Shown: one piece after another, positions 1-64,000 of the stretch
Numbering within the stretch: the stretch's first letter is position 1
Layout: each line of letters starts with the position of its first letter
NCBI GenBank assembly: GCA_017860615.1
Contig: JAGDMU010000005.1
Span: 248,001 to 312,000, forward strand
DNA length: 64,000 nucleotides
Reading direction: 5' to 3'
Source of the DNA: Pseudomonadota bacterium
GTDB lineage: Bacteria; Campylobacterota; Campylobacteria; Campylobacterales; Sulfurospirillaceae
Notes under the pieces: generated by a model
The model's input: the letters and a program-made list of their open reading frames with translations, nothing else
Database searches by the model: none
Told to the model about the DNA's origin: nothing
Program-made: the position numbers and the translations under genes

Positions 1-227
1 ATTATAAAATTGTATTGTTTGATAAAGAGATGCTTCTTGAAGATGCAGAACTCTTTTTAGAATGGATCCTTTCTATGACAGAACGCCAAAAAGCAGGAAA
101 AATCAATACAATTATGTTTGTTGATCCAAAAGATAAAAACCAAAATACGACTGTCGCCTTTGATGCTATTCTACCAAACCAAATTAGTAAGAAAGATCTT
201 GAGACACTGATTCACAAGTTTATTTAA
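1..227 (+). CDS. C-terminal end of a receiver-domain protein (partial)
   Basis: The frame is open from the left edge (first full codon at 3), so this is the 3' end of a gene that starts outside the window. The visible 75 residues look like the second half of a response-regulator receiver domain: YKIVLFDKEM has the form of strand 3 with the phospho-acceptor Asp, and FDAILPNQISKKDLETLI resembles strand 5 and helix 5. The usual conserved Lys of strand 5 is Asn here (LPNQIS instead of LPKPIS). A CheY-like gene follows 12 bases later, so the two probably belong to one signalling operon. The parent could be a hybrid histidine kinase or a stand-alone regulator; this cannot be told from the fragment. 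Confidence 0.55.
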   Translation, partial: YKIVLFDKEMLLEDAELFLEWILSMTERQKAGKINTIMFVDPKDKNQNTTVAFDAILPNQISKKDLETLIHKFI

Positions 228-239
228 AAGGCTGAACAT

Positions 240-620
240 ATGGAAAAACAGTTAAAAATTCTAGCCGTTGATGATGATTTTATTAATCTCAAATTGATTA
301 GTTCTATGTTACGCAAAAATGTAAATGTAGGAATTATCATTGAAGCAACCAATGGACTTGATGCAATCAATCTCTTAAAAACGCAAGGTGATATTGACTT
401 AGTATTGCTTGATATTAAAATGCCTGTTATGGATGGTATAGAATTTCTTACCAATATTCAATCCATGGGTGAATTTAAAAAACTTCCTGTCATTGTTTTA
501 ACAACCGATGAGACACGAAAACATGAGGCATTTGATCATGGTGCTTTTGATTTTTTAGTCAAGCCTATTCGTGAGCATGATTTAAGCAGTAAAATAGCAA
601 GAGTTGCTGATCTTTTTTGA
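240..620 (+). CDS. CheY-like single-domain response regulator
   Basis: The 126 residues form one receiver domain and nothing else. Visible features are the acidic pocket (AVDDD near residue 11), the phospho-acceptor Asp in VLLDIKMPVMDG near residue 58, the conserved Thr in VLTTDE near 82, and the Lys of strand 5 in FLVKPI near 108. No output domain follows, so it should act by protein-protein contact, as CheY or Spo0F do. It directly follows the partial receiver-domain protein and ends one base before convergent hisG. The upstream partner kinase lies outside the window. Confidence 0.85.
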   Translation: MEKQLKILAVDDDFINLKLISSMLRKNVNVGIIIEATNGLDAINLLKTQGDIDLVLLDIKMPVMDGIEFLTNIQSMGEFKKLPVIVLTTDETRKHEAFDHGAFDFLVKPIREHDLSSKIARVADLF

Positions 621-1241
621 TCAGCGACCTTGGTGTATCACCTCATTGATTTTGTAATACAACGATGTAATTTCCTCTTTTTTCTCAATAAAACTATTTT
701 TATTCGCTATCAAATATGCCGATGAATCTAAGATAGTCTCAACCACTTTGAGCCCATTTTGTTTCATGGTACTACCTGTTTCAACAATATCAACAATCAC
801 ATCTGAAAGCCCTACAAGAGGCGCTAATTCAATAGAACCATAGAGCTTAATAATATCTACTGCCATTGCTTTTTTTGAGAAATATTTTTGCGCAATATTG
901 GTCATTTTAGTAGCAACTTTAAGCTCAGGAGCAGTGTAATCAATCTCTTTACCTTCTTGAATACCCACGCACACTTTGCACTTTCCAATACCAAGATCAA
1001 GCAGACGAAGCAAATCTTCATCTTTTTCTTCCAAAACATCTAAGCCTACAACACCAATATCAGCAGACTGGTGCAAAACATATGCAGGAACATCTTGATT
1101 GCGTACTAATAAAAATCGAAACCCATCCGCCTCTAAAATCAATTTACGATCATCAAAACGAAAAGCTGTTCCAAAGATTTTTTCAAAAATTTCTAATGTC
1201 TCTTCTGCAATTCTGCCTTTTGGCAATGCCACTGTTAACAT
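621..1241 (-). CDS. hisG: ATP phosphoribosyltransferase, short form
   Basis: It catalyses the first step of histidine biosynthesis, joining ATP and PRPP to give phosphoribosyl-ATP. The protein begins MLTVALPKGR, the usual HisG N-terminus, and contains the PRPP-site stretch LVGLSDVIVDIVETGSTM. At about 206 residues it is the short form, which in known systems lacks the C-terminal regulatory domain and needs HisZ as partner; no hisZ is in this window. I chose the ATG at 1241 rather than the longer frame from 1280 because AAGGGAAG lies just upstream and the family starts here. The gene ends adjacent to the convergent CheY-like gene. Confidence 0.93.
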   Translation of the reverse strand: MLTVALPKGRIAEETLEIFEKIFGTAFRFDDRKLILEADGFRFLLVRNQDVPAYVLHQSADIGVVGLDVLEEKDEDLLRLLDLGIGKCKVCVGIQEGKEIDYTAPELKVATKMTNIAQKYFSKKAMAVDIIKLYGSIELAPLVGLSDVIVDIVETGSTMKQNGLKVVETILDSSAYLIANKNSFIEKKEEITSLYYKINEVIHQGR

Positions 1242-1269
1242 TTTCTTCCCTTTACTATTTTGATCATGG

Positions 1270-1338
1270 TTTTTAGGCAAAGCTTAAAAACCTACGCTCA
1301 GCCGCTGTGGCGCTAAAGCTTACCTCTTTTGAGGCAGA
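1270..1338. repeat. Two-hairpin dispersed repeat, copy A
   Basis: Between the hisG start and the coaX end. Hairpin 1 is TTTTTAGGC (1270-1278), loop AAA, GCTTAAAAA (1282-1290). Next come CCTACGCT and a GC-rich linker with GCGCTAAAGCTT. Hairpin 2 is CCTC (1323-1326), loop TTTT, GAGG (1331-1334), then CAGAAA. The same order of parts occurs at 58422-58488, with different bases in the stems but pairing kept. Confidence 0.6.
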
Positions 1339-1346
1339 AATTTGTA

Positions 1347-1970
1347 CTATTCTAAATGTGATTCTTTAATCGTTTTAAGCATTCCTCTAAAAATAAGCGT
1401 TCGATCAAAGATCGCATTGCTAAAAAATTTAGAGAAAAATTTTCCATCTCCACCCAAAAAGAAAATTCTTTTATCTTTACATGTAACTTCCAAAAGCATC
1501 ACAATCGATTTAACCACACCATACGAAATAGCATCGCTTGTTTTTTGAGGTAAGGCATCAAGAGCAACGCTAGGATTAATTTGCAAATTTAATCGTGGCG
1601 AAATCGAAGCATAACACTTCTCATAAGCAATCAAACCAGGCAAAATAAACCCTCCTAGGTGCATACCACCAGACATAATATCAATGGTAATGGCACTGCC
1701 CGCATCAACGATCATACCATCTTCAATAGTACAGCATGCAGCAATACGATCAATGCCCATCCCTTGATAGATGGTGTCAAATTCGAAATAAGGTTCTAAA
1801 TCAATAAAATTATGTCTGTTTTGAAGTGTGCTTTTCATAGCATCATTTACACAAATATAATAGACTTTTTCTTTGGTTGAAAACTCTTTAAACTGTTTAT
1901 GAGACATACTCCATACTTTACCATCTTGGTAAAAATCAGCATTGGAGTTACCTATATCACATAAGATCAT
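1347..1970 (-). CDS. coaX: Type III pantothenate kinase
   Basis: It phosphorylates pantothenate, the first step of coenzyme A synthesis. The N-terminus MILCDIGNSNADFY carries the D-x-G-N-[ST] nucleotide-binding motif of the ASKHA-fold CoaX family, and GIDRIAAC and IVDAGSAITID are the other family signatures. The length, about 207 residues, is typical of epsilonproteobacterial CoaX. The ATG at 1970 is preferred over the longer frame from 2030, since the DIGNS motif should lie at the extreme N-terminus. Its start overlaps the end of the upstream small gene by 14 bases, implying translational coupling. Confidence 0.92.
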   Translation of the reverse strand: MILCDIGNSNADFYQDGKVWSMSHKQFKEFSTKEKVYYICVNDAMKSTLQNRHNFIDLEPYFEFDTIYQGMGIDRIAACCTIEDGMIVDAGSAITIDIMSGGMHLGGFILPGLIAYEKCYASISPRLNLQINPSVALDALPQKTSDAISYGVVKSIVMLLEVTCKDKRIFFLGGDGKFFSKFFSNAIFDRTLIFRGMLKTIKESHLE

Positions 1971-2289
1971 TATAAACCTTCCAACCATTTTCACGAAGTT
2001 GCAATGCCGCCTTAGAACACAAAGGGGCATCTAAAAGCAAGTGTTTATGCTTATAATTATGCTTTACATGTAACTCTAAAGTCTTGCAAAGCTCAAAAAT
2101 TTCATCCACATGTTTTTGTAAAAATCGACTCTTTTGATCTACACGGAACATAAGATGATAAAAAGATTTTTGGTCAACCCCGCTAAAAATAGCGAGTTTT
2201 TTGCGAGTATGAAGTACTTTAGGATCCACCACATCCAGAGATGTAAAAACGACCTGCTTGCTACAAATCCGCTCTAACATCTCTTTCAT
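1957..2289 (-). CDS. Conserved hypothetical protein between bamB-like gene and coaX
   Basis: A protein of about 110 residues, charged and rich in Lys, Leu and His, with no signal peptide or membrane segment. I do not recognise a domain. The frame extends to a TTG at 2307, but ATG at 2289 (MKEMLERICSKQ) is the likelier start; neither has a strong ribosome binding site. It sits between a lipoprotein gene and coaX and overlaps coaX by 14 bases. As I recall, an uncharacterised gene occupies the same place in C. jejuni. Function unknown. Confidence 0.7.
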   Translation of the reverse strand: MKEMLERICSKQVVFTSLDVVDPKVLHTRKKLAIFSGVDQKSFYHLMFRVDQKSRFLQKHVDEIFELCKTLELHVKHNYKHKHLLLDAPLCSKAALQLRENGWKVYNDLM

Positions 2290-2310
2290 GATGACAACAC
2301 AACCCAAGGC

Positions 2311-3321
2311 CTATTTTTTACGATTGAGCTTGAAAAAATGGTTTTTATAATAAAGAGCATCACCTGTTGTAAAAACATGGCTCTCAATTTCATCAGGGAG
2401 CTTATAAACATTGGTTGAAATCAAATCCAAATCGGTTGCGATCACATAGCCACCTTTTTCGATCATATAGACAAAATCACCATAGATCGTTCCTGCAAAC
2501 GTTGCAAATGGGAATTTACGCTCTTTAAGCATTTTAAGATCGGCATCGGCTAAGATGATACGGCCATCTTTTGTAAAGACAAAAATGCGATTTTCAAGAA
2601 CAATGACATCTTTAACTTCTGTCTCTAAGAAATTAATTGATTTAGGGCTAATAGAGACAACTTTACTTTTTGTTGCTGCGACTAAGCGATCACCTAAGAC
2701 TTGAAGGTAGATAATATTGCCAAAGAACTTTTCGTTACTGACAACAACATCACGAATCGGTTTTTTGGTTTGTTCATCTACAATCACTAATTTACCATCG
2801 AGTGTTGGGAAAACAATCAAATCACCCAAAAAGTAAGGAGAAGCAATACGAGAATCAAGCACATAAACATTATCTTGTTTAAGGTGCATCATCTCTTTGC
2901 CATCATTAATGTCAATCAAAACTAATTCATTTGAACCCAATACAACGGCTAAGAGGTTGTTTTTAAGCGATGCTGATGCAACAGAAACGGTACACTCTTT
3001 GGAAAAAAGTACTTTTTTATTGGCATCTACAATTTGTAAAGCACCACATTTGGAAGCAGCAACGTAACGTCCATTGTCTTCTGCAAGATACACAAACCCT
3101 TCAGGTAAGACAACATTTGAAAGCCCTTTTTTGGTAATGACTTGACCATTAGACAATGTTGCGCCATCTCTGACTGCATCTACAATCGTTCCAGGTAACG
3201 AACCATCATAACTTACTTTACCAGAAAGTGCCTCTGGTTCAAAATATTGACGTTTTGTGCCACAGCCGCTGACAACCAATAATAAAGCCAAAAGTGAAAA
3301 AACAATTTTTGCGTATCTCAT
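2311..3321 (-). CDS. BamB-like beta-propeller lipoprotein
   Basis: A 336-residue predicted lipoprotein: a hydrophobic signal is followed by lipobox VVSGC, placing the lipidated Cys at about residue 20. The rest consists of repeated short beta-rich units (FLGDLIVFPTLDGKLVIVDEQTKKP and similar) like the PQQ-type propeller blades of BamB, the outer-membrane assembly factor. The upstream gene encodes a YfgM-like protein, and the start overlaps that gene's stop (TAATG). yfgM-bamB is also the order in E. coli, which supports a role in envelope protein assembly. Sequence similarity to BamB itself appears weak, so I leave the symbol blank. Confidence 0.75.
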   Translation of the reverse strand: MRYAKIVFSLLALLLVVSGCGTKRQYFEPEALSGKVSYDGSLPGTIVDAVRDGATLSNGQVITKKGLSNVVLPEGFVYLAEDNGRYVAASKCGALQIVDANKKVLFSKECTVSVASASLKNNLLAVVLGSNELVLIDINDGKEMMHLKQDNVYVLDSRIASPYFLGDLIVFPTLDGKLVIVDEQTKKPIRDVVVSNEKFFGNIIYLQVLGDRLVAATKSKVVSISPKSINFLETEVKDVIVLENRIFVFTKDGRIILADADLKMLKERKFPFATFAGTIYGDFVYMIEKGGYVIATDLDLISTNVYKLPDEIESHVFTTGDALYYKNHFFKLNRKK

Positions 3322-3902
3322 TATTTTAAACCTTGATAGTGTTCTAGATTTTTTGCAATCTGTTTAAGTGGAGAACTCGTCTCAATCTGAGCAAATTTCA
3401 ACCTCGCCTCTTCTACTTTCTTCTCTTTAAGGAGTTCATACCCTTCTTGAAGCAGTACCATGCCTGAAAGCAGCTCACCTTTAGGTGTTTTATTGGCATC
3501 AAGCTGTGAAAGTTGATAGGTTGCCAAATCTGCTAATATAGGATTTTCTTTTGAAAGCGATACACTTTGCAATGCTTCAACATCACCTTTAGCCAGTGCT
3601 GTTTCAAAAACATACATTGTATAAAGCTTTGGATTCTTTGCTTGAAGCGTTTCTCGTGCAGCGGTATTGTTAGCATCCATCAAAAGTGCCTGATATGCAG
3701 CATTTGAAACTTTTAAACGCTGATTTGCCATAACGTCATTGATAGCATAACCACCAGCACCTAAAGCTAAAAGCACTAATGCTGAGATGATATATTTCTT
3801 ATTGCGATTAAAGAAACGCTCACCTTTAATCATTCCCTCAAGGAATTGTTCTTCGGTGCTAATTTCTTCTTTGACCGCTTTAATATTCTCTTTAAGTCCC
3901 AA
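3321..3902 (-). CDS. YfgM-like membrane-anchored TPR-type protein
   Basis: A 193-residue protein with a charged N-terminal tail of about 35 residues, one membrane segment (YIISALVLLALGAGGYAI, about 38-55) and a helical periplasmic part with tetratricopeptide-like helices, including GYELLKEKKVEEARLKFAQIE. This is the plan of YfgM/DUF2133 proteins, which work near the SecYEG translocon and periplasmic chaperones. It overlaps the BamB-like gene by one base. It is the first gene of the leftward group that runs towards coaX. Confidence 0.7.
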   Translation of the reverse strand: MGLKENIKAVKEEISTEEQFLEGMIKGERFFNRNKKYIISALVLLALGAGGYAINDVMANQRLKVSNAAYQALLMDANNTAARETLQAKNPKLYTMYVFETALAKGDVEALQSVSLSKENPILADLATYQLSQLDANKTPKGELLSGMVLLQEGYELLKEKKVEEARLKFAQIETSSPLKQIAKNLEHYQGLK

Positions 3903-4004
3903 ACACTATCCTTAATAAGCGATTTTTAAAAAAACATAACAAAGTTTATCACAAGAAATATAAAAAGCCACTAATGTTATTTCAGTATCCACCAAAAGAG
4001 AATT

Positions 4005-4013
4005 TGCTATAAT
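4005..4013 (+). promoter_or_regulatory. Extended -10 promoter element for gatC
   Basis: TGCTATAAT, an extended -10 sequence, lies about 32 bases upstream of the gatC GTG start in the divergent region between the yfgM-like gene and gatC. No clear -35 is visible, which is common in this phylum. Confidence 0.55.
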
Positions 4014-4045
4014 CAATTTTTAAAAAGATTTAAGGATTTAACCCA

Positions 4046-4336
4046 GTGAAAATCGATAATGAACTACTCCAAAAACTTGAAAAACTCTCTTCTTTAAAAA
4101 TTAGCGATGAGAAAAGAGAGGGCGTCATTAACCAGCTGAGTGAAATTGTCTCTTTTGTTGAAAACCTAAACGAACTTAATCTCGAAGGGGAAGAGGCAAC
4201 ATTTACAACGCTTAGTGGTGGTACACCATTTAGAGAAGATATTCCTAGTGTCAATACGGAAATTATTAAAACAATTTTAAATCATGCGCCACAAAGTGAA
4301 AGTGGCTTTTTTGTCGTACCAAAAATCATCGAATAA
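4046..4336 (+). CDS. gatC: Asp-tRNA(Asn)/Glu-tRNA(Gln) amidotransferase subunit C
   Basis: The 96-residue protein matches GatC, the small belt subunit that stabilises the GatAB amidotransferase converting mischarged Glu-tRNA(Gln) and Asp-tRNA(Asn). Visible features are the helical N-terminus (LLQKLEKLSSLKISDEKRE), the middle segment and the conserved C-terminal motif FFVVPKIIE. The start is GTG at 4046 with TAAGGAT upstream. gatA and gatB are not in the window; scattered gat genes are usual in this group. It leads a rightward run with pilT 24 bases downstream. Confidence 0.93.
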   Translation: MKIDNELLQKLEKLSSLKISDEKREGVINQLSEIVSFVENLNELNLEGEEATFTTLSGGTPFREDIPSVNTEIIKTILNHAPQSESGFFVVPKIIE

Positions 4337-4360
4337 TCCCTAAAATTAAGGAAAAAGATT

Positions 4361-5428
4361 ATGAGTTCACTTAATATTAAAGCATTATTAAAAAATGTAG
4401 TCGCCTATAAAGCGTCTGATCTGCACTTAGTAGGTCGCAGTGAACCTCAAATCAGAATTGATGGCAAATTGGTTCCACTTGACATGGAACAGCTTAGTGG
4501 CACGGTTATTGAAGAGCTCTGTTACACCCTCATTACCGATAAACAAAAAAAGAAACTTGAAGAAGATAAAGAGCTCGATTTTGCGATTATGTTTCCCGAT
4601 ATTGGTCGTTTTCGTGCCAATTACTATTATACGATTAATGGTGAATTAGCGGCTGCTTTTAGAATTATTCCTATTGAAATTCCATCCTTAGATGATCTGA
4701 ATGCCCCAATCGTCTTCAAAGAGTTAATTAAACGCGAAAAAGGGCTTATTTTAGTAACGGGTCCAACAGGAAGTGGTAAGTCAACCACCTTGGCTGCTCT
4801 TTTAAATGAAATTAATCTCTTTGAACATCGTCATATTATTACCATAGAAGATCCTGTAGAATTTATCCATAGCAATAAAAAATGTCTCTTTTCACACCGA
4901 AATGTAGGAGATGATACCAAAAGCTTTGCCAGAGCACTCAAATTTTCACTGAGACAAGATCCCGATATTATCCTAGTAGGTGAGATGAGGGATCAAGAGA
5001 CTATTAGTACGGCTATTACAGCAGCAGAAACGGGACACTTAGTTTTGGGCACGCTCCACACCAACTCTGCTGTACAAACGATTAACAGAATTGTTGATAG
5101 TTTTGAAGGCGCCGAGCAGGTTCAAGTACGCAATATGCTAGCAACGTCACTTCATGCAGTTATTTCTCAAAGCTTACTTCCACGAGTAGGAGGAGGAAGG
5201 GTTGCTATTCATGAAATTATGATTAATAATGCAGCAATTGCAAACCTTATTCGCGAAAACAAGATTCACCAAATCTACTCTCAGATGCAACTCAACCAAC
5301 AAAAAACAGGTATGGTCACACAAACCCAAGCTATGATGAAACATCTCAAAGCGAATCTTATTAGCAAAGAAGATGCTATCCGCTACTCTACCCAACCTCA
5401 AGAACTCCTCAATAATATGGGAATTTAA
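4361..5428 (+). CDS. pilT: PilT-family twitching ATPase
   Basis: A hexameric secretion-type ATPase of the kind that powers type IV pilus retraction. The 355 residues show an N-terminal PAS-like region (ASDLHLVGRSEPQIRIDGKL), Walker A GPTGSGKST (about residue 130), an Asp box (IITIEDPVEFIH), Walker B-region RQDPDIILVGEMRD and the His box AAETGHLVLGTLHTNSA. The C-terminal helix carries a normal PilT tail. AAGGAAAAAG precedes the ATG. No other pilus gene is in the window. The stop codon lies directly against the MITE-like element. Confidence 0.93.
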   Translation: MSSLNIKALLKNVVAYKASDLHLVGRSEPQIRIDGKLVPLDMEQLSGTVIEELCYTLITDKQKKKLEEDKELDFAIMFPDIGRFRANYYYTINGELAAAFRIIPIEIPSLDDLNAPIVFKELIKREKGLILVTGPTGSGKSTTLAALLNEINLFEHRHIITIEDPVEFIHSNKKCLFSHRNVGDDTKSFARALKFSLRQDPDIILVGEMRDQETISTAITAAETGHLVLGTLHTNSAVQTINRIVDSFEGAEQVQVRNMLATSLHAVISQSLLPRVGGGRVAIHEIMINNAAIANLIRENKIHQIYSQMQLNQQKTGMVTQTQAMMKHLKANLISKEDAIRYSTQPQELLNNMGI

Positions 5429-5701
5429 TAACTGACCTTATATACTCTTTGCAACTTTGCACAAAATAAAAAGGTATTAGATGCTAGGCAGATTTTTGAG
5501 TCATAGCTAAAGCTATGGCGATGAAATCTAACGACGCAGATGATGCCTTTTTATTTTGCCCCTATGGGGTGAGCTTTACTCAACACATAAGCGTCGTTAA
5601 AATGACTTCGATTTGGCTTTAGCCAAACCTTTGTCACTTCGCCTAGCTTCTGCATTGATTAAAGCTCATGCAAAATTGTAAAGAGTATATAAGGTCAGTT
5701 A
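5429..5701. mobile_element. MITE-like inverted-repeat element with TA flanks
   Basis: This fills most of the 5429-5784 gap between pilT and the next gene. Its ends are 33-bp inverted repeats (5429-5461 and 5669-5701) matching at 31 of 33 positions, beginning TAACTGACC. Read as ACTGACC...GGTCAGT, the element is flanked by TA on both sides, the target duplication of IS630/mariner-type elements. The inside is tiled by further inverted repeats: 5462-5477 with 5543-5558, CCCC-TAT-GGGG at 5559-5569, and 5571-5583 with 5656-5668. Smaller palindromes sit in each lateral loop (CATAGCTAAAGCTATG at 5502-5517; TTTGGCTTTAGCCAAA at 5612-5627). No open reading frame of useful length is present, so it would be non-autonomous. 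Confidence 0.7.
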
Positions 5702-5784
5702 AAAAGAAGTTTTACTAATATTACAGCTTATTCAAGCTATACTAAAGCACAAAAAAATCTAAAATAATGGGTAAAAAGGCACCT

Positions 5785-6738
5785 ATGGTCATGAACAATG
5801 GTAATCATATCGCAGAAATGGTTTTTCAACTTGCAGAGGAAACCTTTACAAAACTAAAAGATTTAAATATTCCTCCCTACCCCAAATACTATCACGATAC
5901 CTTTGTCGAAACAATGCAAAAAAGTGGTGATGTTGAAATCTTAGACCTCTCAAAAAAACACAGTTATCTTTTCTCCAATGCCCACCAAGAAGAGATGGTC
6001 AGCGAAACCTGCTTTGGCTTGATGAAAAAAGGACTAGAAGAGTTTGTTAAAACCAATGACAATCTCAAATTTATCTCCGATGAAACTGCTATTAACATTG
6101 ACAATATCAAAAAAGATTATGAAAGTGTTGATACGCGCCAAATACTGCAAGCTTTCGATAGTTTTCAAGGCAAAATTTTCAAAGAGCTTCAATCAGCAGA
6201 TGAAACCATCGCAAAACTCAAACTCGAGGTTGAGCGACTTGAGCGTGAATCAAACATTGATCCTCTCACTAAAGCACACAACCGAAGAGTCTTAGTCAAA
6301 GACCTCGAAGAAGTCCTGAGCTTTGGTAAAGATAAAGATATGGATATGCACTTAGTCATGTTTGATGCAGATGATTTTAAGCAGATCAATGACTCTTTTG
6401 GACATATCGCTGGAGATAAAACACTTATCTTTTTATCGAAACTGATTCAAAACTCACTTCGTCGTGGTACTCGCATCTACCGTTACGGAGGTGAAGAGTT
6501 TGTGGTTATTCTCAATCGTACCTCTTTTGAGGAAGCTACTAAAATTGTTGATCGAATTATTAAAGAGACCAGCGATAGTAAATTACTGTATAAAAACCAC
6601 GACATTCATTTAACCTTAAGTGCTGGTATCTGCTCGCACAAACAGGCTATGAGTGCAGATGATCTGCTGGATAAAGCAGACAAAGCACTGTATGAAGCCA
6701 AACGAAGTGGTAAAAATTGTTTTAGGAGCGCACATTAA
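5785..6738 (+). CDS. Diguanylate cyclase (GGDEF domain)
   Basis: A protein of about 317 residues with an N-terminal helical region of roughly 150 residues that I do not recognise, a coiled-coil-like linker (ETIAKLKLEVERLERES) and a C-terminal GGDEF domain, which makes cyclic di-GMP from two GTP. The active-site motif is intact (YRYGGEEF). The inhibitory RxxD site normally found just upstream reads RGTR, so product inhibition through that site is doubtful. No membrane segment is visible. The ATG at 5785 has AAAAAGG five bases upstream; the longer frame from 5767 has no clear site. It overlaps cvpA by one base. Confidence 0.88.
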   Translation: MVMNNGNHIAEMVFQLAEETFTKLKDLNIPPYPKYYHDTFVETMQKSGDVEILDLSKKHSYLFSNAHQEEMVSETCFGLMKKGLEEFVKTNDNLKFISDETAINIDNIKKDYESVDTRQILQAFDSFQGKIFKELQSADETIAKLKLEVERLERESNIDPLTKAHNRRVLVKDLEEVLSFGKDKDMDMHLVMFDADDFKQINDSFGHIAGDKTLIFLSKLIQNSLRRGTRIYRYGGEEFVVILNRTSFEEATKIVDRIIKETSDSKLLYKNHDIHLTLSAGICSHKQAMSADDLLDKADKALYEAKRSGKNCFRSAH

Positions 6739-7271
6739 TGGCGAATTTTTCCATGTTTGACATTATTTCTTTAACCTTAGTGCTGATTTTAGGCATTAAA
6801 GGTATTATTAACGGCTTTGTGAAAGAAGTTTTTGGTCTTTTAGGTATTATTGGTGGTATCTACTTTGCCTCACGCTATGCTCCCATTGCTGGGAAAATGA
6901 TTAATGATCATCTCTTTGCCTTTGGGAACCAAGCATCCCTCTATCTTTTTGGCTTTATTGCCGTTTTAATCGTTGTATGGGTCACTTGTATTTTTTTAGG
7001 TTATCTTATTGCGCAAGCACTTAGCCTAAGCGGTCTAAGCATGATCGATAAACTTGCTGGCTTTGTCATAGGTAGTATGAAAATCTTTTTGGTTTTCTCT
7101 GTACTTGCAGTGACACTGAGCAACATCGAGTTTATCAAATCAAAGATGGAACCTTATGTTGCCAAAAGTATGATGTTCCCACTTTTTTTAGAGATGGGCA
7201 AATATATTGTTAAGCTTGATACAAACACGATGTTTGAGAGCCTTCAGCCTAAAGAGAAAACAAACCCTTAA
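6738..7271 (+). CDS. cvpA: CvpA family membrane protein
   Basis: A 177-residue protein with four hydrophobic segments in the first 130 residues ([54 protein letters not shown] and others) and the CvpA-type signature [19 protein letters not shown]. CvpA is linked to colicin V production and envelope homeostasis; its molecular activity is not firmly settled. The start overlaps the end of the cyclase gene, and fur follows 11 bases downstream, the order I recall from C. jejuni. Confidence 0.85.
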
Positions 7272-7282
7272 AAGAGGTCAAA

Positions 7283-7744
7283 ATGAGTACATTTGAAAAT
7301 CTTGAATACAGCTCTTTACTCGCAAGCTTTAAAGAGCTCTTGAAAAACAATAGCCTAAAATTTACAAAACAACGCGAAGTTGTTTTAAAAACGTTGTACG
7401 AAAAAAATGAGCATTTCACACCTGAAGATCTCTACATTTTTTTAAAAAGCACTTACCCTGAGCTTAATATTGGCATTGCTACGGTGTATAGAACACTTAA
7501 CCTTCTTGAAGAGTCTCACATGGTGACCTCTATCTCGTTTGGTGTTGCAGGCAAAAAATTTGAACTTGCTAACAAGCCTCACCATGACCATATGATCTGC
7601 AAAAGCTGTGGACTCATCATTGAATTCCAAAATGACAAAATTGAACAACTACAACTCGAAATTGCACAAGCAAATCGTTTTATAATAACCAGTCATTTAA
7701 TGCAACTGCGCGGTCTTTGTGAAGAGTGTGCTAAAGAAAAGTAA
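7283..7744 (+). CDS. fur: Ferric uptake regulator Fur
   Basis: A 153-residue metal-dependent repressor. The N-terminal winged helix contains [15 protein letters not shown] and the recognition region [15 protein letters not shown]. The dimerisation part carries the Fur metal ligands [11 protein letters not shown] near residue 97 and the second CxxC as CEEC near the C-terminus, likely a structural zinc site. It sits directly before lysS and glyA, the arrangement described for C. jejuni fur, so it is probably co-transcribed with housekeeping genes. I see no clear Fur box at its own start. Confidence 0.93.
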
Positions 7745-7767
7745 ACATTTAGAAAAGAGGAAGTAAT

Positions 7768-9288
7768 TTGATATTTCAAGACCAATACCAACAACAGCGT
7801 ATCGAAAAAGGTAAAGCACTTCAAGTGCTTGGTCGAAATCCTTATCGACACAATATTATTAAAGACACCAGCACTAAAGAGTTTTTAGAGTGTTATGAGT
7901 ATGTGATAGAGAGTGAACTCAAACGCGATGAAAATAAGAACAATACTGTTGTAGGACGTATTAAATTTTTACGCCATATGGGGAAAGCAGCTTTTGCAAA
8001 AATAGAAGATGAGCAAGGCGTACTTCAAATCTATTTTAGCCGTGAATCCATTGGCGAAGAGTGGTTTGATGAAGCCAAAAAACTGGTTGAAGTTGGTGAC
8101 ATTATCAGTGTAACAGGGTTTCCTTTTGTAACCAAGACAGGAGAGCTTTCTTTACATGTAAAAACATTGGAAGTTGCGACAAAATCCATTATTCCATTGC
8201 CTGAGAAATTTCATGGACTCCAAGATAAAGAACTGAGATACCGCAAACGCTACCTCGATATGATTATGAATGCTGATGTGCGCAAAACCTTTAAAATCAG
8301 AAGTAAAATTGTGAGTGAAATTCGCCACTTCTTTGAAGAGCGAGACTTTTTAGAAGTTGAAACACCGATGATGCACCCTATTGCAGGTGGAGCAAATGCC
8401 AAGCCATTTGTCACCCATCACAATGCTTTAGGCGTAGATCGTTACTTAAGAATTGCACCAGAGCTTTACCTTAAACGCCTTGTTGTCGGTGGTTTTGAAG
8501 CGGTTTTTGAGATCAATCGTAACTTTAGAAACGAAGGTATGGACCAAACGCATAACCCAGAATTTACCATGATCGAATTTTACTGGGCATACCATAACTA
8601 CCATGATTTAATGCATTTAACTGAAGAAATGTTTGACGTGTTGCTTAAAAAACTTAAGCTTCCTCGCAAACTTCCTTATGGCGAAATGGAGATCGATTTT
8701 TCAAAGCCATTTAGAAAAATTGCCTTTAGAGCAGCGCTGAGTGAAATTGGTGGTGTGCCTGATGCGATTTTAGATGATCGCGCGCAAATCATCAAGTATA
8801 TTACCGACAAAGGCTTTAGCGTTGAAGCAAACCTTAGTCTTGGTAAACTCTATGAAGAGCTGTTTGATCTTTTTGTGGAAGAGAAACTGATTAACCCAAC
8901 ATTTATCATTGATTACCCGATTGAAATTAGCCCACTCGCACGTCGAAGTGAAGAAAATCCTAACATTGCAGAGCGTTTTGAGCTCTTTATTGCAGGGCGA
9001 GAGATCGCCAATGGATTTAACGAACTTAATGATCCTTTGGATCAGTATGAAAGGTTTGCAAAACAGTTGCAGGCTAAAAATGCAGGTGATGATGAAGCCC
9101 ATGAGATGGATGAAGATTATGTCTATGCTCTAGGTTATGGCTTACCACCAACAGCGGGACAAGGTTTAGGAATTGATCGTTTGACGATGTTACTCACCAA
9201 TGAGTTATCGATTAAAGATGTTATTCTCTTCCCAGCCATGAAACCCCTGAATGAGAATGATGAACAAACACAAAAAGATGAGGAATAA
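7768..9288 (+). CDS. lysS: Lysyl-tRNA synthetase, class II
   Basis: It charges tRNA(Lys). The 506 residues comprise an N-terminal OB-fold anticodon-binding domain (about 55-170; [21 protein letters not shown]) and a class II catalytic core with motif 1 ([11 protein letters not shown]), motif 2 ([24 protein letters not shown], shown in part) and motif 3 ([10 protein letters not shown]). The start is TTG at 7768 with AAGAGGAAG just upstream. It lies between fur and glyA and ends three bases before glyA. Confidence 0.95.
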
Positions 9289-9290
9289 AA

Positions 9291-10538
9291 ATGAGTATTT
9301 TAAAAACTGTTGATCCTGTTGTTTACGACCTAACTGTCAAAGAGTTGAATCGCCAATGTGACCATCTTGAGATGATCGCCAGTGAAAACTTCACCTATCC
9401 TGCTGTTATGGAAGCAATGGGAAGTGTTTTCACCAACAAATATGCCGAAGGTTATCCTGCGAAACGCTACTACGGTGGTTGTGAATTTGCAGATGCAGTT
9501 GAACAATTAGCGATTGATAGAGTCTGTAAACTTTTTGGTTGTACCTACGCCAATGTTCAACCAAACTCAGGTAGCCAAGCCAACCAAGGTGTTTACCAAG
9601 CGCTTCTGAATCCATTTGATAAAATTTTAGGTATGGATTTAAGCCATGGTGGTCACTTAACACACGGTGCAAAAGTAAGCAGTTCTGGTAAAACCTATTC
9701 GAGTTTCTTCTATGGTGTTGAGCTTGATGGTCGCATTAACTATGAAAAAGTGAGAGAAATTGCACATATCGTTAAACCAAAAATGATTGTTTGTGGAGCC
9801 AGTGCGTATGCGAGAGAACTTGATTTTGCAAAATTTAGAGAAATCGCGGATGAAGTCGGTGCTTATCTTTTTGCAGACATCGCGCACATCGCTGGCTTAG
9901 TTGCGGGTGGTGAGCATCCAAGTCCATTTCCACACGCACATATTGTAACATCTACTACCCATAAAACACTTCGAGGACCTCGTGGTGGTATCATTCTTAC
10001 CAATGATGAAGAAATTGCTAAAAAAGTAAACAGTGCCATCTTCCCTGGTATTCAAGGTGGTCCATTGGTACACGTTATTGCCGCTAAAGCGGTTGGTTTT
10101 GCTGAAAATTTAAAGCCTGAATGGAGAACGTATGCAAAACAAGTACGTGCCAATGCACGCGTTTTAGGCGAAGTTCTTACCAAAAGAGGTTATGATCTTG
10201 TCAGTGGTGGTACTGACAACCATATGGTTCTTGTCTCTTTCCTTAACAAAGAGTTTAGTGGTAAAGAGGCTGATCTAGCGCTTGGTCATGCAGGCATTAC
10301 GGTCAATAAAAACACCGTTCCAGGCGAAACGAGAAGTCCATTTGTCACCAGTGGTGTTCGCATTGGCTCACCCGCACTTACAGCACGTGGTATGAAAGAA
10401 AAAGAGTTTGAAATCATCGCCAATAAAATTGCTGATGTTCTTGATAATATCAATGATGAAGCGTTACACGCCAAAATCAAAGAAGAAATGAAAGCATTGG
10501 CAAGCAATTTTATTATTTATGACAGACCAACCTACTAA
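9291..10538 (+). CDS. glyA: Serine hydroxymethyltransferase
   Basis: A PLP enzyme that interconverts serine and glycine while loading one-carbon units onto tetrahydrofolate. The 415 residues match the family length. The PLP-binding Lys lies in [15 protein letters not shown] (about residue 226), and the N-terminal motif [20 protein letters not shown] and the glycine-rich segment [11 protein letters not shown] are intact. It follows lysS by two bases, so the fur-lysS-glyA group is likely one transcript, and the DUF1882 gene follows nine bases later. Confidence 0.96.
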
Positions 10539-10546
10539 GGGAAATT

Positions 10547-11089
10547 ATGTACAATATTGACGTCTCTCTCATCAAAATGATTACCGACCACTATTGGATC
10601 AAACGTGACAATATTGTCCAAAAGATCGATTTTGGAGGGAGAGTCTTTTTTGATAAATTTGAACGTATTGATCAGCCTTTAAACAACAGTATCATCAAAG
10701 ATCACCTTGATGGCAAAATTACGGTTGCACACTCGTTGATTAACCGTTTTGACAAAGTCGAAAACATCGTTTTTGACTATAATGGAAGAAATACCGAGCG
10801 ATTTTGGCATAGGGCACAACTTTTGCTTAGAGAAGAGGGATTCATCAATTTTACGGCGTATAAGAGTAAAACAGAGGGTCATCTACATCTGTATGTTCAT
10901 AAAGGTCATACTACCTTACAAGAGGGGTATCAGATCGCTAAAATGCTTTCGGCAAAGCTTTCGCAGAAGCTTCCACGTGAATGGAGAATGTTTCCAACAC
11001 AGGAGCTTCCAAGGGAGTTTAACATTTTGGCACTGCCTTATGACTTGTACCAAAAAGAGCGAGGCGCTTCTTGGTCGAAGCATATGTAG
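10547..11089 (+). CDS. DUF1882-type conserved protein
   Basis: A 180-residue soluble protein with no signal peptide or membrane segment. I recall the same gene immediately after glyA in Campylobacter, annotated as a DUF1882 domain protein of unknown function. Visible conserved-looking stretches are the N-terminal [20 protein letters not shown] and a second domain with [18 protein letters not shown] followed by [20 protein letters not shown]. The second part is rich in His and aromatic residues, but I cannot name an activity. It lies between glyA and the SPOR-domain gene in the same operon. Confidence 0.75.
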
Positions 11090-11115
11090 TGATAACATCA
11101 TTCTAAGGAGAACCG

Positions 11116-11856
11116 ATGGAAAATAGAAATGAGCTCAGCGATATTGTGTTAGAAAAAGGGGATAACAAGACCCTTAAAATGAAACGTATCCTTATTTTAG
11201 TTGCTTTTTTGATTCTTGTTTTTTTAGTCGCACTCGCAAGTATGAAAGTAGCAAACAAAGATCCAGGAAAGGATACCTCTAAGTTAATCTTGCCACCAGA
11301 ACCAACGCAAGAGACACAGGTGCCTAAAGATGATCAACTCTTTAAACAAGTGCCAATTATCGAAGAGAACCCTAAAAAAGAGAGTTTTGAAGATATGATC
11401 AAAACGCTTAAAGAAAAAGAGGCTCAAAAACAAGAAGAGGCAAAAGGAACTGATGTTAAACCTAAGGAGCCAAGCACAGCTCCGATAACCAGTACGCCTG
11501 TAAAAGAAACTGCGCCTGCAAAAGTGAAAGAAGAGCCTAAAAAAGAGGCTACAAAAGCTCAGCCACTACTAAGAAGTACAGAAATTAGCCCAAGCGAAAC
11601 ACACGCAACGGGAGGCAGTGCTGATGCTGGTATTTATGTTCAAGTTGGCGCTGTTGCAACGGCACCTGATGCAAAACAGCTCAGTGACATCAAAGCCAAA
11701 GGGTTTGAATACAAGCTCTATAATACCGTTGTCAATGGCAATAAAGTGACTAAGATCCTTATTGGACCATACGCAAAATCAAGTGATGCGGAAAGTGCCC
11801 TTGTCCTTATTCGCTCTAGTATCAATAAAAACGCATTTATTTATAGGGTGAAGTAA
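11116..11856 (+). CDS. SPOR-domain membrane protein
   Basis: A 246-residue protein with a short cytoplasmic tail, one membrane segment (about 23-44, ILILVAFLILVFLVALASM), a long low-complexity linker rich in Pro, Lys and Glu, and a C-terminal SPOR domain of about 75 residues (IYVQVGAVATAPDAKQLSD to the end). SPOR domains bind denuded peptidoglycan at the division septum, so a cell-division or wall role is likely. AAGGAGAACCG precedes the ATG. It stands between the DUF1882 gene and trpE, the order I recall from C. jejuni. Confidence 0.85.
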   Translation: MENRNELSDIVLEKGDNKTLKMKRILILVAFLILVFLVALASMKVANKDPGKDTSKLILPPEPTQETQVPKDDQLFKQVPIIEENPKKESFEDMIKTLKEKEAQKQEEAKGTDVKPKEPSTAPITSTPVKETAPAKVKEEPKKEATKAQPLLRSTEISPSETHATGGSADAGIYVQVGAVATAPDAKQLSDIKAKGFEYKLYNTVVNGNKVTKILIGPYAKSSDAESALVLIRSSINKNAFIYRVK

Positions 11857-11857
11857 G

Positions 11858-13270
11858 GTGCTAACGTCCCGTAAAATTCTTTTTGATCAGCTCACTCCGA
11901 TTACGATTTTTGCAAAATTGAAGAGTCATTTTGCGGGTGAGCTCTGCTTTTTGTTTGAAAGTGCCATCAACAACAACGATGGCAATTTTAGCTTTCTTTT
12001 CATCGGTGCACGTGAGCGCGTCATTCACAAAGACAACGCAAGTATGTACGTTGATGAAAATGGTCTCTCCCATAATTTGGGAACAAACCCTTTTACCTTT
12101 TTAAAAAAACGCTATGCTGAGCTTGATAAGTCGCTTTATCAAAATTATGCTAAAGAGTTAGGTGTTGGCTTTGTTGATGGGTTTATCGGTTATATTGGCT
12201 ATGATGCTGTCAAGATTTTTGAGCCACGCTTAAAGTCTCATATGGATGGGCTCAAAGATGAGCTCAATATACCAGAAATTGATCTTATGCGCCCTAAACT
12301 GGTTTGTACTTTTTCACACAAATCCAACACACTTACCTTAACAACCTTTGTTTCCGATATAGCTTCACAGATGGATCAGATTGAGGCACTCCTAAAAGAG
12401 CCTCATGTTCATATTCCTATCCAAACCGCTCATGTCGATAAATCAAAAGGTACTTTTGCATTTTCAAAAGAACATTTTTTTGAGATGGTAGAGAAGTCTA
12501 AAGAGATGATCCGTAGTGGTGATGTTTTTCAGATTTTGATGTCAAATCGCTTTACGCAATACACAAAAATTGATCGTCTTAGTTTTTACCGTATTTTGCG
12601 TCAAAAAAATCCATCGCCTTATATGTTCTACCTCTCTTATCCGCAGTTCGCTATCATAGGAAGTTCTCCAGAAGTGATGGTAGGACTTAAAGATGGGCAT
12701 ATTTTGCTTCGACCGATTGCAGGAACGCGTAAACGTGGATCTACGTATGAAAAAGACCAAGCGTACGAAAAAGAGATGCTCAGTGATGAAAAAGAGCGCG
12801 CTGAACATCTGATGCTCATTGACCTTGGACGTAATGATCTTGGACGTGTCGCAAAAGTGGGCAGTGTCAAAGTCAAAGAGATGATGAGAGTAGAGCGCTA
12901 CTCCCATGTCATGCATATGGTCAGTGATATTGAGGCTACCTTAGATGCTAAACATGATATGTTTGATCTTTTTGCTGCAACCTTTACCGCTGGCACGATG
13001 ACGGGAACACCCAAAATTAGGGCTATGGAGCTTATCAGCGATTTTGAAGGCTTGAAACGTAGCTTTTACAGTGGAGCGGCAGGTTATTTTGGATTTGATG
13101 GCAATATGGACAGTTGTATTATGATTCGTACCGCGTATTTGGATGATGAAAAGATCATCTTCCAAGCAGGTGCAGGCATCGTAGCTGACAGCCAACCAGA
13201 ACTTGAATACTTAGAAGTGACCAATAAACTAGGAGCCATGACCAGCTCTTTAGATGATCTGAAAGAGTAA
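11858..13270 (+). CDS. trpE: Anthranilate synthase component I (chorismate-binding)
   Basis: It converts chorismate to anthranilate with an amidotransferase partner, the entry to tryptophan synthesis. The 470 residues show the N-terminal feedback region and a C-terminal chorismate-binding domain with GSSPEVMV, PIAGTRKRG, DLGRNDLGRV and TAGTMTGTPKIRAMELI. The PIAGT sequence favours TrpE over aminodeoxychorismate synthase PabB, which usually has PIKGT. No trpG or trpD is adjacent. The start is GTG at 11858, one base after the SPOR gene's stop, with AGGGTGAAG upstream. Confidence 0.85.
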   Translation: MLTSRKILFDQLTPITIFAKLKSHFAGELCFLFESAINNNDGNFSFLFIGARERVIHKDNASMYVDENGLSHNLGTNPFTFLKKRYAELDKSLYQNYAKELGVGFVDGFIGYIGYDAVKIFEPRLKSHMDGLKDELNIPEIDLMRPKLVCTFSHKSNTLTLTTFVSDIASQMDQIEALLKEPHVHIPIQTAHVDKSKGTFAFSKEHFFEMVEKSKEMIRSGDVFQILMSNRFTQYTKIDRLSFYRILRQKNPSPYMFYLSYPQFAIIGSSPEVMVGLKDGHILLRPIAGTRKRGSTYEKDQAYEKEMLSDEKERAEHLMLIDLGRNDLGRVAKVGSVKVKEMMRVERYSHVMHMVSDIEATLDAKHDMFDLFAATFTAGTMTGTPKIRAMELISDFEGLKRSFYSGAAGYFGFDGNMDSCIMIRTAYLDDEKIIFQAGAGIVADSQPELEYLEVTNKLGAMTSSLDDLKE

Positions 13271-13278
13271 CCATTAGC

Positions 13279-14070
13279 ATGTTGCTCTTTAGTATCTTTG
13301 GCTACCCCGTTGCACACTCTATCTCCCCACGTCTTCATAACACTGTACTGCAAGCACTCAAACTTGATGGCTGTTATGTTCGCAAAGCCATCACAGAACC
13401 TGAAAAACTTCTCTCCACCTTTCACGCTATGAGGCTCGCAGGTGCCAATGTCACTGTGCCACATAAAGAAGCAGCCTTTGCTCAGTGCGATGAAATACGT
13501 GGCATTGCTAAAGAAATTGGTGCGGTCAATACATTAGTGCGAGAAGGAGAACGTGTTATTGGGTATAACACGGATGCAGAAGGTTTTTTTGAGGCGATCA
13601 AAAGTTTTGGATACATTCGAAATGCCCTTGTTTTAGGCGCAGGTGGAACAGCTAAAGCGATTGCTGTGATTTTAAAAGAACGCGACATTGAAGTCACAAT
13701 TTTGAACCGTTCCACTTCCAGACTTGCCTTTTTTGAGGCAAAAGGCTTTACATGTAAAACGTGGGAAACCTTCACTCCTCTGCCTTATGACCTCATCATC
13801 AATACCACCTCTGCTGGGTTAAAAGATGAAGAGTACCCGTGTGATAAAGGGCTTTTAAAAAATATTTTTAAAGAATCCAAGTATGCTTTTGATGTTATTT
13901 ATAACAAACCAACTCCTTTTTTAGATCTGGCACGAAGCTGTCATCTTACCTGTAAAGATGGTAAAGAGATGCTGTTGTACCAAGGTGTGCTTGCCTTCAA
14001 TCTTTTCTTCTCCAAACATTACGACTTTAAAACCATCGAATCTTTGATGCGTCCTGTTTTTGAACTCTAA
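13279..14070 (+). CDS. aroE: Shikimate dehydrogenase
   Basis: An NADPH enzyme that reduces 3-dehydroshikimate in the chorismate pathway, which feeds TrpE encoded just upstream. The 263 residues have the shikimate-binding N-terminus (FGYPVAHSISPRLHN), the catalytic Lys in NVTVPHKEAAF (about residue 64) and the nucleotide-binding loop LGAGGTAKAI with NRSTSR. It follows trpE by eight bases, so chorismate production and use are coupled in one operon here. The acyl-CoA ligase gene follows 20 bases downstream. Confidence 0.94.
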   Translation: MLLFSIFGYPVAHSISPRLHNTVLQALKLDGCYVRKAITEPEKLLSTFHAMRLAGANVTVPHKEAAFAQCDEIRGIAKEIGAVNTLVREGERVIGYNTDAEGFFEAIKSFGYIRNALVLGAGGTAKAIAVILKERDIEVTILNRSTSRLAFFEAKGFTCKTWETFTPLPYDLIINTTSAGLKDEEYPCDKGLLKNIFKESKYAFDVIYNKPTPFLDLARSCHLTCKDGKEMLLYQGVLAFNLFFSKHYDFKTIESLMRPVFEL

Positions 14071-14090
14071 ATCTTCCTAAAGGAGAGTGT

Positions 14091-15731
14091 GTGCAACTTG
14101 ACAAAACACTGAACAACCCTTATGCACATGACTATCAACTGCTTATTAAAAATATTCTAAACGCTCCCATCTATTATGATCCAAATCAAGAGATCGTTTA
14201 CCGTGGCGAAAAGCGTTTTACCTATGCTACGTTTAAAAAACGTGTTCATAAACTTGCCAATATGCTCACCTCACTTGGCGTTAAAGCGGGTGATACGGTA
14301 GCCGTGATGGATTATGATTCACATCGTTATTTGGAGTGTTATTTTGCCATTCCTATGCTTGGAGCCGTACTGCATACCATCAATATTCGGCTCTCTCCTG
14401 AGCAGATTCTTTATACGATTGATCATGCAGAAGATGATATTATCTTAGCACATACGGATTTTTTACCAACACTGGAACAGATTAAAGGAAGGTTAGATAT
14501 TGAGAGCTTTATCGTTTTATCGGATGATGGTAAAATTCCTTCTACTTCGTTAGAAATCAAAGGAGAATATGAAGCGCTTTTAAGTCAACAATCTGACTTT
14601 TTTGACTTCCCTGATTTCAATGAAAATACCCGTGCAACCACTTTTTATACCACAGGAACAACAGGACTTCCTAAAGGGGTTTATTTTACTCATCGCCAGC
14701 TTGTCCTCCATACTTTAGGGGTACTCTCTACATTAGGAAGTGCTCCCAAACAAGGAAGTTTTCATCAGTATGACGTTTACATGCCTATTACGCCAATGTT
14801 CCACGTTCATGCGTGGGGACTGCCTTATGTAGCAACCATGCTGGGTGTCAAACAGGTTTATCCTGGGCGTTATATGCCAGACCTTCTTTTAGAACTCATT
14901 GATAAAGAACAAGTCACCTTCTCACACTGTGTTCCAACCATCATGCATATGCTTTTTAACTCTCCTAAAATTAACGAAATGAATCTAAAAGGATGGAAAG
15001 TCATTATCGGAGGAGCTGCCCTTCCTAAAGCCATGTGTAAAGAGGCTCTTAAAAGAGGTATCGACATGTTCACAGGATATGGCATGAGTGAGACCTGCCC
15101 TATTTTGAGTCTTGCACAACTGACACCTGAGATGTTAACGCTAGACGATGATGCCCAAAGTGATATACGCATCAAAACAGGTCGTCCTATGGGACTTGTC
15201 GAGATTTTAGTGGTAGATGAACACATGAAGCCTCTTCCAAGAGATGGCATAAGCACAGGCGAAATCGTTGTGCGCTCACCTTGGCTAACACAAGGCTACT
15301 TTAAAGATCAAAAAAACTCCGAAATTCTTTGGCATGGTGGGTATTTGCATACAGGGGATATGGCAAATGTGGATGAACGTGGTTATATCAAGATCACAGA
15401 TCGTGTCAAAGACATCATTAAAGTGGGTGGCGAATGGGTTTCCTCTTTGGAACTTGAAGACATCATCAACCAACATCCTCATGTTAAGGAAGTTGCAGTC
15501 ATTGGCGTAGAAGATGACAAATGGGGAGAGAGACCTCTTGCACTTGTGGTATTAGATTCAACCAAACAAACCACAGATAAAGAGCTCTTACTTCATGCTA
15601 AAGAGTTTATCAAAAAAGGTATTATGGCACGGGAAGGTATGCTACTTAAAATAAAATTTGTTGAAAGTATCAATAAAACCAGTGTGGGAAAGATTGATAA
15701 AAAAGAGCTTCGTAAAAAATACACTCATTAA
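14091..15731 (+). CDS. AMP-binding fatty acyl-CoA ligase
   Basis: A 546-residue member of the adenylate-forming family that activates a carboxylic acid with ATP and transfers it to CoA. Visible motifs are the P-loop TTFYTTGTTGLPKG (about 180-193), GYGMSETCP, the ribose-binding YLHTGDMA region and the C-terminal catalytic Lys in SVGKIDKKELR. Overall form is closest to medium-chain acyl-CoA ligases of the AlkK type, but the substrate cannot be read from sequence. The start is GTG at 14091 with AAAGGAGAG upstream. A strong hairpin terminator follows the stop. Confidence 0.85.
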   Translation: MQLDKTLNNPYAHDYQLLIKNILNAPIYYDPNQEIVYRGEKRFTYATFKKRVHKLANMLTSLGVKAGDTVAVMDYDSHRYLECYFAIPMLGAVLHTINIRLSPEQILYTIDHAEDDIILAHTDFLPTLEQIKGRLDIESFIVLSDDGKIPSTSLEIKGEYEALLSQQSDFFDFPDFNENTRATTFYTTGTTGLPKGVYFTHRQLVLHTLGVLSTLGSAPKQGSFHQYDVYMPITPMFHVHAWGLPYVATMLGVKQVYPGRYMPDLLLELIDKEQVTFSHCVPTIMHMLFNSPKINEMNLKGWKVIIGGAALPKAMCKEALKRGIDMFTGYGMSETCPILSLAQLTPEMLTLDDDAQSDIRIKTGRPMGLVEILVVDEHMKPLPRDGISTGEIVVRSPWLTQGYFKDQKNSEILWHGGYLHTGDMANVDERGYIKITDRVKDIIKVGGEWVSSLELEDIINQHPHVKEVAVIGVEDDKWGERPLALVVLDSTKQTTDKELLLHAKEFIKKGIMAREGMLLKIKFVESINKTSVGKIDKKELRKKYTH

Positions 15732-15740
15732 ACGATATAA

Positions 15741-15770
15741 AGGAAGTTTTTTACTAAACTTCCTTTTTTT
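15741..15770. terminator. Bidirectional intrinsic terminator
   Basis: AGGAAGTTT (15741-15749) pairs with AAACTTCCT (15756-15764), and a run of T follows on the + strand. On the other strand the stem is also followed by a T-containing tract, so it can serve both the acyl-CoA ligase gene and the convergent zinc-ribbon gene. Confidence 0.8.
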
Positions 15771-16030
15771 TAAAAATCAAAAAGCTCACTTAGAAAGCTC
15801 TCTTTTTTCTTATGATAGCCTTGATGATGTTGTCTTTCATAGGATCCATCTTTTTTACTTTCACGCTCATAACTTTTGGAAGGTACGCTATACGTATTGC
15901 TGCGCTCAATGATTTTATCAAGTTCTCCACGATCCAGCCAAACACCTCTACATTGTGGACAATAATCTATCTCAACACCTAAGCGTTCGCTTAGAGAAAG
16001 ATCAACATTCTGGCATACGGGACATCGCAT
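15770..16030 (-). CDS. Small zinc-ribbon protein (zf-TFIIB type)
   Basis: An 86-residue protein that starts MRCPVCQN and continues with CPQCRGVWLDRGELDKIIE; the two CxxC pairs and the GVWLDRGEL signature define the TFIIB-like zinc-ribbon family. The C-terminal half is hydrophilic, rich in Ser, Lys and Tyr (SYERESKKDGSYERQ) and probably disordered. No function is established for the family. It is monocistronic, convergent with the acyl-CoA ligase gene. Confidence 0.8.
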   Translation of the reverse strand: MRCPVCQNVDLSLSERLGVEIDYCPQCRGVWLDRGELDKIIERSNTYSVPSKSYERESKKDGSYERQHHQGYHKKKESFLSELFDF

Positions 16031-16327
16031 GTTTTTTACTCCTTATGATGCTATTGAACTTAATTATAACAAGCAAGGGTAAATAGATTTTAAATTTTGG
16101 CTGAACGCGGATCTATACATTTATTCAAAGAGTTTATACGGTACTTTCAATCCTATCAATACCATACAAAAATAAGTTAAAAGCCTTTATTAGGGCGTTT
16201 GTAATCATGCAAATTTCACATATTAATACGGTGCTTAAAAAAATGTAATTTATACATCAAAACATTACAAATTTTATGTTACACTAATACTATTATAGGT
16301 GTGACATTTCTCCAAGAGAGCATTTTT
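16031..16327. other. Intergenic region without a recognised gene
   Basis: About 300 AT-rich bases separate the divergent zinc-ribbon and PAS/GGDEF genes. I see no open frame, tRNA or convincing stem-loop. The tract TACACTAATACTATTATAGG near 16280-16299 is a possible -10 region for the PAS/GGDEF gene. Confidence 0.4.
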
Positions 16328-18523
16328 ATGAATCTGATTTCAACACTGTATCATGCTTTGGTTTCATCTGACGATACGTATAACGCACTGTACCGTTTCT
16401 TTGATAAAAGCAGCTCGATTATGCTACTACTTGATCCTGAAAGCGGTGAAATCATCAACGCTAATGAAGCGGCTTCCCATTATTACGGTTATGCGCTGGA
16501 TCATCTCATAGGAATGTCTATTGCAAAGATTAATACCCTTCCCCCTGAACTGGTCAAAGAAGAACGCAAACGCGCTCTTTTGGAAGAACGTAACTACTTC
16601 AATTTTAAACATCAACTTTCCAATGGCGACATAAGAGACGTCGAAGTTTTTTCAACACCTATCAACCTGAAAGATAAAAAAGTTCTTTTCTCAATCATTC
16701 ACGATATTACCGATCGCAAAAAAATAGAACAAGAACTCTTTCAAAAAAGCGAAGACCTTGAAAAACAAGAGACACTCTTTAAACAGATATTGGATACCTC
16801 AAGTGTTGCCATCTTCTTGGTCAATATGACAGGGCATATCACTCAGGCCAACCAACGTATGGCAGAGATGTTTTTATACCCACTGGAAGAACTTTTGAAA
16901 GGTAAAGAGTATGTAGAACTCATCCATCCCTCAGAAAAAGAGATCGGTCGTCAAAAAATGCTAGCACTTCTTGAGAGCAAAATCACTTCTGTGGATTTAG
17001 AGCGCATCTACTGTAGAGCTGATGGTAGCAGTTTTTGGGGGAGATTGACGGGAAAACGCTTTTACAATACTAAAGGTGAAGAGATTGGTCTTGTGGGCGT
17101 TATTGCCGATATTGATGATCGCAAATACATACAGCAATGCGAAAAACATCATAAACAAATTTTGCAGATGATCGCCAATACATCACCCCTTTCTACCATT
17201 TTACATGTTATGATTGGAGACATCGAATCGATTCATCATCACCGTATTGGGTGTAGCATCGTTCTCTTTGATGAGACGAACCATAAACTAACCCTTGGTG
17301 CAACTTCCAATGAACTTGAACTTTTAAGTACCACCATCATCAATGCAGCACAACAGGATAAACACTTTTTAACGCATCTGATCCATTTACCGCCACAGCC
17401 TCTTCTCTTTAGCACGCTCGATGAAGAGTCATGGTGGCATGAAAAAATCAAATGCTTGCATTTAGAAAATACTCAGCACTGTTGGGCAAATCCTATCGTC
17501 TCAGCCTTTGGTAAACCCCTTGGACTTTTAATGATCTGCTCTTTGCAACACCAACCCCTTACACCGCGTGAAATCAAGTTGATAGAAGATGAAGTGCAAT
17601 TTGTTGCCCTTGCGATTGAAAAAAGTAAAAGCGATGCGAAACTTCAACTGGCTGCCAATGTTTTCACACATGCAAGAGAGGGCATTATTATCACTGACCC
17701 ACATGGAACGATTATTGAAGCCAATGAGGCTTTTGTTCGTACTACGGGATACCCACTTGAAGATATTATTGGCAGTAATCCTCGCATCTTAAAATCTGGC
17801 AGGCAAGAGATGTCTTTCTACACACAGATGTGGCACAATATTCTCACCCTTGGAAATTGGCAAGGAGAAATTTGGAACCGACGTAAAGATGGCAGTATTT
17901 ACGCAGAGATGCTTACCATCAGCGCTATCAAAGACAGCGAAGGTGAAATTCAAAATTTCGTAGCGCTCTTTACGGATATCACGATCATCAAAGAACATGA
18001 AAAAGAGCTAGAACATCTTGCGCAACACGATGCACTAACATCACTTCCTAACCGTATTTTACTCTGGGATAGACTGAGTCAAGCCATTGCAGAAGCACAA
18101 CGTTACAATTCCTATTTGGCTGTCTTATACATTGACTTGGATGGCTTCAAAGAGGTAAATGACACCTATGGACACAGTGTTGGCGATGAACTTCTTATCG
18201 CAGTTTCCAAACGTATTACCGCATTATTGCGCAAAAATGAGACGATTGCACGATTGGGCGGTGATGAGTTTGTAGCTCTCCTAACAGATCTTAAAGAACC
18301 TCGTGAATGCGAACCTATTGTAAAACGTATTTTGAGTGCGATGAATGAGGTTATAGAGATTCATGGTATCGATTTATCTATCTCTGCAAGTATTGGGATC
18401 AGTTTTTACCCAGATGACTCTCTTAATGCAGAAGAGTTGGTATTACATGCCGATAAAGCGATGTACCACGCCAAAGAGTCGGGTAAAAACTGCTACGCCT
18501 TTTTCAATCAAATCGACATGTAA
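16328..18523 (+). CDS. PAS-PAS-GAF-PAS-GGDEF diguanylate cyclase
   Basis: A soluble multidomain sensor of about 731 residues. In order: PAS (about 25-135, SIMLLLDPESGEIINANEAA), PAS with C-terminal segment (about 150-265, ILDTSSVAIFLVNMTGHITQ), a GAF-like domain (about 275-435), PAS (about 440-560, AREGIIITDPHGTIIEANEA) and GGDEF (about 570-730). The active site ARLGGDEF is intact. The inhibitory-site position reads RKNE instead of RxxD. No EAL domain and no membrane segment are present. ATG at 16328 has AAGAGAG upstream and is preferred over GTG at 16301. The gene stands alone, so its target process is unknown. Confidence 0.9.
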   Translation: MNLISTLYHALVSSDDTYNALYRFFDKSSSIMLLLDPESGEIINANEAASHYYGYALDHLIGMSIAKINTLPPELVKEERKRALLEERNYFNFKHQLSNGDIRDVEVFSTPINLKDKKVLFSIIHDITDRKKIEQELFQKSEDLEKQETLFKQILDTSSVAIFLVNMTGHITQANQRMAEMFLYPLEELLKGKEYVELIHPSEKEIGRQKMLALLESKITSVDLERIYCRADGSSFWGRLTGKRFYNTKGEEIGLVGVIADIDDRKYIQQCEKHHKQILQMIANTSPLSTILHVMIGDIESIHHHRIGCSIVLFDETNHKLTLGATSNELELLSTTIINAAQQDKHFLTHLIHLPPQPLLFSTLDEESWWHEKIKCLHLENTQHCWANPIVSAFGKPLGLLMICSLQHQPLTPREIKLIEDEVQFVALAIEKSKSDAKLQLAANVFTHAREGIIITDPHGTIIEANEAFVRTTGYPLEDIIGSNPRILKSGRQEMSFYTQMWHNILTLGNWQGEIWNRRKDGSIYAEMLTISAIKDSEGEIQNFVALFTDITIIKEHEKELEHLAQHDALTSLPNRILLWDRLSQAIAEAQRYNSYLAVLYIDLDGFKEVNDTYGHSVGDELLIAVSKRITALLRKNETIARLGGDEFVALLTDLKEPRECEPIVKRILSAMNEVIEIHGIDLSISASIGISFYPDDSLNAEELVLHADKAMYHAKESGKNCYAFFNQIDM

Positions 18524-18526
18524 CGC

Positions 18527-19096
18527 TTAGATTTTGGTGCGAGATTCCAGTGCTTTTGAAAGTGAAAGCATATCGACATTTTCAAGATGCACGCCCGTAG
18601 GAACACCTTGCGCGATCTTGGTAAAATGAAGCGTGTGATTTTTGAGTTTGTCTTCAATAAATAAAATCAGTGCATCACTGGCTAAAGAAGGAGTCAGTGC
18701 AAAAATCATCTCTTTAACACCCTTCTGCACAATAGATTCAAGCTTTTCAAGAGTTTCATCTTCCAAGTCGGAAAGCACAAAATAGCGTCCGTCAAACAGT
18801 TTATGTTCCTCAAGTACAAAAATATCTTTCGCACTCTCAACCATACACAACTTTTGTATATCACGCCTTTCATCCAGACAAATATCGCAGATTTCATGCT
18901 CGCTTAGCGCACCACAACGTTCACATTTACGAATACTTTTAATGGCACTCTCAATCGCATTGGCAAGTTTCATCGCAGAAAACGTATCGTTTAAAACAAG
19001 ATGGTATGCAAATCTTACAGCAGACTTACGCCCAACCGTTGGGAGTTTTTCAAATGCTTCAACAAGCTTATTGAACTTCTCTAATCCTCGCATCAT
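18527..19096 (-). CDS. recR: Recombination protein RecR
   Basis: It works with RecO and RecF in single-strand-gap recombinational repair; recO is also in this window. The protein, about 189 residues, has the N-terminal helix-hairpin-helix (LVEAFEKLPTVGRKSAVRFAYHL), a C4 zinc finger (CERCGALSEHEICDIC), a Toprim domain and the conserved GVPTG segment. ATG at 19096 forms an ATGA overlap with the racS stop and has AAAGGA upstream, so it is preferred over the ATG at 19105. Confidence 0.95.
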   Translation of the reverse strand: MMRGLEKFNKLVEAFEKLPTVGRKSAVRFAYHLVLNDTFSAMKLANAIESAIKSIRKCERCGALSEHEICDICLDERRDIQKLCMVESAKDIFVLEEHKLFDGRYFVLSDLEDETLEKLESIVQKGVKEMIFALTPSLASDALILFIEDKLKNHTLHFTKIAQGVPTGVHLENVDMLSLSKALESRTKI

Positions 19097-20340
19097 GCCA
19101 CGCATCCTTTTGCAAAATCGATACTAAATTGATGAAATCCCTCTTCGTAGCTATACACAACTTCTAACCCATGTTGTGCAATGATATTTTTAACGATATA
19201 CAGTCCAAGGCCAAGCCCACTACCACAGGCTTTTGAGCCAGAAACAAAGGGTTGAAAATACTCTTCTATCGCCATTTTCAGAGGTTCACCTTCATTGGCA
19301 ATGATAATGGTTTGATCTTTACTTTTGATATACACACGGTGGCTTAGACTATGTTTCATCGCATTATCCATAAGGTTTTTAAGGGCTAATGCCATCAAAT
19401 CAAAGTCAACGGTCACTTTAAAATCAAAATCACCTTCAACTTTGACCTGCTCCTCTTTTTTTTGCTCATCCAGCATCAAAAGATCAACCGCTTGGTCGAT
19501 GACGTGCAGCAGTGAATACTCTTTAAGATTCAGATCATAACGTTTTGAGGTAATCTGCTCGATTTTCGAAAACTCAGCAATGAGAAGATCAAGCCGTCCA
19601 AAAACGCCAATCAAGCGCTTTTTAGCCGTGGCATCTTCCAACATCTCAGCAACGATGCGTCCTTTACCAATCGGTGTTTTGAGTTCATGCATAATGGTAC
19701 GTAAAAAGAGTTGTCTTGCATTGACCAAATCACTTATTTTTTTAACAGCGCGATCAAACTCATTGGCTACTTCACCAATTTCATCGTTAGATTCACTCTT
19801 GCACTCAATGTTTAAATCCCCACAGGCAAATTTACGTATTTGGGAACGAAGTGTTTTAAGCGGGGCAATGCTTTTAAAAATCGAAACATACATGTAAAGC
19901 AGAATTAAAAGAGCTATCACAAAAACAACCCATAAACTCTCATTGAAATTTTTATAGTCTTGACTCTCTAAAAGGACACTGGATTCAAAATTATCGATGA
20001 AAAGATAGTAGCGATCATTGTAAATGATGGACGAAAAACGACTGATGGGTGAGAGCTTTTGAAAGATTACAACGCCTCTCTCCAAAACCGAATCGCGAAG
20101 GTGTTTGCTCGAAACTTTTTTAAGACCAAAGTTGTTGAAATACTCTTCAATATCGCCTGGTTGAACGTTGTTGCGGTACATCACTAAAAGGTAGTTGACC
20201 GACTGAATTTGGCGTTGTTTCATGTTTTCCAAGTTTTTGTCACTTTGATGCTCTAATAAAAGAGCAAAAAACATCGCCAATAAAAAAAGTGAGAGAAAAA
20301 AGATCGCGCTGATCTTGTTCAGAATCGAGTTTTTAATCAT
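19093..20340 (-). CDS. racS: Sensor histidine kinase, RacS-like
   Basis: A 415-residue membrane kinase: membrane segment 1 at about 10-30, a periplasmic sensor loop of about 100 residues, membrane segment 2 at about 130-152, HAMP-like linker, the phosphorylated His in IMHELKTPIGKG (about 218), and an ATPase domain with DNAMKHS and GLGLGLYIVKN. The preceding gene, with a four-base ATGA overlap, is its OmpR-type regulator. The position between dnaJ and recR matches C. jejuni racRS, from which I take the name. It resembles CpxA in plan, and a Spy/CpxP-like gene stands upstream. Confidence 0.85.
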   Translation of the reverse strand: MIKNSILNKISAIFFLSLFLLAMFFALLLEHQSDKNLENMKQRQIQSVNYLLVMYRNNVQPGDIEEYFNNFGLKKVSSKHLRDSVLERGVVIFQKLSPISRFSSIIYNDRYYLFIDNFESSVLLESQDYKNFNESLWVVFVIALLILLYMYVSIFKSIAPLKTLRSQIRKFACGDLNIECKSESNDEIGEVANEFDRAVKKISDLVNARQLFLRTIMHELKTPIGKGRIVAEMLEDATAKKRLIGVFGRLDLLIAEFSKIEQITSKRYDLNLKEYSLLHVIDQAVDLLMLDEQKKEEQVKVEGDFDFKVTVDFDLMALALKNLMDNAMKHSLSHRVYIKSKDQTIIIANEGEPLKMAIEEYFQPFVSGSKACGSGLGLGLYIVKNIIAQHGLEVVYSYEEGFHQFSIDFAKGCVA

Positions 20341-21008
20341 CCAACCAGCTTATACCCAATCCCTCGAACCGAGTGGATGTATTCAGGGTTTTTGGAATCA
20401 TCGTTGATTTTAGAACGCAAGCGACCGATGATGACATCCAAACTCTTCGAGCCTTTATCTTTGAGGGATTTGCAGTTATAGACAAGCTGTTCGCGCGAGA
20501 TCGAAAAACCATTTTGCTTAATCATGTAGGAGAGAATCTCGTACTCCGCTGGTGTTAGGCTTAAGACTTCATTTTTAAAAGAGATTTCATGGCGTTTTTC
20601 ATCGACAAAAAAGACACTTTGCGTTTGTTGTTCTTCAAGCGTGGAACTTTTTTTATAACGACGAATCAAGCTTTGAATACGCGCGTACATCTCTTTTGGA
20701 TCATATGGCTTTGGAAGATAGTCGTCCGCGCCGATTTGTAATCCAATGACTTTGTCACTGATGTCACTGCGAGCGGAAGAGATGATAATCGGAATATCAT
20801 ACTTAGCCACCACCTCTTTACACACTTCAAGCCCATCCATGCCAGGTAATGTAAGATCTAAAATCAAAAGATCATACTTTTTAATGCCTGCACTAAGCCC
20901 TAAATATGGGTCTGCATAATTGGTAATTTTAATATTGTACTTCGCGAGGTATTCACTTAAAATTTCAGCAAATTCTTCATCATCTTCTATCATCAAGACG
21001 TTAATCAT
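20337..21008 (-). CDS. racR: OmpR-family response regulator, RacR-like
   Basis: A 223-residue regulator with a receiver domain (acidic pocket MIEDDEEF, phospho-acceptor in LLILDLTLPGMDG near residue 52, Lys in YLPKPYDP) and a C-terminal winged-helix DNA-binding domain ending SVRGIGYKLVG. It overlaps racS by four bases. Regulators of this family bind pairs of direct repeats spaced one helical turn apart; such repeats are visible in front of the upstream Spy-like gene at 21662-21698, making them the obvious candidate target. Confidence 0.88.
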   Translation of the reverse strand: MINVLMIEDDEEFAEILSEYLAKYNIKITNYADPYLGLSAGIKKYDLLILDLTLPGMDGLEVCKEVVAKYDIPIIISSARSDISDKVIGLQIGADDYLPKPYDPKEMYARIQSLIRRYKKSSTLEEQQTQSVFFVDEKRHEISFKNEVLSLTPAEYEILSYMIKQNGFSISREQLVYNCKSLKDKGSKSLDVIIGRLRSKINDDSKNPEYIHSVRGIGYKLVG

Positions 21009-21063
21009 TCCATGACCTTACTTAGGTTTTTTATAATTATACTGAATTTGAGAGGGTTTTAAA

Positions 21064-21088
21064 AAAAGAAGACCTCGTGAGAGGTCTT
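21064..21088 (-). terminator. Intrinsic terminator of the Spy-like gene
   Basis: AAGACCTC (21069-21076), loop of four, GAGGTCTT (21081-21088), followed on the minus strand by a run of seven T. It lies between the Spy-like gene and racR, so racRS would depend on read-through or on its own promoter. Confidence 0.8.
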
Positions 21089-21108
21089 AAGGGGTAAAAT
21101 TTGAACTT

Positions 21109-21615
21109 TTATTTACTTGCAGGTGCCGTAGCAGGTGTCATAGGCATAGGTCTTTGTGGCTTTTGAGCCATCAATGTTTTAAGCTCTGCGCGTTGCTCTT
21201 TGGTTAAAAGATTAAACACTTTTTCCATATGATCGGCTTGAAGCGCTAACATCTTCTCGTGCATTTCGTTGTGAAGCTTGGTAAACTCTTTTTTATTAAA
21301 GGTATCAGCTGTCATTAAATCTTGCATTTTTGCCATCATTTTTGGATCTTGAAGCTTGGTCATCTCTAACTTCATTTCACTTTGCAAAACAGCCAATTTG
21401 TGGCGTTGATCGTCGGTGAGGTTAAGTTGCCCAATCATCTGCATACCCATCATACCTTTTCCACCGTGCATCATCATACCAGCTCCACCCATTCCTCCAC
21501 CTTGCATCATGCCCATACCTGGTTGCATATTTTGGCATTGACCGCCACCAAAGGCAAAAGCGCTCGTAGTTCCAAGCGCAACAAGTGTTGCTAGTGTTAA
21601 GATTGTCTTTTTCAT
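21109..21615 (-). CDS. Spy/CpxP-like periplasmic protein with Met/Gly-rich N-terminus
   Basis: A 168-residue protein with a clear signal peptide (cleavage near AFA, residue 22), a mature N-terminus of about 35 residues rich in Met and Gly (MQPGMGMMQGGGMGG and onward), and a helical body with two Spy-type LTxxQR repeats: LNLTDDQRHKL and NLLTKEQRAEL. Spy and CpxP are cradle-shaped periplasmic chaperones. The Met/His-rich segment could bind copper or silver ions, an inference. AAGGAG precedes the ATG. Its upstream region carries four phased GTTAA boxes, and racRS lies downstream, which suggests a Cpx-like envelope-stress unit. Confidence 0.82.
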   Translation of the reverse strand: MKKTILTLATLVALGTTSAFAFGGGQCQNMQPGMGMMQGGGMGGAGMMMHGGKGMMGMQMIGQLNLTDDQRHKLAVLQSEMKLEMTKLQDPKMMAKMQDLMTADTFNKKEFTKLHNEMHEKMLALQADHMEKVFNLLTKEQRAELKTLMAQKPQRPMPMTPATAPASK

Positions 21616-21644
21616 TGTGTACTCCTTAAAAGTTTTATGATGAA

Positions 21645-21698
21645 ATAATACGCTCCTGCTCTTAACAAGCTTTTAACGGTTTGTTAACGTACCTTAAC
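21645..21698 (-). promoter_or_regulatory. Phased GTTAA boxes and -10 element before the Spy-like gene
   Basis: Read on the minus strand, GTTAA occurs four times in a row (21698-21694, 21688-21684, 21677-21673, 21666-21662) with gaps of 5, 6 and 6 bases, one helical turn apart. A TATTAT -10 hexamer follows at 21650-21645. This is the form of an OmpR/CpxR-type operator (CpxR box GTAAA-N5-GTAAA). RacR is the likely ligand because its gene is adjacent. Confidence 0.6.
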
Positions 21699-21766
21699 AA
21701 CCAAAATTTAAACTACTTTTTGATAAAATCTTGATCTTCAAAATCTTACATATAAAGAGAATAATA

Positions 21767-22900
21767 GTGGATCTAGAATATTACGAAGTACTGGAAATTA
21801 CCAGAACAGCGGACGCTGCTGAAATTAAAAAAGCATACCGAAAATTGGCACTGCAATACCACCCAGACCGCAACCAAGGTGATAAAGAGGCTGAAGAAAA
21901 ATTCAAAGCTATTAATGAAGCTTACCAAGTCTTAAGCGATGAACAAAAACGTGCTACGTATGATCGTTATGGCAAACAAGGACTTGATTCTCAAGGCTTT
22001 AGCCACTTCTCCGATATGCGTTATGAAGATATTATGGGCGATCTTGGCTCTATCTTTGAGTCTGTCTTTGGCGGAGGCTTTAGCAGTGGTGGTTTTGGTG
22101 GAGGCGGATCAAAACAAAATAGAAAATATAACCTAGACCTTGAAGCTGAAGTCACTTTAGCCTTTAATGAAGCTATTTTTGGCACCAAAAAAGAGGTGAG
22201 CTTCTCCTATAAAAAACCATGCGATGCCTGCGACGGTACAGGAAGCAAAGACAAATCAAAAGCGACATGTAAAGAGTGTAAGGGTAAAGGTCAAGTATTT
22301 TACCGCCAAGGTTTTATGACCTTTTCACAAACGTGTCCTGAGTGTAATGGTAAAGGAAGTGTGGTGAAAAACCCATGCCCAAGCTGTAATGCCAAAGGCT
22401 TTAGTCAAGTCGATGACAAAGTCATCATCGACATTCCAGAAGGTATCGATAACAACAACCGCATTCGCGTTGCAGGGCGTGGTAACATTGATGAAAGAGG
22501 CACGAGAGGTGATCTTTACATCTTAGTCCATGTCAAAGAAGATGAGCATTTTGTACGCCATAACGATGATATTTACATCGAAGTACCTGTCTTTTTTACG
22601 CAAGTAGCGCTTGGTGAAACCATTAAAATACCAACCATTCGCGGTGAAACAGAACTTGAACTTCCTCTTGGAGCAAAAGACAAACAACAGTTTATCTTCA
22701 AAAAAGAGGGTGTAAAAAACGTTCATACCCATCAACTTGGTAGTATGATTGCACAAATCTCGATTCGTTATCCTAAGAAAATCACTAAAGAGCAAAAAGA
22801 GTTGCTCGAAAAACTTCAAGCAGAGTTTGGGATTGAGACCAAACACAAAGATGAGAAATTTGAAAGTGTGTTCGATAAAATCAAAAGCTGGTTTGACTAA
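21767..22900 (+). CDS. dnaJ: Chaperone DnaJ
   Basis: Hsp40 co-chaperone of DnaK. About 377 residues: J domain with the HPD motif in YHPDRNQGD, Gly/Phe-rich linker (about 75-115), four zinc-binding repeats ([32 protein letters not shown]) and the C-terminal substrate domain. The start is GTG at 21767 (VDLEYYEVL) with AAAGAGA upstream; the longer frame from 21731 lies within the promoter region and has no family support. It is divergent from the Spy-like gene. Confidence 0.95.
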
Positions 22901-22903
22901 ATC

Positions 22904-23518
22904 ATGCAAGCAACCATAGAGTATCAAGGCGAAACGCTTTGCTACTCTATCATCACCAATCGTCGCCTCAAACATCTTTACATCAAGATCGACCCTAACA
23001 AAGGGGTCATTGTTAAAACTCCCGCCTATACTCAAGCGTATATCCACGCTATCGTTCTACAAAAAGCCGAATGGATTTTTACGAAGATGAAAGCCGCCAA
23101 AGAGCGTACAACAGTACCCTCTCTCTTTGAAGAAGAGGGGAAAGTACTTTATTTGGGTGAAGCCATTCTTTTGCACGGAAATCAATCCCCCGAAGCTTTT
23201 TACAAAGAAAAGACCATTCCCCTAGTCACACGACTCGTAGAAGAGTGGAGCTTTTTAATGGGTGTCAAACCTACCAAGATTAGCTTTCGTAAGGCTAAGA
23301 AACGGTGGGGCAGCTGTTCACACACCAATGAACTCAGTTTCAATCTCTCTCTTGCACAGCTACCGCTTGAATGTGTAACCTACATCGTTATTCACGAATT
23401 ATCACATATCGAGCACAAACATCACCAAAAAGCATTTTGGCACTGTGTCAAAGAGTTTATGCCTGAATACAAACTCTGCGAGAAAATGCTTAAAAACTAT
23501 TCGCCAACACTCAGTTAG
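22904..23518 (+). CDS. YgjP/DUF45-type zinc metallopeptidase
   Basis: A 204-residue soluble protein with the zinc-peptidase motif in [18 protein letters not shown] (about residue 165): HExxH is present as HELSH with a further His ligand downstream. The motif [18 protein letters not shown] before it is the YgjP/WLM-family signature. Substrates of the family are not well defined. It starts three bases after the dnaJ stop and is probably co-transcribed. Its 3' end overlaps the convergent mntP by four bases. Confidence 0.85.
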
Positions 23519-24054
23519 AAAAATAAAATTCTAAAACCAATAACGACCAAAACCACACCGCCAAAAATTTCAGCCTTACTTTCCAACCATGTACCTGAGA
23601 ATTTTCCAACGTAAACACCTATAAAGCTAATGATAAATGTGGTAAAACCGATGATGCCGCAAGCAAGGAGAGGATTGAGCTCTAAAAGCATTAAACTAAA
23701 GCCTGCCGCCATTGCATCGATGCTGGTAGCTATGGCTAAGGTAAGCATCACTTTATTGGTAATTTTTGAAAACTCTTCTTCCACGCCCTCATTGACACCT
23801 TCATAGATCATCTTCGCACCAATAAGAAGCAAGAGCCCAAATGCAATGTAGTGTGCGTATGTACTCACAAAACCAAGCAATCCACGCCCACCCAAATAGC
23901 CAATAAGTGGCATGAGTGCTTGAAATATTCCAAAAAAGAGCCCTGCTTTAAGCGCAAGTGATCTATACTCGCTGTTTTGTTTTGCTCCAAGACCTATGGA
24001 GACGGCAAAAGCGTCCATACTGAGTGCAAATGCCAACAACAACACTTCTATCAT
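23515..24054 (-). CDS. mntP: Manganese efflux pump MntP
   Basis: An integral membrane protein of about 179 residues with six hydrophobic segments. The DUF204/MntP signatures are visible: [17 protein letters not shown] near the N-terminus, and the repeat-related [13 protein letters not shown]. Asp residues in both are thought to form the cation path. ATG at 24054 forms an ATGA overlap with the polA stop and has GGGGAGA upstream; the longer frame from 24069 begins inside polA. I see no yybP-ykoY riboswitch, so expression probably follows polA. Confidence 0.88.
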
Positions 24055-26708
24055 TTCAATTCTCCCCAATTATTGCCTATGGCAATCGATACTTTTAAAG
24101 GCACTTTCAGTGTGTAGATCTCTTCCATCACTTTTTGCGCTTGTGTAGCAAAAGTTTCTGCCCTTGCCTCTTTCACTTCAAAAATAAGCTCATCGTGAAT
24201 TTGAAGCAACAATTTTGCTTCATCATCCACAAGTGTTTGCATAATTTTATTCATCGAAAGCTTGATTAGATCGGCTGCACTGCCTTGAAAAACGGTATTG
24301 ACCGCTTCACGAAGGTAGCCAGCATATTGCATTGCATTGGCATGTTCAAAGTCAAAAAAGCGCTTTCTCCCCAGCAACGTTTGAACAAAACCCTCTTTTT
24401 TAGCATCTTCTGCAACACTTGTAAGATAATTTTTAATCGTTGGAAATGTTGCAAAATAGCTCTCTATATAACTTTTCGCTTCTTTGGTTGTGATGCCAAG
24501 CGTTTCCGAAAGACGTTTGGGTCCCATGCCATACAAGAGTCCAAAGTTAATGCTTTTTGCCACACCACGCTTGGCTGCTGCTTCCGCTTCACCAAACAGT
24601 TTCAAAGCGGTCTCTTTATGGATATCTTTGCCAGCTTGGAACGCATGTACCATCGCTTCATCGCCACTAAAATGTGCCAACAATCTTAACTCAATTTGCG
24701 AATAGTCGATACCAATGAGTTTATACCCCTCTTTTGCGACAAACCCACCGCGCACTTCGCGCCCAAGTTCTGTTTTAACGGGAATATTTTGTAAATTTGG
24801 GTCTTTGGAGCTAAGTCGTCCCGTTGCTGTACCTGTCTGTATAAATGAGGTATGCACACGTCCCAACGGCGACTCTTTTGAGAGTTTAAGCAGTGGCTCA
24901 ATGTAGGTTGAACGAAGCTTATACAGCTCTCTGTACTCTAAAATTTTAGCGATGCTTGGATGTTTGTCTAAAAGCTCATTGAGGACATTTTCATCCGTGC
25001 TGTACCCTGTTTTTGTTTTTTTAACCGTAGGAAGACCGAGTTGTTCAAAAAGCACATTGCCTAGTTGCTGTGTTGAATTGAGGTTAAAGGTTGCATCACA
25101 CAGCGTAAAAATTTCTGTTTTAAGCGCTTCTATCGCATGATCTGTGCGCTTTAAAAGCGTTTCAAAATAAGCACCATCAATTTGTATGCCCTCTTTTTCC
25201 ATCTTCATGAGTGTTCGAATGAAAGGAAACTCCACCTCTTTGGCAAGATTAAGTAAGTGAGGATCAAGCATCTCATGCAGCTTGTGGTAGAGCCTGAGCG
25301 TCATCCACGCATCTTCACTCGCATACTCGCACGCTTTCTCCAATGGCACCGTGCTGAAATTTTCACCTTTTTGCACCACGTCTTTAAACTTTACCATCGC
25401 ATGATTAAAAAAGCGCAACGCAAGTGTGTCAAGACCCACATTGTTTTCAGGATTTAAAAGCCATGCAAGAAGCATTGTATCGGCATAAATGCTTACATCT
25501 TTTATATCAAAATTATTTTCAATCACAGCCAGATCATATTTGAGATTTTGCCCCACAATTTTATGTTTAAAAAGCTCAATAAGCGCCCTCTTCGCATCTA
25601 CAAGACTAATCTGTTCGCCAACGCCTAAATAATGGTGCGCAATCGGCACATAGTACGCTTCTTCTGCATTCATTGCAAAAGAGAAACCTACAATTCTGGC
25701 ATTATACGCATCCAACGCATTGGTCTCGGTATCAAACGCCACAATGGCGTCCTCTTCAATGCCTTCAATGATATTAAAAAGCATCTTAGCATCATCCAGT
25801 AAAATTGCTTTAAAACGATTGCTTGGCGTCTCTTTTAGCTTTGTATGTAGTGCTTCATTGCGCACTCGCGAGAGCATATGGCGCAACTCATATTTTTCCA
25901 ATTCATCGGCGATGTTTATCAAAGGATTATCGCACGGAAAATGAAAGGATTCAAATTTATCAGCAATCGTTAAAGAGTCATCCAAACGCACCAGCTGCTT
26001 ACTCAAAAAAGCATTATCGCGTCCCTCTTCAAGCATGGTTTGAACACGCGGGTTTGAGACACGCTCTAAGTTTGCATAGATATTTTCAATACTACCAAAA
26101 TCATCTAAGAGCTTTTTAGCACCTTTTGGACCGATGCCTTTGACACCAGGGATGTTATCGGCGACATCGCCAACCAAGGAGAGATACTCATTAATTTTAT
26201 TGGGATAGACCCCAAATTTCTCAAAACATTTTTCAGTATCAACTTCACTTTTTTTCATAGGATCATATATAACGACTCGGCCATCATCAATGAGTTGGTA
26301 AAGATCTTTATCGTGCGTAACAATGCGCACTTTAATGTCATGACTTTTGGCAAAACGCACCGCTGATGCGATGACATCGTCCGCTTCAAACCCCTCTTCG
26401 CTGTAAAACTTAAAGCCCATCTTCTCAATCCAAGAAACGGCTACAGGTAATTGGCGTTTGAGATCTTCAGGTGCTTCAGGACGATTGGCTTTGTAGTTTG
26501 GATCTATCGTATGACGAAAGTTTTTGCCTTTACTATCCAGTGCAAACATCAAATAGTCTGTGTCATGCTCATTTTTAATCGCATAGATAAAATTGGCGAA
26601 TCCCGTTAAAAGCCCTGTGGGAAAGCCTTGCGAATTACGCAGTTGTGGTAAAGCATAGTAGTTTCTGAAAAAAAAGCCAAAGGTATCAATGATGGTAAGT
26701 GTTTTCAC
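24051..26708 (-). CDS. polA: DNA polymerase I
   Basis: 885 residues carrying all three activities: 5'-3' flap exonuclease (about 1-280; [20 protein letters not shown]), a 3'-5' proofreading domain (about 300-480) with intact FDTETNALD and YASEDAW motifs, and a family A polymerase (about 500-885) with motif [11 protein letters not shown], motif [16 protein letters not shown] and motif [11 protein letters not shown]. Proofreading residues appear intact, unlike in some polA lineages. It precedes mntP with a four-base overlap. Confidence 0.96.
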
Positions 26709-26732
26709 AAAAGCGCCTTTATGATGTAAGGG

Positions 26733-27542
26733 TTAGTAGTATTCTTTGAGTTTGCCAACGACTTCGAGGAAAGAGTCTTTATCCACATTCTCTTTTTCTA
26801 AAAGATTCAGGGCCAAATTCACACTGCGCTCACTGAGCGGCGCATTAAGAGGAATAGCGGTTTTAACAACTTTAAGCGCAAAGGCATAAGGGCGTATCTC
26901 ATCGGGGATAATCCCCAAAGCATCGGAATAAGCAATGGCTTGAACCATTTTCTCTTCAAATTTCCAGTGTTTAAAAATAAGTGCTGCCACTTCGCTGCTC
27001 GTAATACGTGCAAACATGCGTTCAACATCTGCGATATTATTGCTATTTTCGATCTCAGAACGGAATTGGTATGTCTCATTATTTTTCACGATCTCATCAG
27101 CAATAAGGATTTTTCCTGTCTCTTGTAACAATGCAGCCAGAAAAAGAAAGTCTGCTTTACTCGCATCGATTTTACTGTACCACTGTGAAATCAGTGCACT
27201 TTGAAGACTGGAGATTGCAGCAAACTCTTCGGGTGTCACACCATAAGGTGCCATATCAACATTTAAAAGCTTTTTGATGGACATATCGGTCACTAAAGAG
27301 CGTGTGGTGGACATTCCAAAAAGACTGACAGCTTGTGCCACACTTTTAATCTCACGTCTAAAGCCATACAGAGGAGAATTTGCCACCTTTAAAAGATTGG
27401 CAACGAGCATGGGATCTTCTTCGATCACGCGAGCAAGGTCACTGACACTGGCATTTGGATCTTGGCAGATCAAACTCATCTGATAAAAACTTTTAGGAAG
27501 TGGAGGAAGTGCTTTGATGCGCTCGGCTATCTCTTCTAGCAT
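26733..27542 (-). CDS. HDOD-domain protein
   Basis: A protein of about 269 residues consisting largely of an HDOD domain (LPPLPKSFYQMSLICQDPNASVSDLARVIEEDP, then LLKVANSPLYGF), a catalytically degenerate relative of HD phosphohydrolases found in signalling proteins. No GGDEF, EAL or receiver domain is attached. ATG at 27542 has AAGAGAG upstream and the family-like start MLEEIAERIKALPPLPKS; the longer frame from 27587 is not supported. It is 24 bases upstream of polA in the same direction. Role unknown, likely regulatory. Confidence 0.85.
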   Translation of the reverse strand: MLEEIAERIKALPPLPKSFYQMSLICQDPNASVSDLARVIEEDPMLVANLLKVANSPLYGFRREIKSVAQAVSLFGMSTTRSLVTDMSIKKLLNVDMAPYGVTPEEFAAISSLQSALISQWYSKIDASKADFLFLAALLQETGKILIADEIVKNNETYQFRSEIENSNNIADVERMFARITSSEVAALIFKHWKFEEKMVQAIAYSDALGIIPDEIRPYAFALKVVKTAIPLNAPLSERSVNLALNLLEKENVDKDSFLEVVGKLKEYY

Positions 27543-27593
27543 ATCATCTCTCTTTATGAATTTGTTAAGATTATAGCGTGCTTTCATTAAAAA

Positions 27594-27619
27594 GCTAATG
27601 AGAGAAGCCTCTCATTAGC
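27594..27619 (-). terminator. Terminator of dicarboxylate symporter copy 2
   Basis: GCTAATGAGAG (27594-27604) pairs perfectly with CTCTCATTAGC (27609-27619) around a four-base loop, followed on the minus strand by TTTTT. The stem begins with the same GCTAATGAG as the terminator of the neighbouring paralogue at 29147-29172. Confidence 0.85.
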
Positions 27620-27628
27620 CAAATCGCA

Positions 27629-28957
27629 TCAACCTGGTATTGTATCTTCAACACTCTCTGGATGATCAAGTGCGTATTTGAATTTTTCCATATCAATCTG
27701 TTTATCCCAAGCACCAACCACAACAGCAGCTACTGCGTTTCCACAAAGATTGCCCACAGCTCTCATCTCGCTCATAAACTTATCAACACCTAGAAGAACA
27801 GCAACCGTTACAACAGGAATGACATCACCCATTGCGGACAAAGTACCTGCAAGCACGATAAACCCTGAACCTGTTACTCCAACAGCCCCTTTAGAGGCAA
27901 CCATTAAGATAAAAATGATGGAAAGTTCATGCGAAAGTGTTAACGGGATATTAAAGGCTTGGGCCAAGAAGATAATAGAGAGAGAAAGATAAATATTCGT
28001 ACAATCAAGATTAAACGAATAGCCTGTTGGAATAACAAGGCCTGTTGTTCCGCGACTCACACCAGCAGCCTCCAAACGGCGCATCAAAGGAGCAAGTGCT
28101 GATTCACTGGAAGAGGTTGCAAAAACAATCAGTACCTCTTTAGCAATAAAACGCATAAATTTAAAAACATTGATTTTGTAAAACCACAAGATAATGCCAA
28201 GAACTCCAAATAAAAAAGCTAAAACAGAAACAAGCATAACCCCAAGGAGACTTGCCATACCAATCAGTGAAGCAATACCAAATTTGCCAATCAAAAATGC
28301 CATTGCACTAAAGCTAGCAAGAGGGCTTAACCACATGACAACGGTTAAAATTTTGAAGAAGAAATCTTGAACTTTTTCGAGTGGTTTTAAGATAGCTGAT
28401 TTGTATTTATCGCCAAATGCAGCGATTAAAATAGCGATGGTAAGTGCCATCACAAGGACTTGAAGTGTATTACCGTGAAGAAAAGGTGTAATAGGATCGG
28501 TAGGAATCGCACTTTTAAGAATACTCCACGCCGTTGCACTCTCTTGGCTTGTTTTAGTGAAACTCTCTACACTGGAAGCATCTAAGGATTCAACAGAGAG
28601 ATTCATTCCATGACCTGGTTTGAGAATATTTCCAAAAATCACACCAATGGCAAGTGCAAAAGTACTCACTACTTCAAAATAGATAAACGCTTTAAGCCCG
28701 ATAGAGCCAACCTCTTTTAGACTCTCTAGTCCTACAATACCCGAGATGATTGTTAAAAAGATAATCGGACCTACCAGCCATTTTAGGATTTGAATAAACC
28801 AGTCAATACCAGGCTTTGCTTTCACAGCCATCGCAGGATCAACCATACCAAAACTAACACCTGCAACAATTGCCACAACAACCCAAAATGCCAAACTCTT
28901 AATGGTATAGTGCGTCCAATCTCGTTTCACTACTTTTTTTTCTTCAACAGTTTTCAA
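27629..28957 (-). CDS. Sodium:dicarboxylate/amino acid symporter (copy 2)
   Basis: A 442-residue inner-membrane transporter of the DAACS family (GltP/DctA fold), importing dicarboxylates or acidic amino acids with cations. The re-entrant loop signatures are intact: FATSSSESALAPLM (HP1 serine motif), GYSFNLDCTNIYLS (the NMDGT-type motif reads NLDCT) and VGVTGSGFIVLAGTLSA (HP2). It is strongly similar over its whole length to the next gene upstream (29183-30505), with differences mainly in the first 200 residues. Ligand cannot be assigned from sequence alone; fumarate, malate or aspartate are candidates. Confidence 0.88.
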   Translation of the reverse strand: MKTVEEKKVVKRDWTHYTIKSLAFWVVVAIVAGVSFGMVDPAMAVKAKPGIDWFIQILKWLVGPIIFLTIISGIVGLESLKEVGSIGLKAFIYFEVVSTFALAIGVIFGNILKPGHGMNLSVESLDASSVESFTKTSQESATAWSILKSAIPTDPITPFLHGNTLQVLVMALTIAILIAAFGDKYKSAILKPLEKVQDFFFKILTVVMWLSPLASFSAMAFLIGKFGIASLIGMASLLGVMLVSVLAFLFGVLGIILWFYKINVFKFMRFIAKEVLIVFATSSSESALAPLMRRLEAAGVSRGTTGLVIPTGYSFNLDCTNIYLSLSIIFLAQAFNIPLTLSHELSIIFILMVASKGAVGVTGSGFIVLAGTLSAMGDVIPVVTVAVLLGVDKFMSEMRAVGNLCGNAVAAVVVGAWDKQIDMEKFKYALDHPESVEDTIPG

Positions 28958-29146
28958 CCAAATGCCTTTTATCGCACTTTAAAAATGATACGAACAAGAA
29001 GGAATACTCTTTTACCTATAAACTAGCAGAGAAAACTTATGTGTTTCATTTTATAAAGTAACGAATTGTTTATTTTATTATGACACATGAAAGAGGATTT
29101 TAATGAGATTTTTAAAGAAAATAAAAGAGCGAAAGGAAGAAGAAAT

Positions 29147-29172
29147 GCTAATGAGGAAGATTCCTCATTAGC
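29147..29172 (-). terminator. Terminator of dicarboxylate symporter copy 1
   Basis: GCTAATGAGGAA (29147-29158) pairs with TTCCTCATTAGC (29161-29172), followed on the minus strand by a T-rich tract. It shares its outer GCTAATGAG stem with the terminator after the second copy. Confidence 0.85.
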
Positions 29173-29182
29173 GTTAAAAGTA

Positions 29183-30505
29183 TCAACCAGGAATTGCGTC
29201 TTCAACGCTTTCTGGATGATCAAGTGCATATCTAAATTTTTCCATATCAATCTGTTTATCCCAAGCACCAACAACAACGGCTGCAACGGCATTACCGCAT
29301 AGGTTACCTACCGCTCTCATCTCGCTCATAAACTTATCAACACCCAAAAGAACCGCAACTGTAACAACAGGGATCGCGCCACCCATTGCCGACAAGGTTC
29401 CTGCAAGAACGATAAAGCCAGAACCTGTAACGCCTACCGCACCTTTAGAAGTTACCATCAAAATAAAGATGATCGAAAGCTCTTCAGCAAGAGTCAATGG
29501 AATGTTAAACGCTTGAGAGATAAAAATAATAGACAATGAAAGATAGATATTCGTACAATCAAGGTTAAAAGAGTACCCAGTAGGGATAACCAAACCTGTT
29601 GTACCTCTGCTAACACCCGCAGCTTCGAGTCTTTTCATAAGTGGCGCAAGGGCTGATTCACTTGAAGAAGTTGCAAATACGATCAAAACCTCTTTAGCGA
29701 TAAAACGCATAAACTTGAAGATGTTGATCTTGAAGATTGCCATAATAAGACCAAGCACACCAAAGATAAATGCAATAACGGAGATAAACATAACACCAAG
29801 TAAACTTGCCATATTGATCAATGAAGCAATACCGAATTTACCGATCAAGAATGCCATCGCACTAAATGATGCAATTGGGCTTAGCCACATTAAAATGGTC
29901 AAAATCTTGAAGAAAAAGTTTTGAGCAATCTCAAGAGGTTTTAAAATAGCAGGTTTATGTTTTCCACCAAAGGCAGAGATTAAAATTGCTAAAGTTAATG
30001 CCATAACAAGTACTTGAAGCGTATTGCCGTTGATAAATGGTGTGATAGGATCGTGTGGAATGGCGCCTTTGAGAATCGACATGAAAGAGCCAACATCTTG
30101 GTTTACATTGGTAAACTTAGCAACACTTTTTGCATCCAATGACTCAACGGAAAGGTTCATACCATTTCCTGGTCCAAACCAATTACCAAAAAGTACACCG
30201 ATTGCAAGCGCAAATGTACTAACGATTTCAAAGTAGATAAACGCCTTAAAACCGATAGAACCAACCTCTTTTAAACTCTCAAGTCCTACGATACCTGAGA
30301 TAATCGTTAAGAAAATAATCGGTCCAACAAGCCATTTGAGGATTTGGATAAACCAATCAATACCTGGTTTTGCTAAAACTGCCATTTTGGGGTCATACAT
30401 ACCAAAAGCAATACCTGCAACAATTGCAAATACAACCCAGAATGCTAAACTTTTAATCGTATAGTGCATCCAGTCTTTTTTCTTTATATCAACTGCTTGT
30501 TCCAA
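29183..30505 (-). CDS. Sodium:dicarboxylate/amino acid symporter (copy 1)
   Basis: A 440-residue paralogue of the gene at 27629-28957, with the same HP1 serine motif (FATSSSESALAPLMKRLEAA), NLDCT motif and VGVTGSGF loop; the C-terminal 150 residues are nearly identical in protein. Copy-specific changes cluster in the periplasmic loop near 125-150 (GNWFGPGNGMNLSVESLDAKSVAKF) and in the N-terminus. Synonymous positions differ throughout, so the duplication is not very recent. AAGGATG precedes the ATG. The two copies are separated by 225 bases, including a terminator, so each may have its own promoter. Confidence 0.88.
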   Translation of the reverse strand: MEQAVDIKKKDWMHYTIKSLAFWVVFAIVAGIAFGMYDPKMAVLAKPGIDWFIQILKWLVGPIIFLTIISGIVGLESLKEVGSIGFKAFIYFEIVSTFALAIGVLFGNWFGPGNGMNLSVESLDAKSVAKFTNVNQDVGSFMSILKGAIPHDPITPFINGNTLQVLVMALTLAILISAFGGKHKPAILKPLEIAQNFFFKILTILMWLSPIASFSAMAFLIGKFGIASLINMASLLGVMFISVIAFIFGVLGLIMAIFKINIFKFMRFIAKEVLIVFATSSSESALAPLMKRLEAAGVSRGTTGLVIPTGYSFNLDCTNIYLSLSIIFISQAFNIPLTLAEELSIIFILMVTSKGAVGVTGSGFIVLAGTLSAMGGAIPVVTVAVLLGVDKFMSEMRAVGNLCGNAVAAVVVGAWDKQIDMEKFRYALDHPESVEDAIPG

Positions 30506-30636
30506 GAAACATCCTTTGAATTTTTTAGATAAGTCGATTATAGTTAAAAATTATGTCTAACTTATGTATGTCAACATCTAAATGAATCCATAGGTTTCTT
30601 TAAGCTAAAAAGCGTTACTAAAAGAAACATTTGTAA

Positions 30637-33453
30637 TTATTTCTTTTCGGACTCCAATTCTAACGCTAAAAATTTTCCGGTATAGCTTTCAGATTTCTCA
30701 GCGTCACGAGCGACATCAAATGGCGTCCCCATCGCTATTATGCGCCCTCCATAGCTTCCACCCTCAGGTCCCATATCGATCATATAATCTGCATTTTTTA
30801 TCACATCCATGTTATGTTCAATGACTAAAACAGAGTTTCCCATATCTGTGAGATGGTGTAACACTTTTACCAATCTATCGACATCAGCAAAGTGTAAACC
30901 TGTGGTTGGCTCATCTAAAACATAGAGGGTATTGCCTGTATCTTTTTTACTGAGTTCTTTAGCAAGCTTGATACGTTGTGCTTCACCACCACTTAATGTA
31001 ACGGCATTTTGTCCCAAAGTGATGTAGCCCAAACCAACATCAACCAAAGTTTGAATTTTTTGATGAATTTTAGGAATGGCTTTAAAAAATTCAAAGGCTT
31101 CATCAACACTCATACTCAGAACATCTGATATGGATTTGCCTTTGTATTTGATCTCCAAAGTCTGCGCATTGTAGCGATGCCCTTTACAGCTATCACACTT
31201 GACCATGATGTCAGGCAAAAAGTGCATCTCTATCTTGATCTCTCCATCGCCTTGGCACTTTTCACAACGTCCACCTTTGACGTTAAACGAAAATCGCCCT
31301 ACACTATACCCTCGTATCTGCGCCTCTTTGGTTTTAGCAAACAGCGCTCTAATCTCATCCATAACACCCGTATAGGTTGCAGGATTTGAACGAGGAGTCC
31401 TACCAATAGGGCTTTGATCAAGATAGATCACTTTATCAAGCTGATCTAAGCCGATGCACTCAACGCCAGCGACTTTATTGACCTTTTTCGCACGATTAAG
31501 ATACTCTTTCGCCACAGGAAGCAGGGTTTGAAGAATAAGTGAACTTTTACCACTACCACTCACACCCGTAATCGCCACGAGGTTTCCCAGAGGAATTTTC
31601 ACATCAAGATTTTGAATATTATTGATCGTGACATTATTGAGCTCTATCCAACGCTCTTGTTTTCTATTTTCACGATAATTGATAATTTTTGTGCCATTGA
31701 GGTACTGCGCGGTGAGCGTATTGCTTTTTAAAAGCTCTTCGTTGGTGCCTTTAAAGACCACTTCGCCACCAAATTTTCCTGCACCTGGTCCAATGTCGAC
31801 AATAAAATCTGCTGTTTTAATGGTCTCTTTGTCATGCTCAACGACAATAACCGAGTTGCCTTTTTTCTGTAAACTGCGAAGAGTTCGAATGAGTTTGAGT
31901 GTATCACGTTCATGAAGACCAATGCTTGGCTCATCAAGGACGTACATAACACCTGTCAGGCCACTACCAATTTGCGAAGCGATACGAATACGCTGAGCCT
32001 CACCACCACTAATCGTTCTAGCATCTCTCCCTAAACTAATATAACCCAGTCCTACATCAAATAAGAAGTAAAGACGCTCTTTAATCTCTTTTAAAATTGG
32101 CTCCGCAATCATTCTATGTTGTGCTTTCATCGAAGCAAAATTCTTTTCATCTTGGAAGAAACCCAAACACTGATCGATGGGAAGTTCTAAAATATCAGCG
32201 ATATTTTTCTTTGCAAGTCTAACGGCTAAGCTCTCTTTTTTTAGACGGTACCCACCACACGTATCGCACGTCTTTTCGCTCATGTAGTCCCCAAGCTCTT
32301 TTTCATCTTTGAGCATATCATAAGCGATTTTGATAACACCATCCCATTTACGGGTCAGCTTATGTTTTTTCCAAAAGAAGGTTGCCTCTTCCACGCCACC
32401 GTGTAAAATAGATTTTTGCTGATACTCTTCAAGCTCTTCATACGGCACTTTAGTATTAATACCTGCTGCTTCACAATACGCCGCTAAAAACTTCGCGTAA
32501 AAGCTTTTGTTGAAACCGTAAAAGATTTTAATCGCACCCTCATCAATGCTGACGTGTTCATTGATAATCTTTTTAAGATCAAGCGTATAGCGAATGCCCA
32601 AACCATCGCATGTTGGACACGCTCCTTTGGGTGAGTTAAACGAAAACGAGAGAGGCTCTAACGGTTCAAAACTGATCTTACAGTCAAAACACGCCAAATG
32701 CTCACTGTAATGAATGTGTGAAGTTGGAAGCCCTACTTCTTCAGCATTGGAGATGTCAAGTTCCACTTCACCGTAGCTCTCTAAAAGTGCTTTTTCAATG
32801 TCGGTGGCGATACGCTCTTTGTTTTCTTCACGCACCACGACACGGTCAATGATGACTTTAATGGTATGTTTCTTCGTTTTAGAAAGCTCGATCTCTTCAT
32901 CCAAACGCACCATAACGCCATCCACTAAAGCGCGTACATAACCTTTATGACGTAAAGACTCGATCATGTCGGCAAAACTACCTTTTTTCTCACGCACCAA
33001 TGGTGCTAAGATAGAAAGCTTTGTCTCAGGAGGCAGTTTTAAAACCTGCTCGATAATGTCAGCAACCGACATCTGTGAAATCTCTTTGCCACACAGATGA
33101 CAGTGTTGTTTCCCAACACGTGCATAAAGCAAACGTAAATAATCATAAATTTCTGTAATCGTACCCACCGTAGAGCGAGGGTTTTTACTCGTTGTTTTTT
33201 GGTCTATCGCGATAGCAGGGGTTAATCCTTCTATCTTTTCAACATCAGGCTTACCCACACGATCCAAAAACTGTCTCGCATAGGAAGAGAGAGACTCAAT
33301 GTAACGGCGTTGTCCCTCGGCGTAGAGCGTATCAAACGCTAACGTGCTCTTTCCACTACCACTTAAGCCTGTAAAAACGACAAGCTTATTTTTGGGAATT
33401 TCTAGATTGATATTTTTTAGATTATTCTCTTTAGCACCGTAAATTTTTATCAT
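30637..33453 (-). CDS. uvrA: Excinuclease ABC subunit A
   Basis: Damage-recognition ATPase of nucleotide excision repair, 938 residues. Two ABC units are visible: Walker A GLSGSGKST (about 31-39) and GVSGSGKSS (about 629), signature motifs ISGGEAQRIRIA and LSGGEAQRIKLA, and the ends VLDEPSIGLHERD and VLDEPTTGLHFAD. Zinc-binding Cys pairs (CHLCGKE, CFDCK, CPTCDG, CEKCQGDG and CDSCKG) are in place. The ATG at 33453 forms an ATGA overlap with the stop of the TauE/SafE permease gene, suggesting translational coupling to it. Confidence 0.96.
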   Translation of the reverse strand: MIKIYGAKENNLKNINLEIPKNKLVVFTGLSGSGKSTLAFDTLYAEGQRRYIESLSSYARQFLDRVGKPDVEKIEGLTPAIAIDQKTTSKNPRSTVGTITEIYDYLRLLYARVGKQHCHLCGKEISQMSVADIIEQVLKLPPETKLSILAPLVREKKGSFADMIESLRHKGYVRALVDGVMVRLDEEIELSKTKKHTIKVIIDRVVVREENKERIATDIEKALLESYGEVELDISNAEEVGLPTSHIHYSEHLACFDCKISFEPLEPLSFSFNSPKGACPTCDGLGIRYTLDLKKIINEHVSIDEGAIKIFYGFNKSFYAKFLAAYCEAAGINTKVPYEELEEYQQKSILHGGVEEATFFWKKHKLTRKWDGVIKIAYDMLKDEKELGDYMSEKTCDTCGGYRLKKESLAVRLAKKNIADILELPIDQCLGFFQDEKNFASMKAQHRMIAEPILKEIKERLYFLFDVGLGYISLGRDARTISGGEAQRIRIASQIGSGLTGVMYVLDEPSIGLHERDTLKLIRTLRSLQKKGNSVIVVEHDKETIKTADFIVDIGPGAGKFGGEVVFKGTNEELLKSNTLTAQYLNGTKIINYRENRKQERWIELNNVTINNIQNLDVKIPLGNLVAITGVSGSGKSSLILQTLLPVAKEYLNRAKKVNKVAGVECIGLDQLDKVIYLDQSPIGRTPRSNPATYTGVMDEIRALFAKTKEAQIRGYSVGRFSFNVKGGRCEKCQGDGEIKIEMHFLPDIMVKCDSCKGHRYNAQTLEIKYKGKSISDVLSMSVDEAFEFFKAIPKIHQKIQTLVDVGLGYITLGQNAVTLSGGEAQRIKLAKELSKKDTGNTLYVLDEPTTGLHFADVDRLVKVLHHLTDMGNSVLVIEHNMDVIKNADYMIDMGPEGGSYGGRIIAMGTPFDVARDAEKSESYTGKFLALELESEKK

Positions 33454-34199
33454 AGGACATTTAACTCGCTTAAAATTTTATTGACTGTTAGTATAAACAT
33501 AATCACATACAAGATCAAAAGGGCTCGTTTTTGCACCTTTTTTTCAACACGGTGGGATAATTTTACCCCAAAATAGACACCCATTAAAGAGCCAATGCCC
33601 ACAGCCACACCTGCATCATAATCGACCAATCCGTTGGCTGAGAGGCTAATAAAACCCGAAATTGAGCCAAAAATGATAAAAAAGAGCGTGGTTCCAACCG
33701 CTTTTTTAATATCCCAGTTCATAAACCCTACAAGAACAGGCGTTAAAAAGATAGCACCCCCCGTTCCTGTACTAATGGCAATCGCACCAATGACCACACC
33801 CACAATAAACAGCAGCGTCTTAGACTCATTAGGTTCACTTTTAGGAACAATGGGCGCTGTAAAAAACTTGTAAATCGACATTGCTAAAATGGCTGCAAAG
33901 AGTACTAAAAGCGCAAGATGTGACAATGCACTGACGATAAATCCACTCAGTGCTGCACCAAAAAGAGCACCAAATCCTAAAAAGATACCGCTGTTAAGTT
34001 GAAGAACGCCTGCTTTATAATTGACGTAAGAGCCAAACATAGAGCTAAAAATCATCTGCATCACAGAGATACCTATCGCCATCTTAATGTCATAACCAAA
34101 ATAGATCAGAGCAGGTACAAGAATGGTTCCACCACCAATGCCAAAAAAACCAGAGGAAAATCCCACTAAAATACCGAAAAACGCAAGTCCCAATAACAT
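33450..34199 (-). CDS. TauE/SafE (TSUP) family membrane permease
   Basis: An integral membrane protein of about 249 residues with seven to eight hydrophobic segments. Two family repeats start with glycine-rich loops: VGFSSGFFGIGGGTILVPALIYFG near the N-terminus and IAISTGTGGAIFLTPVLVGFM in the second half. TSUP proteins carry sulfite, sulfonates or other small organosulfur anions. The longer frame from 34301 adds 34 non-membrane residues without family support; I start at ATG 34199, though its ribosome site is weak. It overlaps uvrA by four bases. The sulfite dehydrogenase genes lie about 9 kb away, so a link is speculative. Confidence 0.82.
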   Translation of the reverse strand: MLLGLAFFGILVGFSSGFFGIGGGTILVPALIYFGYDIKMAIGISVMQMIFSSMFGSYVNYKAGVLQLNSGIFLGFGALFGAALSGFIVSALSHLALLVLFAAILAMSIYKFFTAPIVPKSEPNESKTLLFIVGVVIGAIAISTGTGGAIFLTPVLVGFMNWDIKKAVGTTLFFIIFGSISGFISLSANGLVDYDAGVAVGIGSLMGVYFGVKLSHRVEKKVQKRALLILYVIMFILTVNKILSELNVL

Positions 34200-34323
34200 A
34201 TATACGCCAACTTTAATTATAAGATGATTGATTGTACTTGAAGCGCTCTTAATAAACGATTTAAAGAGGATGTTAAAAGGAAGAGGCACTCTTTGCACCA
34301 TAACGATGCAAAGAGTGAGAGAC

Positions 34324-35661
34324 TTATTTACGAGAGAGTTTATACCCGATCGCTAAGACAATAAGCCATGCAGGGATGAGATAAACAGAGATGTTAATAC
34401 CATCGATAAACAGCATAATGACCAAAATCATTACAAAGAAAAGAAGGCAGATGATGTTACCAACAGGGAACCAAAACGCCTTAAATTTAGGCTCAATCCC
34501 CTCTTTGATTTTGGCATAACGGAATTTAAGATGCGCAAAGCTAATCATAAACCAGTTAACCACAAGTGCTGAAACCACAAGCGCCATCAAAAATTGAAAC
34601 GCGCCCTCAGGCATAAAATAATTGAGCGCGACACATGTGCCTGTAATAAGCGCTGAGAAAAGCACCGCATTGACGGGTACACCTTTGTTGTTTAGTCGCA
34701 TAAACATCTTAGGTGCATTTTTTTGTGCAGCTAGACCAAACAACATACGAGAGTTCGAGTACACACCGCTGTTATACACGGAAAGTGCTGCTGTTAAAAC
34801 GATAGCATTGAGCACATGCGCGATAACATTTTGATCAATCACATGAAAAACCATAACAAAAGGCGTAACGTCTTTGGTCATCTGCATCCACGGCATCAAC
34901 GAAAGGAGTACCGCGAGTGCACCGATGTAAAAGATGAGGATGCGGTAAATGACTTGATTCGTAGCTCTTGGAATCGTATGACTTGGATCATCCGTTTCAG
35001 CCGCCGCAATACCGATAAGCTCAAGCCCACCAAAAGAGAACATGATGAACACCATCGCCATCAAGAAGCCCTTAATCCCATGTGGGAAAAATCCGCCTTC
35101 TAATGCCCAAAGGTTACTAAAGTGTGCACTCTCGCCACCATTACCACTGACAAGCAAATAACTACCAAAGGCAATCATCGCGATAATCGCAGCCACTTTG
35201 ATAATAGAGAACCAAAACTCAAATTCACCGTAAATGCGAACATTCACAAGATTTACAAGGTTAACCAAAACAAAGAAAAATGCTGCGGATGCCCATGTTG
35301 GAATGTTTGGAAGCCAAAAATGCACAAACGTACCAATAGCAGTGAGTTCTGCCATACCAACTAAAACATACAGTATCCAGTAGTTCCAACCCGAAGCGAA
35401 ACCTGCAAACGGATGCCAGTATTTGTTGGCAAAATGACTGAATGAACCCGCAACTGGCTCTTCAACGACCATTTCACCCAGTTGACGCATAATCATAAAT
35501 GCAATAAAACCACCAAGCGCATACCCTAAAAGTACCGCTGGACCTGTCAGTTGTACGGTTGTAGAAACCCCTAAAAAGAGTCCTGTACCAATAGCTCCAC
35601 CCAATGCGATTAACTGGACGTGTCTATTTTGCAAGCCTCTTGAAAGCCCTTTTGTGTGCAT
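34324..35661 (-). CDS. Amino acid permease (APC superfamily)
   Basis: A 445-residue transporter with 12 predicted membrane segments. The N-terminus LSRGLQNRHVQLIALGGAIGTGLFLG is the hallmark of the AAT branch (ProY, GabP, LysP type), and ETDDPSHTIPRATNQVIYRI is the conserved loop after segment 6. It should import an amino acid with protons; proline- or aromatic-type permeases are closest in feel, but the substrate is not deducible. It is oriented towards the TauE/SafE gene and diverges from the CheX-like gene. Confidence 0.88.
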   Translation of the reverse strand: MHTKGLSRGLQNRHVQLIALGGAIGTGLFLGVSTTVQLTGPAVLLGYALGGFIAFMIMRQLGEMVVEEPVAGSFSHFANKYWHPFAGFASGWNYWILYVLVGMAELTAIGTFVHFWLPNIPTWASAAFFFVLVNLVNLVNVRIYGEFEFWFSIIKVAAIIAMIAFGSYLLVSGNGGESAHFSNLWALEGGFFPHGIKGFLMAMVFIMFSFGGLELIGIAAAETDDPSHTIPRATNQVIYRILIFYIGALAVLLSLMPWMQMTKDVTPFVMVFHVIDQNVIAHVLNAIVLTAALSVYNSGVYSNSRMLFGLAAQKNAPKMFMRLNNKGVPVNAVLFSALITGTCVALNYFMPEGAFQFLMALVVSALVVNWFMISFAHLKFRYAKIKEGIEPKFKAFWFPVGNIICLLFFVMILVIMLFIDGINISVYLIPAWLIVLAIGYKLSRK

Positions 35662-35857
35662 AAAATTCCTTCAAAAAAATTAACGCGCTATTGTAGCGTT
35701 TTTCAAAAAAATTATCATGACACGGTGATGAAAATTGCAACATGTAAAGAAATTTCTCTTTTAAAAAAGGCTTTATCTTCTTTGTTTTTTCTTTAATATA
35801 CAATTTAATGAGTTTAAAATATAATGTGCCTAGCGTGCATATCAAAGGGATAATACA

Positions 35858-36274
35858 ATGAAACAAGCCGTCATTGAAGCCACACACAGTTTTTGTGAAA
35901 CTATTCTATGTGAACTTCCTCAACAAGCAGCCAACCTTGGGCAGTATTTCTATGGCTCCGCCATCTCCATTCTTGAAAATGATGTGGAGCACACATGGTA
36001 TCTTTTCTTTGAAAAAGCAGTCCTTGATGACATCGCGTACAACCTTCTCTTTGAAGAAAACCTCTGCGAAAATGACTTGGATGACCTTTTAAAAGAGATC
36101 GCCAACCAAATTATCGGCTCAGCCAAAGTACTGTTAGAAGAGAAATACCCAAACAACAATTACCACCTCAATGTCCCTGAATTTATGGGCAATGTTTGCG
36201 CTCCTTTTCCTATTGAACTTCAAGATGCACACCATTATCTTATTAAAAACAGCACCTTTGTCATTGCGCGTTAA
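35858..36274 (+). CDS. CheX-like chemotaxis phosphatase family protein
   Basis: A 138-residue single-domain protein. The segment DLLKEIANQIIGSAKVLLEEK matches the ExxN catalytic motif of the CheC/CheX/FliY family (here EIAN), whose members dephosphorylate CheY-P. Only one such motif is present, as in CheX. It is monocistronic between the amino acid permease gene and thiC. A stand-alone CheY-like gene is at the left end of the window, but no link can be shown. Confidence 0.7.
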   Translation: MKQAVIEATHSFCETILCELPQQAANLGQYFYGSAISILENDVEHTWYLFFEKAVLDDIAYNLLFEENLCENDLDDLLKEIANQIIGSAKVLLEEKYPNNNYHLNVPEFMGNVCAPFPIELQDAHHYLIKNSTFVIAR

Positions 36275-36368
36275 GCTTTTGATGTAAACAAACGAAACGT
36301 CTCTTAAACAAACATACTGTTTTTTATACCCAACTCTTTTTCTTAAGTCACCTCTTTGTCTAGTTCTG

Positions 36369-36374
36369 TATAAT
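36369..36374 (+). promoter_or_regulatory. -10 promoter element upstream of the TPP riboswitch
   Basis: TATAAT preceded by TG lies about 28 bases upstream of the riboswitch, the right distance for transcription to start just before it. Confidence 0.5.
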
Positions 36375-36402
36375 CAACTTCTTTTAATTGTTTACCATTG
36401 TC

Positions 36403-36494
36403 TGTGGGGGTGCCGAACGTATGGCTGAGATAATACCCCAAGAAGTCATTAATGTGGCTTCACGAACCTGATCTGGGTAATGCCAGCGTAGGAA
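36403..36494 (+). ncRNA. TPP riboswitch (thi box)
   Basis: All signature blocks of the thiamine pyrophosphate riboswitch are present in order: GGGGGTGCC, then GGCTGAGA, then GAACCTGATCTGGGTAATGCC and GCGTAGGAA (written in parts). The thiC ribosome site AAGGAGA begins about three bases after the 3' end. No terminator stem separates them, so control is probably at translation initiation: ligand binding would hide the ribosome site. Confidence 0.95.
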
Positions 36495-36498
36495 ATAA

Positions 36499-38379
<1,881 letters not shown>

Positions 38380-38384
38380 AGCGT

Positions 38385-38413
38385 TTTAGCCCTTGAAAGA
38401 GAGGGCTAAATTT
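38385..38413 (+). terminator. Intrinsic terminator of thiC
   Basis: TTTAGCCCT (38385-38393) pairs with AGGGCTAAA (38402-38410), followed by TTTCTC. It begins six bases after the thiC stop. Confidence 0.75.
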
Positions 38414-38510
38414 CTCTATCTCTAAGTTTGTATACCATTAAAACAGTTTTTCATGTAAAGATTCATGAAAGTGAAAAAGAAAAACTATTTAAAAAAGCCT
38501 ATTTCTTTTT

Positions 38511-38810
38511 CTAGCTTTTTGTCCACGTTAAGCCAAAAGATTCATACAATTCTGGTGTATCATCAATATCTCCAACTGAGAGTGTCAGTTGATACTCACA
38601 TCCCATAAGCATTTCTTTTAAATCTTCAGGTATTTTGTCAATTCTTGGTAACCATTCTTCCAAAATCATAGGATTCTTTTTATCTTCACGCTCTAAAAAA
38701 AATGTTTCATTTTTTTTAATAAGAACCCCTGAAAATACAGCTACTTCATCTTCTCCATTTTCATCTTTGCTCCACAGAATAAGAGCTAATGTTTTATTTA
38801 GACTAATCAA
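38511..38810 (-). CDS. Hypothetical protein
   Basis: A 99-residue acidic soluble protein beginning MISLNKTLALILWSKDENGEDEVAV. I recognise no domain. The first half looks beta-rich (VAVFSGVLIKKNETFFLERED), the second contains a charged helix (DKIPEDLKEMLMG). It has no signal peptide and no membrane segment. It stands alone between thiC and the HugZ-like gene, and both flanking gaps are AT-rich. It may be a real lineage-specific gene, but composition alone supports it. Confidence 0.55.
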   Translation of the reverse strand: MISLNKTLALILWSKDENGEDEVAVFSGVLIKKNETFFLEREDKKNPMILEEWLPRIDKIPEDLKEMLMGCEYQLTLSVGDIDDTPELYESFGLTWTKS

Positions 38811-38934
38811 TCACAATTCCTTTGTAAGATAACTATTGTAGAGAGATAAGGGTCAGGGGGCTAAACTTTTAACTTTTAGACATTAACCCTCTATTTTTTG
38901 CGTTAAATTTTAGCTAAATTTTGCATAGAAAGCT

Positions 38935-39417
38935 TTACTTCACCCCATGGTGCGGATTCTCCCCTGTTCGCTCAACCAGTTCATCCATATGCTCTCCACC
39001 CACAAAATAGGCTTTCCCAAACCCAAAGGTCGCTTCGCCATACGTCACGTTGAACTCGTAGAGGTTAAAGTCTGTCATCTTTTTCAAAGTTGCGACCATC
39101 TTGGCATCAAACTTTTTCGCAAACAGTTCTAAGACTGTTTCAAAACGCTCGCTTGCACGTTCTATCTTTTGGCTATCGCATTGCAAACTCACACGTTTTC
39201 GTGCAAAGAGGTTTTCTGTTTTACTCTCGTCTTCGACAAAAAAGAGTGAAGCTTTAGGATTTTTTTGAAGGTTTTTAGCATGGGTGGCAATGTCGGAGAT
39301 GTAAACATAAAAACGGTTGTTATCGTAAATGTAAGGTGCATACGAAGAAAAAGGGTGGTTGTTTTTATCAAGTGTGCCGATGATGGCGGTTTGAATATTT
39401 GCTATAAAATCTTTCAT
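38935..39417 (-). CDS. HugZ-like heme-utilisation / PNPOx-fold protein
   Basis: A 160-residue flavin-reductase-like split-barrel protein. The N-terminal part IGTLDKNNHPFSSYAPYIYDNNRFYVYISDIATHAKNL is the pyridoxamine-oxidase fold signature, and the C-terminal MTDFNLYEFNVTYGEATFGFGKAYFVGG is the segment typical of HugZ, the heme oxygenase of H. pylori and C. jejuni. It is shorter than HugZ (about 250 residues), so heme degradation is possible but not certain. No heme transport genes are adjacent. Confidence 0.75.
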   Translation of the reverse strand: MKDFIANIQTAIIGTLDKNNHPFSSYAPYIYDNNRFYVYISDIATHAKNLQKNPKASLFFVEDESKTENLFARKRVSLQCDSQKIERASERFETVLELFAKKFDAKMVATLKKMTDFNLYEFNVTYGEATFGFGKAYFVGGEHMDELVERTGENPHHGVK

Positions 39418-39446
39418 GGAGTCTCTTTTTTGGTTTAGTCTACCAT

Positions 39447-39515
39447 GAAGGCGTTAAAAATCTACTCCAAAATCGTAATTAACGCTTCAAACTAAGCTTG
39501 CCTCTTTCGAGGCAA
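39447..39515. repeat. Two-hairpin dispersed repeat, partial copy C
   Basis: GAAGGCGTTAA (39447-39457) can pair with TTAACGCTTC (39479-39488) with one bulged base. Then CTAAGC leads into hairpin TTGCCTC (39498-39504), loop TTTC, GAGGCAA (39509-39515). The second hairpin matches that of copy B at 58471-58486 with a compensating T-A to C-G change. It lies between the cupin and HugZ-like genes. Confidence 0.5.
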
Positions 39516-39521
39516 ACCTTG

Positions 39522-39917
39522 TTATAACCAAGAGGGTTTTGACGCAGCAGGCAGTCCATCGGTTTCTGTAAAACCTTCAAGAGTGTTGGCTTTGGCTTGA
39601 ACACAGATAAAACGAAGAGAGCTTGTATCGCCCGCTTTAATACAGCGTTCTCCTTTAGGGTCTATACGAAAGGCATCGCCCTCTTTGATTTCAAACTCAT
39701 CGCCATCAATAAATAAAAAGCCTTTTCCACTGAGCACCACATAAATCTCTTCATTGTTTTTGTGCGTATGTACAAAAGGAACACTCACACCTGCTGGCAG
39801 TTCATTGACAGAGACTTCTGCACCTGTGAGCGCTAATGTATCGTGCAGTACAACGCGACCCAGTGATTGGATATCTCCGCATGAGATAACTTTATAATTT
39901 TGTCCTAACTTTTCCAT
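39522..39917 (-). CDS. Cupin-domain protein
   Basis: A 131-residue single cupin. The two metal-binding cupin motifs are visible: HTHKNNEEIYVVLSGKG (His-His-Glu ligands) and the downstream block where GDAFRIDPKGERC replaces the usual final His. It may be an isomerase, dioxygenase or binding protein; the family is too broad to decide. Its upstream region contains a near-copy (14 of 16 bases) of the palindrome found at the MarR gene, so it is a candidate target of that regulator. Confidence 0.82.
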   Translation of the reverse strand: MEKLGQNYKVISCGDIQSLGRVVLHDTLALTGAEVSVNELPAGVSVPFVHTHKNNEEIYVVLSGKGFLFIDGDEFEIKEGDAFRIDPKGERCIKAGDTSSLRFICVQAKANTLEGFTETDGLPAASKPSWL

Positions 39918-40013
39918 TTTTTTTCCTTTTTTGATTGTTTATTTTTATGTAACATGTCATTTCAAACGATAGCAATACTTTAGACAAACCTCCTCAGTGT
40001 AATGAATATAATT

Positions 40014-40029
40014 AATTCGATATCTAACT
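40014..40029 (-). promoter_or_regulatory. Second MarR-type operator, upstream of the cupin gene
   Basis: AATTCGATATCTAACT differs at two positions from the perfect palindrome AATTAGATATCTAATT at 40491-40506. It lies about 100 bases upstream of the cupin ATG, just beyond the 3' end of marR. Confidence 0.5.
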
Positions 40030-40043
40030 ATATAAACAAATGT

Positions 40044-40478
40044 TTATTCTTTCTTTTCAAAATTAACAATGGCTTTTTCAAGCAATATTTCTAACAATAA
40101 CGCCTCTTCTTCACGAAGCCCAGCGTAGGCTAAGGCGTTTAGGTCTTGCGAAATAGCTTCAAACATCGGCTGAAGTTCAAACCCTTTTTCAGTGAGTGAA
40201 ACCATAGTAAACCTCGCATCAACGTCTGATTTGATGCGTTGAACATAGCCACTCTTTTCGAGTTTTTCAACCAGAACCGTTACCGTTGGCTTTGTTCTAT
40301 GAATTTTCTTTGCAATTTCACCCATCTCATAGGCGTTACCATCAAAGAGTAGACTCAAGATATCTCCATGACTGGGTGCGATATCGGAAAGTTCATATTT
40401 TTTAAGTTCAGCAATAATAAATTTATTGGCTTTCTCAGCAAGTCTGCTTGAAAGCGCTATGAGTCTTTGATTTTTCAT
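40044..40478 (-). CDS. MarR-family transcriptional regulator
   Basis: A winged-helix regulator of about 144 residues. The DNA-binding part reads EMGEIAKKIHRTKPTVTVLVEKLEKSGYVQRIKSDVDARFTMVSLTEKG, with the typical MarR wing DxRxxxVxLT. The frame continues upstream to 40628, but that stretch runs into the divergent promoter; ATG at 40478 (MKNQRLIALSSRLAEKA) or 40487 is more likely, although neither has a strong ribosome site. A perfect 16-base palindrome at 40491-40506 lies right at the start, fitting autoregulation, and the AEC transporter gene diverges from the same region. Confidence 0.85.
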   Translation of the reverse strand: MKNQRLIALSSRLAEKANKFIIAELKKYELSDIAPSHGDILSLLFDGNAYEMGEIAKKIHRTKPTVTVLVEKLEKSGYVQRIKSDVDARFTMVSLTEKGFELQPMFEAISQDLNALAYAGLREEEALLLEILLEKAIVNFEKKE

Positions 40479-40490
40479 AAGCAGCATTAT

Positions 40491-40506
40491 AATTAGATAT
40501 CTAATT
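40491..40506. promoter_or_regulatory. Perfect palindromic operator at marR
   Basis: AATTAGATATCTAATT is a perfect 16-base palindrome between marR (minus) and the AEC transporter gene (plus). MarR dimers bind sites of this size and symmetry. The site is close enough to the marR start to block its transcription, and about 95 bases upstream of the transporter start. Confidence 0.6.
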
Positions 40507-40599
40507 AATGTCAAGTGTCCCATTTTGTAAAATGCTGCAAAGATATTTTTATTTTGCGTTACAATATCCTTTTTAAAATCTTTCCTGTAAAGCTTTACC

Positions 40600-41526
40600 A
40601 TGAACATAGCGCTTTCCATCCTTGCCATTTATGTTTTCATCTTACTCGGCTACATCGCCAAAAAGATTTTCAAAGAAGAGCTAGCTGAGCGAGGTATGGT
40701 CATTCTCTCGGTCTATTTTTTGCATCCTATCTTTTCATTTTGGGGGCTTTCCACCAAACCAATGAGTTTAGAGCTGTTGCAAGTGCCTTTTTACTATGTA
40801 CTTTTTTCACTGCTTACCATTGCAGTGGGATTTATTTTTGCGAGAATGTTTTTTGATGATGTGAAAGAACGCTCTATCATGACGATTGCCGCGGCGATTA
40901 ACAACACGGGAAATTTGGGCATACCTCTTGGCATTGCCATCTTTGGGCAAGAGTCCATCATCTACACCAGCATGATGAGTGTCGCCAATACCCTTATGAC
41001 GTATACCTTGGGTGTATTTTTTTACTCAGCGGGGACATCAAGCATGAAGCAGGCGTTTTTAAATATCTTCAAACTGCCCGTCATCTGGGCAGCGATGTTT
41101 GCCCTTGGACTTAACTTTGCAGGCATCGTGATACACCCTACCCTCTTCAAGTCTCTGGAGATGGGCGCATACTGTATGGTGGTGCTTCAGCTCATTGTGT
41201 TTGGGATGTACCTTTACAACATGAAGCTGGGTGAGCTCAACTACAAACTACTCTTACATGTTCACCTTATCAAATTTGTCATCATGCCCATCATTACGGT
41301 GTGGTTGCTCTTTTTTGTGCTTCCATTAGAACCCTTTGTCGCTTCCGTACTTTTTTTAGAACTTATCGTGCCACTGGCTGTCACTAACGTGAACATTTCA
41401 GCACTCTATGACTGCAAGCCTGTGGATGTAGCAAGCCTTATACTCTTTACATCACTTCTGTTTATACCCTTTTTGCTGATCGTCAGTTACGCACTCTCTT
41501 ACTTTGGCATTGCGCATTTGGGTTAA
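40600..41526 (+). CDS. AEC-family transporter (copy 1)
   Basis: A 308-residue membrane protein with about ten hydrophobic segments, of the auxin-efflux-carrier/malate permease family. The conserved first half includes NNTGNLGIPLGIAIFG and the last part LELIVPLAVTNVNISALYDCKP. Substrates in bacteria are organic acids or efflux compounds; none can be named here. A paralogue with the same motifs is at 46238-47167. This copy diverges from marR and shares its operator region, so regulation by that MarR protein is plausible. Its 3' end overlaps the convergent small gene by four bases. Confidence 0.85.
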   Translation: MNIALSILAIYVFILLGYIAKKIFKEELAERGMVILSVYFLHPIFSFWGLSTKPMSLELLQVPFYYVLFSLLTIAVGFIFARMFFDDVKERSIMTIAAAINNTGNLGIPLGIAIFGQESIIYTSMMSVANTLMTYTLGVFFYSAGTSSMKQAFLNIFKLPVIWAAMFALGLNFAGIVIHPTLFKSLEMGAYCMVVLQLIVFGMYLYNMKLGELNYKLLLHVHLIKFVIMPIITVWLLFFVLPLEPFVASVLFLELIVPLAVTNVNISALYDCKPVDVASLILFTSLLFIPFLLIVSYALSYFGIAHLG

Positions 41527-41822
41527 ACTTTTTGGTACAGATGGGTGATTTTCACATAGTCGTAAAAGTCGCTTAAAAGCAAGTAGCGCATACCAATGTC
41601 AGAAAAGCGTTTCAGCACAACTGTATCACCTGTGTTGTAAAGGTTTGCAACATCTAAAAATTCGTGTGGATAACGCTTTTTCTCAAACGGATACTCCGAA
41701 AAACACTTCATAAAGTTTTCAAAAAGATTGTTGATGATGAGCTCTTTAGCTGGGCTTGGATGATGCAGATAGTCTTTGACTTTTTCAAACTCTTTGCAGA
41801 TGTACTCTAAGCATTGTTGCAT
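41523..41822 (-). CDS. Small hypothetical protein after the ArsC/Spx-like gene
   Basis: A 99-residue protein starting MQQCLEYICKEFEKVKDYLHH, helical and rich in aromatic residues. I do not recognise a domain. Its start overlaps the end of the ArsC/Spx-like gene by 16 bases, so the two are almost certainly translated together and may work together. The upstream family has nitrogenase-associated members, which makes a nif-related role conceivable, but no nif gene is in the window. Confidence 0.65.
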   Translation of the reverse strand: MQQCLEYICKEFEKVKDYLHHPSPAKELIINNLFENFMKCFSEYPFEKKRYPHEFLDVANLYNTGDTVVLKRFSDIGMRYLLLSDFYDYVKITHLYQKV

Positions 41823-42232
41823 GAATCACTGCTTAAACAGGCGTTAATGTGCTCAGGTGTTGGCATGGAAATCTTTAAAAGGGTATTGAGCTTTAGAATG
41901 TCAAAACCACACAGTTTGACTTCACCGATTTGCAACAGTGGACGACGAATCAGAATGGGTGTTTTTATCATCGCCTCAATAAGGCTCTCTTTGGTGTAAT
42001 CCTCAAGGTTAAATGTTCCATCTTTAAGTTGTGGCGCGAAGGGATTTATCATCTCTTTGGGAGTCAAATCTTTAAAAAACGCTTCCAAAGTTGGTTGATC
42101 CCACATCGTATCTAGGATGCTTCGTACCTCAAGGCTCACACCATGCTCTCTCAGCAGTGCCTTTTGACGGGCATTCCCACTACACCCTGTTTTCTCATAA
42201 AAAATCACTTTAGACGTTGAGAACGATAGCAC
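41807..42232 (-). CDS. ArsC/Spx-like (nitrogenase-associated type) protein
   Basis: A 141-residue thioredoxin-fold protein. The N-terminal VIFYEKTGCSGNARQKALLREHG has the single active-site Cys followed by the NARQK pattern seen in nitrogenase-associated ArsC-like proteins, and TPILIRRPLLQIGEVKLCGFD is the C-terminal ArsC/Spx signature. True arsenate reductases have CxxxxxTR-type active sites, so arsenate reduction is less likely. The start is GTG at 42232 with AAAGGAG six bases upstream. It is coupled to the small gene downstream and diverges from xth. Confidence 0.72.
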   Translation of the reverse strand: MLSFSTSKVIFYEKTGCSGNARQKALLREHGVSLEVRSILDTMWDQPTLEAFFKDLTPKEMINPFAPQLKDGTFNLEDYTKESLIEAMIKTPILIRRPLLQIGEVKLCGFDILKLNTLLKISMPTPEHINACLSSDSCNNA

Positions 42233-42325
42233 ATGTGCTCCTTTTTAGCTTATCTTTGCAAAAGATATACCAAAGCTCTTCATCTCTTATGATACCATAT
42301 CGAAACAAGAAAGAAAGAGGAATGT

Positions 42326-43090
42326 ATGAAGTTAATATCGTGGAATGTCAATGGCATTCGTGCTGTTGCGAGTAAAAATGCGTTTGCGTGGGTAGATGAA
42401 ATAAAACCCGATGTGCTCTGTTTGCAAGAGATCAAAGCAGAAGCCCATCAGATTCCTGAGTCACTGTTTACGCATACTTTTACATGTCAACACATCAACT
42501 CTGCGAGCAAAAAAGGCTACTCGGGTACGATGAGCTTTTCCACACGCATGTTTGATAAAACCGATACCGCTTGGCACATTGACCATACACAAGAAGGGCG
42601 CATTTTGGAGCATCACTTTGGCGATGTTGTTTTGTTCAATGTCTATTTTCCTAATGGGCAGCAAAGTGAAGAACGCCTTGTCCATAAAATGAAGTTTTAC
42701 AGAGACTTTTTAGCGCACTGTGAAGCATTGCGACAAGAGGGCAAAGGCATCATCATCTGTGGCGATGTTAATACCGCACATCGTGAAATAGACCTCACAC
42801 ACCCCAAAGCCAATGAAGACACCTCAGGCTTTTTACCCATTGAGCGTGCATGGATAGACACACTTTTAGATAAAGGCTATATCGATACCTTTAGACATAT
42901 CCACGGCGATAAAACAGAGTGTTACTCGTGGTGGTCATACCGAGCGGGGGCGAGAGAGCGAAATGTGGGATGGAGAATTGACTACTTTTTTATCTCTAAA
43001 GAGCTAGAAGGACGTTTAAAAGATGCGTTTATTTTACCGCATATTTATGGTTCTGACCATTGTCCTGTGGGCATAGAGTTGGAGTGTTAG
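42326..43090 (+). CDS. xth: Exodeoxyribonuclease III
   Basis: An AP endonuclease and 3'-5' exonuclease of base-excision repair, 254 residues. The endonuclease/exonuclease/phosphatase family motifs are complete: LISWNVNGIRAV, LCLQEIKAE (metal-binding Glu), ICGDVNTAHREIDL (Asp/Asn), and the catalytic His in GSDHCPVGIEL. GAAAGAGGAATGT precedes the ATG. The stop codon is embedded in a hairpin shared with the convergent cytochrome gene. Confidence 0.95.
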   Translation: MKLISWNVNGIRAVASKNAFAWVDEIKPDVLCLQEIKAEAHQIPESLFTHTFTCQHINSASKKGYSGTMSFSTRMFDKTDTAWHIDHTQEGRILEHHFGDVVLFNVYFPNGQQSEERLVHKMKFYRDFLAHCEALRQEGKGIIICGDVNTAHREIDLTHPKANEDTSGFLPIERAWIDTLLDKGYIDTFRHIHGDKTECYSWWSYRAGARERNVGWRIDYFFISKELEGRLKDAFILPHIYGSDHCPVGIELEC

Positions 43091-43110
43091 CTCCTGTGCT
43101 AGGAGCTAAC
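43086..43110. terminator. Hairpin between convergent xth and cytochrome genes
   Basis: GTTAGCTCCT (43086-43095) pairs perfectly with AGGAGCTAAC (43101-43110). It contains the xth stop codon. Neither strand has a good T run after it, so it may be a weak or transcript-end-stabilising structure. Confidence 0.5.
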
Positions 43111-43116
43111 AAAGTA

Positions 43117-43530
43117 TCACTCTTGCCACTTCACTTTTAAAGGAGCACGGCGATACACAGGGCTTTGCCCATAATGCGTTGCAAGATAGCTGATGATAAG
43201 AGGCTCATCCGAACCCAAATCCCAAAGACCTTGATTTTTCTGCATATATCGGATCGCATCTTTCCAATACTTCTCATTACCGCGATTTTGAGTGACCAGT
43301 GTCGCACTGTGACATGCCACTGTACAGTTAGCTTTGACGATCTCAAAGCCTTCGGCAATGACCAGTCCCGTCTCTTTATCGACAGCTAGTTTTTTAGTCG
43401 CTTTTGCTTCTGCCTTTTCTGTCTTTGCAGGCTCAGACTTTACAGGAGCAAGCTGTGACTCTTCTTTAGACGCACAGCCTAAGACTAAAAGCCCGATGAA
43501 GATCAGCAGGCTTGTTGTTATTTTTCCCAT
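43117..43530 (-). CDS. Monoheme cytochrome c lipoprotein, SorB-like subunit
   Basis: A 137-residue predicted lipoprotein (lipobox VLGC, Cys at about 19) with a Lys/Ala/Glu-rich spacer and a small cytochrome-like domain (about 60-137). The single heme motif is unusual: VKANCTVACHSA has three residues between the Cys pair (CxxxCH), confirmed in the nucleotide sequence. The distal half (YWKDAIRYMQKNQGLWDLG, then ISYLATHYG) has the usual class I form. It follows the molybdopterin subunit gene directly, AAAGGAG before its ATG, and should accept electrons from it in the periplasm. Confidence 0.78.
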   Translation of the reverse strand: MGKITTSLLIFIGLLVLGCASKEESQLAPVKSEPAKTEKAEAKATKKLAVDKETGLVIAEGFEIVKANCTVACHSATLVTQNRGNEKYWKDAIRYMQKNQGLWDLGSDEPLIISYLATHYGQSPVYRRAPLKVKWQE

Positions 43531-43541
43531 CTGGTCTCCTT

Positions 43542-44816
43542 TTAGACGATCTTAACAGCGATGCGGTGCGTTGCATTGTTGAGATAGCCTTTAGGATTCC
43601 AACCTGGAATGACCATCGGTTGAGAAACACCTTTTTTATCAACAGCGCGCGCCCAAAGCTCGTAGTAGCCTTTGGAAGGAAATTTGAGATTGGCACTGAA
43701 GCGTTGCCATGCAAATTTGTTAACAGGTTTTTTAAGATTGGCTTTGATCCATGTTGCCCCAAAATCAATGGAAACAAACACCTCTTTGACATCACCGATG
43801 CCACTCCATGCGTTGCCTCGAATTTCGACTTTGTCACCAAACGTAAACTTTGCGCCTGACGCAGGGTACGTGATGAGCGATTTGATCGGCATCTCTTCGA
43901 TGACACACATATTGCTGTTAGGAACATCGCTTGCTGGCTCCACAGGTGCGCAAGGATTGCGGTAGTCATCCACCATTTTTGGACCATCATGCACTTTATT
44001 GCGTACGACTATGCGGTTTAGCCACTTACCACTGACAGACGCTGGATAACCAGGGATGACAAGGCGCAGAGGATAGCCATTTTGGAGTGGCAATGGTGCT
44101 CCGTTCATCTCCCAGACAATCAAAGCATCCTCTTGCAACGCTTTTTTAATCGGCACACCTCTAGAAATAGGCACTTTGGTAGCATCACCACTTAAATGGG
44201 GGTCAGAGCCGTAATAGCCAATGTACACAGCATCATTTTTCAGCCCAACATGCTCGAGTACATCTTTGAGACGCACGCCTGTCCATGAAGGACAACCCAC
44301 TCCTCCGAGTGTCCATTGATTGCCTTTGGCAGGAGGGTTAAACTCCGCTCTTCCATTGCCACCACATTCAATGACCAAATTGCTGGTGTAGTTTTTGAAC
44401 TTACTTTTAAGCTCTGCAATCGTAAACGTCACCGTACGTTTGGTTGACTCACTTTCCCTCGCAGGAGAATTTGGACTCACTTCAGAACCAATAGTCAGCG
44501 TCCAAGTAGAAGCGTCTATGTTGGTTGGAACCAAACCATTGTTACGAATGAACATCAAATCGTTTGGTGTTACTTCGCTATCCAAAAGGTGGGGCGGTGT
44601 TTCAGCCACAACTGGCTTGTCACCAAGAACCACCAACTCCAAACTCTTACCAGGGATGTTTAGCTCCGCCATAGAGGGTGCAGCCATAGCTACGGGGATC
44701 AAACCTCCTGGAAGGTTACGCACAAAAGGGATTTCACTCCCAACGGCAGTCATGAGGGCAAGAATGCCACTCTTCTTAAAAAAGCCACGTCGATCGAGGG
44801 ATGCGTTTTGACTCAT
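43542..44816 (-). CDS. Sulfite dehydrogenase-type molybdopterin oxidoreductase
   Basis: A 424-residue protein of the sulfite oxidase family. A Tat signal (DRRGFFKKSGILALM) directs it to the periplasm. The molybdopterin domain holds the likely Mo-ligand Cys in LVIECGGNGRAEF (about residue 150) and the family stretch GCPSWTGVRLKDVLEHVG; the C-terminal part is the Mo-co dimerisation domain (VSIDFGATWIKANL). With the downstream cytochrome gene it resembles the C. jejuni pair Cj0005c/Cj0004c (from memory), which oxidises sulfite and passes electrons to cytochrome c. AAGGAG precedes the ATG. Confidence 0.88.
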   Translation of the reverse strand: MSQNASLDRRGFFKKSGILALMTAVGSEIPFVRNLPGGLIPVAMAAPSMAELNIPGKSLELVVLGDKPVVAETPPHLLDSEVTPNDLMFIRNNGLVPTNIDASTWTLTIGSEVSPNSPARESESTKRTVTFTIAELKSKFKNYTSNLVIECGGNGRAEFNPPAKGNQWTLGGVGCPSWTGVRLKDVLEHVGLKNDAVYIGYYGSDPHLSGDATKVPISRGVPIKKALQEDALIVWEMNGAPLPLQNGYPLRLVIPGYPASVSGKWLNRIVVRNKVHDGPKMVDDYRNPCAPVEPASDVPNSNMCVIEEMPIKSLITYPASGAKFTFGDKVEIRGNAWSGIGDVKEVFVSIDFGATWIKANLKKPVNKFAWQRFSANLKFPSKGYYELWARAVDKKGVSQPMVIPGWNPKGYLNNATHRIAVKIV

Positions 44817-45019
44817 ATGTTCTCCTTGTTGTCAACAAAATGGGGATACCTGAGCATTATAGTTTGGTATAAACAAAAGCAATGCTCGTTTTTTGAGTCA
44901 ACTCAATAATTTAAGATATTTTTTTGTTATCACAAAAAAGACACACTCTATAGCTATAAAACAGCTTAATAAACAATTTAAACAAAATAAACTATAATAA
45001 GGCGTATATACCAAGGTTT

Positions 45020-45034
45020 GGAAGAGTTTTTGCT
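45020..45034 (+). promoter_or_regulatory. Sigma-54-type promoter upstream of fliN
   Basis: TTTGG, ten bases, then GC: the invariant GG (45020-45021) and GC (45032-45033) of a -24/-12 promoter are exactly spaced, with TTTTTGCTT around the -12 element. The predicted start of transcription near 45045 leaves room for the AAAGGA at about 45056. Middle flagellar genes in this phylum are typically sigma-54 dependent. Confidence 0.55.
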
Positions 45035-45067
45035 TACATGGGTTAACTCATCTTTAAAGGAATGACA

Positions 45068-45362
45068 TTGGACGCAGTCGATCAAGAATATGTCGCACGC
45101 AAACTTCTCTCGGGGTTTGAAAATCTTTTAGACATTAGTGTTGACTTTGTGGCAGAACTCGATTCAACGCCTTCTTAAACTTGAAAAAGGCTCTGTTATC
45201 GACCTTGAAAAACCAGCAGGTGAAAGTGTTGAGCTCTACATCAACAATAAAATCTTTGGTAAAGGAGAAGTCATGGTCTATGAGAAAAACCTTGCCATCC
45301 GTATCAATGAAATCCTAGACTCTAAAACCGTCATCCAATACTTTAAAAAAGAGAATGTATGA
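45068..45362 (+). pseudogene. fliN: Flagellar motor switch protein FliN, frameshifted
   Basis: FliN forms the C-ring and binds the export apparatus. Two fragments in different frames together make most of a FliN. Fragment 1 (TTG at 45068 or ATG at 45062, stop 45176-45178) ends ...LLDISVDFVAELDSTPS. Fragment 2, open until 45362, resumes with SIQRLLKLEKGSVIDLEKP, followed by the very conserved GKGEVMVYEKNLAIRINEIL. In an intact FliN about five residues (a GxTxM-like stretch) stand between VAEL and SIQRLL; they are missing. A deletion of about 17 bases near 45157 would explain both the gap and the frame change. fliO follows with an ATGA overlap. Confidence 0.75.
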
Positions 45363-46231
45363 GAATTTTCTTCGCACTCTTCGTATTATGGTCATGCGTC
45401 AATGCTTCTAATTTATTAACCTACAATGTGTATGAGCGAAGTGATCGTGTCGATATCATGCTTTCGTTTGATGCTCCACATGAAGGTGGAATTTCTCAAA
45501 AAAATGATGCAACATCTATTACCCTAACCATTAATGATCTTGGTTACGATAAGATGATTGAAAAGAGTATCAACTCAAACATTATCCAAGAACTCACCAT
45601 CATCCCTGAAAAAAACAACACCCTTAAAGTCGTGCTCAAAAGCGATAAAAAAGTAAGTGTCGTTGCTTCTAAAACAGTCGATGGCTTTGGTCTTCGTATT
45701 CGTAGTAGCATCATGCAAGCACCTGTGCAGAGCGCATCAGAAACAGTCAGTGCATCATCACTTCCTGCTACTGCTTCTTCTACTGACTTTGTCGACACAC
45801 GCTATATCATTGTAATTGTTATTTTGCTTTTCTTAGTTGTTTTGATGCTCTGGATCAAAAAACGCTTAGGCATTCAAACCATTAAACCTGCATCTGCTGC
45901 TTCAAATGGTGGGGGTAAATCATGGCTCTTCAACCCAAAAACAGGTTCTCAACAAGAAGTGAATGTCTTGCATAAAAAACAGATTGACAACCAAAACAGC
46001 GTCGTTTTATTTGAATATGGCACCATCAAATACCTTGTTATGACGGGAAACTCCAACGTTCTTTTAGAAAAGTTTCAAAATGGAGAAGTCAAAGATGACA
46101 ACGATTTTGAAAAGGTTTTTGAGGAAAATCGCAGACGTTTGGATGACTACCTTAAACTTCAAGACAATAAACTCAGCACCTATAAAAATAAAGCCTCAGC
46201 AGACTACACTCCCATAGATGAGATGCGTTAA
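45359..46231 (+). CDS. fliO: FliO-like flagellar export protein
   Basis: A 290-residue protein with a signal peptide (MRIFFALFVLWSCVNA), a beta-rich periplasmic domain of about 120 residues, one membrane segment (about 144-165, YIIVIVILLFLVVLMLWI) and a cytoplasmic tail with a FliO-like part (KSWLFNPKTGSQQEVNVL, VLFEYGTIKYLVM). H. pylori FliO has the same unusual plan, with a large periplasmic domain, and its gene also follows fliN. The ATG overlaps the fliN stop (ATGA), so a fliN frameshift could also lower fliO translation. Confidence 0.75.
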   Translation: MRIFFALFVLWSCVNASNLLTYNVYERSDRVDIMLSFDAPHEGGISQKNDATSITLTINDLGYDKMIEKSINSNIIQELTIIPEKNNTLKVVLKSDKKVSVVASKTVDGFGLRIRSSIMQAPVQSASETVSASSLPATASSTDFVDTRYIIVIVILLFLVVLMLWIKKRLGIQTIKPASAASNGGGKSWLFNPKTGSQQEVNVLHKKQIDNQNSVVLFEYGTIKYLVMTGNSNVLLEKFQNGEVKDDNDFEKVFEENRRRLDDYLKLQDNKLSTYKNKASADYTPIDEMR

Positions 46232-46237
46232 GACCTT

Positions 46238-47167
46238 ATGACCATCGCCATCTCCATCTTGTCCATTTACGCCTTTATTTTGCTTGGATTTATGGCAAAG
46301 AGAATGCTCAAAGAGGAGATGAATGAAAAAGGGATGATTCTTCTCTCCATCTACTTCCTACAACCGATGCTCTCGTTTTGGGGGCTATCTAGCAAACCTA
46401 TTGATTTTTCACTTTTACAAGCACCTTTTTGGTATGTATGTATTTCTCTCATTTGTGTACTTATCAGCTCCGTAATTGCCTTTATCTTCTTTAAAGAGGA
46501 CATAAAAGAAAAATCGATCATCACGATCTGTGTCATCATTGGCAATACGGGTAATCTTGGTATTCCTTTAGGTATCGCACTCTTTGGAGATGCTTCTATC
46601 ATATACATGAGCATGATCAATATCACCAATGTTTTTATCGTTTATACGTTAGGTGTCTTTTTCTATTCCCGTGGTAACTTTAGCATCAAACAATCGCTCT
46701 TTAACATCGTAAAATTACCTGTGATCTGGTTTGCCTCTTTAGCGCTTTTGATGAATATTTTTGAGATCAAACTTCACCCTGCAATGAAAGTTCCTTTAGA
46801 GATGGGAGCGTACTGTACCATGGTTATTCAATTGGTCATTTTTGGTATGTATCTTTACAACATCAAACTTCGCAGTATCAATTATAAATTGCTTTTACAT
46901 GTCAGTTTTATTAAGTTTTGTATTACACCACTGATTGCGGGCTGGATTCTTTATGGTTTACTCGATTTAGAACCAATGGTAGCAACACTTATCTTCATTG
47001 AGCTTATTGTGCCGCTAGCCGTCACCAATGTCAATTTAGCCGCCTTGTATGAATGTAAACCCTTAGATGTGACGGTATTGGTCTTTTTTACCTCGTTGGT
47101 CTTTATCCCTTTCTTTATTTTGATTAGCAACCTTTTAAACTATCTGCACATCGTGAGTATGCCATGA
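46238..47167 (+). CDS. AEC-family transporter (copy 2)
   Basis: A 309-residue paralogue of the gene at 40600-41526. It shares long identical blocks (SFWGLSSKPIDF against SFWGLSTKPMSL; GNTGNLGIPLGIALFG; ELIVPLAVTNVNLAALYECKP) and the same segment number. The two copies lie about 5 kb apart in the same orientation, with different neighbours. This copy is in an apparent operon after fliO and before a small hypothetical gene (four-base overlap). No local regulator is visible. Substrate unknown. Confidence 0.85.
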   Translation: MTIAISILSIYAFILLGFMAKRMLKEEMNEKGMILLSIYFLQPMLSFWGLSSKPIDFSLLQAPFWYVCISLICVLISSVIAFIFFKEDIKEKSIITICVIIGNTGNLGIPLGIALFGDASIIYMSMINITNVFIVYTLGVFFYSRGNFSIKQSLFNIVKLPVIWFASLALLMNIFEIKLHPAMKVPLEMGAYCTMVIQLVIFGMYLYNIKLRSINYKLLLHVSFIKFCITPLIAGWILYGLLDLEPMVATLIFIELIVPLAVTNVNLAALYECKPLDVTVLVFFTSLVFIPFFILISNLLNYLHIVSMP

Positions 47168-47526
47168 ATATCAATGATAAAGACGCTAGAGTCAAATACA
47201 TCAGAGCCTTAGAGCGCTTTTTAGGCAGTTGTGTCAGTGCACTTAAAAATGAAAACTTTGACTTTGCACTCTTTGTCAAACGTGCCGAAAAAGGGCTTAA
47301 AACTTTAAAGAAAGTAGACCCTATCAGACTTGATTCGACCTATACCAATGGACTGCAAAATTATGCCACTCTCGTTTCAAATAGCATTGCAAACCTAGAA
47401 GGTGTAGACATTGAAGAGACACACAAACGCCTCTTAAAAGAGGCTAATTTGTTAGAGAAAGAGAAATATCGGGGAAGTTATAAAAAAGATAAGCATAAAG
47501 CACAAGGCTTTAATGACGGTTATTGA
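47164..47526 (+). CDS. Hypothetical helical protein
   Basis: A 120-residue soluble protein starting MNINDKDARVKYIRALERFLG, mainly helical and basic, ending in a Lys-rich tail (YRGSYKKDKHKAQGFNDGY). The ATG overlaps the transporter stop (ATGA). I do not recognise a domain. The 3' end overlaps the convergent dihydrouridine synthase gene by seven bases. It may be a conserved epsilonproteobacterial protein of unknown function. Confidence 0.7.
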   Translation: MNINDKDARVKYIRALERFLGSCVSALKNENFDFALFVKRAEKGLKTLKKVDPIRLDSTYTNGLQNYATLVSNSIANLEGVDIEETHKRLLKEANLLEKEKYRGSYKKDKHKAQGFNDGY

Positions 47527-48458
47527 GCGAAAAAAGTAGCGATCGTTTCTCGCATAAGCGCATCATCTTCGATACGGTTTATTTTGTCTCTAAACTCAGA
47601 AGCTTCACGAAACCCTTTCGAATAGGTATGCAAATGCTTACGAAAAATGGAGTGCCCTTTTTCTCCATAAAAATCCACCATAGCATCGAAGTGTTCTAGG
47701 ACAATTTCTAAAATCTTTGTTTTTTCAACGTGTACCAGCTCATTTTGAATTTGATAAAAAATCCACGGATTGCCCACAGCACCTCGCCCTATCATCAAGT
47801 TCTTACAGCCTGTTACCTCTTTAACATGCAATGCTTTTTCATAGCTGGTAATGTCGCCATTGGCAATGAGAGGAATGCTTACAGCCTCACGTGCCCTTGC
47901 GATAGCTTGGTAGTCCACTTCTGCTTTATACGCTCCTGCACGCGTTCGCCCGTGCATACTCATAAAATCCACACCTGCACTTTCACACGCTTTAGCGATC
48001 TCTTCAGGAATTTTAGTGGTAAAACCAAGGCGTACTTTGGCACTGGTATAGCGTTTGTTGGAATACTTTTTAATGGTCTCAATAATCTTTTGCATATGCG
48101 GAAGATTAAGAAGCAAGGATGAGCCTGCTTCTTGCGAGATAATCTTAGGTACAGGACAACCACAATTAAGATCGATCCCATCAATGCCCTCAATATCATT
48201 GAGAACCAAAACAGCCTCTTTGATGGAGTCTAGGTCTGATCCTGCAATTTGAACGATGTAGGGCGTCTCTAAAGGGGATTTGGTAAGCATCTTAAAGGTT
48301 TTCTCAGAGCGGTAACGTAAAGCATTCGCACTGATCATCTCAGAAAAGGTAACATCCGCACCAAACTTTTTAACAACAGAACGAAAAGGGAGGTCCGTAA
48401 AGCCAGCAAGGGGAGCGAGCGCTAAAATGCCTCGCTCAAAGTCTATTTCGTGAATCAT
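47520..48458 (-). CDS. dus: tRNA-dihydrouridine synthase
   Basis: An FMN enzyme that reduces specific tRNA uridines, 312 residues. The family motifs are in place: LAPLAGFTDLPFRSVVKKFGAD at the N-terminus, the catalytic Cys in IDLNCGCPVPKI (about residue 103), MSMHGRTRAG and LMIGRGAVGNPWIF. It is most like the DusB branch. It overlaps the preceding membrane-protein gene by four bases. The gene order dus, membrane protein, dksA-like, rlmH, accD, suhB is the one I recall from C. jejuni. Confidence 0.92.
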   Translation of the reverse strand: MIHEIDFERGILALAPLAGFTDLPFRSVVKKFGADVTFSEMISANALRYRSEKTFKMLTKSPLETPYIVQIAGSDLDSIKEAVLVLNDIEGIDGIDLNCGCPVPKIISQEAGSSLLLNLPHMQKIIETIKKYSNKRYTSAKVRLGFTTKIPEEIAKACESAGVDFMSMHGRTRAGAYKAEVDYQAIARAREAVSIPLIANGDITSYEKALHVKEVTGCKNLMIGRGAVGNPWIFYQIQNELVHVEKTKILEIVLEHFDAMVDFYGEKGHSIFRKHLHTYSKGFREASEFRDKINRIEDDALMRETIATFFAQ

Positions 48459-49465
48459 AAACGCAAAAATTTGTCGATATCGATACTTTTACCATGGTCT
48501 CTAAGGAACATAATGGTTTTAAACTTGACAAAATCTTCAGGATCGGAGTTGAGTAATAGTTCACGAATTTTATCGATCATTTGAAGGTCGTAAAGGACAT
48601 AGAGGTACGCGTCAGCGGCGACATTACCTTTTGAGTTATAGAGTTTTTCAAACAGTGCAATGAGTGCATCTGGGCTGAGTTTAATTTTAATTTCACGTGC
48701 AAGTTCAAGATAATCTGCACGATCTGCATTGAATTGCTCTAAGATATCTTCAATGGATTTGATATCCATATCAAAACTATCATCCGCATCCAAGTAACGT
48801 TCCATCATGCGGCGGAACGTGCGTTTATCTTGAGGAAAGTCATAACGTTTAATTTCATTGAAACTTGCAAAATCAAGTAGTGCATCATACGCTTTAAGGC
48901 AGAGTTCGCTTTCAAGTTCTTTACAGTTTTTAAGCACCTCAAGTGCAAAGCGAGGCTCTATTTTAAGGCGATTGATACTGTTTTGAATCACAAGAGGATT
49001 TGTTTTAGCCAATCTATATTTTTTGAGATCTTCATAGTTTCCATTCGCAACGCTCACAGCAACAGCACACGCATTCGCGACATCTTCTTCAATAAACGAT
49101 GTTGGCAATGTTGCATCAAAACGCATACTTTGAAGCACCTTACCTGCAAATTTAAAACCATCTGTTTTATAAGAAGTGGTTACCTCTTCTCCTAAAATAC
49201 GGTTTTTAGCAGCTTCTTGAAACAGTTCAATATCTTTTTTCAAAGCTCTTTTGTATAAGAAATCTTTGAAGTTATAAAATACTAAATGCCCGATGGAAGC
49301 TATCGCCAATAGTAAAACAGGAACAACCATCCAAAACGCTATAGGAAGGGTCAATGAGAGACCAAACAATTCAAGTGTATAACTCTCGCCGTTAAAACTA
49401 TAAACATACAGTCCAATGGCTAACATATAAATTAGTGTTACAATGATATAGCGTTTGATTCCCAT
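48455..49465 (-). CDS. Conserved membrane protein with helical cytoplasmic domain
   Basis: A 336-residue protein with two membrane segments near the N-terminus (about 6-23 and 38-62), then about 270 mostly helical, charged residues, some with TPR- or HEAT-like character (KNCKELESELCLKAYDALLDFASF). No enzymatic motif is visible. It is conserved in position between dus and the dksA-like gene, as I recall from Campylobacter, where it is also uncharacterised. It overlaps dus by four bases (ATGA) and is 13 bases from the DksA-like gene. Confidence 0.75.
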   Translation of the reverse strand: MGIKRYIIVTLIYMLAIGLYVYSFNGESYTLELFGLSLTLPIAFWMVVPVLLLAIASIGHLVFYNFKDFLYKRALKKDIELFQEAAKNRILGEEVTTSYKTDGFKFAGKVLQSMRFDATLPTSFIEEDVANACAVAVSVANGNYEDLKKYRLAKTNPLVIQNSINRLKIEPRFALEVLKNCKELESELCLKAYDALLDFASFNEIKRYDFPQDKRTFRRMMERYLDADDSFDMDIKSIEDILEQFNADRADYLELAREIKIKLSPDALIALFEKLYNSKGNVAADAYLYVLYDLQMIDKIRELLLNSDPEDFVKFKTIMFLRDHGKSIDIDKFLRL

Positions 49466-49478
49466 TTGGTTGTCCTAC

Positions 49479-49838
49479 CTACTTATTTTTTGCTGATTTT
49501 TCAATGATCTCACGGCACACAATACAATATCTTGCATGTGGCTTTACTTTGAGGCGTTGAAAACCTATCTCTTCTTCACACATCTCACAAATACCATAAC
49601 TACCGTTTCTGATCTTGTTGATAGCAAACTCAATTTCATTGAGTTCTTTCATCTGTTGTGCACTAATAGCCTGCTCAATCATACGATCGGTACTTATAGA
49701 AGCGTGGTCTGCCTCATCACCGACATCGGTATCTTTAAGGTCTTCGATTTCTCGCATCGAGTCTTCGATATTTTTTTTGATTTGGACTCTTCTCTCTTTG
49801 AGAATGTCCTCAAAATGCTTTAATTCGTGCTCTCTCAT
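49479..49838 (-). CDS. dksA: DksA/TraR-family zinc-finger protein
   Basis: A 119-residue protein with an N-terminal coiled coil (about 1-70, containing DVGDEADHAS, whose acidic residues match the DksA coiled-coil tip) and a C-terminal C4 zinc finger CEMCEEEIGFQRLKVKPHARYCIVC (both CxxC pairs intact). DksA binds the RNA polymerase secondary channel and mediates the stringent response with ppGpp. The C. jejuni homologue in the same position has been described as DksA-like. It precedes the conserved membrane protein gene. Confidence 0.88.
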   Translation of the reverse strand: MREHELKHFEDILKERRVQIKKNIEDSMREIEDLKDTDVGDEADHASISTDRMIEQAISAQQMKELNEIEFAINKIRNGSYGICEMCEEEIGFQRLKVKPHARYCIVCREIIEKSAKNK

Positions 49839-49891
49839 CCTTTGTTTCCTTTACAAAAAATTGACCTAAAATTGCCCTGCATTATAATCAA

Positions 49892-50347
49892 CTATTTATG
49901 ATAGGGATGGTTGTTTTTTATACACAATCCCCGATAAATCTGCTCAAATAAAACCACCTTAGCGATTTTGTGCGCATATGTTAATCTACTTAAACTTATA
50001 ATCTTTTGAGTTTTACCTAAAAAGAGCTCATCAAACCCAAAAGCACCGCCAATAAAAAAATTAATACTCACATCTTGGTCAAAAAGCGCGCTAAATTGCT
50101 CACTGCTTAATTGTTCACCTTGAACATCTAAGGCTACATTGTACCCTTTTAAATGAGGTTCATAGGCTTTTGTATAAGAAGCACGCGCCTCTTTTTCACC
50201 AATCATTTGTGCTGAGGCAATCTGTTTATTAAAGATCTTGATCTCTTCGACTTTTGCGAAGCGAGAGATCATTTTGGTGTATTCGTTTGCGATAGCCTCA
50301 AGTGACTTATCGCTACTTTTTTCGATCGTAAAGACCTTTACATTCAT
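49892..50347 (-). CDS. rlmH: 23S rRNA pseudouridine-1915 N3-methyltransferase
   Basis: A 151-residue SPOUT methyltransferase. The trefoil-knot SAM-binding features are visible: NFFIGGAFGFDE (about 105) and the C-terminal ISLSRLTYAHKIAKVVLFEQIYRGLCI, ending HPYHK, the characteristic RlmH tail. It overlaps accD by four bases and leads towards the dksA-like gene in the same leftward group. Confidence 0.95.
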   Translation of the reverse strand: MNVKVFTIEKSSDKSLEAIANEYTKMISRFAKVEEIKIFNKQIASAQMIGEKEARASYTKAYEPHLKGYNVALDVQGEQLSSEQFSALFDQDVSINFFIGGAFGFDELFLGKTQKIISLSRLTYAHKIAKVVLFEQIYRGLCIKNNHPYHK

Positions 50348-51183
50348 GCTTTGAGTCTTAACTCAAATGCATCATTCTTGCAATTCTCACCCAAAAGCTT
50401 CAATAAATCGGCAACGACTTTTTTCATATCGGTACGTGTAACGATCATATCAATTAAACCATGTTCCAACAAAAACTCTGCTTTTTGGAATCCTTCTGGT
50501 AAATCGGCACCAATGGTCTGTTTAATAACCCTCTGCCCTGCAAATCCTACAAGAGCACCAGGTTCTGCCATGATGATATCACCCAAGAAAGCAAACGATG
50601 CACTGACCCCGCCCATGGTTGGATCGGTAAGAATAGAAATATAAGGTAATTTTGCTTCTGCTAGCTTTGCAAGAGCCGCTGATGTTTTAGACATTTGAAG
50701 CAAAGAGAACGTACTTTCTTGCATACGAGCACCACCGCTGGCACTTACAATAATTAAGCCCTCTTTATTGGCCATAGCACGATTAATAGCACGTACAATC
50801 TTTTCACCCTCAACAGAACCTAAACTTCCGCCCATAAAGGCAAAGTCAAAGACAACTATTTGGGCATTTACACCATCAATACTGCATGAACCACAAACCA
50901 CAGAAGAGTTTTTGCCTGTTTTTTCTTGCGCCTCTTCAATACGTTTCTTATAGGATTTTTTATCCACAAATTTCAGGGGATCAATTGGTATTAAATTGGT
51001 ATCAAACTCAATAAAACTTCCCTCATCAGAAAGCTGTTCAATGCGTTGCTTCGCAGAGATACGCATATGGAAACCACATTTAGGGCAGACATTGAAACGT
51101 TGTTCGATCTCTTTGTAATACATTAAAGATTGACACGCACTGCACTTAACCCAGTGGCTTGGAGCTTCAAACATCGTGTGCAT
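50344..51183 (-). CDS. accD: Acetyl-CoA carboxylase carboxyltransferase beta subunit
   Basis: It transfers CO2 from carboxybiotin to acetyl-CoA, the first step of fatty acid synthesis. The zinc ribbon CSACQSLMYYKEIEQRFNVCPKC and the crotonase-like core (SASGGARMQES, DPTMGGVSASFA, FAGQRVIKQT) are intact. The N-terminus is odd: the frame is open back to 51279 inside suhB, but the family-like sequence begins only at FEAPSHWVKC. Candidate starts are ATG at 51183 or 51174, both within the suhB coding end and without a ribosome site. This fits a deletion that removed the native accD start together with the end of suhB. Confidence 0.88.
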   Translation of the reverse strand: MHTMFEAPSHWVKCSACQSLMYYKEIEQRFNVCPKCGFHMRISAKQRIEQLSDEGSFIEFDTNLIPIDPLKFVDKKSYKKRIEEAQEKTGKNSSVVCGSCSIDGVNAQIVVFDFAFMGGSLGSVEGEKIVRAINRAMANKEGLIIVSASGGARMQESTFSLLQMSKTSAALAKLAEAKLPYISILTDPTMGGVSASFAFLGDIIMAEPGALVGFAGQRVIKQTIGADLPEGFQKAEFLLEHGLIDMIVTRTDMKKVVADLLKLLGENCKNDAFELRLKA

Positions 51184-51754
51184 AGGCAAGAGAGAGGGCA
51201 AAAGCACCAGGAGAGCGGTATTTAATTTTGGCATTTTGTAGTTTAATATGCGCATGTTTTGAACAATATGACCGCTCAAAAATTCCTACCTTTGAGAAAG
51301 GGTTGCACACAACCGCAACAGAGTTATTTTCTCCAATTTTACTGTGGCGTAAACCTTTTTCATCTTTGATAAAAACATCACCATTGGCAAGATTGGTAAT
51401 GATTGCTTTGGTGCATACGTCATTTTCAAAATAAGCAATGGAAGTTCCATAGTAAGGAAGGTGGGAAAGAAGATTATCACTACCATCAATAGGATCAAGA
51501 ATAATACGTGCTTGAAGGTTGGGGCTTGGGATCACCCCACTCTCTTCAGAAAGAATTTCGCCAAAAGGCAAGAGATATTTTATAAAAATTTGCTCCGCCT
51601 CAAGATCAATGCCAGCACTATGATCGCCTCCAGCACCAATGTCGAAGGAATGGTGATGTGAATCCTCCAATCCTTTGACATGCAAAAGCTCAAATATCTC
51701 AAGATTTGCCCTGAGTGCGGCTTCTATAAAACTCACACGTAACTCATTATCCAA
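51167..51754 (-). pseudogene. suhB: Inositol monophosphatase family protein, C-terminally truncated
   Basis: 195 residues against about 250 in the family. The metal-binding motifs of the first domain are present: GDHSAGIDLEAEQIF, LSEESG and DPIDGSDN. The frame ends right after RSPGAFALSLAYAHDV, where family members continue with about 60 more residues, including the third metal-binding motif (D-x-A-G). The stop overlaps the accD N-terminus, and no leftover C-terminal coding sequence is visible in any frame. The enzyme is probably inactive if the sequence is right. The start is TTG at 51754 or GTG at 51736, overlapping gltD slightly. Confidence 0.7.
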
Positions 51755-53129
51755 GCAATTTTTTAATAATGTTAAGCGCGGCTTCTTTACCCTCTTTTGC
51801 AGCCGTTACCACAAGGTCAGAGCCTCGTTTACAATCTCCGCCTGCATACACACCCGATTTGGTTGTTTGGTATTCATGGTTGACAACGATACAGCCTGAT
51901 TTATTGACCTCAATGCCATTTTCCGCTAAGAAAGTTGGAACAGTGGGTGTAAAACCAAGTGCAAAAATGATGACATCAGCATCCACTCTAAAATCACCAC
52001 CTTTAACAATCTCTACGCATTGACGGCAACTGGCATCTTTTGCACCTAAAATCGTTTTGTGCATATCGATACCAATAACCTGACCTTCAGAGTTCACTAA
52101 AATCTCTTTAGGAGTTACGTTATAGACAAACTCTGCACCCTCTTCAATCGCATTTTTAAACTCTTTTTTAGAGCCTGGCATATTGTATTTATCGCGTCTG
52201 TAAAGACAGGTGACACTTTTAGCCCCTTCACGAATGGATGTTCTAAGACAATCCATCGCGGTGTCACCACCACCGATAACCACAACATTTTTATTTTTTA
52301 CTTCAAATTTTTTATCGTAGCTCTCACTGAAAAGTTTTTTCTGGATAGAACGTAGAAAATCAATCGCCATAAAAACACCTTGCGCGTTTTCATTGGCAAC
52401 GTTTGCTTTACGTGGGCTCTCTGCCCCAATGCTTAAGAAGAGTGCATCGTGGCTATGTGCGATCTCATCAAAGCTCACATCTTTGCCAACATTCGTATTG
52501 ACATGCAGATCCATTCCCGCTTCTTGAAGCCATCTGACACGGCGGGCAACCACATCTTTATCGAGTTTGAAACCTGGGATTCCATACGTTAAAAGACCAC
52601 CTGCTTTGTTTTGCCTGTCATACATGCTAACTGCAATACCTGCACGTAAAAGATAGGTTGCACAGGCAAGCCCCGCAGGACCTGCGCCAATAACGGCCAC
52701 TTTTTTCTTGGTTGTGATGCCAGGAAAAGCGGGTTTGAGTCCTTTTTTAAAGCCCTCTTCGGAGATAAACGTTTCAATCGCACCAATGGTAATCGCACCA
52801 TGTCCATCATTGAGTGTACAATCACCCTCACAAAGGCGATCTTGAGGGCAAATGCGTCCTGTGATTTCAGGATATGGATTGCTCTCATTGGAAAGATTAA
52901 ACGCAAGCTCTCGCTTCATAGCACTGGTAGCTTTAAGCCAAAAAGGAATGTAATTATGCAAAGGGCATTTACTATGGCAAAAAGGATCACCACATTGAAT
53001 ACAACGATCGGCTTGAGAAGATGCATCTTCTTTACTAAAAATTTCGTAAATCTCTTTAAAATCTTTAACTCTATCGCCAGTTGAGCGCTTTCTTGGCTCA
53101 TATCTCTCTTCATTGACAAAATTTTGCAT
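51747..53129 (-). CDS. gltD: Glutamate synthase small subunit
   Basis: NADPH-oxidising subunit of glutamate synthase, 460 residues. The N-terminal domain has the Cys ligands of its iron-sulfur clusters (CIQCGDPFCHSKCPLHN, then CPQDRLCEGDC). FAD- and NADPH-binding loops follow: VIGAGPAGLACA, VIGGGDTAMDC and the C-terminal GVYAGGDCKRG. It passes electrons to the large subunit encoded directly upstream (gap of one base, AAGGAG before the ATG). Confidence 0.95.
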   Translation of the reverse strand: MQNFVNEERYEPRKRSTGDRVKDFKEIYEIFSKEDASSQADRCIQCGDPFCHSKCPLHNYIPFWLKATSAMKRELAFNLSNESNPYPEITGRICPQDRLCEGDCTLNDGHGAITIGAIETFISEEGFKKGLKPAFPGITTKKKVAVIGAGPAGLACATYLLRAGIAVSMYDRQNKAGGLLTYGIPGFKLDKDVVARRVRWLQEAGMDLHVNTNVGKDVSFDEIAHSHDALFLSIGAESPRKANVANENAQGVFMAIDFLRSIQKKLFSESYDKKFEVKNKNVVVIGGGDTAMDCLRTSIREGAKSVTCLYRRDKYNMPGSKKEFKNAIEEGAEFVYNVTPKEILVNSEGQVIGIDMHKTILGAKDASCRQCVEIVKGGDFRVDADVIIFALGFTPTVPTFLAENGIEVNKSGCIVVNHEYQTTKSGVYAGGDCKRGSDLVVTAAKEGKEAALNIIKKLLG

Positions 53130-53130
53130 C

Positions 53131-56100
53131 TTAGTCTCCTTGCTCTGGATTGAGTGGCACCTTCGTCATATCTTTAGGTCGCACTATCCAAAAATCTCTT
53201 ACCGCATGGCGGAAATTCTCTAAAATTTGTGTCGCTTTAAAGCTTGCTGTCTCATTAATATGGGTTCGTAAAAGTCGTTTTAAGAAGTGACGTGCTTCAT
53301 CCATATCATCGGTGTCAATACGCTCTGCAATAACCAATTCTTGGTTGAGTTTATCGATAAAATCACGTGTTTCATCATACACAAATGCCACACCACCTGT
53401 CATACCAGCACCAAAGTTAACACCTGTATTTCCAAGGATCGCAACCACACCGCCAGTCATGTATTCACATGCATGATCTCCCGTTCCTTCAACGACAGCC
53501 GTAGCACCAGAATTTCTGACACAGAAACGTTCCCCAACATTACCAGCAACGTAAAGCTTACCACCCGTCGCACCATACAAACACGTATTACCAGCACATG
53601 AATAATCTCGTCCTTGGTGTTTTGGAGCAATAACAATTTTACCGCCATTCATACCTTTACCAACATAGTCGTTCGCTGTACCTTTAAGGTTAATCGTAAT
53701 GCCATTTGCAAGGAATGCACCCAGTGATTGACCTGCTACGCCATTGAGTCTAAAGATGATGCTATCATCTTTGAGCCCTTTGTTACCATAAAATTTTGCA
53801 ATCTCACCACTGATGAGTGTTCCAAAACTTCGGTTAGTATTGCAAATACTTTTGTGCAATACAATTTTTTCATCTGGATTTTCGATCACTTTATAGATGT
53901 CTTTTAAAATCTCTTTTTCAAACTCATTTTTATCAAAAGGATCATTTGACTTACCATTGTGCGTATCAGGACCTTCTAATCGCATCAGTACGGATGAGAA
54001 ATCAAATTTTTTCGCAAATGCATCATCAATGACGCTTAGAAGATCACTGCGTCCAATAATCTCTTCCATATGCGTGTACCCAAGATATGCAAGAATTTCT
54101 CTTACATCTTCCGCTAAAAGAGTAAAGAAGTTGATGAGTTTATCCACCGTTCCTACAAAATGCTCTCTAAGCTTCTCATCTTGTGTTGCCACACCCACGG
54201 AACAGCGGTTTAAGTGACATACACGAAGTACTTTACAACCGATGATGGTTAAAGAGAGTGTTCCAAACGCATAACTCTCAGCGCCCAGTAAAGCCGCCTT
54301 AATCACATCAAGTCCTGTTTTAAGACCGCCATCGGTTTGAAGATGGACATTGTCTCTTAGGTGATTGGCTTTAAGCGCATTGTGTGCTTCACTTAATCCA
54401 ATTTCCCATGGATTTCCCGCAAATTTGATGGATGTTAAAGGTGCAGCACCCGTACCACCGTCACCGCCAGAGATAATGATCTTATCAGCATACGCTTTAG
54501 CCACACCTGCTGCAATTGTTCCAACTCCTGCGGTTGAAACCAATTTAACGGTAATAATCGCTTCAGGATTGATCTGTTTCATATCAAAAATGAGCTGTGC
54601 CAAATCCTCGATAGAGTAAATATCGTGGTGAGGCGGTGGGGAAATCAGTGTAACACCAGGAATGGTGTAACGTAAACTTGCAATCAGTGGTGTCACTTTA
54701 TGCCCTGGAAGCTGTCCACCCTCACCTGGTTTTGCACCTTGTGCTACTTTGATTTGAATCTCTGTTGCTGAGCGTAAATACTCAGGTGTGACACCAAAAC
54801 GACCCGATGCAATCTGTTTAATACGTGAATTTTTATTGGTTTTGAGACGCTCTGGGGCTTCACCACCCTCACCTGAGTTACTCATACCACCGATCTTATT
54901 CATCGCTTCACCCAGCGCTTCATGTGCTTCTGGAGAGATAGAACCTAGACTCATAGCCGCCGTTGCAAAACGTTTAAAAATCGCTTCTTTTGATTCAACT
55001 TTGTCTAATGCGATTGGCTCACGATCCGATTTGAGTTCAAAGAAGTCACGAATCATCTTAAATCCACGATTGTTCACAAGTTTTGTAAACTCATGGAAAT
55101 CTTTTTTATCTCCCGTAACGGTTGCTTTATGAATCGCATGAATGGCATGTGGATGATAATCATGGTACTCTTGACCATCAATATACTTGTAAAAACCACC
55201 AATTTCAAGTGGGAACAGTTTTTTAGTAATATTCAACTCATACGCATGATGATGATTACGCCCTAAACGCTCTTCAACATCTTCATAACCAAGACCTGGA
55301 ATCAATGAAATCGCACCATCAAAACACTCATGAACCACATCTTTGCCAAGACCAAGTACATCAAATAGTGCAGAGTTTCGATACGAAGCAATGGTTGCGA
55401 TACCCATTTTTGACATCACTTTTAAAAGTCCTTGTCCTAAGGCATGGTTAACATTTTTTAGTTTTGTTTTGATCTCATAAGCACCCATTTCGCTCTTTTT
55501 GCACTCGTCTAAAACAGTTGCATAGAGTAAATAAGGATAGATAGCACTCGCACCAAAACCGACCATACACGCACACGAATGCGTATCAATCGCTTCTCCC
55601 GAAATGGCGACTATGGAAGTCAATGAGCGGACACCCTCATCAAGAAGCACTTGGTTCACGCGACCAATGACCATAATCATCGGCATGGGCTTCAATTTTG
55701 CAGTCATACCTCGATCATCAAGGAATATAATGCGAATACCATCATTTTTAACCGCTTGCGCAATGTCATAGGCTAAATCTTCAAGGCTTCCTTTGAGGTT
55801 ATCTTCAAAAAGTGTTGAAAAATAACGATTTTTATACTCGTCTTTATAACGTGGCTTACTCGGATCTCCAAAAGAGTCTAGTACTTCGTATTTTTCTTGC
55901 ATCAAGATAGGCGAAATCGATTTAATACGCACCGCATGTCCTGGATTTTCTTCCAAGATATTACGAATTTCACCAAAGCTGGTATTTAAACTCATGACTA
56001 CTTTTTCGCGAATCGGGTCAATCGGTGGATTGGTAACTTGTGCAAATTTTTGTTTAAAGTAGTCACTAAAATTGCGCTGTACTTTACTAAAGGCTGCCAT

Positions 56101-57555
56101 TGGCGTATCATCACCCATAGAACCAACGCCTTCTTTTCCGTCTTTCATCATCGGCTCAATAACCATATTTTTGACTTCTTGAGTGATGTTGAAATAGCGT
56201 TGTTCAAGCTCTAAATTTTCACGTACATAGTCTGTTGTTTTGGAAAAAGGAATGTCGACAAACTCTTGTAAGTAAACAAGTCCTTTGTTCAACCATTCGG
56301 TATAGGTATTGGAACTTTTAAGATAGTCGTTGATGTCATCATTTTTCATGATCTTGCCAAATTTAAGATCAAGCCCGATCATCTGACCGCTTTGTAAACG
56401 ACCACGCTCAATGATGTTATCTTCTTCGATATCTAAAACACCGTACTCAGAAGAGATAATGATGCGATCATCTTTGGTAATGATGTATTTAGCAGGTCTT
56501 AGACCATTTCTATCCAAAACACAGGCGATATGACGACCATCGGTTAAAGAGATAGCCGCTGGACCATCCCATGGCTCAAAATTGATACTTGAAAATTCAT
56601 AAAAAGCACGAAGCTCAGAGTCCATATGCGGTGCATTTTGCCAAGGTGCTGGAATAAGTGAACGAACAGCCTTAAAAAAGTCAAATCCATTAATCAGCAT
56701 AAATTCAAACATATTGTCTAAACTGGCACTATCGCTCACGTCATTGGTCGTCAATGGATAAAGTTTTTGAAGTTCTTCTTCTGAAAAGATAGCACTTTTC
56801 ATGCACTCACTTTTCACTTGCGTATAAAAACGATTCGCTGAAATAGAGTTAATCTCACCGTTGTGCGCTAAAGTACGAAACGGTTGTGCCAATTTCCATT
56901 TAGGTAAAGTATTGGTTGAAAAGCGTTGGTGAAACAGTGCAAAGGTTGCTTTAAAATCACTGTCGCTTAGATCTGGGAAAAAGGTTTTGATGTAGGTTGG
57001 CATCACCAAACCTTTGTACGAAATGACCTTGCTTGAAAAAGAAGCTATGTAAAAATCAGATTCACGTGTAAGTCTTTTTTCAACCATTTTGCGGGTAAGG
57101 TATAAAAGTGCTTCAAAACGTTTGGTAGCAACCAAAGATGATGATGTGACAAAGGCTTGAACAATTTGAGGTAAAGAATCAAGTGCCAATTTACCAAGGG
57201 CTTTTGTTTTTACAGGAACATCTCTGTACAAAAGAACTTTAAGGTCGTTTTGCTCACAGGTCTCTTCAAAAATTCTTTTTTGTTCATCTGTTGTTAAGAA
57301 TATCATAGCAACAGCAAACTGTTTTGGAAGATCAATTCCTAGTTTGTGTGCCTCTTTTTTCATGAAATCAACAGGCATGGAGAAAAGGAGTCCACTGCCA
57401 TCACCACTCTTGCCATCCGCAGCAATAGCACCTCTGTGCATCATTCTTTCTAATGCCGTGATAGCATCTTCGACATTTTCATGGGTTGGAATGTTTTTTA
57501 TGTTTGCGATTAATCCAAAACCGCAATTGTCTTTAAATCCTGTAATAAGATCCAT
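53131..57555 (-). CDS. gltB: Glutamate synthase large subunit
   Basis: It makes two glutamates from glutamine and 2-oxoglutarate. About 1474 residues: N-terminal glutaminase, central linker, FMN/2-oxoglutarate domain (GGDGGTGAAPLTS) with the [3Fe-4S] motif CKVLRVCHLNRC, and the C-terminal beta-helix (GGVVAILGNTGVNFGAGMTGG). I start at ATG 57555 (AAAAGG upstream): this gives a ten-residue propeptide MDLITGFKDN that would be removed to expose the catalytic Cys of CGFGLIAN. The longer frame from 57606 lacks support. gltD follows. Confidence 0.96.
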   Translation of the reverse strand: MDLITGFKDNCGFGLIANIKNIPTHENVEDAITALERMMHRGAIAADGKSGDGSGLLFSMPVDFMKKEAHKLGIDLPKQFAVAMIFLTTDEQKRIFEETCEQNDLKVLLYRDVPVKTKALGKLALDSLPQIVQAFVTSSSLVATKRFEALLYLTRKMVEKRLTRESDFYIASFSSKVISYKGLVMPTYIKTFFPDLSDSDFKATFALFHQRFSTNTLPKWKLAQPFRTLAHNGEINSISANRFYTQVKSECMKSAIFSEEELQKLYPLTTNDVSDSASLDNMFEFMLINGFDFFKAVRSLIPAPWQNAPHMDSELRAFYEFSSINFEPWDGPAAISLTDGRHIACVLDRNGLRPAKYIITKDDRIIISSEYGVLDIEEDNIIERGRLQSGQMIGLDLKFGKIMKNDDINDYLKSSNTYTEWLNKGLVYLQEFVDIPFSKTTDYVRENLELEQRYFNITQEVKNMVIEPMMKDGKEGVGSMGDDTPMAAFSKVQRNFSDYFKQKFAQVTNPPIDPIREKVVMSLNTSFGEIRNILEENPGHAVRIKSISPILMQEKYEVLDSFGDPSKPRYKDEYKNRYFSTLFEDNLKGSLEDLAYDIAQAVKNDGIRIIFLDDRGMTAKLKPMPMIMVIGRVNQVLLDEGVRSLTSIVAISGEAIDTHSCACMVGFGASAIYPYLLYATVLDECKKSEMGAYEIKTKLKNVNHALGQGLLKVMSKMGIATIASYRNSALFDVLGLGKDVVHECFDGAISLIPGLGYEDVEERLGRNHHHAYELNITKKLFPLEIGGFYKYIDGQEYHDYHPHAIHAIHKATVTGDKKDFHEFTKLVNNRGFKMIRDFFELKSDREPIALDKVESKEAIFKRFATAAMSLGSISPEAHEALGEAMNKIGGMSNSGEGGEAPERLKTNKNSRIKQIASGRFGVTPEYLRSATEIQIKVAQGAKPGEGGQLPGHKVTPLIASLRYTIPGVTLISPPPHHDIYSIEDLAQLIFDMKQINPEAIITVKLVSTAGVGTIAAGVAKAYADKIIISGGDGGTGAAPLTSIKFAGNPWEIGLSEAHNALKANHLRDNVHLQTDGGLKTGLDVIKAALLGAESYAFGTLSLTIIGCKVLRVCHLNRCSVGVATQDEKLREHFVGTVDKLINFFTLLAEDVREILAYLGYTHMEEIIGRSDLLSVIDDAFAKKFDFSSVLMRLEGPDTHNGKSNDPFDKNEFEKEILKDIYKVIENPDEKIVLHKSICNTNRSFGTLISGEIAKFYGNKGLKDDSIIFRLNGVAGQSLGAFLANGITINLKGTANDYVGKGMNGGKIVIAPKHQGRDYSCAGNTCLYGATGGKLYVAGNVGERFCVRNSGATAVVEGTGDHACEYMTGGVVAILGNTGVNFGAGMTGGVAFVYDETRDFIDKLNQELVIAERIDTDDMDEARHFLKRLLRTHINETASFKATQILENFRHAVRDFWIVRPKDMTKVPLNPEQGD

Positions 57556-57715
57556 TTCACAAGCCTTTTGTGGAATTTTCATCAAAATTCTGACGAAATC
57601 TGACAAATTTTTAAGCTAAAAGCGAGGGATGATACATTAATAATGCTTATTTTTCAATTAAAGACTGTTTTTCGAGGTTTGAAGCGTTTACTTATCGTAA
57701 TTTAAATTAATTGTC

Positions 57716-57741
57716 AATAAATTTTAAAATATAAATTTATT
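57716..57741. repeat. AT-only inverted repeat between gltB and recO
   Basis: AATAAATTT (57716-57724) and AAATTTATT (57733-57741) form a perfect 9-base inverted repeat with an 8-base AT-only spacer, in the divergent gltB/recO region. It could be an operator, or chance in a tract that is almost all A and T. Confidence 0.35.
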
Positions 57742-57779
57742 TACTTAATTTTAAAATTTAAGAATAAAAAAATACAGAG

Positions 57780-58412
57780 ATGCTAAAATTCCCTATGCAA
57801 GGATACATCATCAATTTGAATCGTGTTAAAGACGAAGATTTAATTGTCACCATTTTAACGCAAAATAGTATTAAAACAGTTTATAGATTTTATGGTGCAC
57901 GGCATTCTACAATCCACTTAGGCTATAAAATCGATTTTGAGGCCATTCCCTCCCTCAAATCATCCATACCACAGCTTCGCTCAATCATGCACCTTGGAAC
58001 ACCTTGGAACAACTATAGGGAACGTATGCTTATCTGGCAGCCGTTTATTAGACTCTTTTACATGCATCTTAAAGATATTGCCACTATTGATAGTTTCTAT
58101 TTTGATCTTTTAGAAACGTGCTCATCCATCTGGCAAAAACAAAACCCTAAACGTATTGCCATTGAAGCGTATATCAAACTTTTAACTTATGAGGGAAGAT
58201 TGCACGATGATTTTATCTGCTTTAACTGTGAAGAAGAAATAGTAGAAGATTTAACACTGATTCGAGCTTTTTTACCTGCACATAAAACATGCGCATGGAA
58301 TCAAACGTTTGAACTCTTACATGTAAAACAACTTTTTGAAGAACAGAGTACCATAGCACTGGATGATGAACAGATTGATGTGCTATGGAAAATTTTATTG
58401 GAAGGGTTTTGA
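57780..58412 (+). CDS. recO: DNA repair protein RecO (epsilon type)
   Basis: A 210-residue protein matching the short RecO of Campylobacterota: an N-terminal OB-like part (MQGYIINLNRVKDEDLIVTILTQNSIKTVYRFYGARHS) and a helical part with a Cys-containing segment (DDFICFNCEEEI) in place of the full zinc site. RecO loads RecA at gaps together with RecR, also encoded in the window. Start at ATG 57780, with MQG at 57795 as the alternative. It diverges from gltB and is convergent with the ttcA-like gene. Confidence 0.85.
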   Translation: MLKFPMQGYIINLNRVKDEDLIVTILTQNSIKTVYRFYGARHSTIHLGYKIDFEAIPSLKSSIPQLRSIMHLGTPWNNYRERMLIWQPFIRLFYMHLKDIATIDSFYFDLLETCSSIWQKQNPKRIAIEAYIKLLTYEGRLHDDFICFNCEEEIVEDLTLIRAFLPAHKTCAWNQTFELLHVKQLFEEQSTIALDDEQIDVLWKILLEGF

Positions 58413-58421
58413 TCTTTACAC

Positions 58422-58488
58422 GGATGTTAGGCAAAGCCTAGCATCCTACGCTGCGCTATGCACTGAAGCTTGCTTCTTTCGAAGCAGA
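58422..58488. repeat. Two-hairpin dispersed repeat, copy B
   Basis: Between convergent recO and the ttcA-like gene. Hairpin 1 is GGATGTTAGGC (58422-58432), loop AAA, GCCTAGCATCC (58436-58446), with one G-T pair. CCTACGCT is shared with copy A, overlapping the end of the stem. Hairpin 2 is TGCTTC (58471-58476), loop TTTC, GAAGCA (58481-58486). It may act as a terminator for both genes. Confidence 0.6.
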
Positions 58489-58516
58489 ACAATCTGTGGA
58501 CATCTTATTCCGAGAC

Positions 58517-59269
58517 TTACTCTAAAAAGCGTGCATCACTGAAGCTGGATGTTTGGATATTTTCAAATGCTTTTTTGAGTGAGATAAAAAGATCGGGGTT
58601 CTCTTTTTCCATACTAATAAGCATCTCTTTCGTTTTGGCGCGCATCACGGGCATTTTAACATCAAAACGCATCGCAGGGCATGCTTCATCTCCAATGATA
58701 GGCATCTTCGCATCCGTTGCACAATCGCGCAGTTGACGCTCTCTTACATGAATGAGCGGTCGAATCACCTGTAAGCCATTTTGAGCTCTGTAAATAGGAG
58801 GCATCGAGCGGAGTGTTCCATTGTGAGAAAAATTCATAAAAAAACTCTCTACAGCATCGTCCAGATGGTGAGCAAGCGCTAGTTTTGCATAACCATGCTC
58901 AAGCGCATAGGTATAAAGAGCGCCACGTCTCATGCGTGAAAAGAAACTGCAAAATGAGGAGTTCTCACGAATTTTATCTTGCGCAAGCTCAAAAATCTTC
59001 GTATCCACAATCTCGTGATCGATCTCATGTTCTAAGCAATGATTGTGTAATGTTTGAAGATCCTCACCCATACCATACGCAATGGTGACCGCTTTAAATT
59101 CAAAATCAAAGGGGGCAACCCGTTGCATATGTTTTAAAACATGTGCAAGGCTCAGGGAGTCTTTACCACCACTAAGACCTAGCAAAATTTTATCACCCTC
59201 ATTTATGAGGTTATAATGTGCATTGGTGCGCCCTGCAATGCGTAAGAGGCGTTTACTAATTTCGATCAT
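58517..59269 (-). CDS. TtcA-like PP-loop ATPase (tRNA thiolation family)
   Basis: A 250-residue N-type ATP pyrophosphatase with PP-loop LLGLSGGKDSLSL (about residue 33). In TtcA a CxxC pair and a third Cys bind a [4Fe-4S] cluster; here the pair reads CSFFSRMRRG, so the second Cys is Phe, while the later GDEACPAMRFDVKMP Cys is kept. I recall a recognised TtcA-like subfamily with this CSFF pattern, so this is likely subfamily character rather than damage, and the substrate may differ from cytidine-32 of tRNA. It overlaps mqnB by 14 bases. Confidence 0.78.
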   Translation of the reverse strand: MIEISKRLLRIAGRTNAHYNLINEGDKILLGLSGGKDSLSLAHVLKHMQRVAPFDFEFKAVTIAYGMGEDLQTLHNHCLEHEIDHEIVDTKIFELAQDKIRENSSFCSFFSRMRRGALYTYALEHGYAKLALAHHLDDAVESFFMNFSHNGTLRSMPPIYRAQNGLQVIRPLIHVRERQLRDCATDAKMPIIGDEACPAMRFDVKMPVMRAKTKEMLISMEKENPDLFISLKKAFENIQTSSFSDARFLE

Positions 59270-59957
59270 GGCTGAGTTCGTCCAACATCGCTATAATAAA
59301 CTGAGCACTCTCTTTAGCAGAACTGACTAAGAATTCATCAAAACTAAATCCAGCATCCATATCCGCCGCATCACTAATAGCACGAAGCACACAAAAAGGA
59401 ACATTGAGTGCGTCACACACAACGGCGACTGAAGCACCCTCCATTTCGGTTGCATCGGCATTAAATGTTGTGTGAATCCACTCTTTTTTAACACCATCGC
59501 AGATGAATTGATCGCCTGTGGCAATAATCCCCTCAAGCAATTTAATATTTTGAGTCAATGCAACTTTTTGAGCCAACGCTGTCAATGCCTTGTCCGTTTC
59601 AACATAGACAGACCCTTCAGGCACATAGCCATGAGGATGCCCAAATGCTGTAATATCAAGATCATGTTGAGCGAGTTTGGTTGCAACAAGTAAATCACCG
59701 ACTTTAAGGGAAGGATTAAGTGCACCTGCAACGCCTGAGAACAGAAGCTTTTGCGCACCAAATTTTTCAATGAGTGTTGACGCTGTAAGGCTGGCATTGA
59801 CTTTACCGATTTTGCTGTAAGCAATGACTAAATCCATTCCCTTATACGATGTTGTATAGTAACGATTCTTTGCACACTCTATTGTTTCATATTTTCCAAA
59901 AAATTCTAAAAGAGGTGTGATCTCTTCAACCATCGCACCCATAATGGCTATTTTCAT
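59256..59957 (-). CDS. mqnB: MTA/SAH (aminodeoxyfutalosine) nucleosidase
   Basis: A 233-residue nucleosidase of the Pfs/MTAN family: MKIAIMGAMVEEITPLL at the N-terminus, LLFSGVAGAL, ATGDQFI, TEMEGASVAVVC and the catalytic Asp in RAISDAADMDAG. In Campylobacter and Helicobacter this enzyme also splits 6-amino-6-deoxyfutalosine in menaquinone synthesis, and I assume the same here. ATG at 59957 has AAAGGAAAA upstream, so the longer frame from 59981 is not used. It follows fabD by ten bases. Confidence 0.9.
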   Translation of the reverse strand: MKIAIMGAMVEEITPLLEFFGKYETIECAKNRYYTTSYKGMDLVIAYSKIGKVNASLTASTLIEKFGAQKLLFSGVAGALNPSLKVGDLLVATKLAQHDLDITAFGHPHGYVPEGSVYVETDKALTALAQKVALTQNIKLLEGIIATGDQFICDGVKKEWIHTTFNADATEMEGASVAVVCDALNVPFCVLRAISDAADMDAGFSFDEFLVSSAKESAQFIIAMLDELSHDRN

Positions 59958-59967
59958 ATTTTTCCTT

Positions 59968-60891
59968 TTAAAAAAGTGCAAGCACTTCTTCTAAACTTTT
60001 CATATCAGTAATACTGTGCGTTGGCTTTTGAGAAATTCGTTTATTAAGACCTTTAAGCACAGATCCACCAAACTCAATAAAAAAGTCTACATCGTTTTCT
60101 ACATGTAAAATGGATTGTTTGTATTTTACAGGTGAAACTAACTGCGCAGAAAGAAGTGTTTTTGCCTCTGCTTTACTTTGGTAGGCACTCGCTGTAACAT
60201 TAGAAATCACAGGCATTACAAAACTCTCTTTGAGCCATTGTTCCAAATAAGCTTCAAGTTTTGGTTGAGCTTGGCTTAAAAGTGGGCAGTGGCTTGCGAC
60301 TGACATTGGAAGAAGAACGGCTTTTTTAGCACCTGCTTCTTTAAAAAGTGGCTCTAAAGATGCTAAATCATCTTTGTTTCCAGCAATAACAATCTGACCA
60401 TCACCATTATAATTTGCAGCCCAAACTTTTTTTCCAAGTTCTCTTTCTTTTTCTGTAAGGTTTTCAACAGTTCCATCATCTAAACCTAAAAGTGCCATCA
60501 TGCCAGCATTTATACCTTCACATGCTTCCTTCATTAAAAGACCACGTTGATGTACAAGTTCAACTGCATCTAAATAATCCATAGCTCCTGCTGCACTAAG
60601 GGCAGAAAATTCACCTAAGGAATGTCCAAGTACCGCTTTAGGTACTGCTTTGCACTGCTCAATAAATAGACGATGCGCGATAAGACTTACCAATAAAATG
60701 GCTGGCTGTGAAAATTCTGTTTGATCAAGTCTATCGTTCTCTTCAAATAGAAGAGTAGCAAAGTCAAATCCTACTCTTTGGCTTGCTTTTTCAAGCATCT
60801 CTTTAGCAACAGCAGAGTTATCATAAAAATCTTTTCCCATACCAATTTTTTGACTACCTTGGCCAGGAAATATAAAGATACTATTATTCAT
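59968..60891 (-). CDS. fabD: Malonyl-CoA:ACP transacylase
   Basis: It loads malonyl groups onto acyl carrier protein for fatty acid synthesis. 307 residues with the substrate motif FPGQGSQKIGMG at the N-terminus, the nucleophilic Ser in LGHSLGEFSAL (about residue 92) and the catalytic His in MSVASHCPLL (about 204). It lies between the Fis-like regulator and mqnB. The other fatty-acid gene in the window, accD, is 9 kb away. Confidence 0.95.
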   Translation of the reverse strand: MNNSIFIFPGQGSQKIGMGKDFYDNSAVAKEMLEKASQRVGFDFATLLFEENDRLDQTEFSQPAILLVSLIAHRLFIEQCKAVPKAVLGHSLGEFSALSAAGAMDYLDAVELVHQRGLLMKEACEGINAGMMALLGLDDGTVENLTEKERELGKKVWAANYNGDGQIVIAGNKDDLASLEPLFKEAGAKKAVLLPMSVASHCPLLSQAQPKLEAYLEQWLKESFVMPVISNVTASAYQSKAEAKTLLSAQLVSPVKYKQSILHVENDVDFFIEFGGSVLKGLNKRISQKPTHSITDMKSLEEVLALF

Positions 60892-60950
60892 TGATTAACC
60901 TTTTATGTTTTAGAATGTAAACATCATCCACAAAGTGAATGCTCAAACAT

Positions 60951-61715
60951 CTAGTCTATTTTTAATCTATCTTTGTAATCGTTGATTTTTTTACGCAGAG
61001 TATTTCGATTGAGTCCAAATTTTTCACTAATGGCAAGTTGAGAGCCAAATTTGGTATAACCACTTTTGATCATGGGGACGTCAAAAAGATACAAAAGATC
61101 GCGATAGTCATTTCTCCCACCAATTCGTTGGGATAAAAAACGCTCCATCATGGCTAAAATTTCTTCTTCTCCAAAAGAGTTCATCAAGTAAGCATTGTAA
61201 ACAGATCTTCTCAGCGAATAGCAGTTTTTAGTGAGATCAGGTGTAATTTCATCTAAACATGGAGTTTCACCAAACTCTCCATCAAACATCATACATGCTT
61301 CAACCGCAAATTTTTCCATCAAAGGAATGACATCTTCTTCACGTTCACGTAAAGGGGGGATGACAATCTTAAGACTAAAAAATTCATCCATAAGCGGTTC
61401 ACTAATAGGTAAGCTAGATGTTGCAATAATGCGTGTCTTATGAGCATCTAAAGCGATTTTGAGTTTTTTATAATTGGTGATTTTATGGAAATTTTTGACG
61501 ATGAGACTGCTATTTGTTTCAATGAGCGCTAAAAGTTCATTGAAAGCACTCGCATCGACAATAGGAGCTGAAACGATGTGCTTAGCAAGCGTTTGTTTAC
61601 CTACACCACTTTCACCAAAAATGAGTGCATTAATGGTTACACTTTTAAGAAGATTGGCAGATTTAAGAGCCTCCATAGAGGCTCTTGACTTTGCTATATA
61701 ATTAGTGTGATCCAC
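60951..61715 (-). CDS. Short Fis/AAA+ regulator lacking GAFTGA
   Basis: A protein of about 254 residues resembling an NtrC-type regulator without receiver domain. YIAKS starts the AAA+ part, Walker A is GESGVGKQT, and the C-terminal IPPLREREEDVIPLMEKFA is the NtrC sensor segment; a Fis-type helix-turn-helix ends the protein (LAISEKFGLNRNTLRKKINDYKDRL). The central AAA+ region is short, and the GAFTGA loop that contacts sigma-54 is absent, so it probably cannot activate sigma-54. The frame runs to 61892 only as an out-of-frame reading of the slyD tail; GTG at 61715 overlaps slyD by 14 bases, and ATG at 61676 is an alternative. Confidence 0.75.
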   Translation of the reverse strand: MDHTNYIAKSRASMEALKSANLLKSVTINALIFGESGVGKQTLAKHIVSAPIVDASAFNELLALIETNSSLIVKNFHKITNYKKLKIALDAHKTRIIATSSLPISEPLMDEFFSLKIVIPPLREREEDVIPLMEKFAVEACMMFDGEFGETPCLDEITPDLTKNCYSLRRSVYNAYLMNSFGEEEILAMMERFLSQRIGGRNDYRDLLYLFDVPMIKSGYTKFGSQLAISEKFGLNRNTLRKKINDYKDRLKID

Positions 61716-62340
61716 AACATCCGCCACCATGGGAGTGACTTTCACCGCCGCCGCAGCATCCACCTTCACCGTGTCCATGATCATCACCATGGTCGTGTGC
61801 ACCACAACATTCGTGCTCTTCATCATGGTCATGTGAACCGCATCCACCTGACCCACAGCCGCAACCACCGTGTCCGCCACCAACATAACCATTTAAGATT
61901 TCATCTGCTGTTGCTTCACGTACTTCGAGAATACTAATTGCAAATAAAAGATCTTTTCCTGCTAATGGATGGTTGAAATCAATTTCAACAGTCTCATCGT
62001 TAAAGTTTTTAACAATAACTTGAACTGTCTCACCATGCTCGCCTTGACCATAGAGTGTCATGCCGACTTGAAGTTCAAGTCCTGCAAATTGCTCTTTAGG
62101 TAATGTTTGAACAGCATTTTCATCATAAATACCATAGGCATCAGCCGCAGCTACTTTAATGTCAGCATTCTCACCAGCTTTAAGCTCTTTAATTTTCTCT
62201 TCTAGTCCTGGAATAATTTGACCTTTTCCAACAATAAAAGAGAGCGGTGCTGCATTAATATTACTATCTAAAATTTCACCATTATCAACATTTCTAAGCT
62301 CATAATGGATTGAAACTACTTGATTATCACTAATACTCAT
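61702..62340 (-). CDS. slyD: FKBP-type peptidyl-prolyl isomerase SlyD
   Basis: A 212-residue isomerase and metallochaperone. The FKBP part with inserted IF domain covers about 1-145 (YELRNVDNGEILDSN, FIVGKGQIIPGLEEKI, FNHPLAGKDLLFAI). The last 60 residues are almost only Gly, His, Cys, Asp and Glu (GGGHGGCGCGSGGCGS and onward), a metal-binding tail that in E. coli supports nickel delivery to hydrogenase. This tail is long and especially Cys-rich. The gene lies between cpoB and the AAA+ regulator, whose start overlaps its stop. Confidence 0.94.
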   Translation of the reverse strand: MSISDNQVVSIHYELRNVDNGEILDSNINAAPLSFIVGKGQIIPGLEEKIKELKAGENADIKVAAADAYGIYDENAVQTLPKEQFAGLELQVGMTLYGQGEHGETVQVIVKNFNDETVEIDFNHPLAGKDLLFAISILEVREATADEILNGYVGGGHGGCGCGSGGCGSHDHDEEHECCGAHDHGDDHGHGEGGCCGGGESHSHGGGCCGSH

Positions 62341-62450
62341 ATTTTCTCCCTTAATTTATAAACGCATGATTTTAACACATATTTGTTGTATATGCCCTTA
62401 GGCGAAAGTTTTAAGTCTATTTTTTGTGCAAAGAAGTGGTTAAAAAAGTG

Positions 62451-63389
62451 TTATTTAACTTTTTTTGCCTCTGGTGAGTCGGGATAATTCTCTTTAAGAG
62501 CTTTGTAAAAACCTTGAGCTTCTTTGGTTTTTCCAAGCTTCTCAAAAGAGGCTCCTGTATGGTAAAGAAGTGTTGGAGTATAAGCCGCTTTATCAAAAAG
62601 CGCTATACTTGATTTGTAATGTTCAATAGCAGTACTGTAAGATTTTTGACTGAAAGAAATTTCACCAAGATTAAAATTAACTTTTGCTGGTTTATAATTA
62701 CGATTTAAGAGTTCTGTATAAAGTGCTTGCGCTTCGGCATAAGATTTTTTTTCATAATATTCATCTGCTTCTTTAATCAGAGTAGCACTGTCTTTTGTAT
62801 TTAACTCTTTAGCAGAAATTGTTTTTGAAGAGGGTGTTGCAGGTGTTGTTTCTTTTACAGCATCTTTTTTAGTTGTTTCTGGTGTACTACTTGTTTTAGA
62901 AGCGGCACCTTTTCCACCTTTTAGTTCATTAGCAAGTTGATCAAATTTCTCTTTAGGAACATAGTTTTTGTTGATTGAATCAATCAGTGTGCCTAACTCA
63001 CCAACAACAACTTTTATTTTATCTTGATTTTCAATTTGAATCTTACGACTCTCCTCGACATACTCTCGAAGTTTTTTAATTTCTTCTTCAAGTTGACGCA
63101 TTTTTTCATCTTGTTTAGCAATTTTAGTTGCATAACTATCCATTACGGAGCGCATACCTTCATACTGTTCAGAAACATTACTCAGATCAACTTTACTACT
63201 ACTAATACTTTCATTAATAGTTGCAGTTTTTTGATTATTTTGAGGTTTTTTGTCACTAACACTGACAGTATTACTATAAGAAGTAGTTCCGCTACTAAAA
63301 TCGCTGGATCCAAAAGCTGAGGGTTCGCTCGATAGCGCTGCCATTGGCAGCAACGCTATCGAAAATAGAAAAATCTGTTTTTTCATCAA
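62451..63389 (-). CDS. cpoB: Tol-Pal system TPR protein CpoB (YbgF)
   Basis: A 312-residue periplasmic protein: signal peptide (LFSIALLPMAALSS), Ser/Thr-rich segment, coiled coil (about 75-130, KQDEKMRQLEEEIKKLREYVEESRK), linker and C-terminal TPR repeats (about 190-312, DEYYEKKSYAEAQALYTELLN). It coordinates wall synthesis with outer-membrane constriction together with Tol-Pal. It follows pal by eight bases, the usual tolB-pal-cpoB order. Confidence 0.92.
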   Translation of the reverse strand: MMKKQIFLFSIALLPMAALSSEPSAFGSSDFSSGTTSYSNTVSVSDKKPQNNQKTATINESISSSKVDLSNVSEQYEGMRSVMDSYATKIAKQDEKMRQLEEEIKKLREYVEESRKIQIENQDKIKVVVGELGTLIDSINKNYVPKEKFDQLANELKGGKGAASKTSSTPETTKKDAVKETTPATPSSKTISAKELNTKDSATLIKEADEYYEKKSYAEAQALYTELLNRNYKPAKVNFNLGEISFSQKSYSTAIEHYKSSIALFDKAAYTPTLLYHTGASFEKLGKTKEAQGFYKALKENYPDSPEAKKVK

Positions 63390-63397
63390 AGCAAAAA

Positions 63398-63895
63398 TTA
63401 TGGAAGTACTTTAAATTCTGCTCTTCTGTTTTTAGCCCATGCATCTTTATTGTGCTCTGTGCTAGCAGGATTACTCTCGCCATAACTTACTACAGTTACT
63501 CTATCAGCAACCATACCTTTTGCAACTAAACCATCTTTAACACTTTTTGCTCTTTTAAGACCAAGTGCATAGTTGTATTCGTCTGTACCGAATTCATCAC
63601 AGTTACCTTCAACTTTGATTGAAAAGCTTTTAGCTTCTGCAGAGTTGAATAATGCAGCGTTTGCATCGATGTTAGCTTGTTGATCTTTTCTAACGTTGTA
63701 TTTGTCAAAATCAAAATAGATTGTTTTAGAGTTAGCCTCTAAAGAAGCAATCAACTTTTGAAGTGCACTCATACCATCTGAAGCACCTTTTGTATCACTA
63801 GTTCCTTTAGTCATATCGACTTCTGGACTTTTTTGGCTACAACCTGTTAAAACCAAAACCGCTACCGCTAAGCTTGTTAAAGCTAATTTACCCAT
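63398..63895 (-). CDS. pal: Peptidoglycan-associated lipoprotein Pal
   Basis: A 165-residue outer-membrane lipoprotein. Lipobox LTGC places the lipidated Cys at about 19; the OmpA-like domain (about 55-165) binds peptidoglycan, with TIYFDFDKYNVR, VEGNCDEFGTDEYNYALGLKRA and SYGESNP. It is the outer-membrane anchor of Tol-Pal. AAAAGGATC precedes the ATG and overlaps the tolB end. A -10 sequence is visible inside the tolB tail. Confidence 0.96.
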   Translation of the reverse strand: MGKLALTSLAVAVLVLTGCSQKSPEVDMTKGTSDTKGASDGMSALQKLIASLEANSKTIYFDFDKYNVRKDQQANIDANAALFNSAEAKSFSIKVEGNCDEFGTDEYNYALGLKRAKSVKDGLVAKGMVADRVTVVSYGESNPASTEHNKDAWAKNRRAEFKVLP

Positions 63896-63897
63896 TA

Positions 63898-64000
63898 TTA
63901 GATCCTTTTTAAAAGTTCAAATTTAAAAACTTCGGAATTATACCAGTCAATTGACTGAAGTTTGCCAGTTTTTAGCTGAAAATGATACGTTTTGTTTGCA
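63898..64000 (-). CDS. tolB: C-terminal end of TolB (partial)
   Basis: The minus-strand frame entering from the right edge reads ANKTYHFQLKTGKLQSIDW and continues 14 residues to a TAA at 63898-63900. The KTGKxQSIDW ending is the known TolB C-terminus in this group, and pal starts two bases later, as expected. TolB proteins I recall stop at or near SIDW, so the tail (YNSEVFKFELLKRI) is an extension. The rest of the gene lies outside the window. Confidence 0.7.
   Translation of the reverse strand, partial: ANKTYHFQLKTGKLQSIDWYNSEVFKFELLKRI
63937..63945 (-). promoter_or_regulatory. Possible internal promoter for pal
   Basis: On the minus strand TGGTATAAT, an extended -10 element, lies within the end of tolB, about 42 bases upstream of the pal ATG. 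It would allow pal to be made at higher level than tolB. Confidence 0.45.

Follow-up and report, generated by a model that had tools for sequence, protein, structure and literature searches.

Some bacterial MITEs, with Correia/NEMIS, RUP and ERIC among the kinds named, are processed as RNA (PMC2229807, PMC10969869), and REPs are often found in pairs of opposite orientation (PMC3733652). The published target duplications of ISAba11 are ATTTA and TATAG (PMC7885321). The interior of bacterial MITEs is usually regarded as decayed filler; in the element described here, which follows pilT in the window (the whole stretch of 64,000 nucleotides that was analysed), the interior is the conserved part. 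No description of this element was found in the literature searched on these organisms, on the end sequence and on MITEs, and the words IS701 and Campylobacter are absent from a 2024 review of prokaryotic MITEs.

The features of the element are listed in Table 1. Its layout agrees with the original prediction, which had been made from the sequence letters: the pilT stop codon (TAA) occupies positions 5426-5428 and the element starts at the next nucleotide, the 33-bp terminal inverted repeats are complementary at 31 of 33 positions (94%), and the space between them is filled without gaps by a left stem (5462-5477 with 5543-5558), the central hairpin and a right stem (5570/71-5583 with 5656-5668). 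The inverted kinship proposed for the two halves is visible in the inverted pairs TAACGACGCAGATG/CATAAGCGTCGTTA, AGATGCTAGGC/GCCTAGCTTCT and GCTAAAGC/GCTTTAGC. The TA flanks are present at both ends as stated, but they are not the target duplication, whose unit is 5 bp (see below). The predicted fold is a gap-free four-helix junction with an RNA minimum free energy of -125.5 kcal/mol, compared to -58.05 +/- 4.64 kcal/mol in 200 shuffled sequences (z -14.5; 0/200 as low). The right arm is also matched on the - strand by a covariance model of the arm (253585-253651 of contig C21).

Table 1. Coordinates of the element found after pilT (positions in the window) and of the host copies of a second MITE family.
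Feature	Position	Strand	Remarks
Whole non-autonomous element, 273 bp	5429..5701	.	four-helix-junction fold; alignment A1
Left copy of 5-bp target duplication, TAATA	5426..5430	.	overlaps pilT stop codon; from sequence, target duplication statistics and empty sites
Left terminal inverted repeat, 5' side of outer stem	5429..5461	+	IS701/ISAba11-type end ACTGACCTTA... from 5431; same end on autonomous IS in L322
Left arm hairpin	5462..5558	+	sense on + strand; + strand -43.7 vs - strand -26.2 kcal/mol
AGGC, 5' half of left arm internal loop	5486..5489	+	near-invariant; 94-100% conserved in 54 non-redundant arms
Apical hairpin GTCATAGC-TAAA-GCTATGGC	5500..5519	+	common to second MITE family with IS5-type ends
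AACG, 3' half of left arm internal loop	5530..5533	+	near-invariant loop
Central mini-hairpin CCCC-TAT-GGGG	5559..5569	+	CCC-NNN-GGG in other members
Right arm hairpin, inverted relative of left arm	5570..5668	-	sense on - strand; - strand -45.6 vs + strand -30.4 kcal/mol
AACG of right arm (CGTT on +)	5595..5598	-	internal loop
AGGC of right arm (GCCT on +)	5641..5644	-	internal loop
Right terminal inverted repeat, 3' side of outer stem	5669..5701	-	end sequence stops at 5699
Right copy of 5-bp target duplication, TAAAA	5700..5704	.	4/5 bases identical to left copy
Second MITE family, host copies (L007-L011, L015)	G000:C16:19186, C28:8275, C21:90785, C15:20084, C4:15467, C7:59212		

Covariation across copies, proposed as a check in the original prediction, is seen. 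In the alignment of 31 elements with a length of 264-275 bp (A1), 67 of the 93 consensus pairs display double compensatory changes, 95.8% of the cells pair (78.3% when shuffled), and the 487 cells with a double change compare to 141 in shuffled and at most 112 in slid versions of the alignment. The stems vary, whereas conservation of the AGGC/AACG internal loop amounts to 94-100% across 54 non-redundant arms. An A.C mismatch, another non-Watson-Crick feature, is conserved in the apical stem of 20 of the 46 non-redundant arms scored (columns 26/50 of the arm alignment A3).

The lateral hairpin of the window element is also found inside elements with quite different ends. These follow one plan throughout, in which an outer stem encloses a left arm, a CCC-NNN-GGG hairpin and a right arm within 266-275 bp and AGGC is positioned ~55-58 nt from both ends. 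The plan occurs under at least 10 different end sequences, only two of which could be assigned to a transposase family; L073 departs from the plan, having one arm within 162 bp. The arm covariance model detects the arm in 66 of 397 Campylobacterota genomes, distributed over 23 of 68 genera; several complete genomes carry at least 13 copies, 13 being the cap applied in scoring. The core between the ends is best described, as far as comparison of the sequences allows, as a conserved structured module and not as a decayed transposon.

Other small elements share either the arm or the ends. Ends of the type TAGACTTCTTNCATAACC are those of a 0.9-kb IS5-type element (HTH_Tnp_4/DDE_Tnp_4), and a second MITE family of the host (~166 bp; Table 1) carries these IS5-type ends TAGACTTCTTNCATAACC around a single arm with a GTCATAGC-YRAA-GCTATGGC hairpin; the autonomous IS of this family was located in G020 (L130). 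Elements with the same ends as the window element include L240, L142, L243 and others, which are near-perfect palindromes of 45-60 bp (e.g., TAACTGACCTTACGCACTATAAGCACACC-TAGGTGTGCTTATAGTGCGTAAGGTCAGTTA) apparently derived by collapse from the structured element, and also L182, L212 and L245, found in contigs labelled Bacteroidia, whose unrelated interiors are very stable (to -190 kcal/mol).

The two arms differ in the strand on which they fold best. Among the 31 elements, whose orientation was set by global alignment to the window element independently of folding, the left arm read on the + strand has 78 G.T versus 15 A.C cells while the right arm has 6 G.T versus 30 A.C, i.e., its wobble pairs lie on the - strand. 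Folded in isolation, 30/31 left arms are more stable as the + strand and 31/31 right arms as the - strand, with a mean strand difference above 10 kcal/mol. The same preference is found in 32 elements with identities below 80% and with many end types (left arm + in 32/32, right arm - in 29/32), although orientation was assigned there by the arm model and is less independent. In the non-redundant arms G.T outnumbers A.C by 70 to 30, and 20 of these 30 A.C cells come from one conserved mismatch. Given their opposite strand preferences, the two arms behave like a single sense hairpin that is present once on each strand.

Palindromes are known to be corrected at the DNA level. An ordinary MITE with a functionless interior could owe its pairing to such correction (template switching or gene conversion between arms) and its family likeness to common descent. 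The copies are indeed non-coding and the outer stems have no strand preference comparable to that of the arms (G.T:A.C 13:26), as this explanation would have it. Correction alone is nevertheless expected to have removed the internal loop, yet AGGC/AACG was kept; it would treat both strands alike, yet the arms prefer opposite ones; and the length remains constant at 266-275 bp across different ends. We therefore consider the explanation unlikely. Selection on the structure of a single strand, to which compensatory change, loop and strand preference point, is in our judgement distinctly probable. G.T wobbles and a sense preference are equally expected for single-stranded DNA hairpins, and our leaning towards RNA as the selected strand is correspondingly more modest.

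If the selected strand were DNA, the inverted arms might be a REP/BIME-like substrate, namely single-stranded DNA hairpins of which one strand is recognised by a tyrosine (Y1/RAYT) transposase or by another hairpin-binding enzyme. The arrangement of strand-specific hairpins as inverted pairs recalls BIMEs, and Y1_Tnp genes are present in 13 of the 16 genomes tested; yet when 20 Y1_Tnp loci were scanned by motif none had a complete arm next to the gene, the arm model matched near only 2 of 26 such loci and at none of those of the host, and the outer ends are of the IS701 and IS5 types. A REP/RAYT origin of the arms is unsupported by these scans, and such a substrate appears rather improbable. 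A separate repeat, TTGCGAGG...CGAAGCAATC, is carried by some of the elements that share the ends of the window element (L275, L278, L191). Its foot (GCGAGG/ACGAAGC) resembles the arm loop, and three copies of TTGCGAGG surround a Y1_Tnp gene in G029 (L347); the repeat may be a REP of the encoded transposase.

The position directly behind pilT had led to the suggestion of an RNA-level or terminator function. A bidirectional terminator or a 3'-UTR stabiliser serving pilT and similar upstream genes would account for the stable fold and for insertion right behind a stop codon. The neighbouring gene pairs of 55 insertions are co-directional in 27 cases, divergent in 21 and convergent in 7; the elements adjoin gene starts (69, called mechanically) more often than gene ends (41) and their orientation is random (14 versus 13). 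The elements often directly adjoin a stop codon (median 1 bp), as explained by the TANTA-like target, and the element is missing from the pilT site in 22 relatives. All this makes a role as terminator or stabiliser very improbable. The RNA-level part of the suggestion was strengthened by covariation and strand asymmetry, whereas the terminator part is unsupported by the excess of starts and the random orientation. For several genes a Shine-Dalgarno-like sequence and the start codon lie 14-30 bp outside the element, a spacing that implies read-through transcription or a promoter in the element end. The context fits a putative orientation-independent RNA role and not that of a pilT terminator.

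The mobility of the element was assessed from its flanks. The 5 bases on either side of ACTGACC...GGTCAGT agree exactly in 29 of 107 elements, compared to 2.06 in shuffles (maximum 7), while 2-bp agreement (55) does not exceed that of shuffles (62); TA is thus a target preference and not a duplication. The insertion site is T|TANTA|A-like. An autonomous relative (L322, positions 1359-2466; ~1.1 kb), traced via a shared protein C-terminus that runs into three ends (L196/L211/L215), has TAACTGACCTTACGCAC-type ends and codes for a 350-aa transposase matching the IS701 family model NF049921 (ISAba11 group; E 1.9e-98). The ORFs adjoining other unpaired inverted repeat ends, among which an autonomous copy was also sought, are ordinary genes. 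In plasmid IS relatives the ends are of the ACTGATGTTACGCA or ACTGACCTTACGCA type and the inverted repeats are the same; exact 5-bp duplications (ATTTA, TCATA, TACTA, TATTT) flank 4 of the 8 copies inspected, the other 4 being without a clear one.

The element is very probably a MITE mobilised in trans by an IS701-type transposase, as judged from its ends and flanks. The IS630/mariner origin with TA duplication originally put forward is replaced by these 5-bp duplications and the IS701-type autonomous relative: a Tc1-mariner-like MITE would explain the TA found at both outer ends of most copies, but with the 2-bp agreement at shuffle level, an IS701-family transposase in the autonomous element and, in 12 host genomes, no intact IS630 DDE_3 gene (PF13358) but a single fragment that lacks these ends, it is hardly credible. 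An IS5-type (DDE_Tnp_4) origin of the ends was also rejected, the IS5-type elements bearing the TAGACTTCTTNCATAACC ends of the second family. ACTGACC-type ends are borne in Campylobacterota by small elements of ~45-410 bp with several unrelated interiors; one or a few copies also lie on contigs labelled Bacteroidia, Anaerolineae, Armatimonadetes and Polaromonas, where errors in the binning of metagenome-assembled genomes are possible. A search for phage or plasmid carriage of the element gave no match. The host genome has no match to the 34-residue C-terminus of the IS701-type transposase, and the host copy may thus be stranded.

The host carries a second full copy (G000:C14:37179-37451; 89% identity) and a third, degenerate one whose central part is deleted, and four further copies were found in the relatives G013 and G007. 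A query joining the two flanks of the pilT insertion matched on both sides in 22 congeneric genomes that lack the element at this junction; 21 of them align straight across it and G010 aligns as two adjacent pieces ~85 bp apart. The closest empty site (G009) reads GGGGATATAAAAAGAAG, which has the same length as the GGGAATTTAAAAAGAAG predicted for a 5-bp duplication and is identical to it at 15 of 17 positions. These copies and empty sites, together with target duplications and terminal repeats that are retained in copies elsewhere, bear out the original view of a non-autonomous, highly structured mobile repeat and show that the element has moved in the past. Exact 5-bp duplications are rarer in structured elements (5/32; 0.96 in shuffles, p 0.0005) than in shorter elements with the same ends (22/65), which implies that many structured copies are old or arrived differently. 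That most duplications have diverged while pairing is intact also speaks for purifying selection, unless some copies came without a 5-bp duplication.

Taken together, the explanation that we favour overall, with somewhat more confidence than doubt, is a trans-mobilised IS701-type MITE whose conserved core would act at the RNA or single-strand DNA level irrespective of orientation. An IS701-family (ISAba11-group) transposase would recognise the element ends in trans and insert the element with a 5-bp duplication into sites of the type described above. The core, composed of two inverted copies of one strand-specific hairpin and the CCC-NNN-GGG hairpin, with the outer stem closing the four-helix junction, is inferred to act once transcription from an adjacent gene or promoter has copied it into RNA. 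A transcript arriving from either side would then meet a correctly folded sense arm first, and the presence of one sense arm per strand would make function independent of the orientation of insertion. The folded RNA could make the insertion tolerable to the host, for example by offering a defined processing or protein-binding site, a role that would keep the core under selection while transposon ends are exchanged; we propose this tolerance only tentatively.

The element might also be seen as one instance of a phylum-wide selfish or regulatory module, a ~270-nt four-helix junction with two loop-bearing hairpins on opposite strands that is selected as a single strand and moves between unrelated pairs of ends with its geometry kept, a generalisation to which we would give not quite even weight. 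If it is correct, what persists is the RNA-like core, to which exchangeable transposon ends are attached. In many Campylobacterota genera (23 with the arm) geometry, loop and choice of strand are maintained while the ends change. A core that is an RNA working in either orientation would offer a testable explanation of why non-autonomous elements do little enough harm to reach many copies. It would also be a new family of structured nucleic acids, absent from Rfam, in Campylobacterota, where to our knowledge structured RNAs are less charted.

The Rfam 15 covariance models gave nothing credible on the element in the window and 17 related loci. In L074 (1550-1684) HPnc0260 (RF02194) scores 63.4 bits over an element end plus the tRNA next to it, a match that is probably artefactual and caused by the tRNA portion. 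With the IS701 family (ISAba11 group; NF049921) the window element shares the ACTGACC/ACTGATG and TTACGCA ends, the 5-bp duplication and the ~1.1-kb autonomous relative L322, but it is 273 bp long, lacks a transposase and has an interior unrelated to the IS. On these sequence grounds the mobile part is a new member of the IS701-type MITEs and the core an apparently undescribed strand-specific conserved structure. Bacterial MITEs such as Correia/NEMIS, RUP and ERIC (PMC2229807, PMC10969869) are likewise small, bounded by terminal inverted repeats, non-coding, intergenic and stably folded as transcripts. Most of them form one long stem, whereas the window element branches at a junction that bears two inverted strand-specific arms, an architecture conserved under many end types and in many genera. 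Caulobacter CIR repeats (PMC2229807) also have an RNA fold with two arms; these are joined by a linker, while in the window element the outer stem that closes the fold and the hairpin at its centre complete a four-helix junction. REP/BIME elements (PMC3733652) share with it the inverted hairpin pairs, the intergenic location and the high copy number. The GTAG or CGTC tag described for REPs (PMC3733652) is absent from the arm foot in the consensus of 32 arms and, as sequence and tag both differ, identity of the arms with CGTC-REPs was rejected; moreover the arms measure ~97 nt instead of 20-40 nt and lie inside transposon terminal inverted repeats. REP/BIME and the Caulobacter CIR repeats are the systems nearest in spirit to the window element, from which they differ in tag, size and enclosure.
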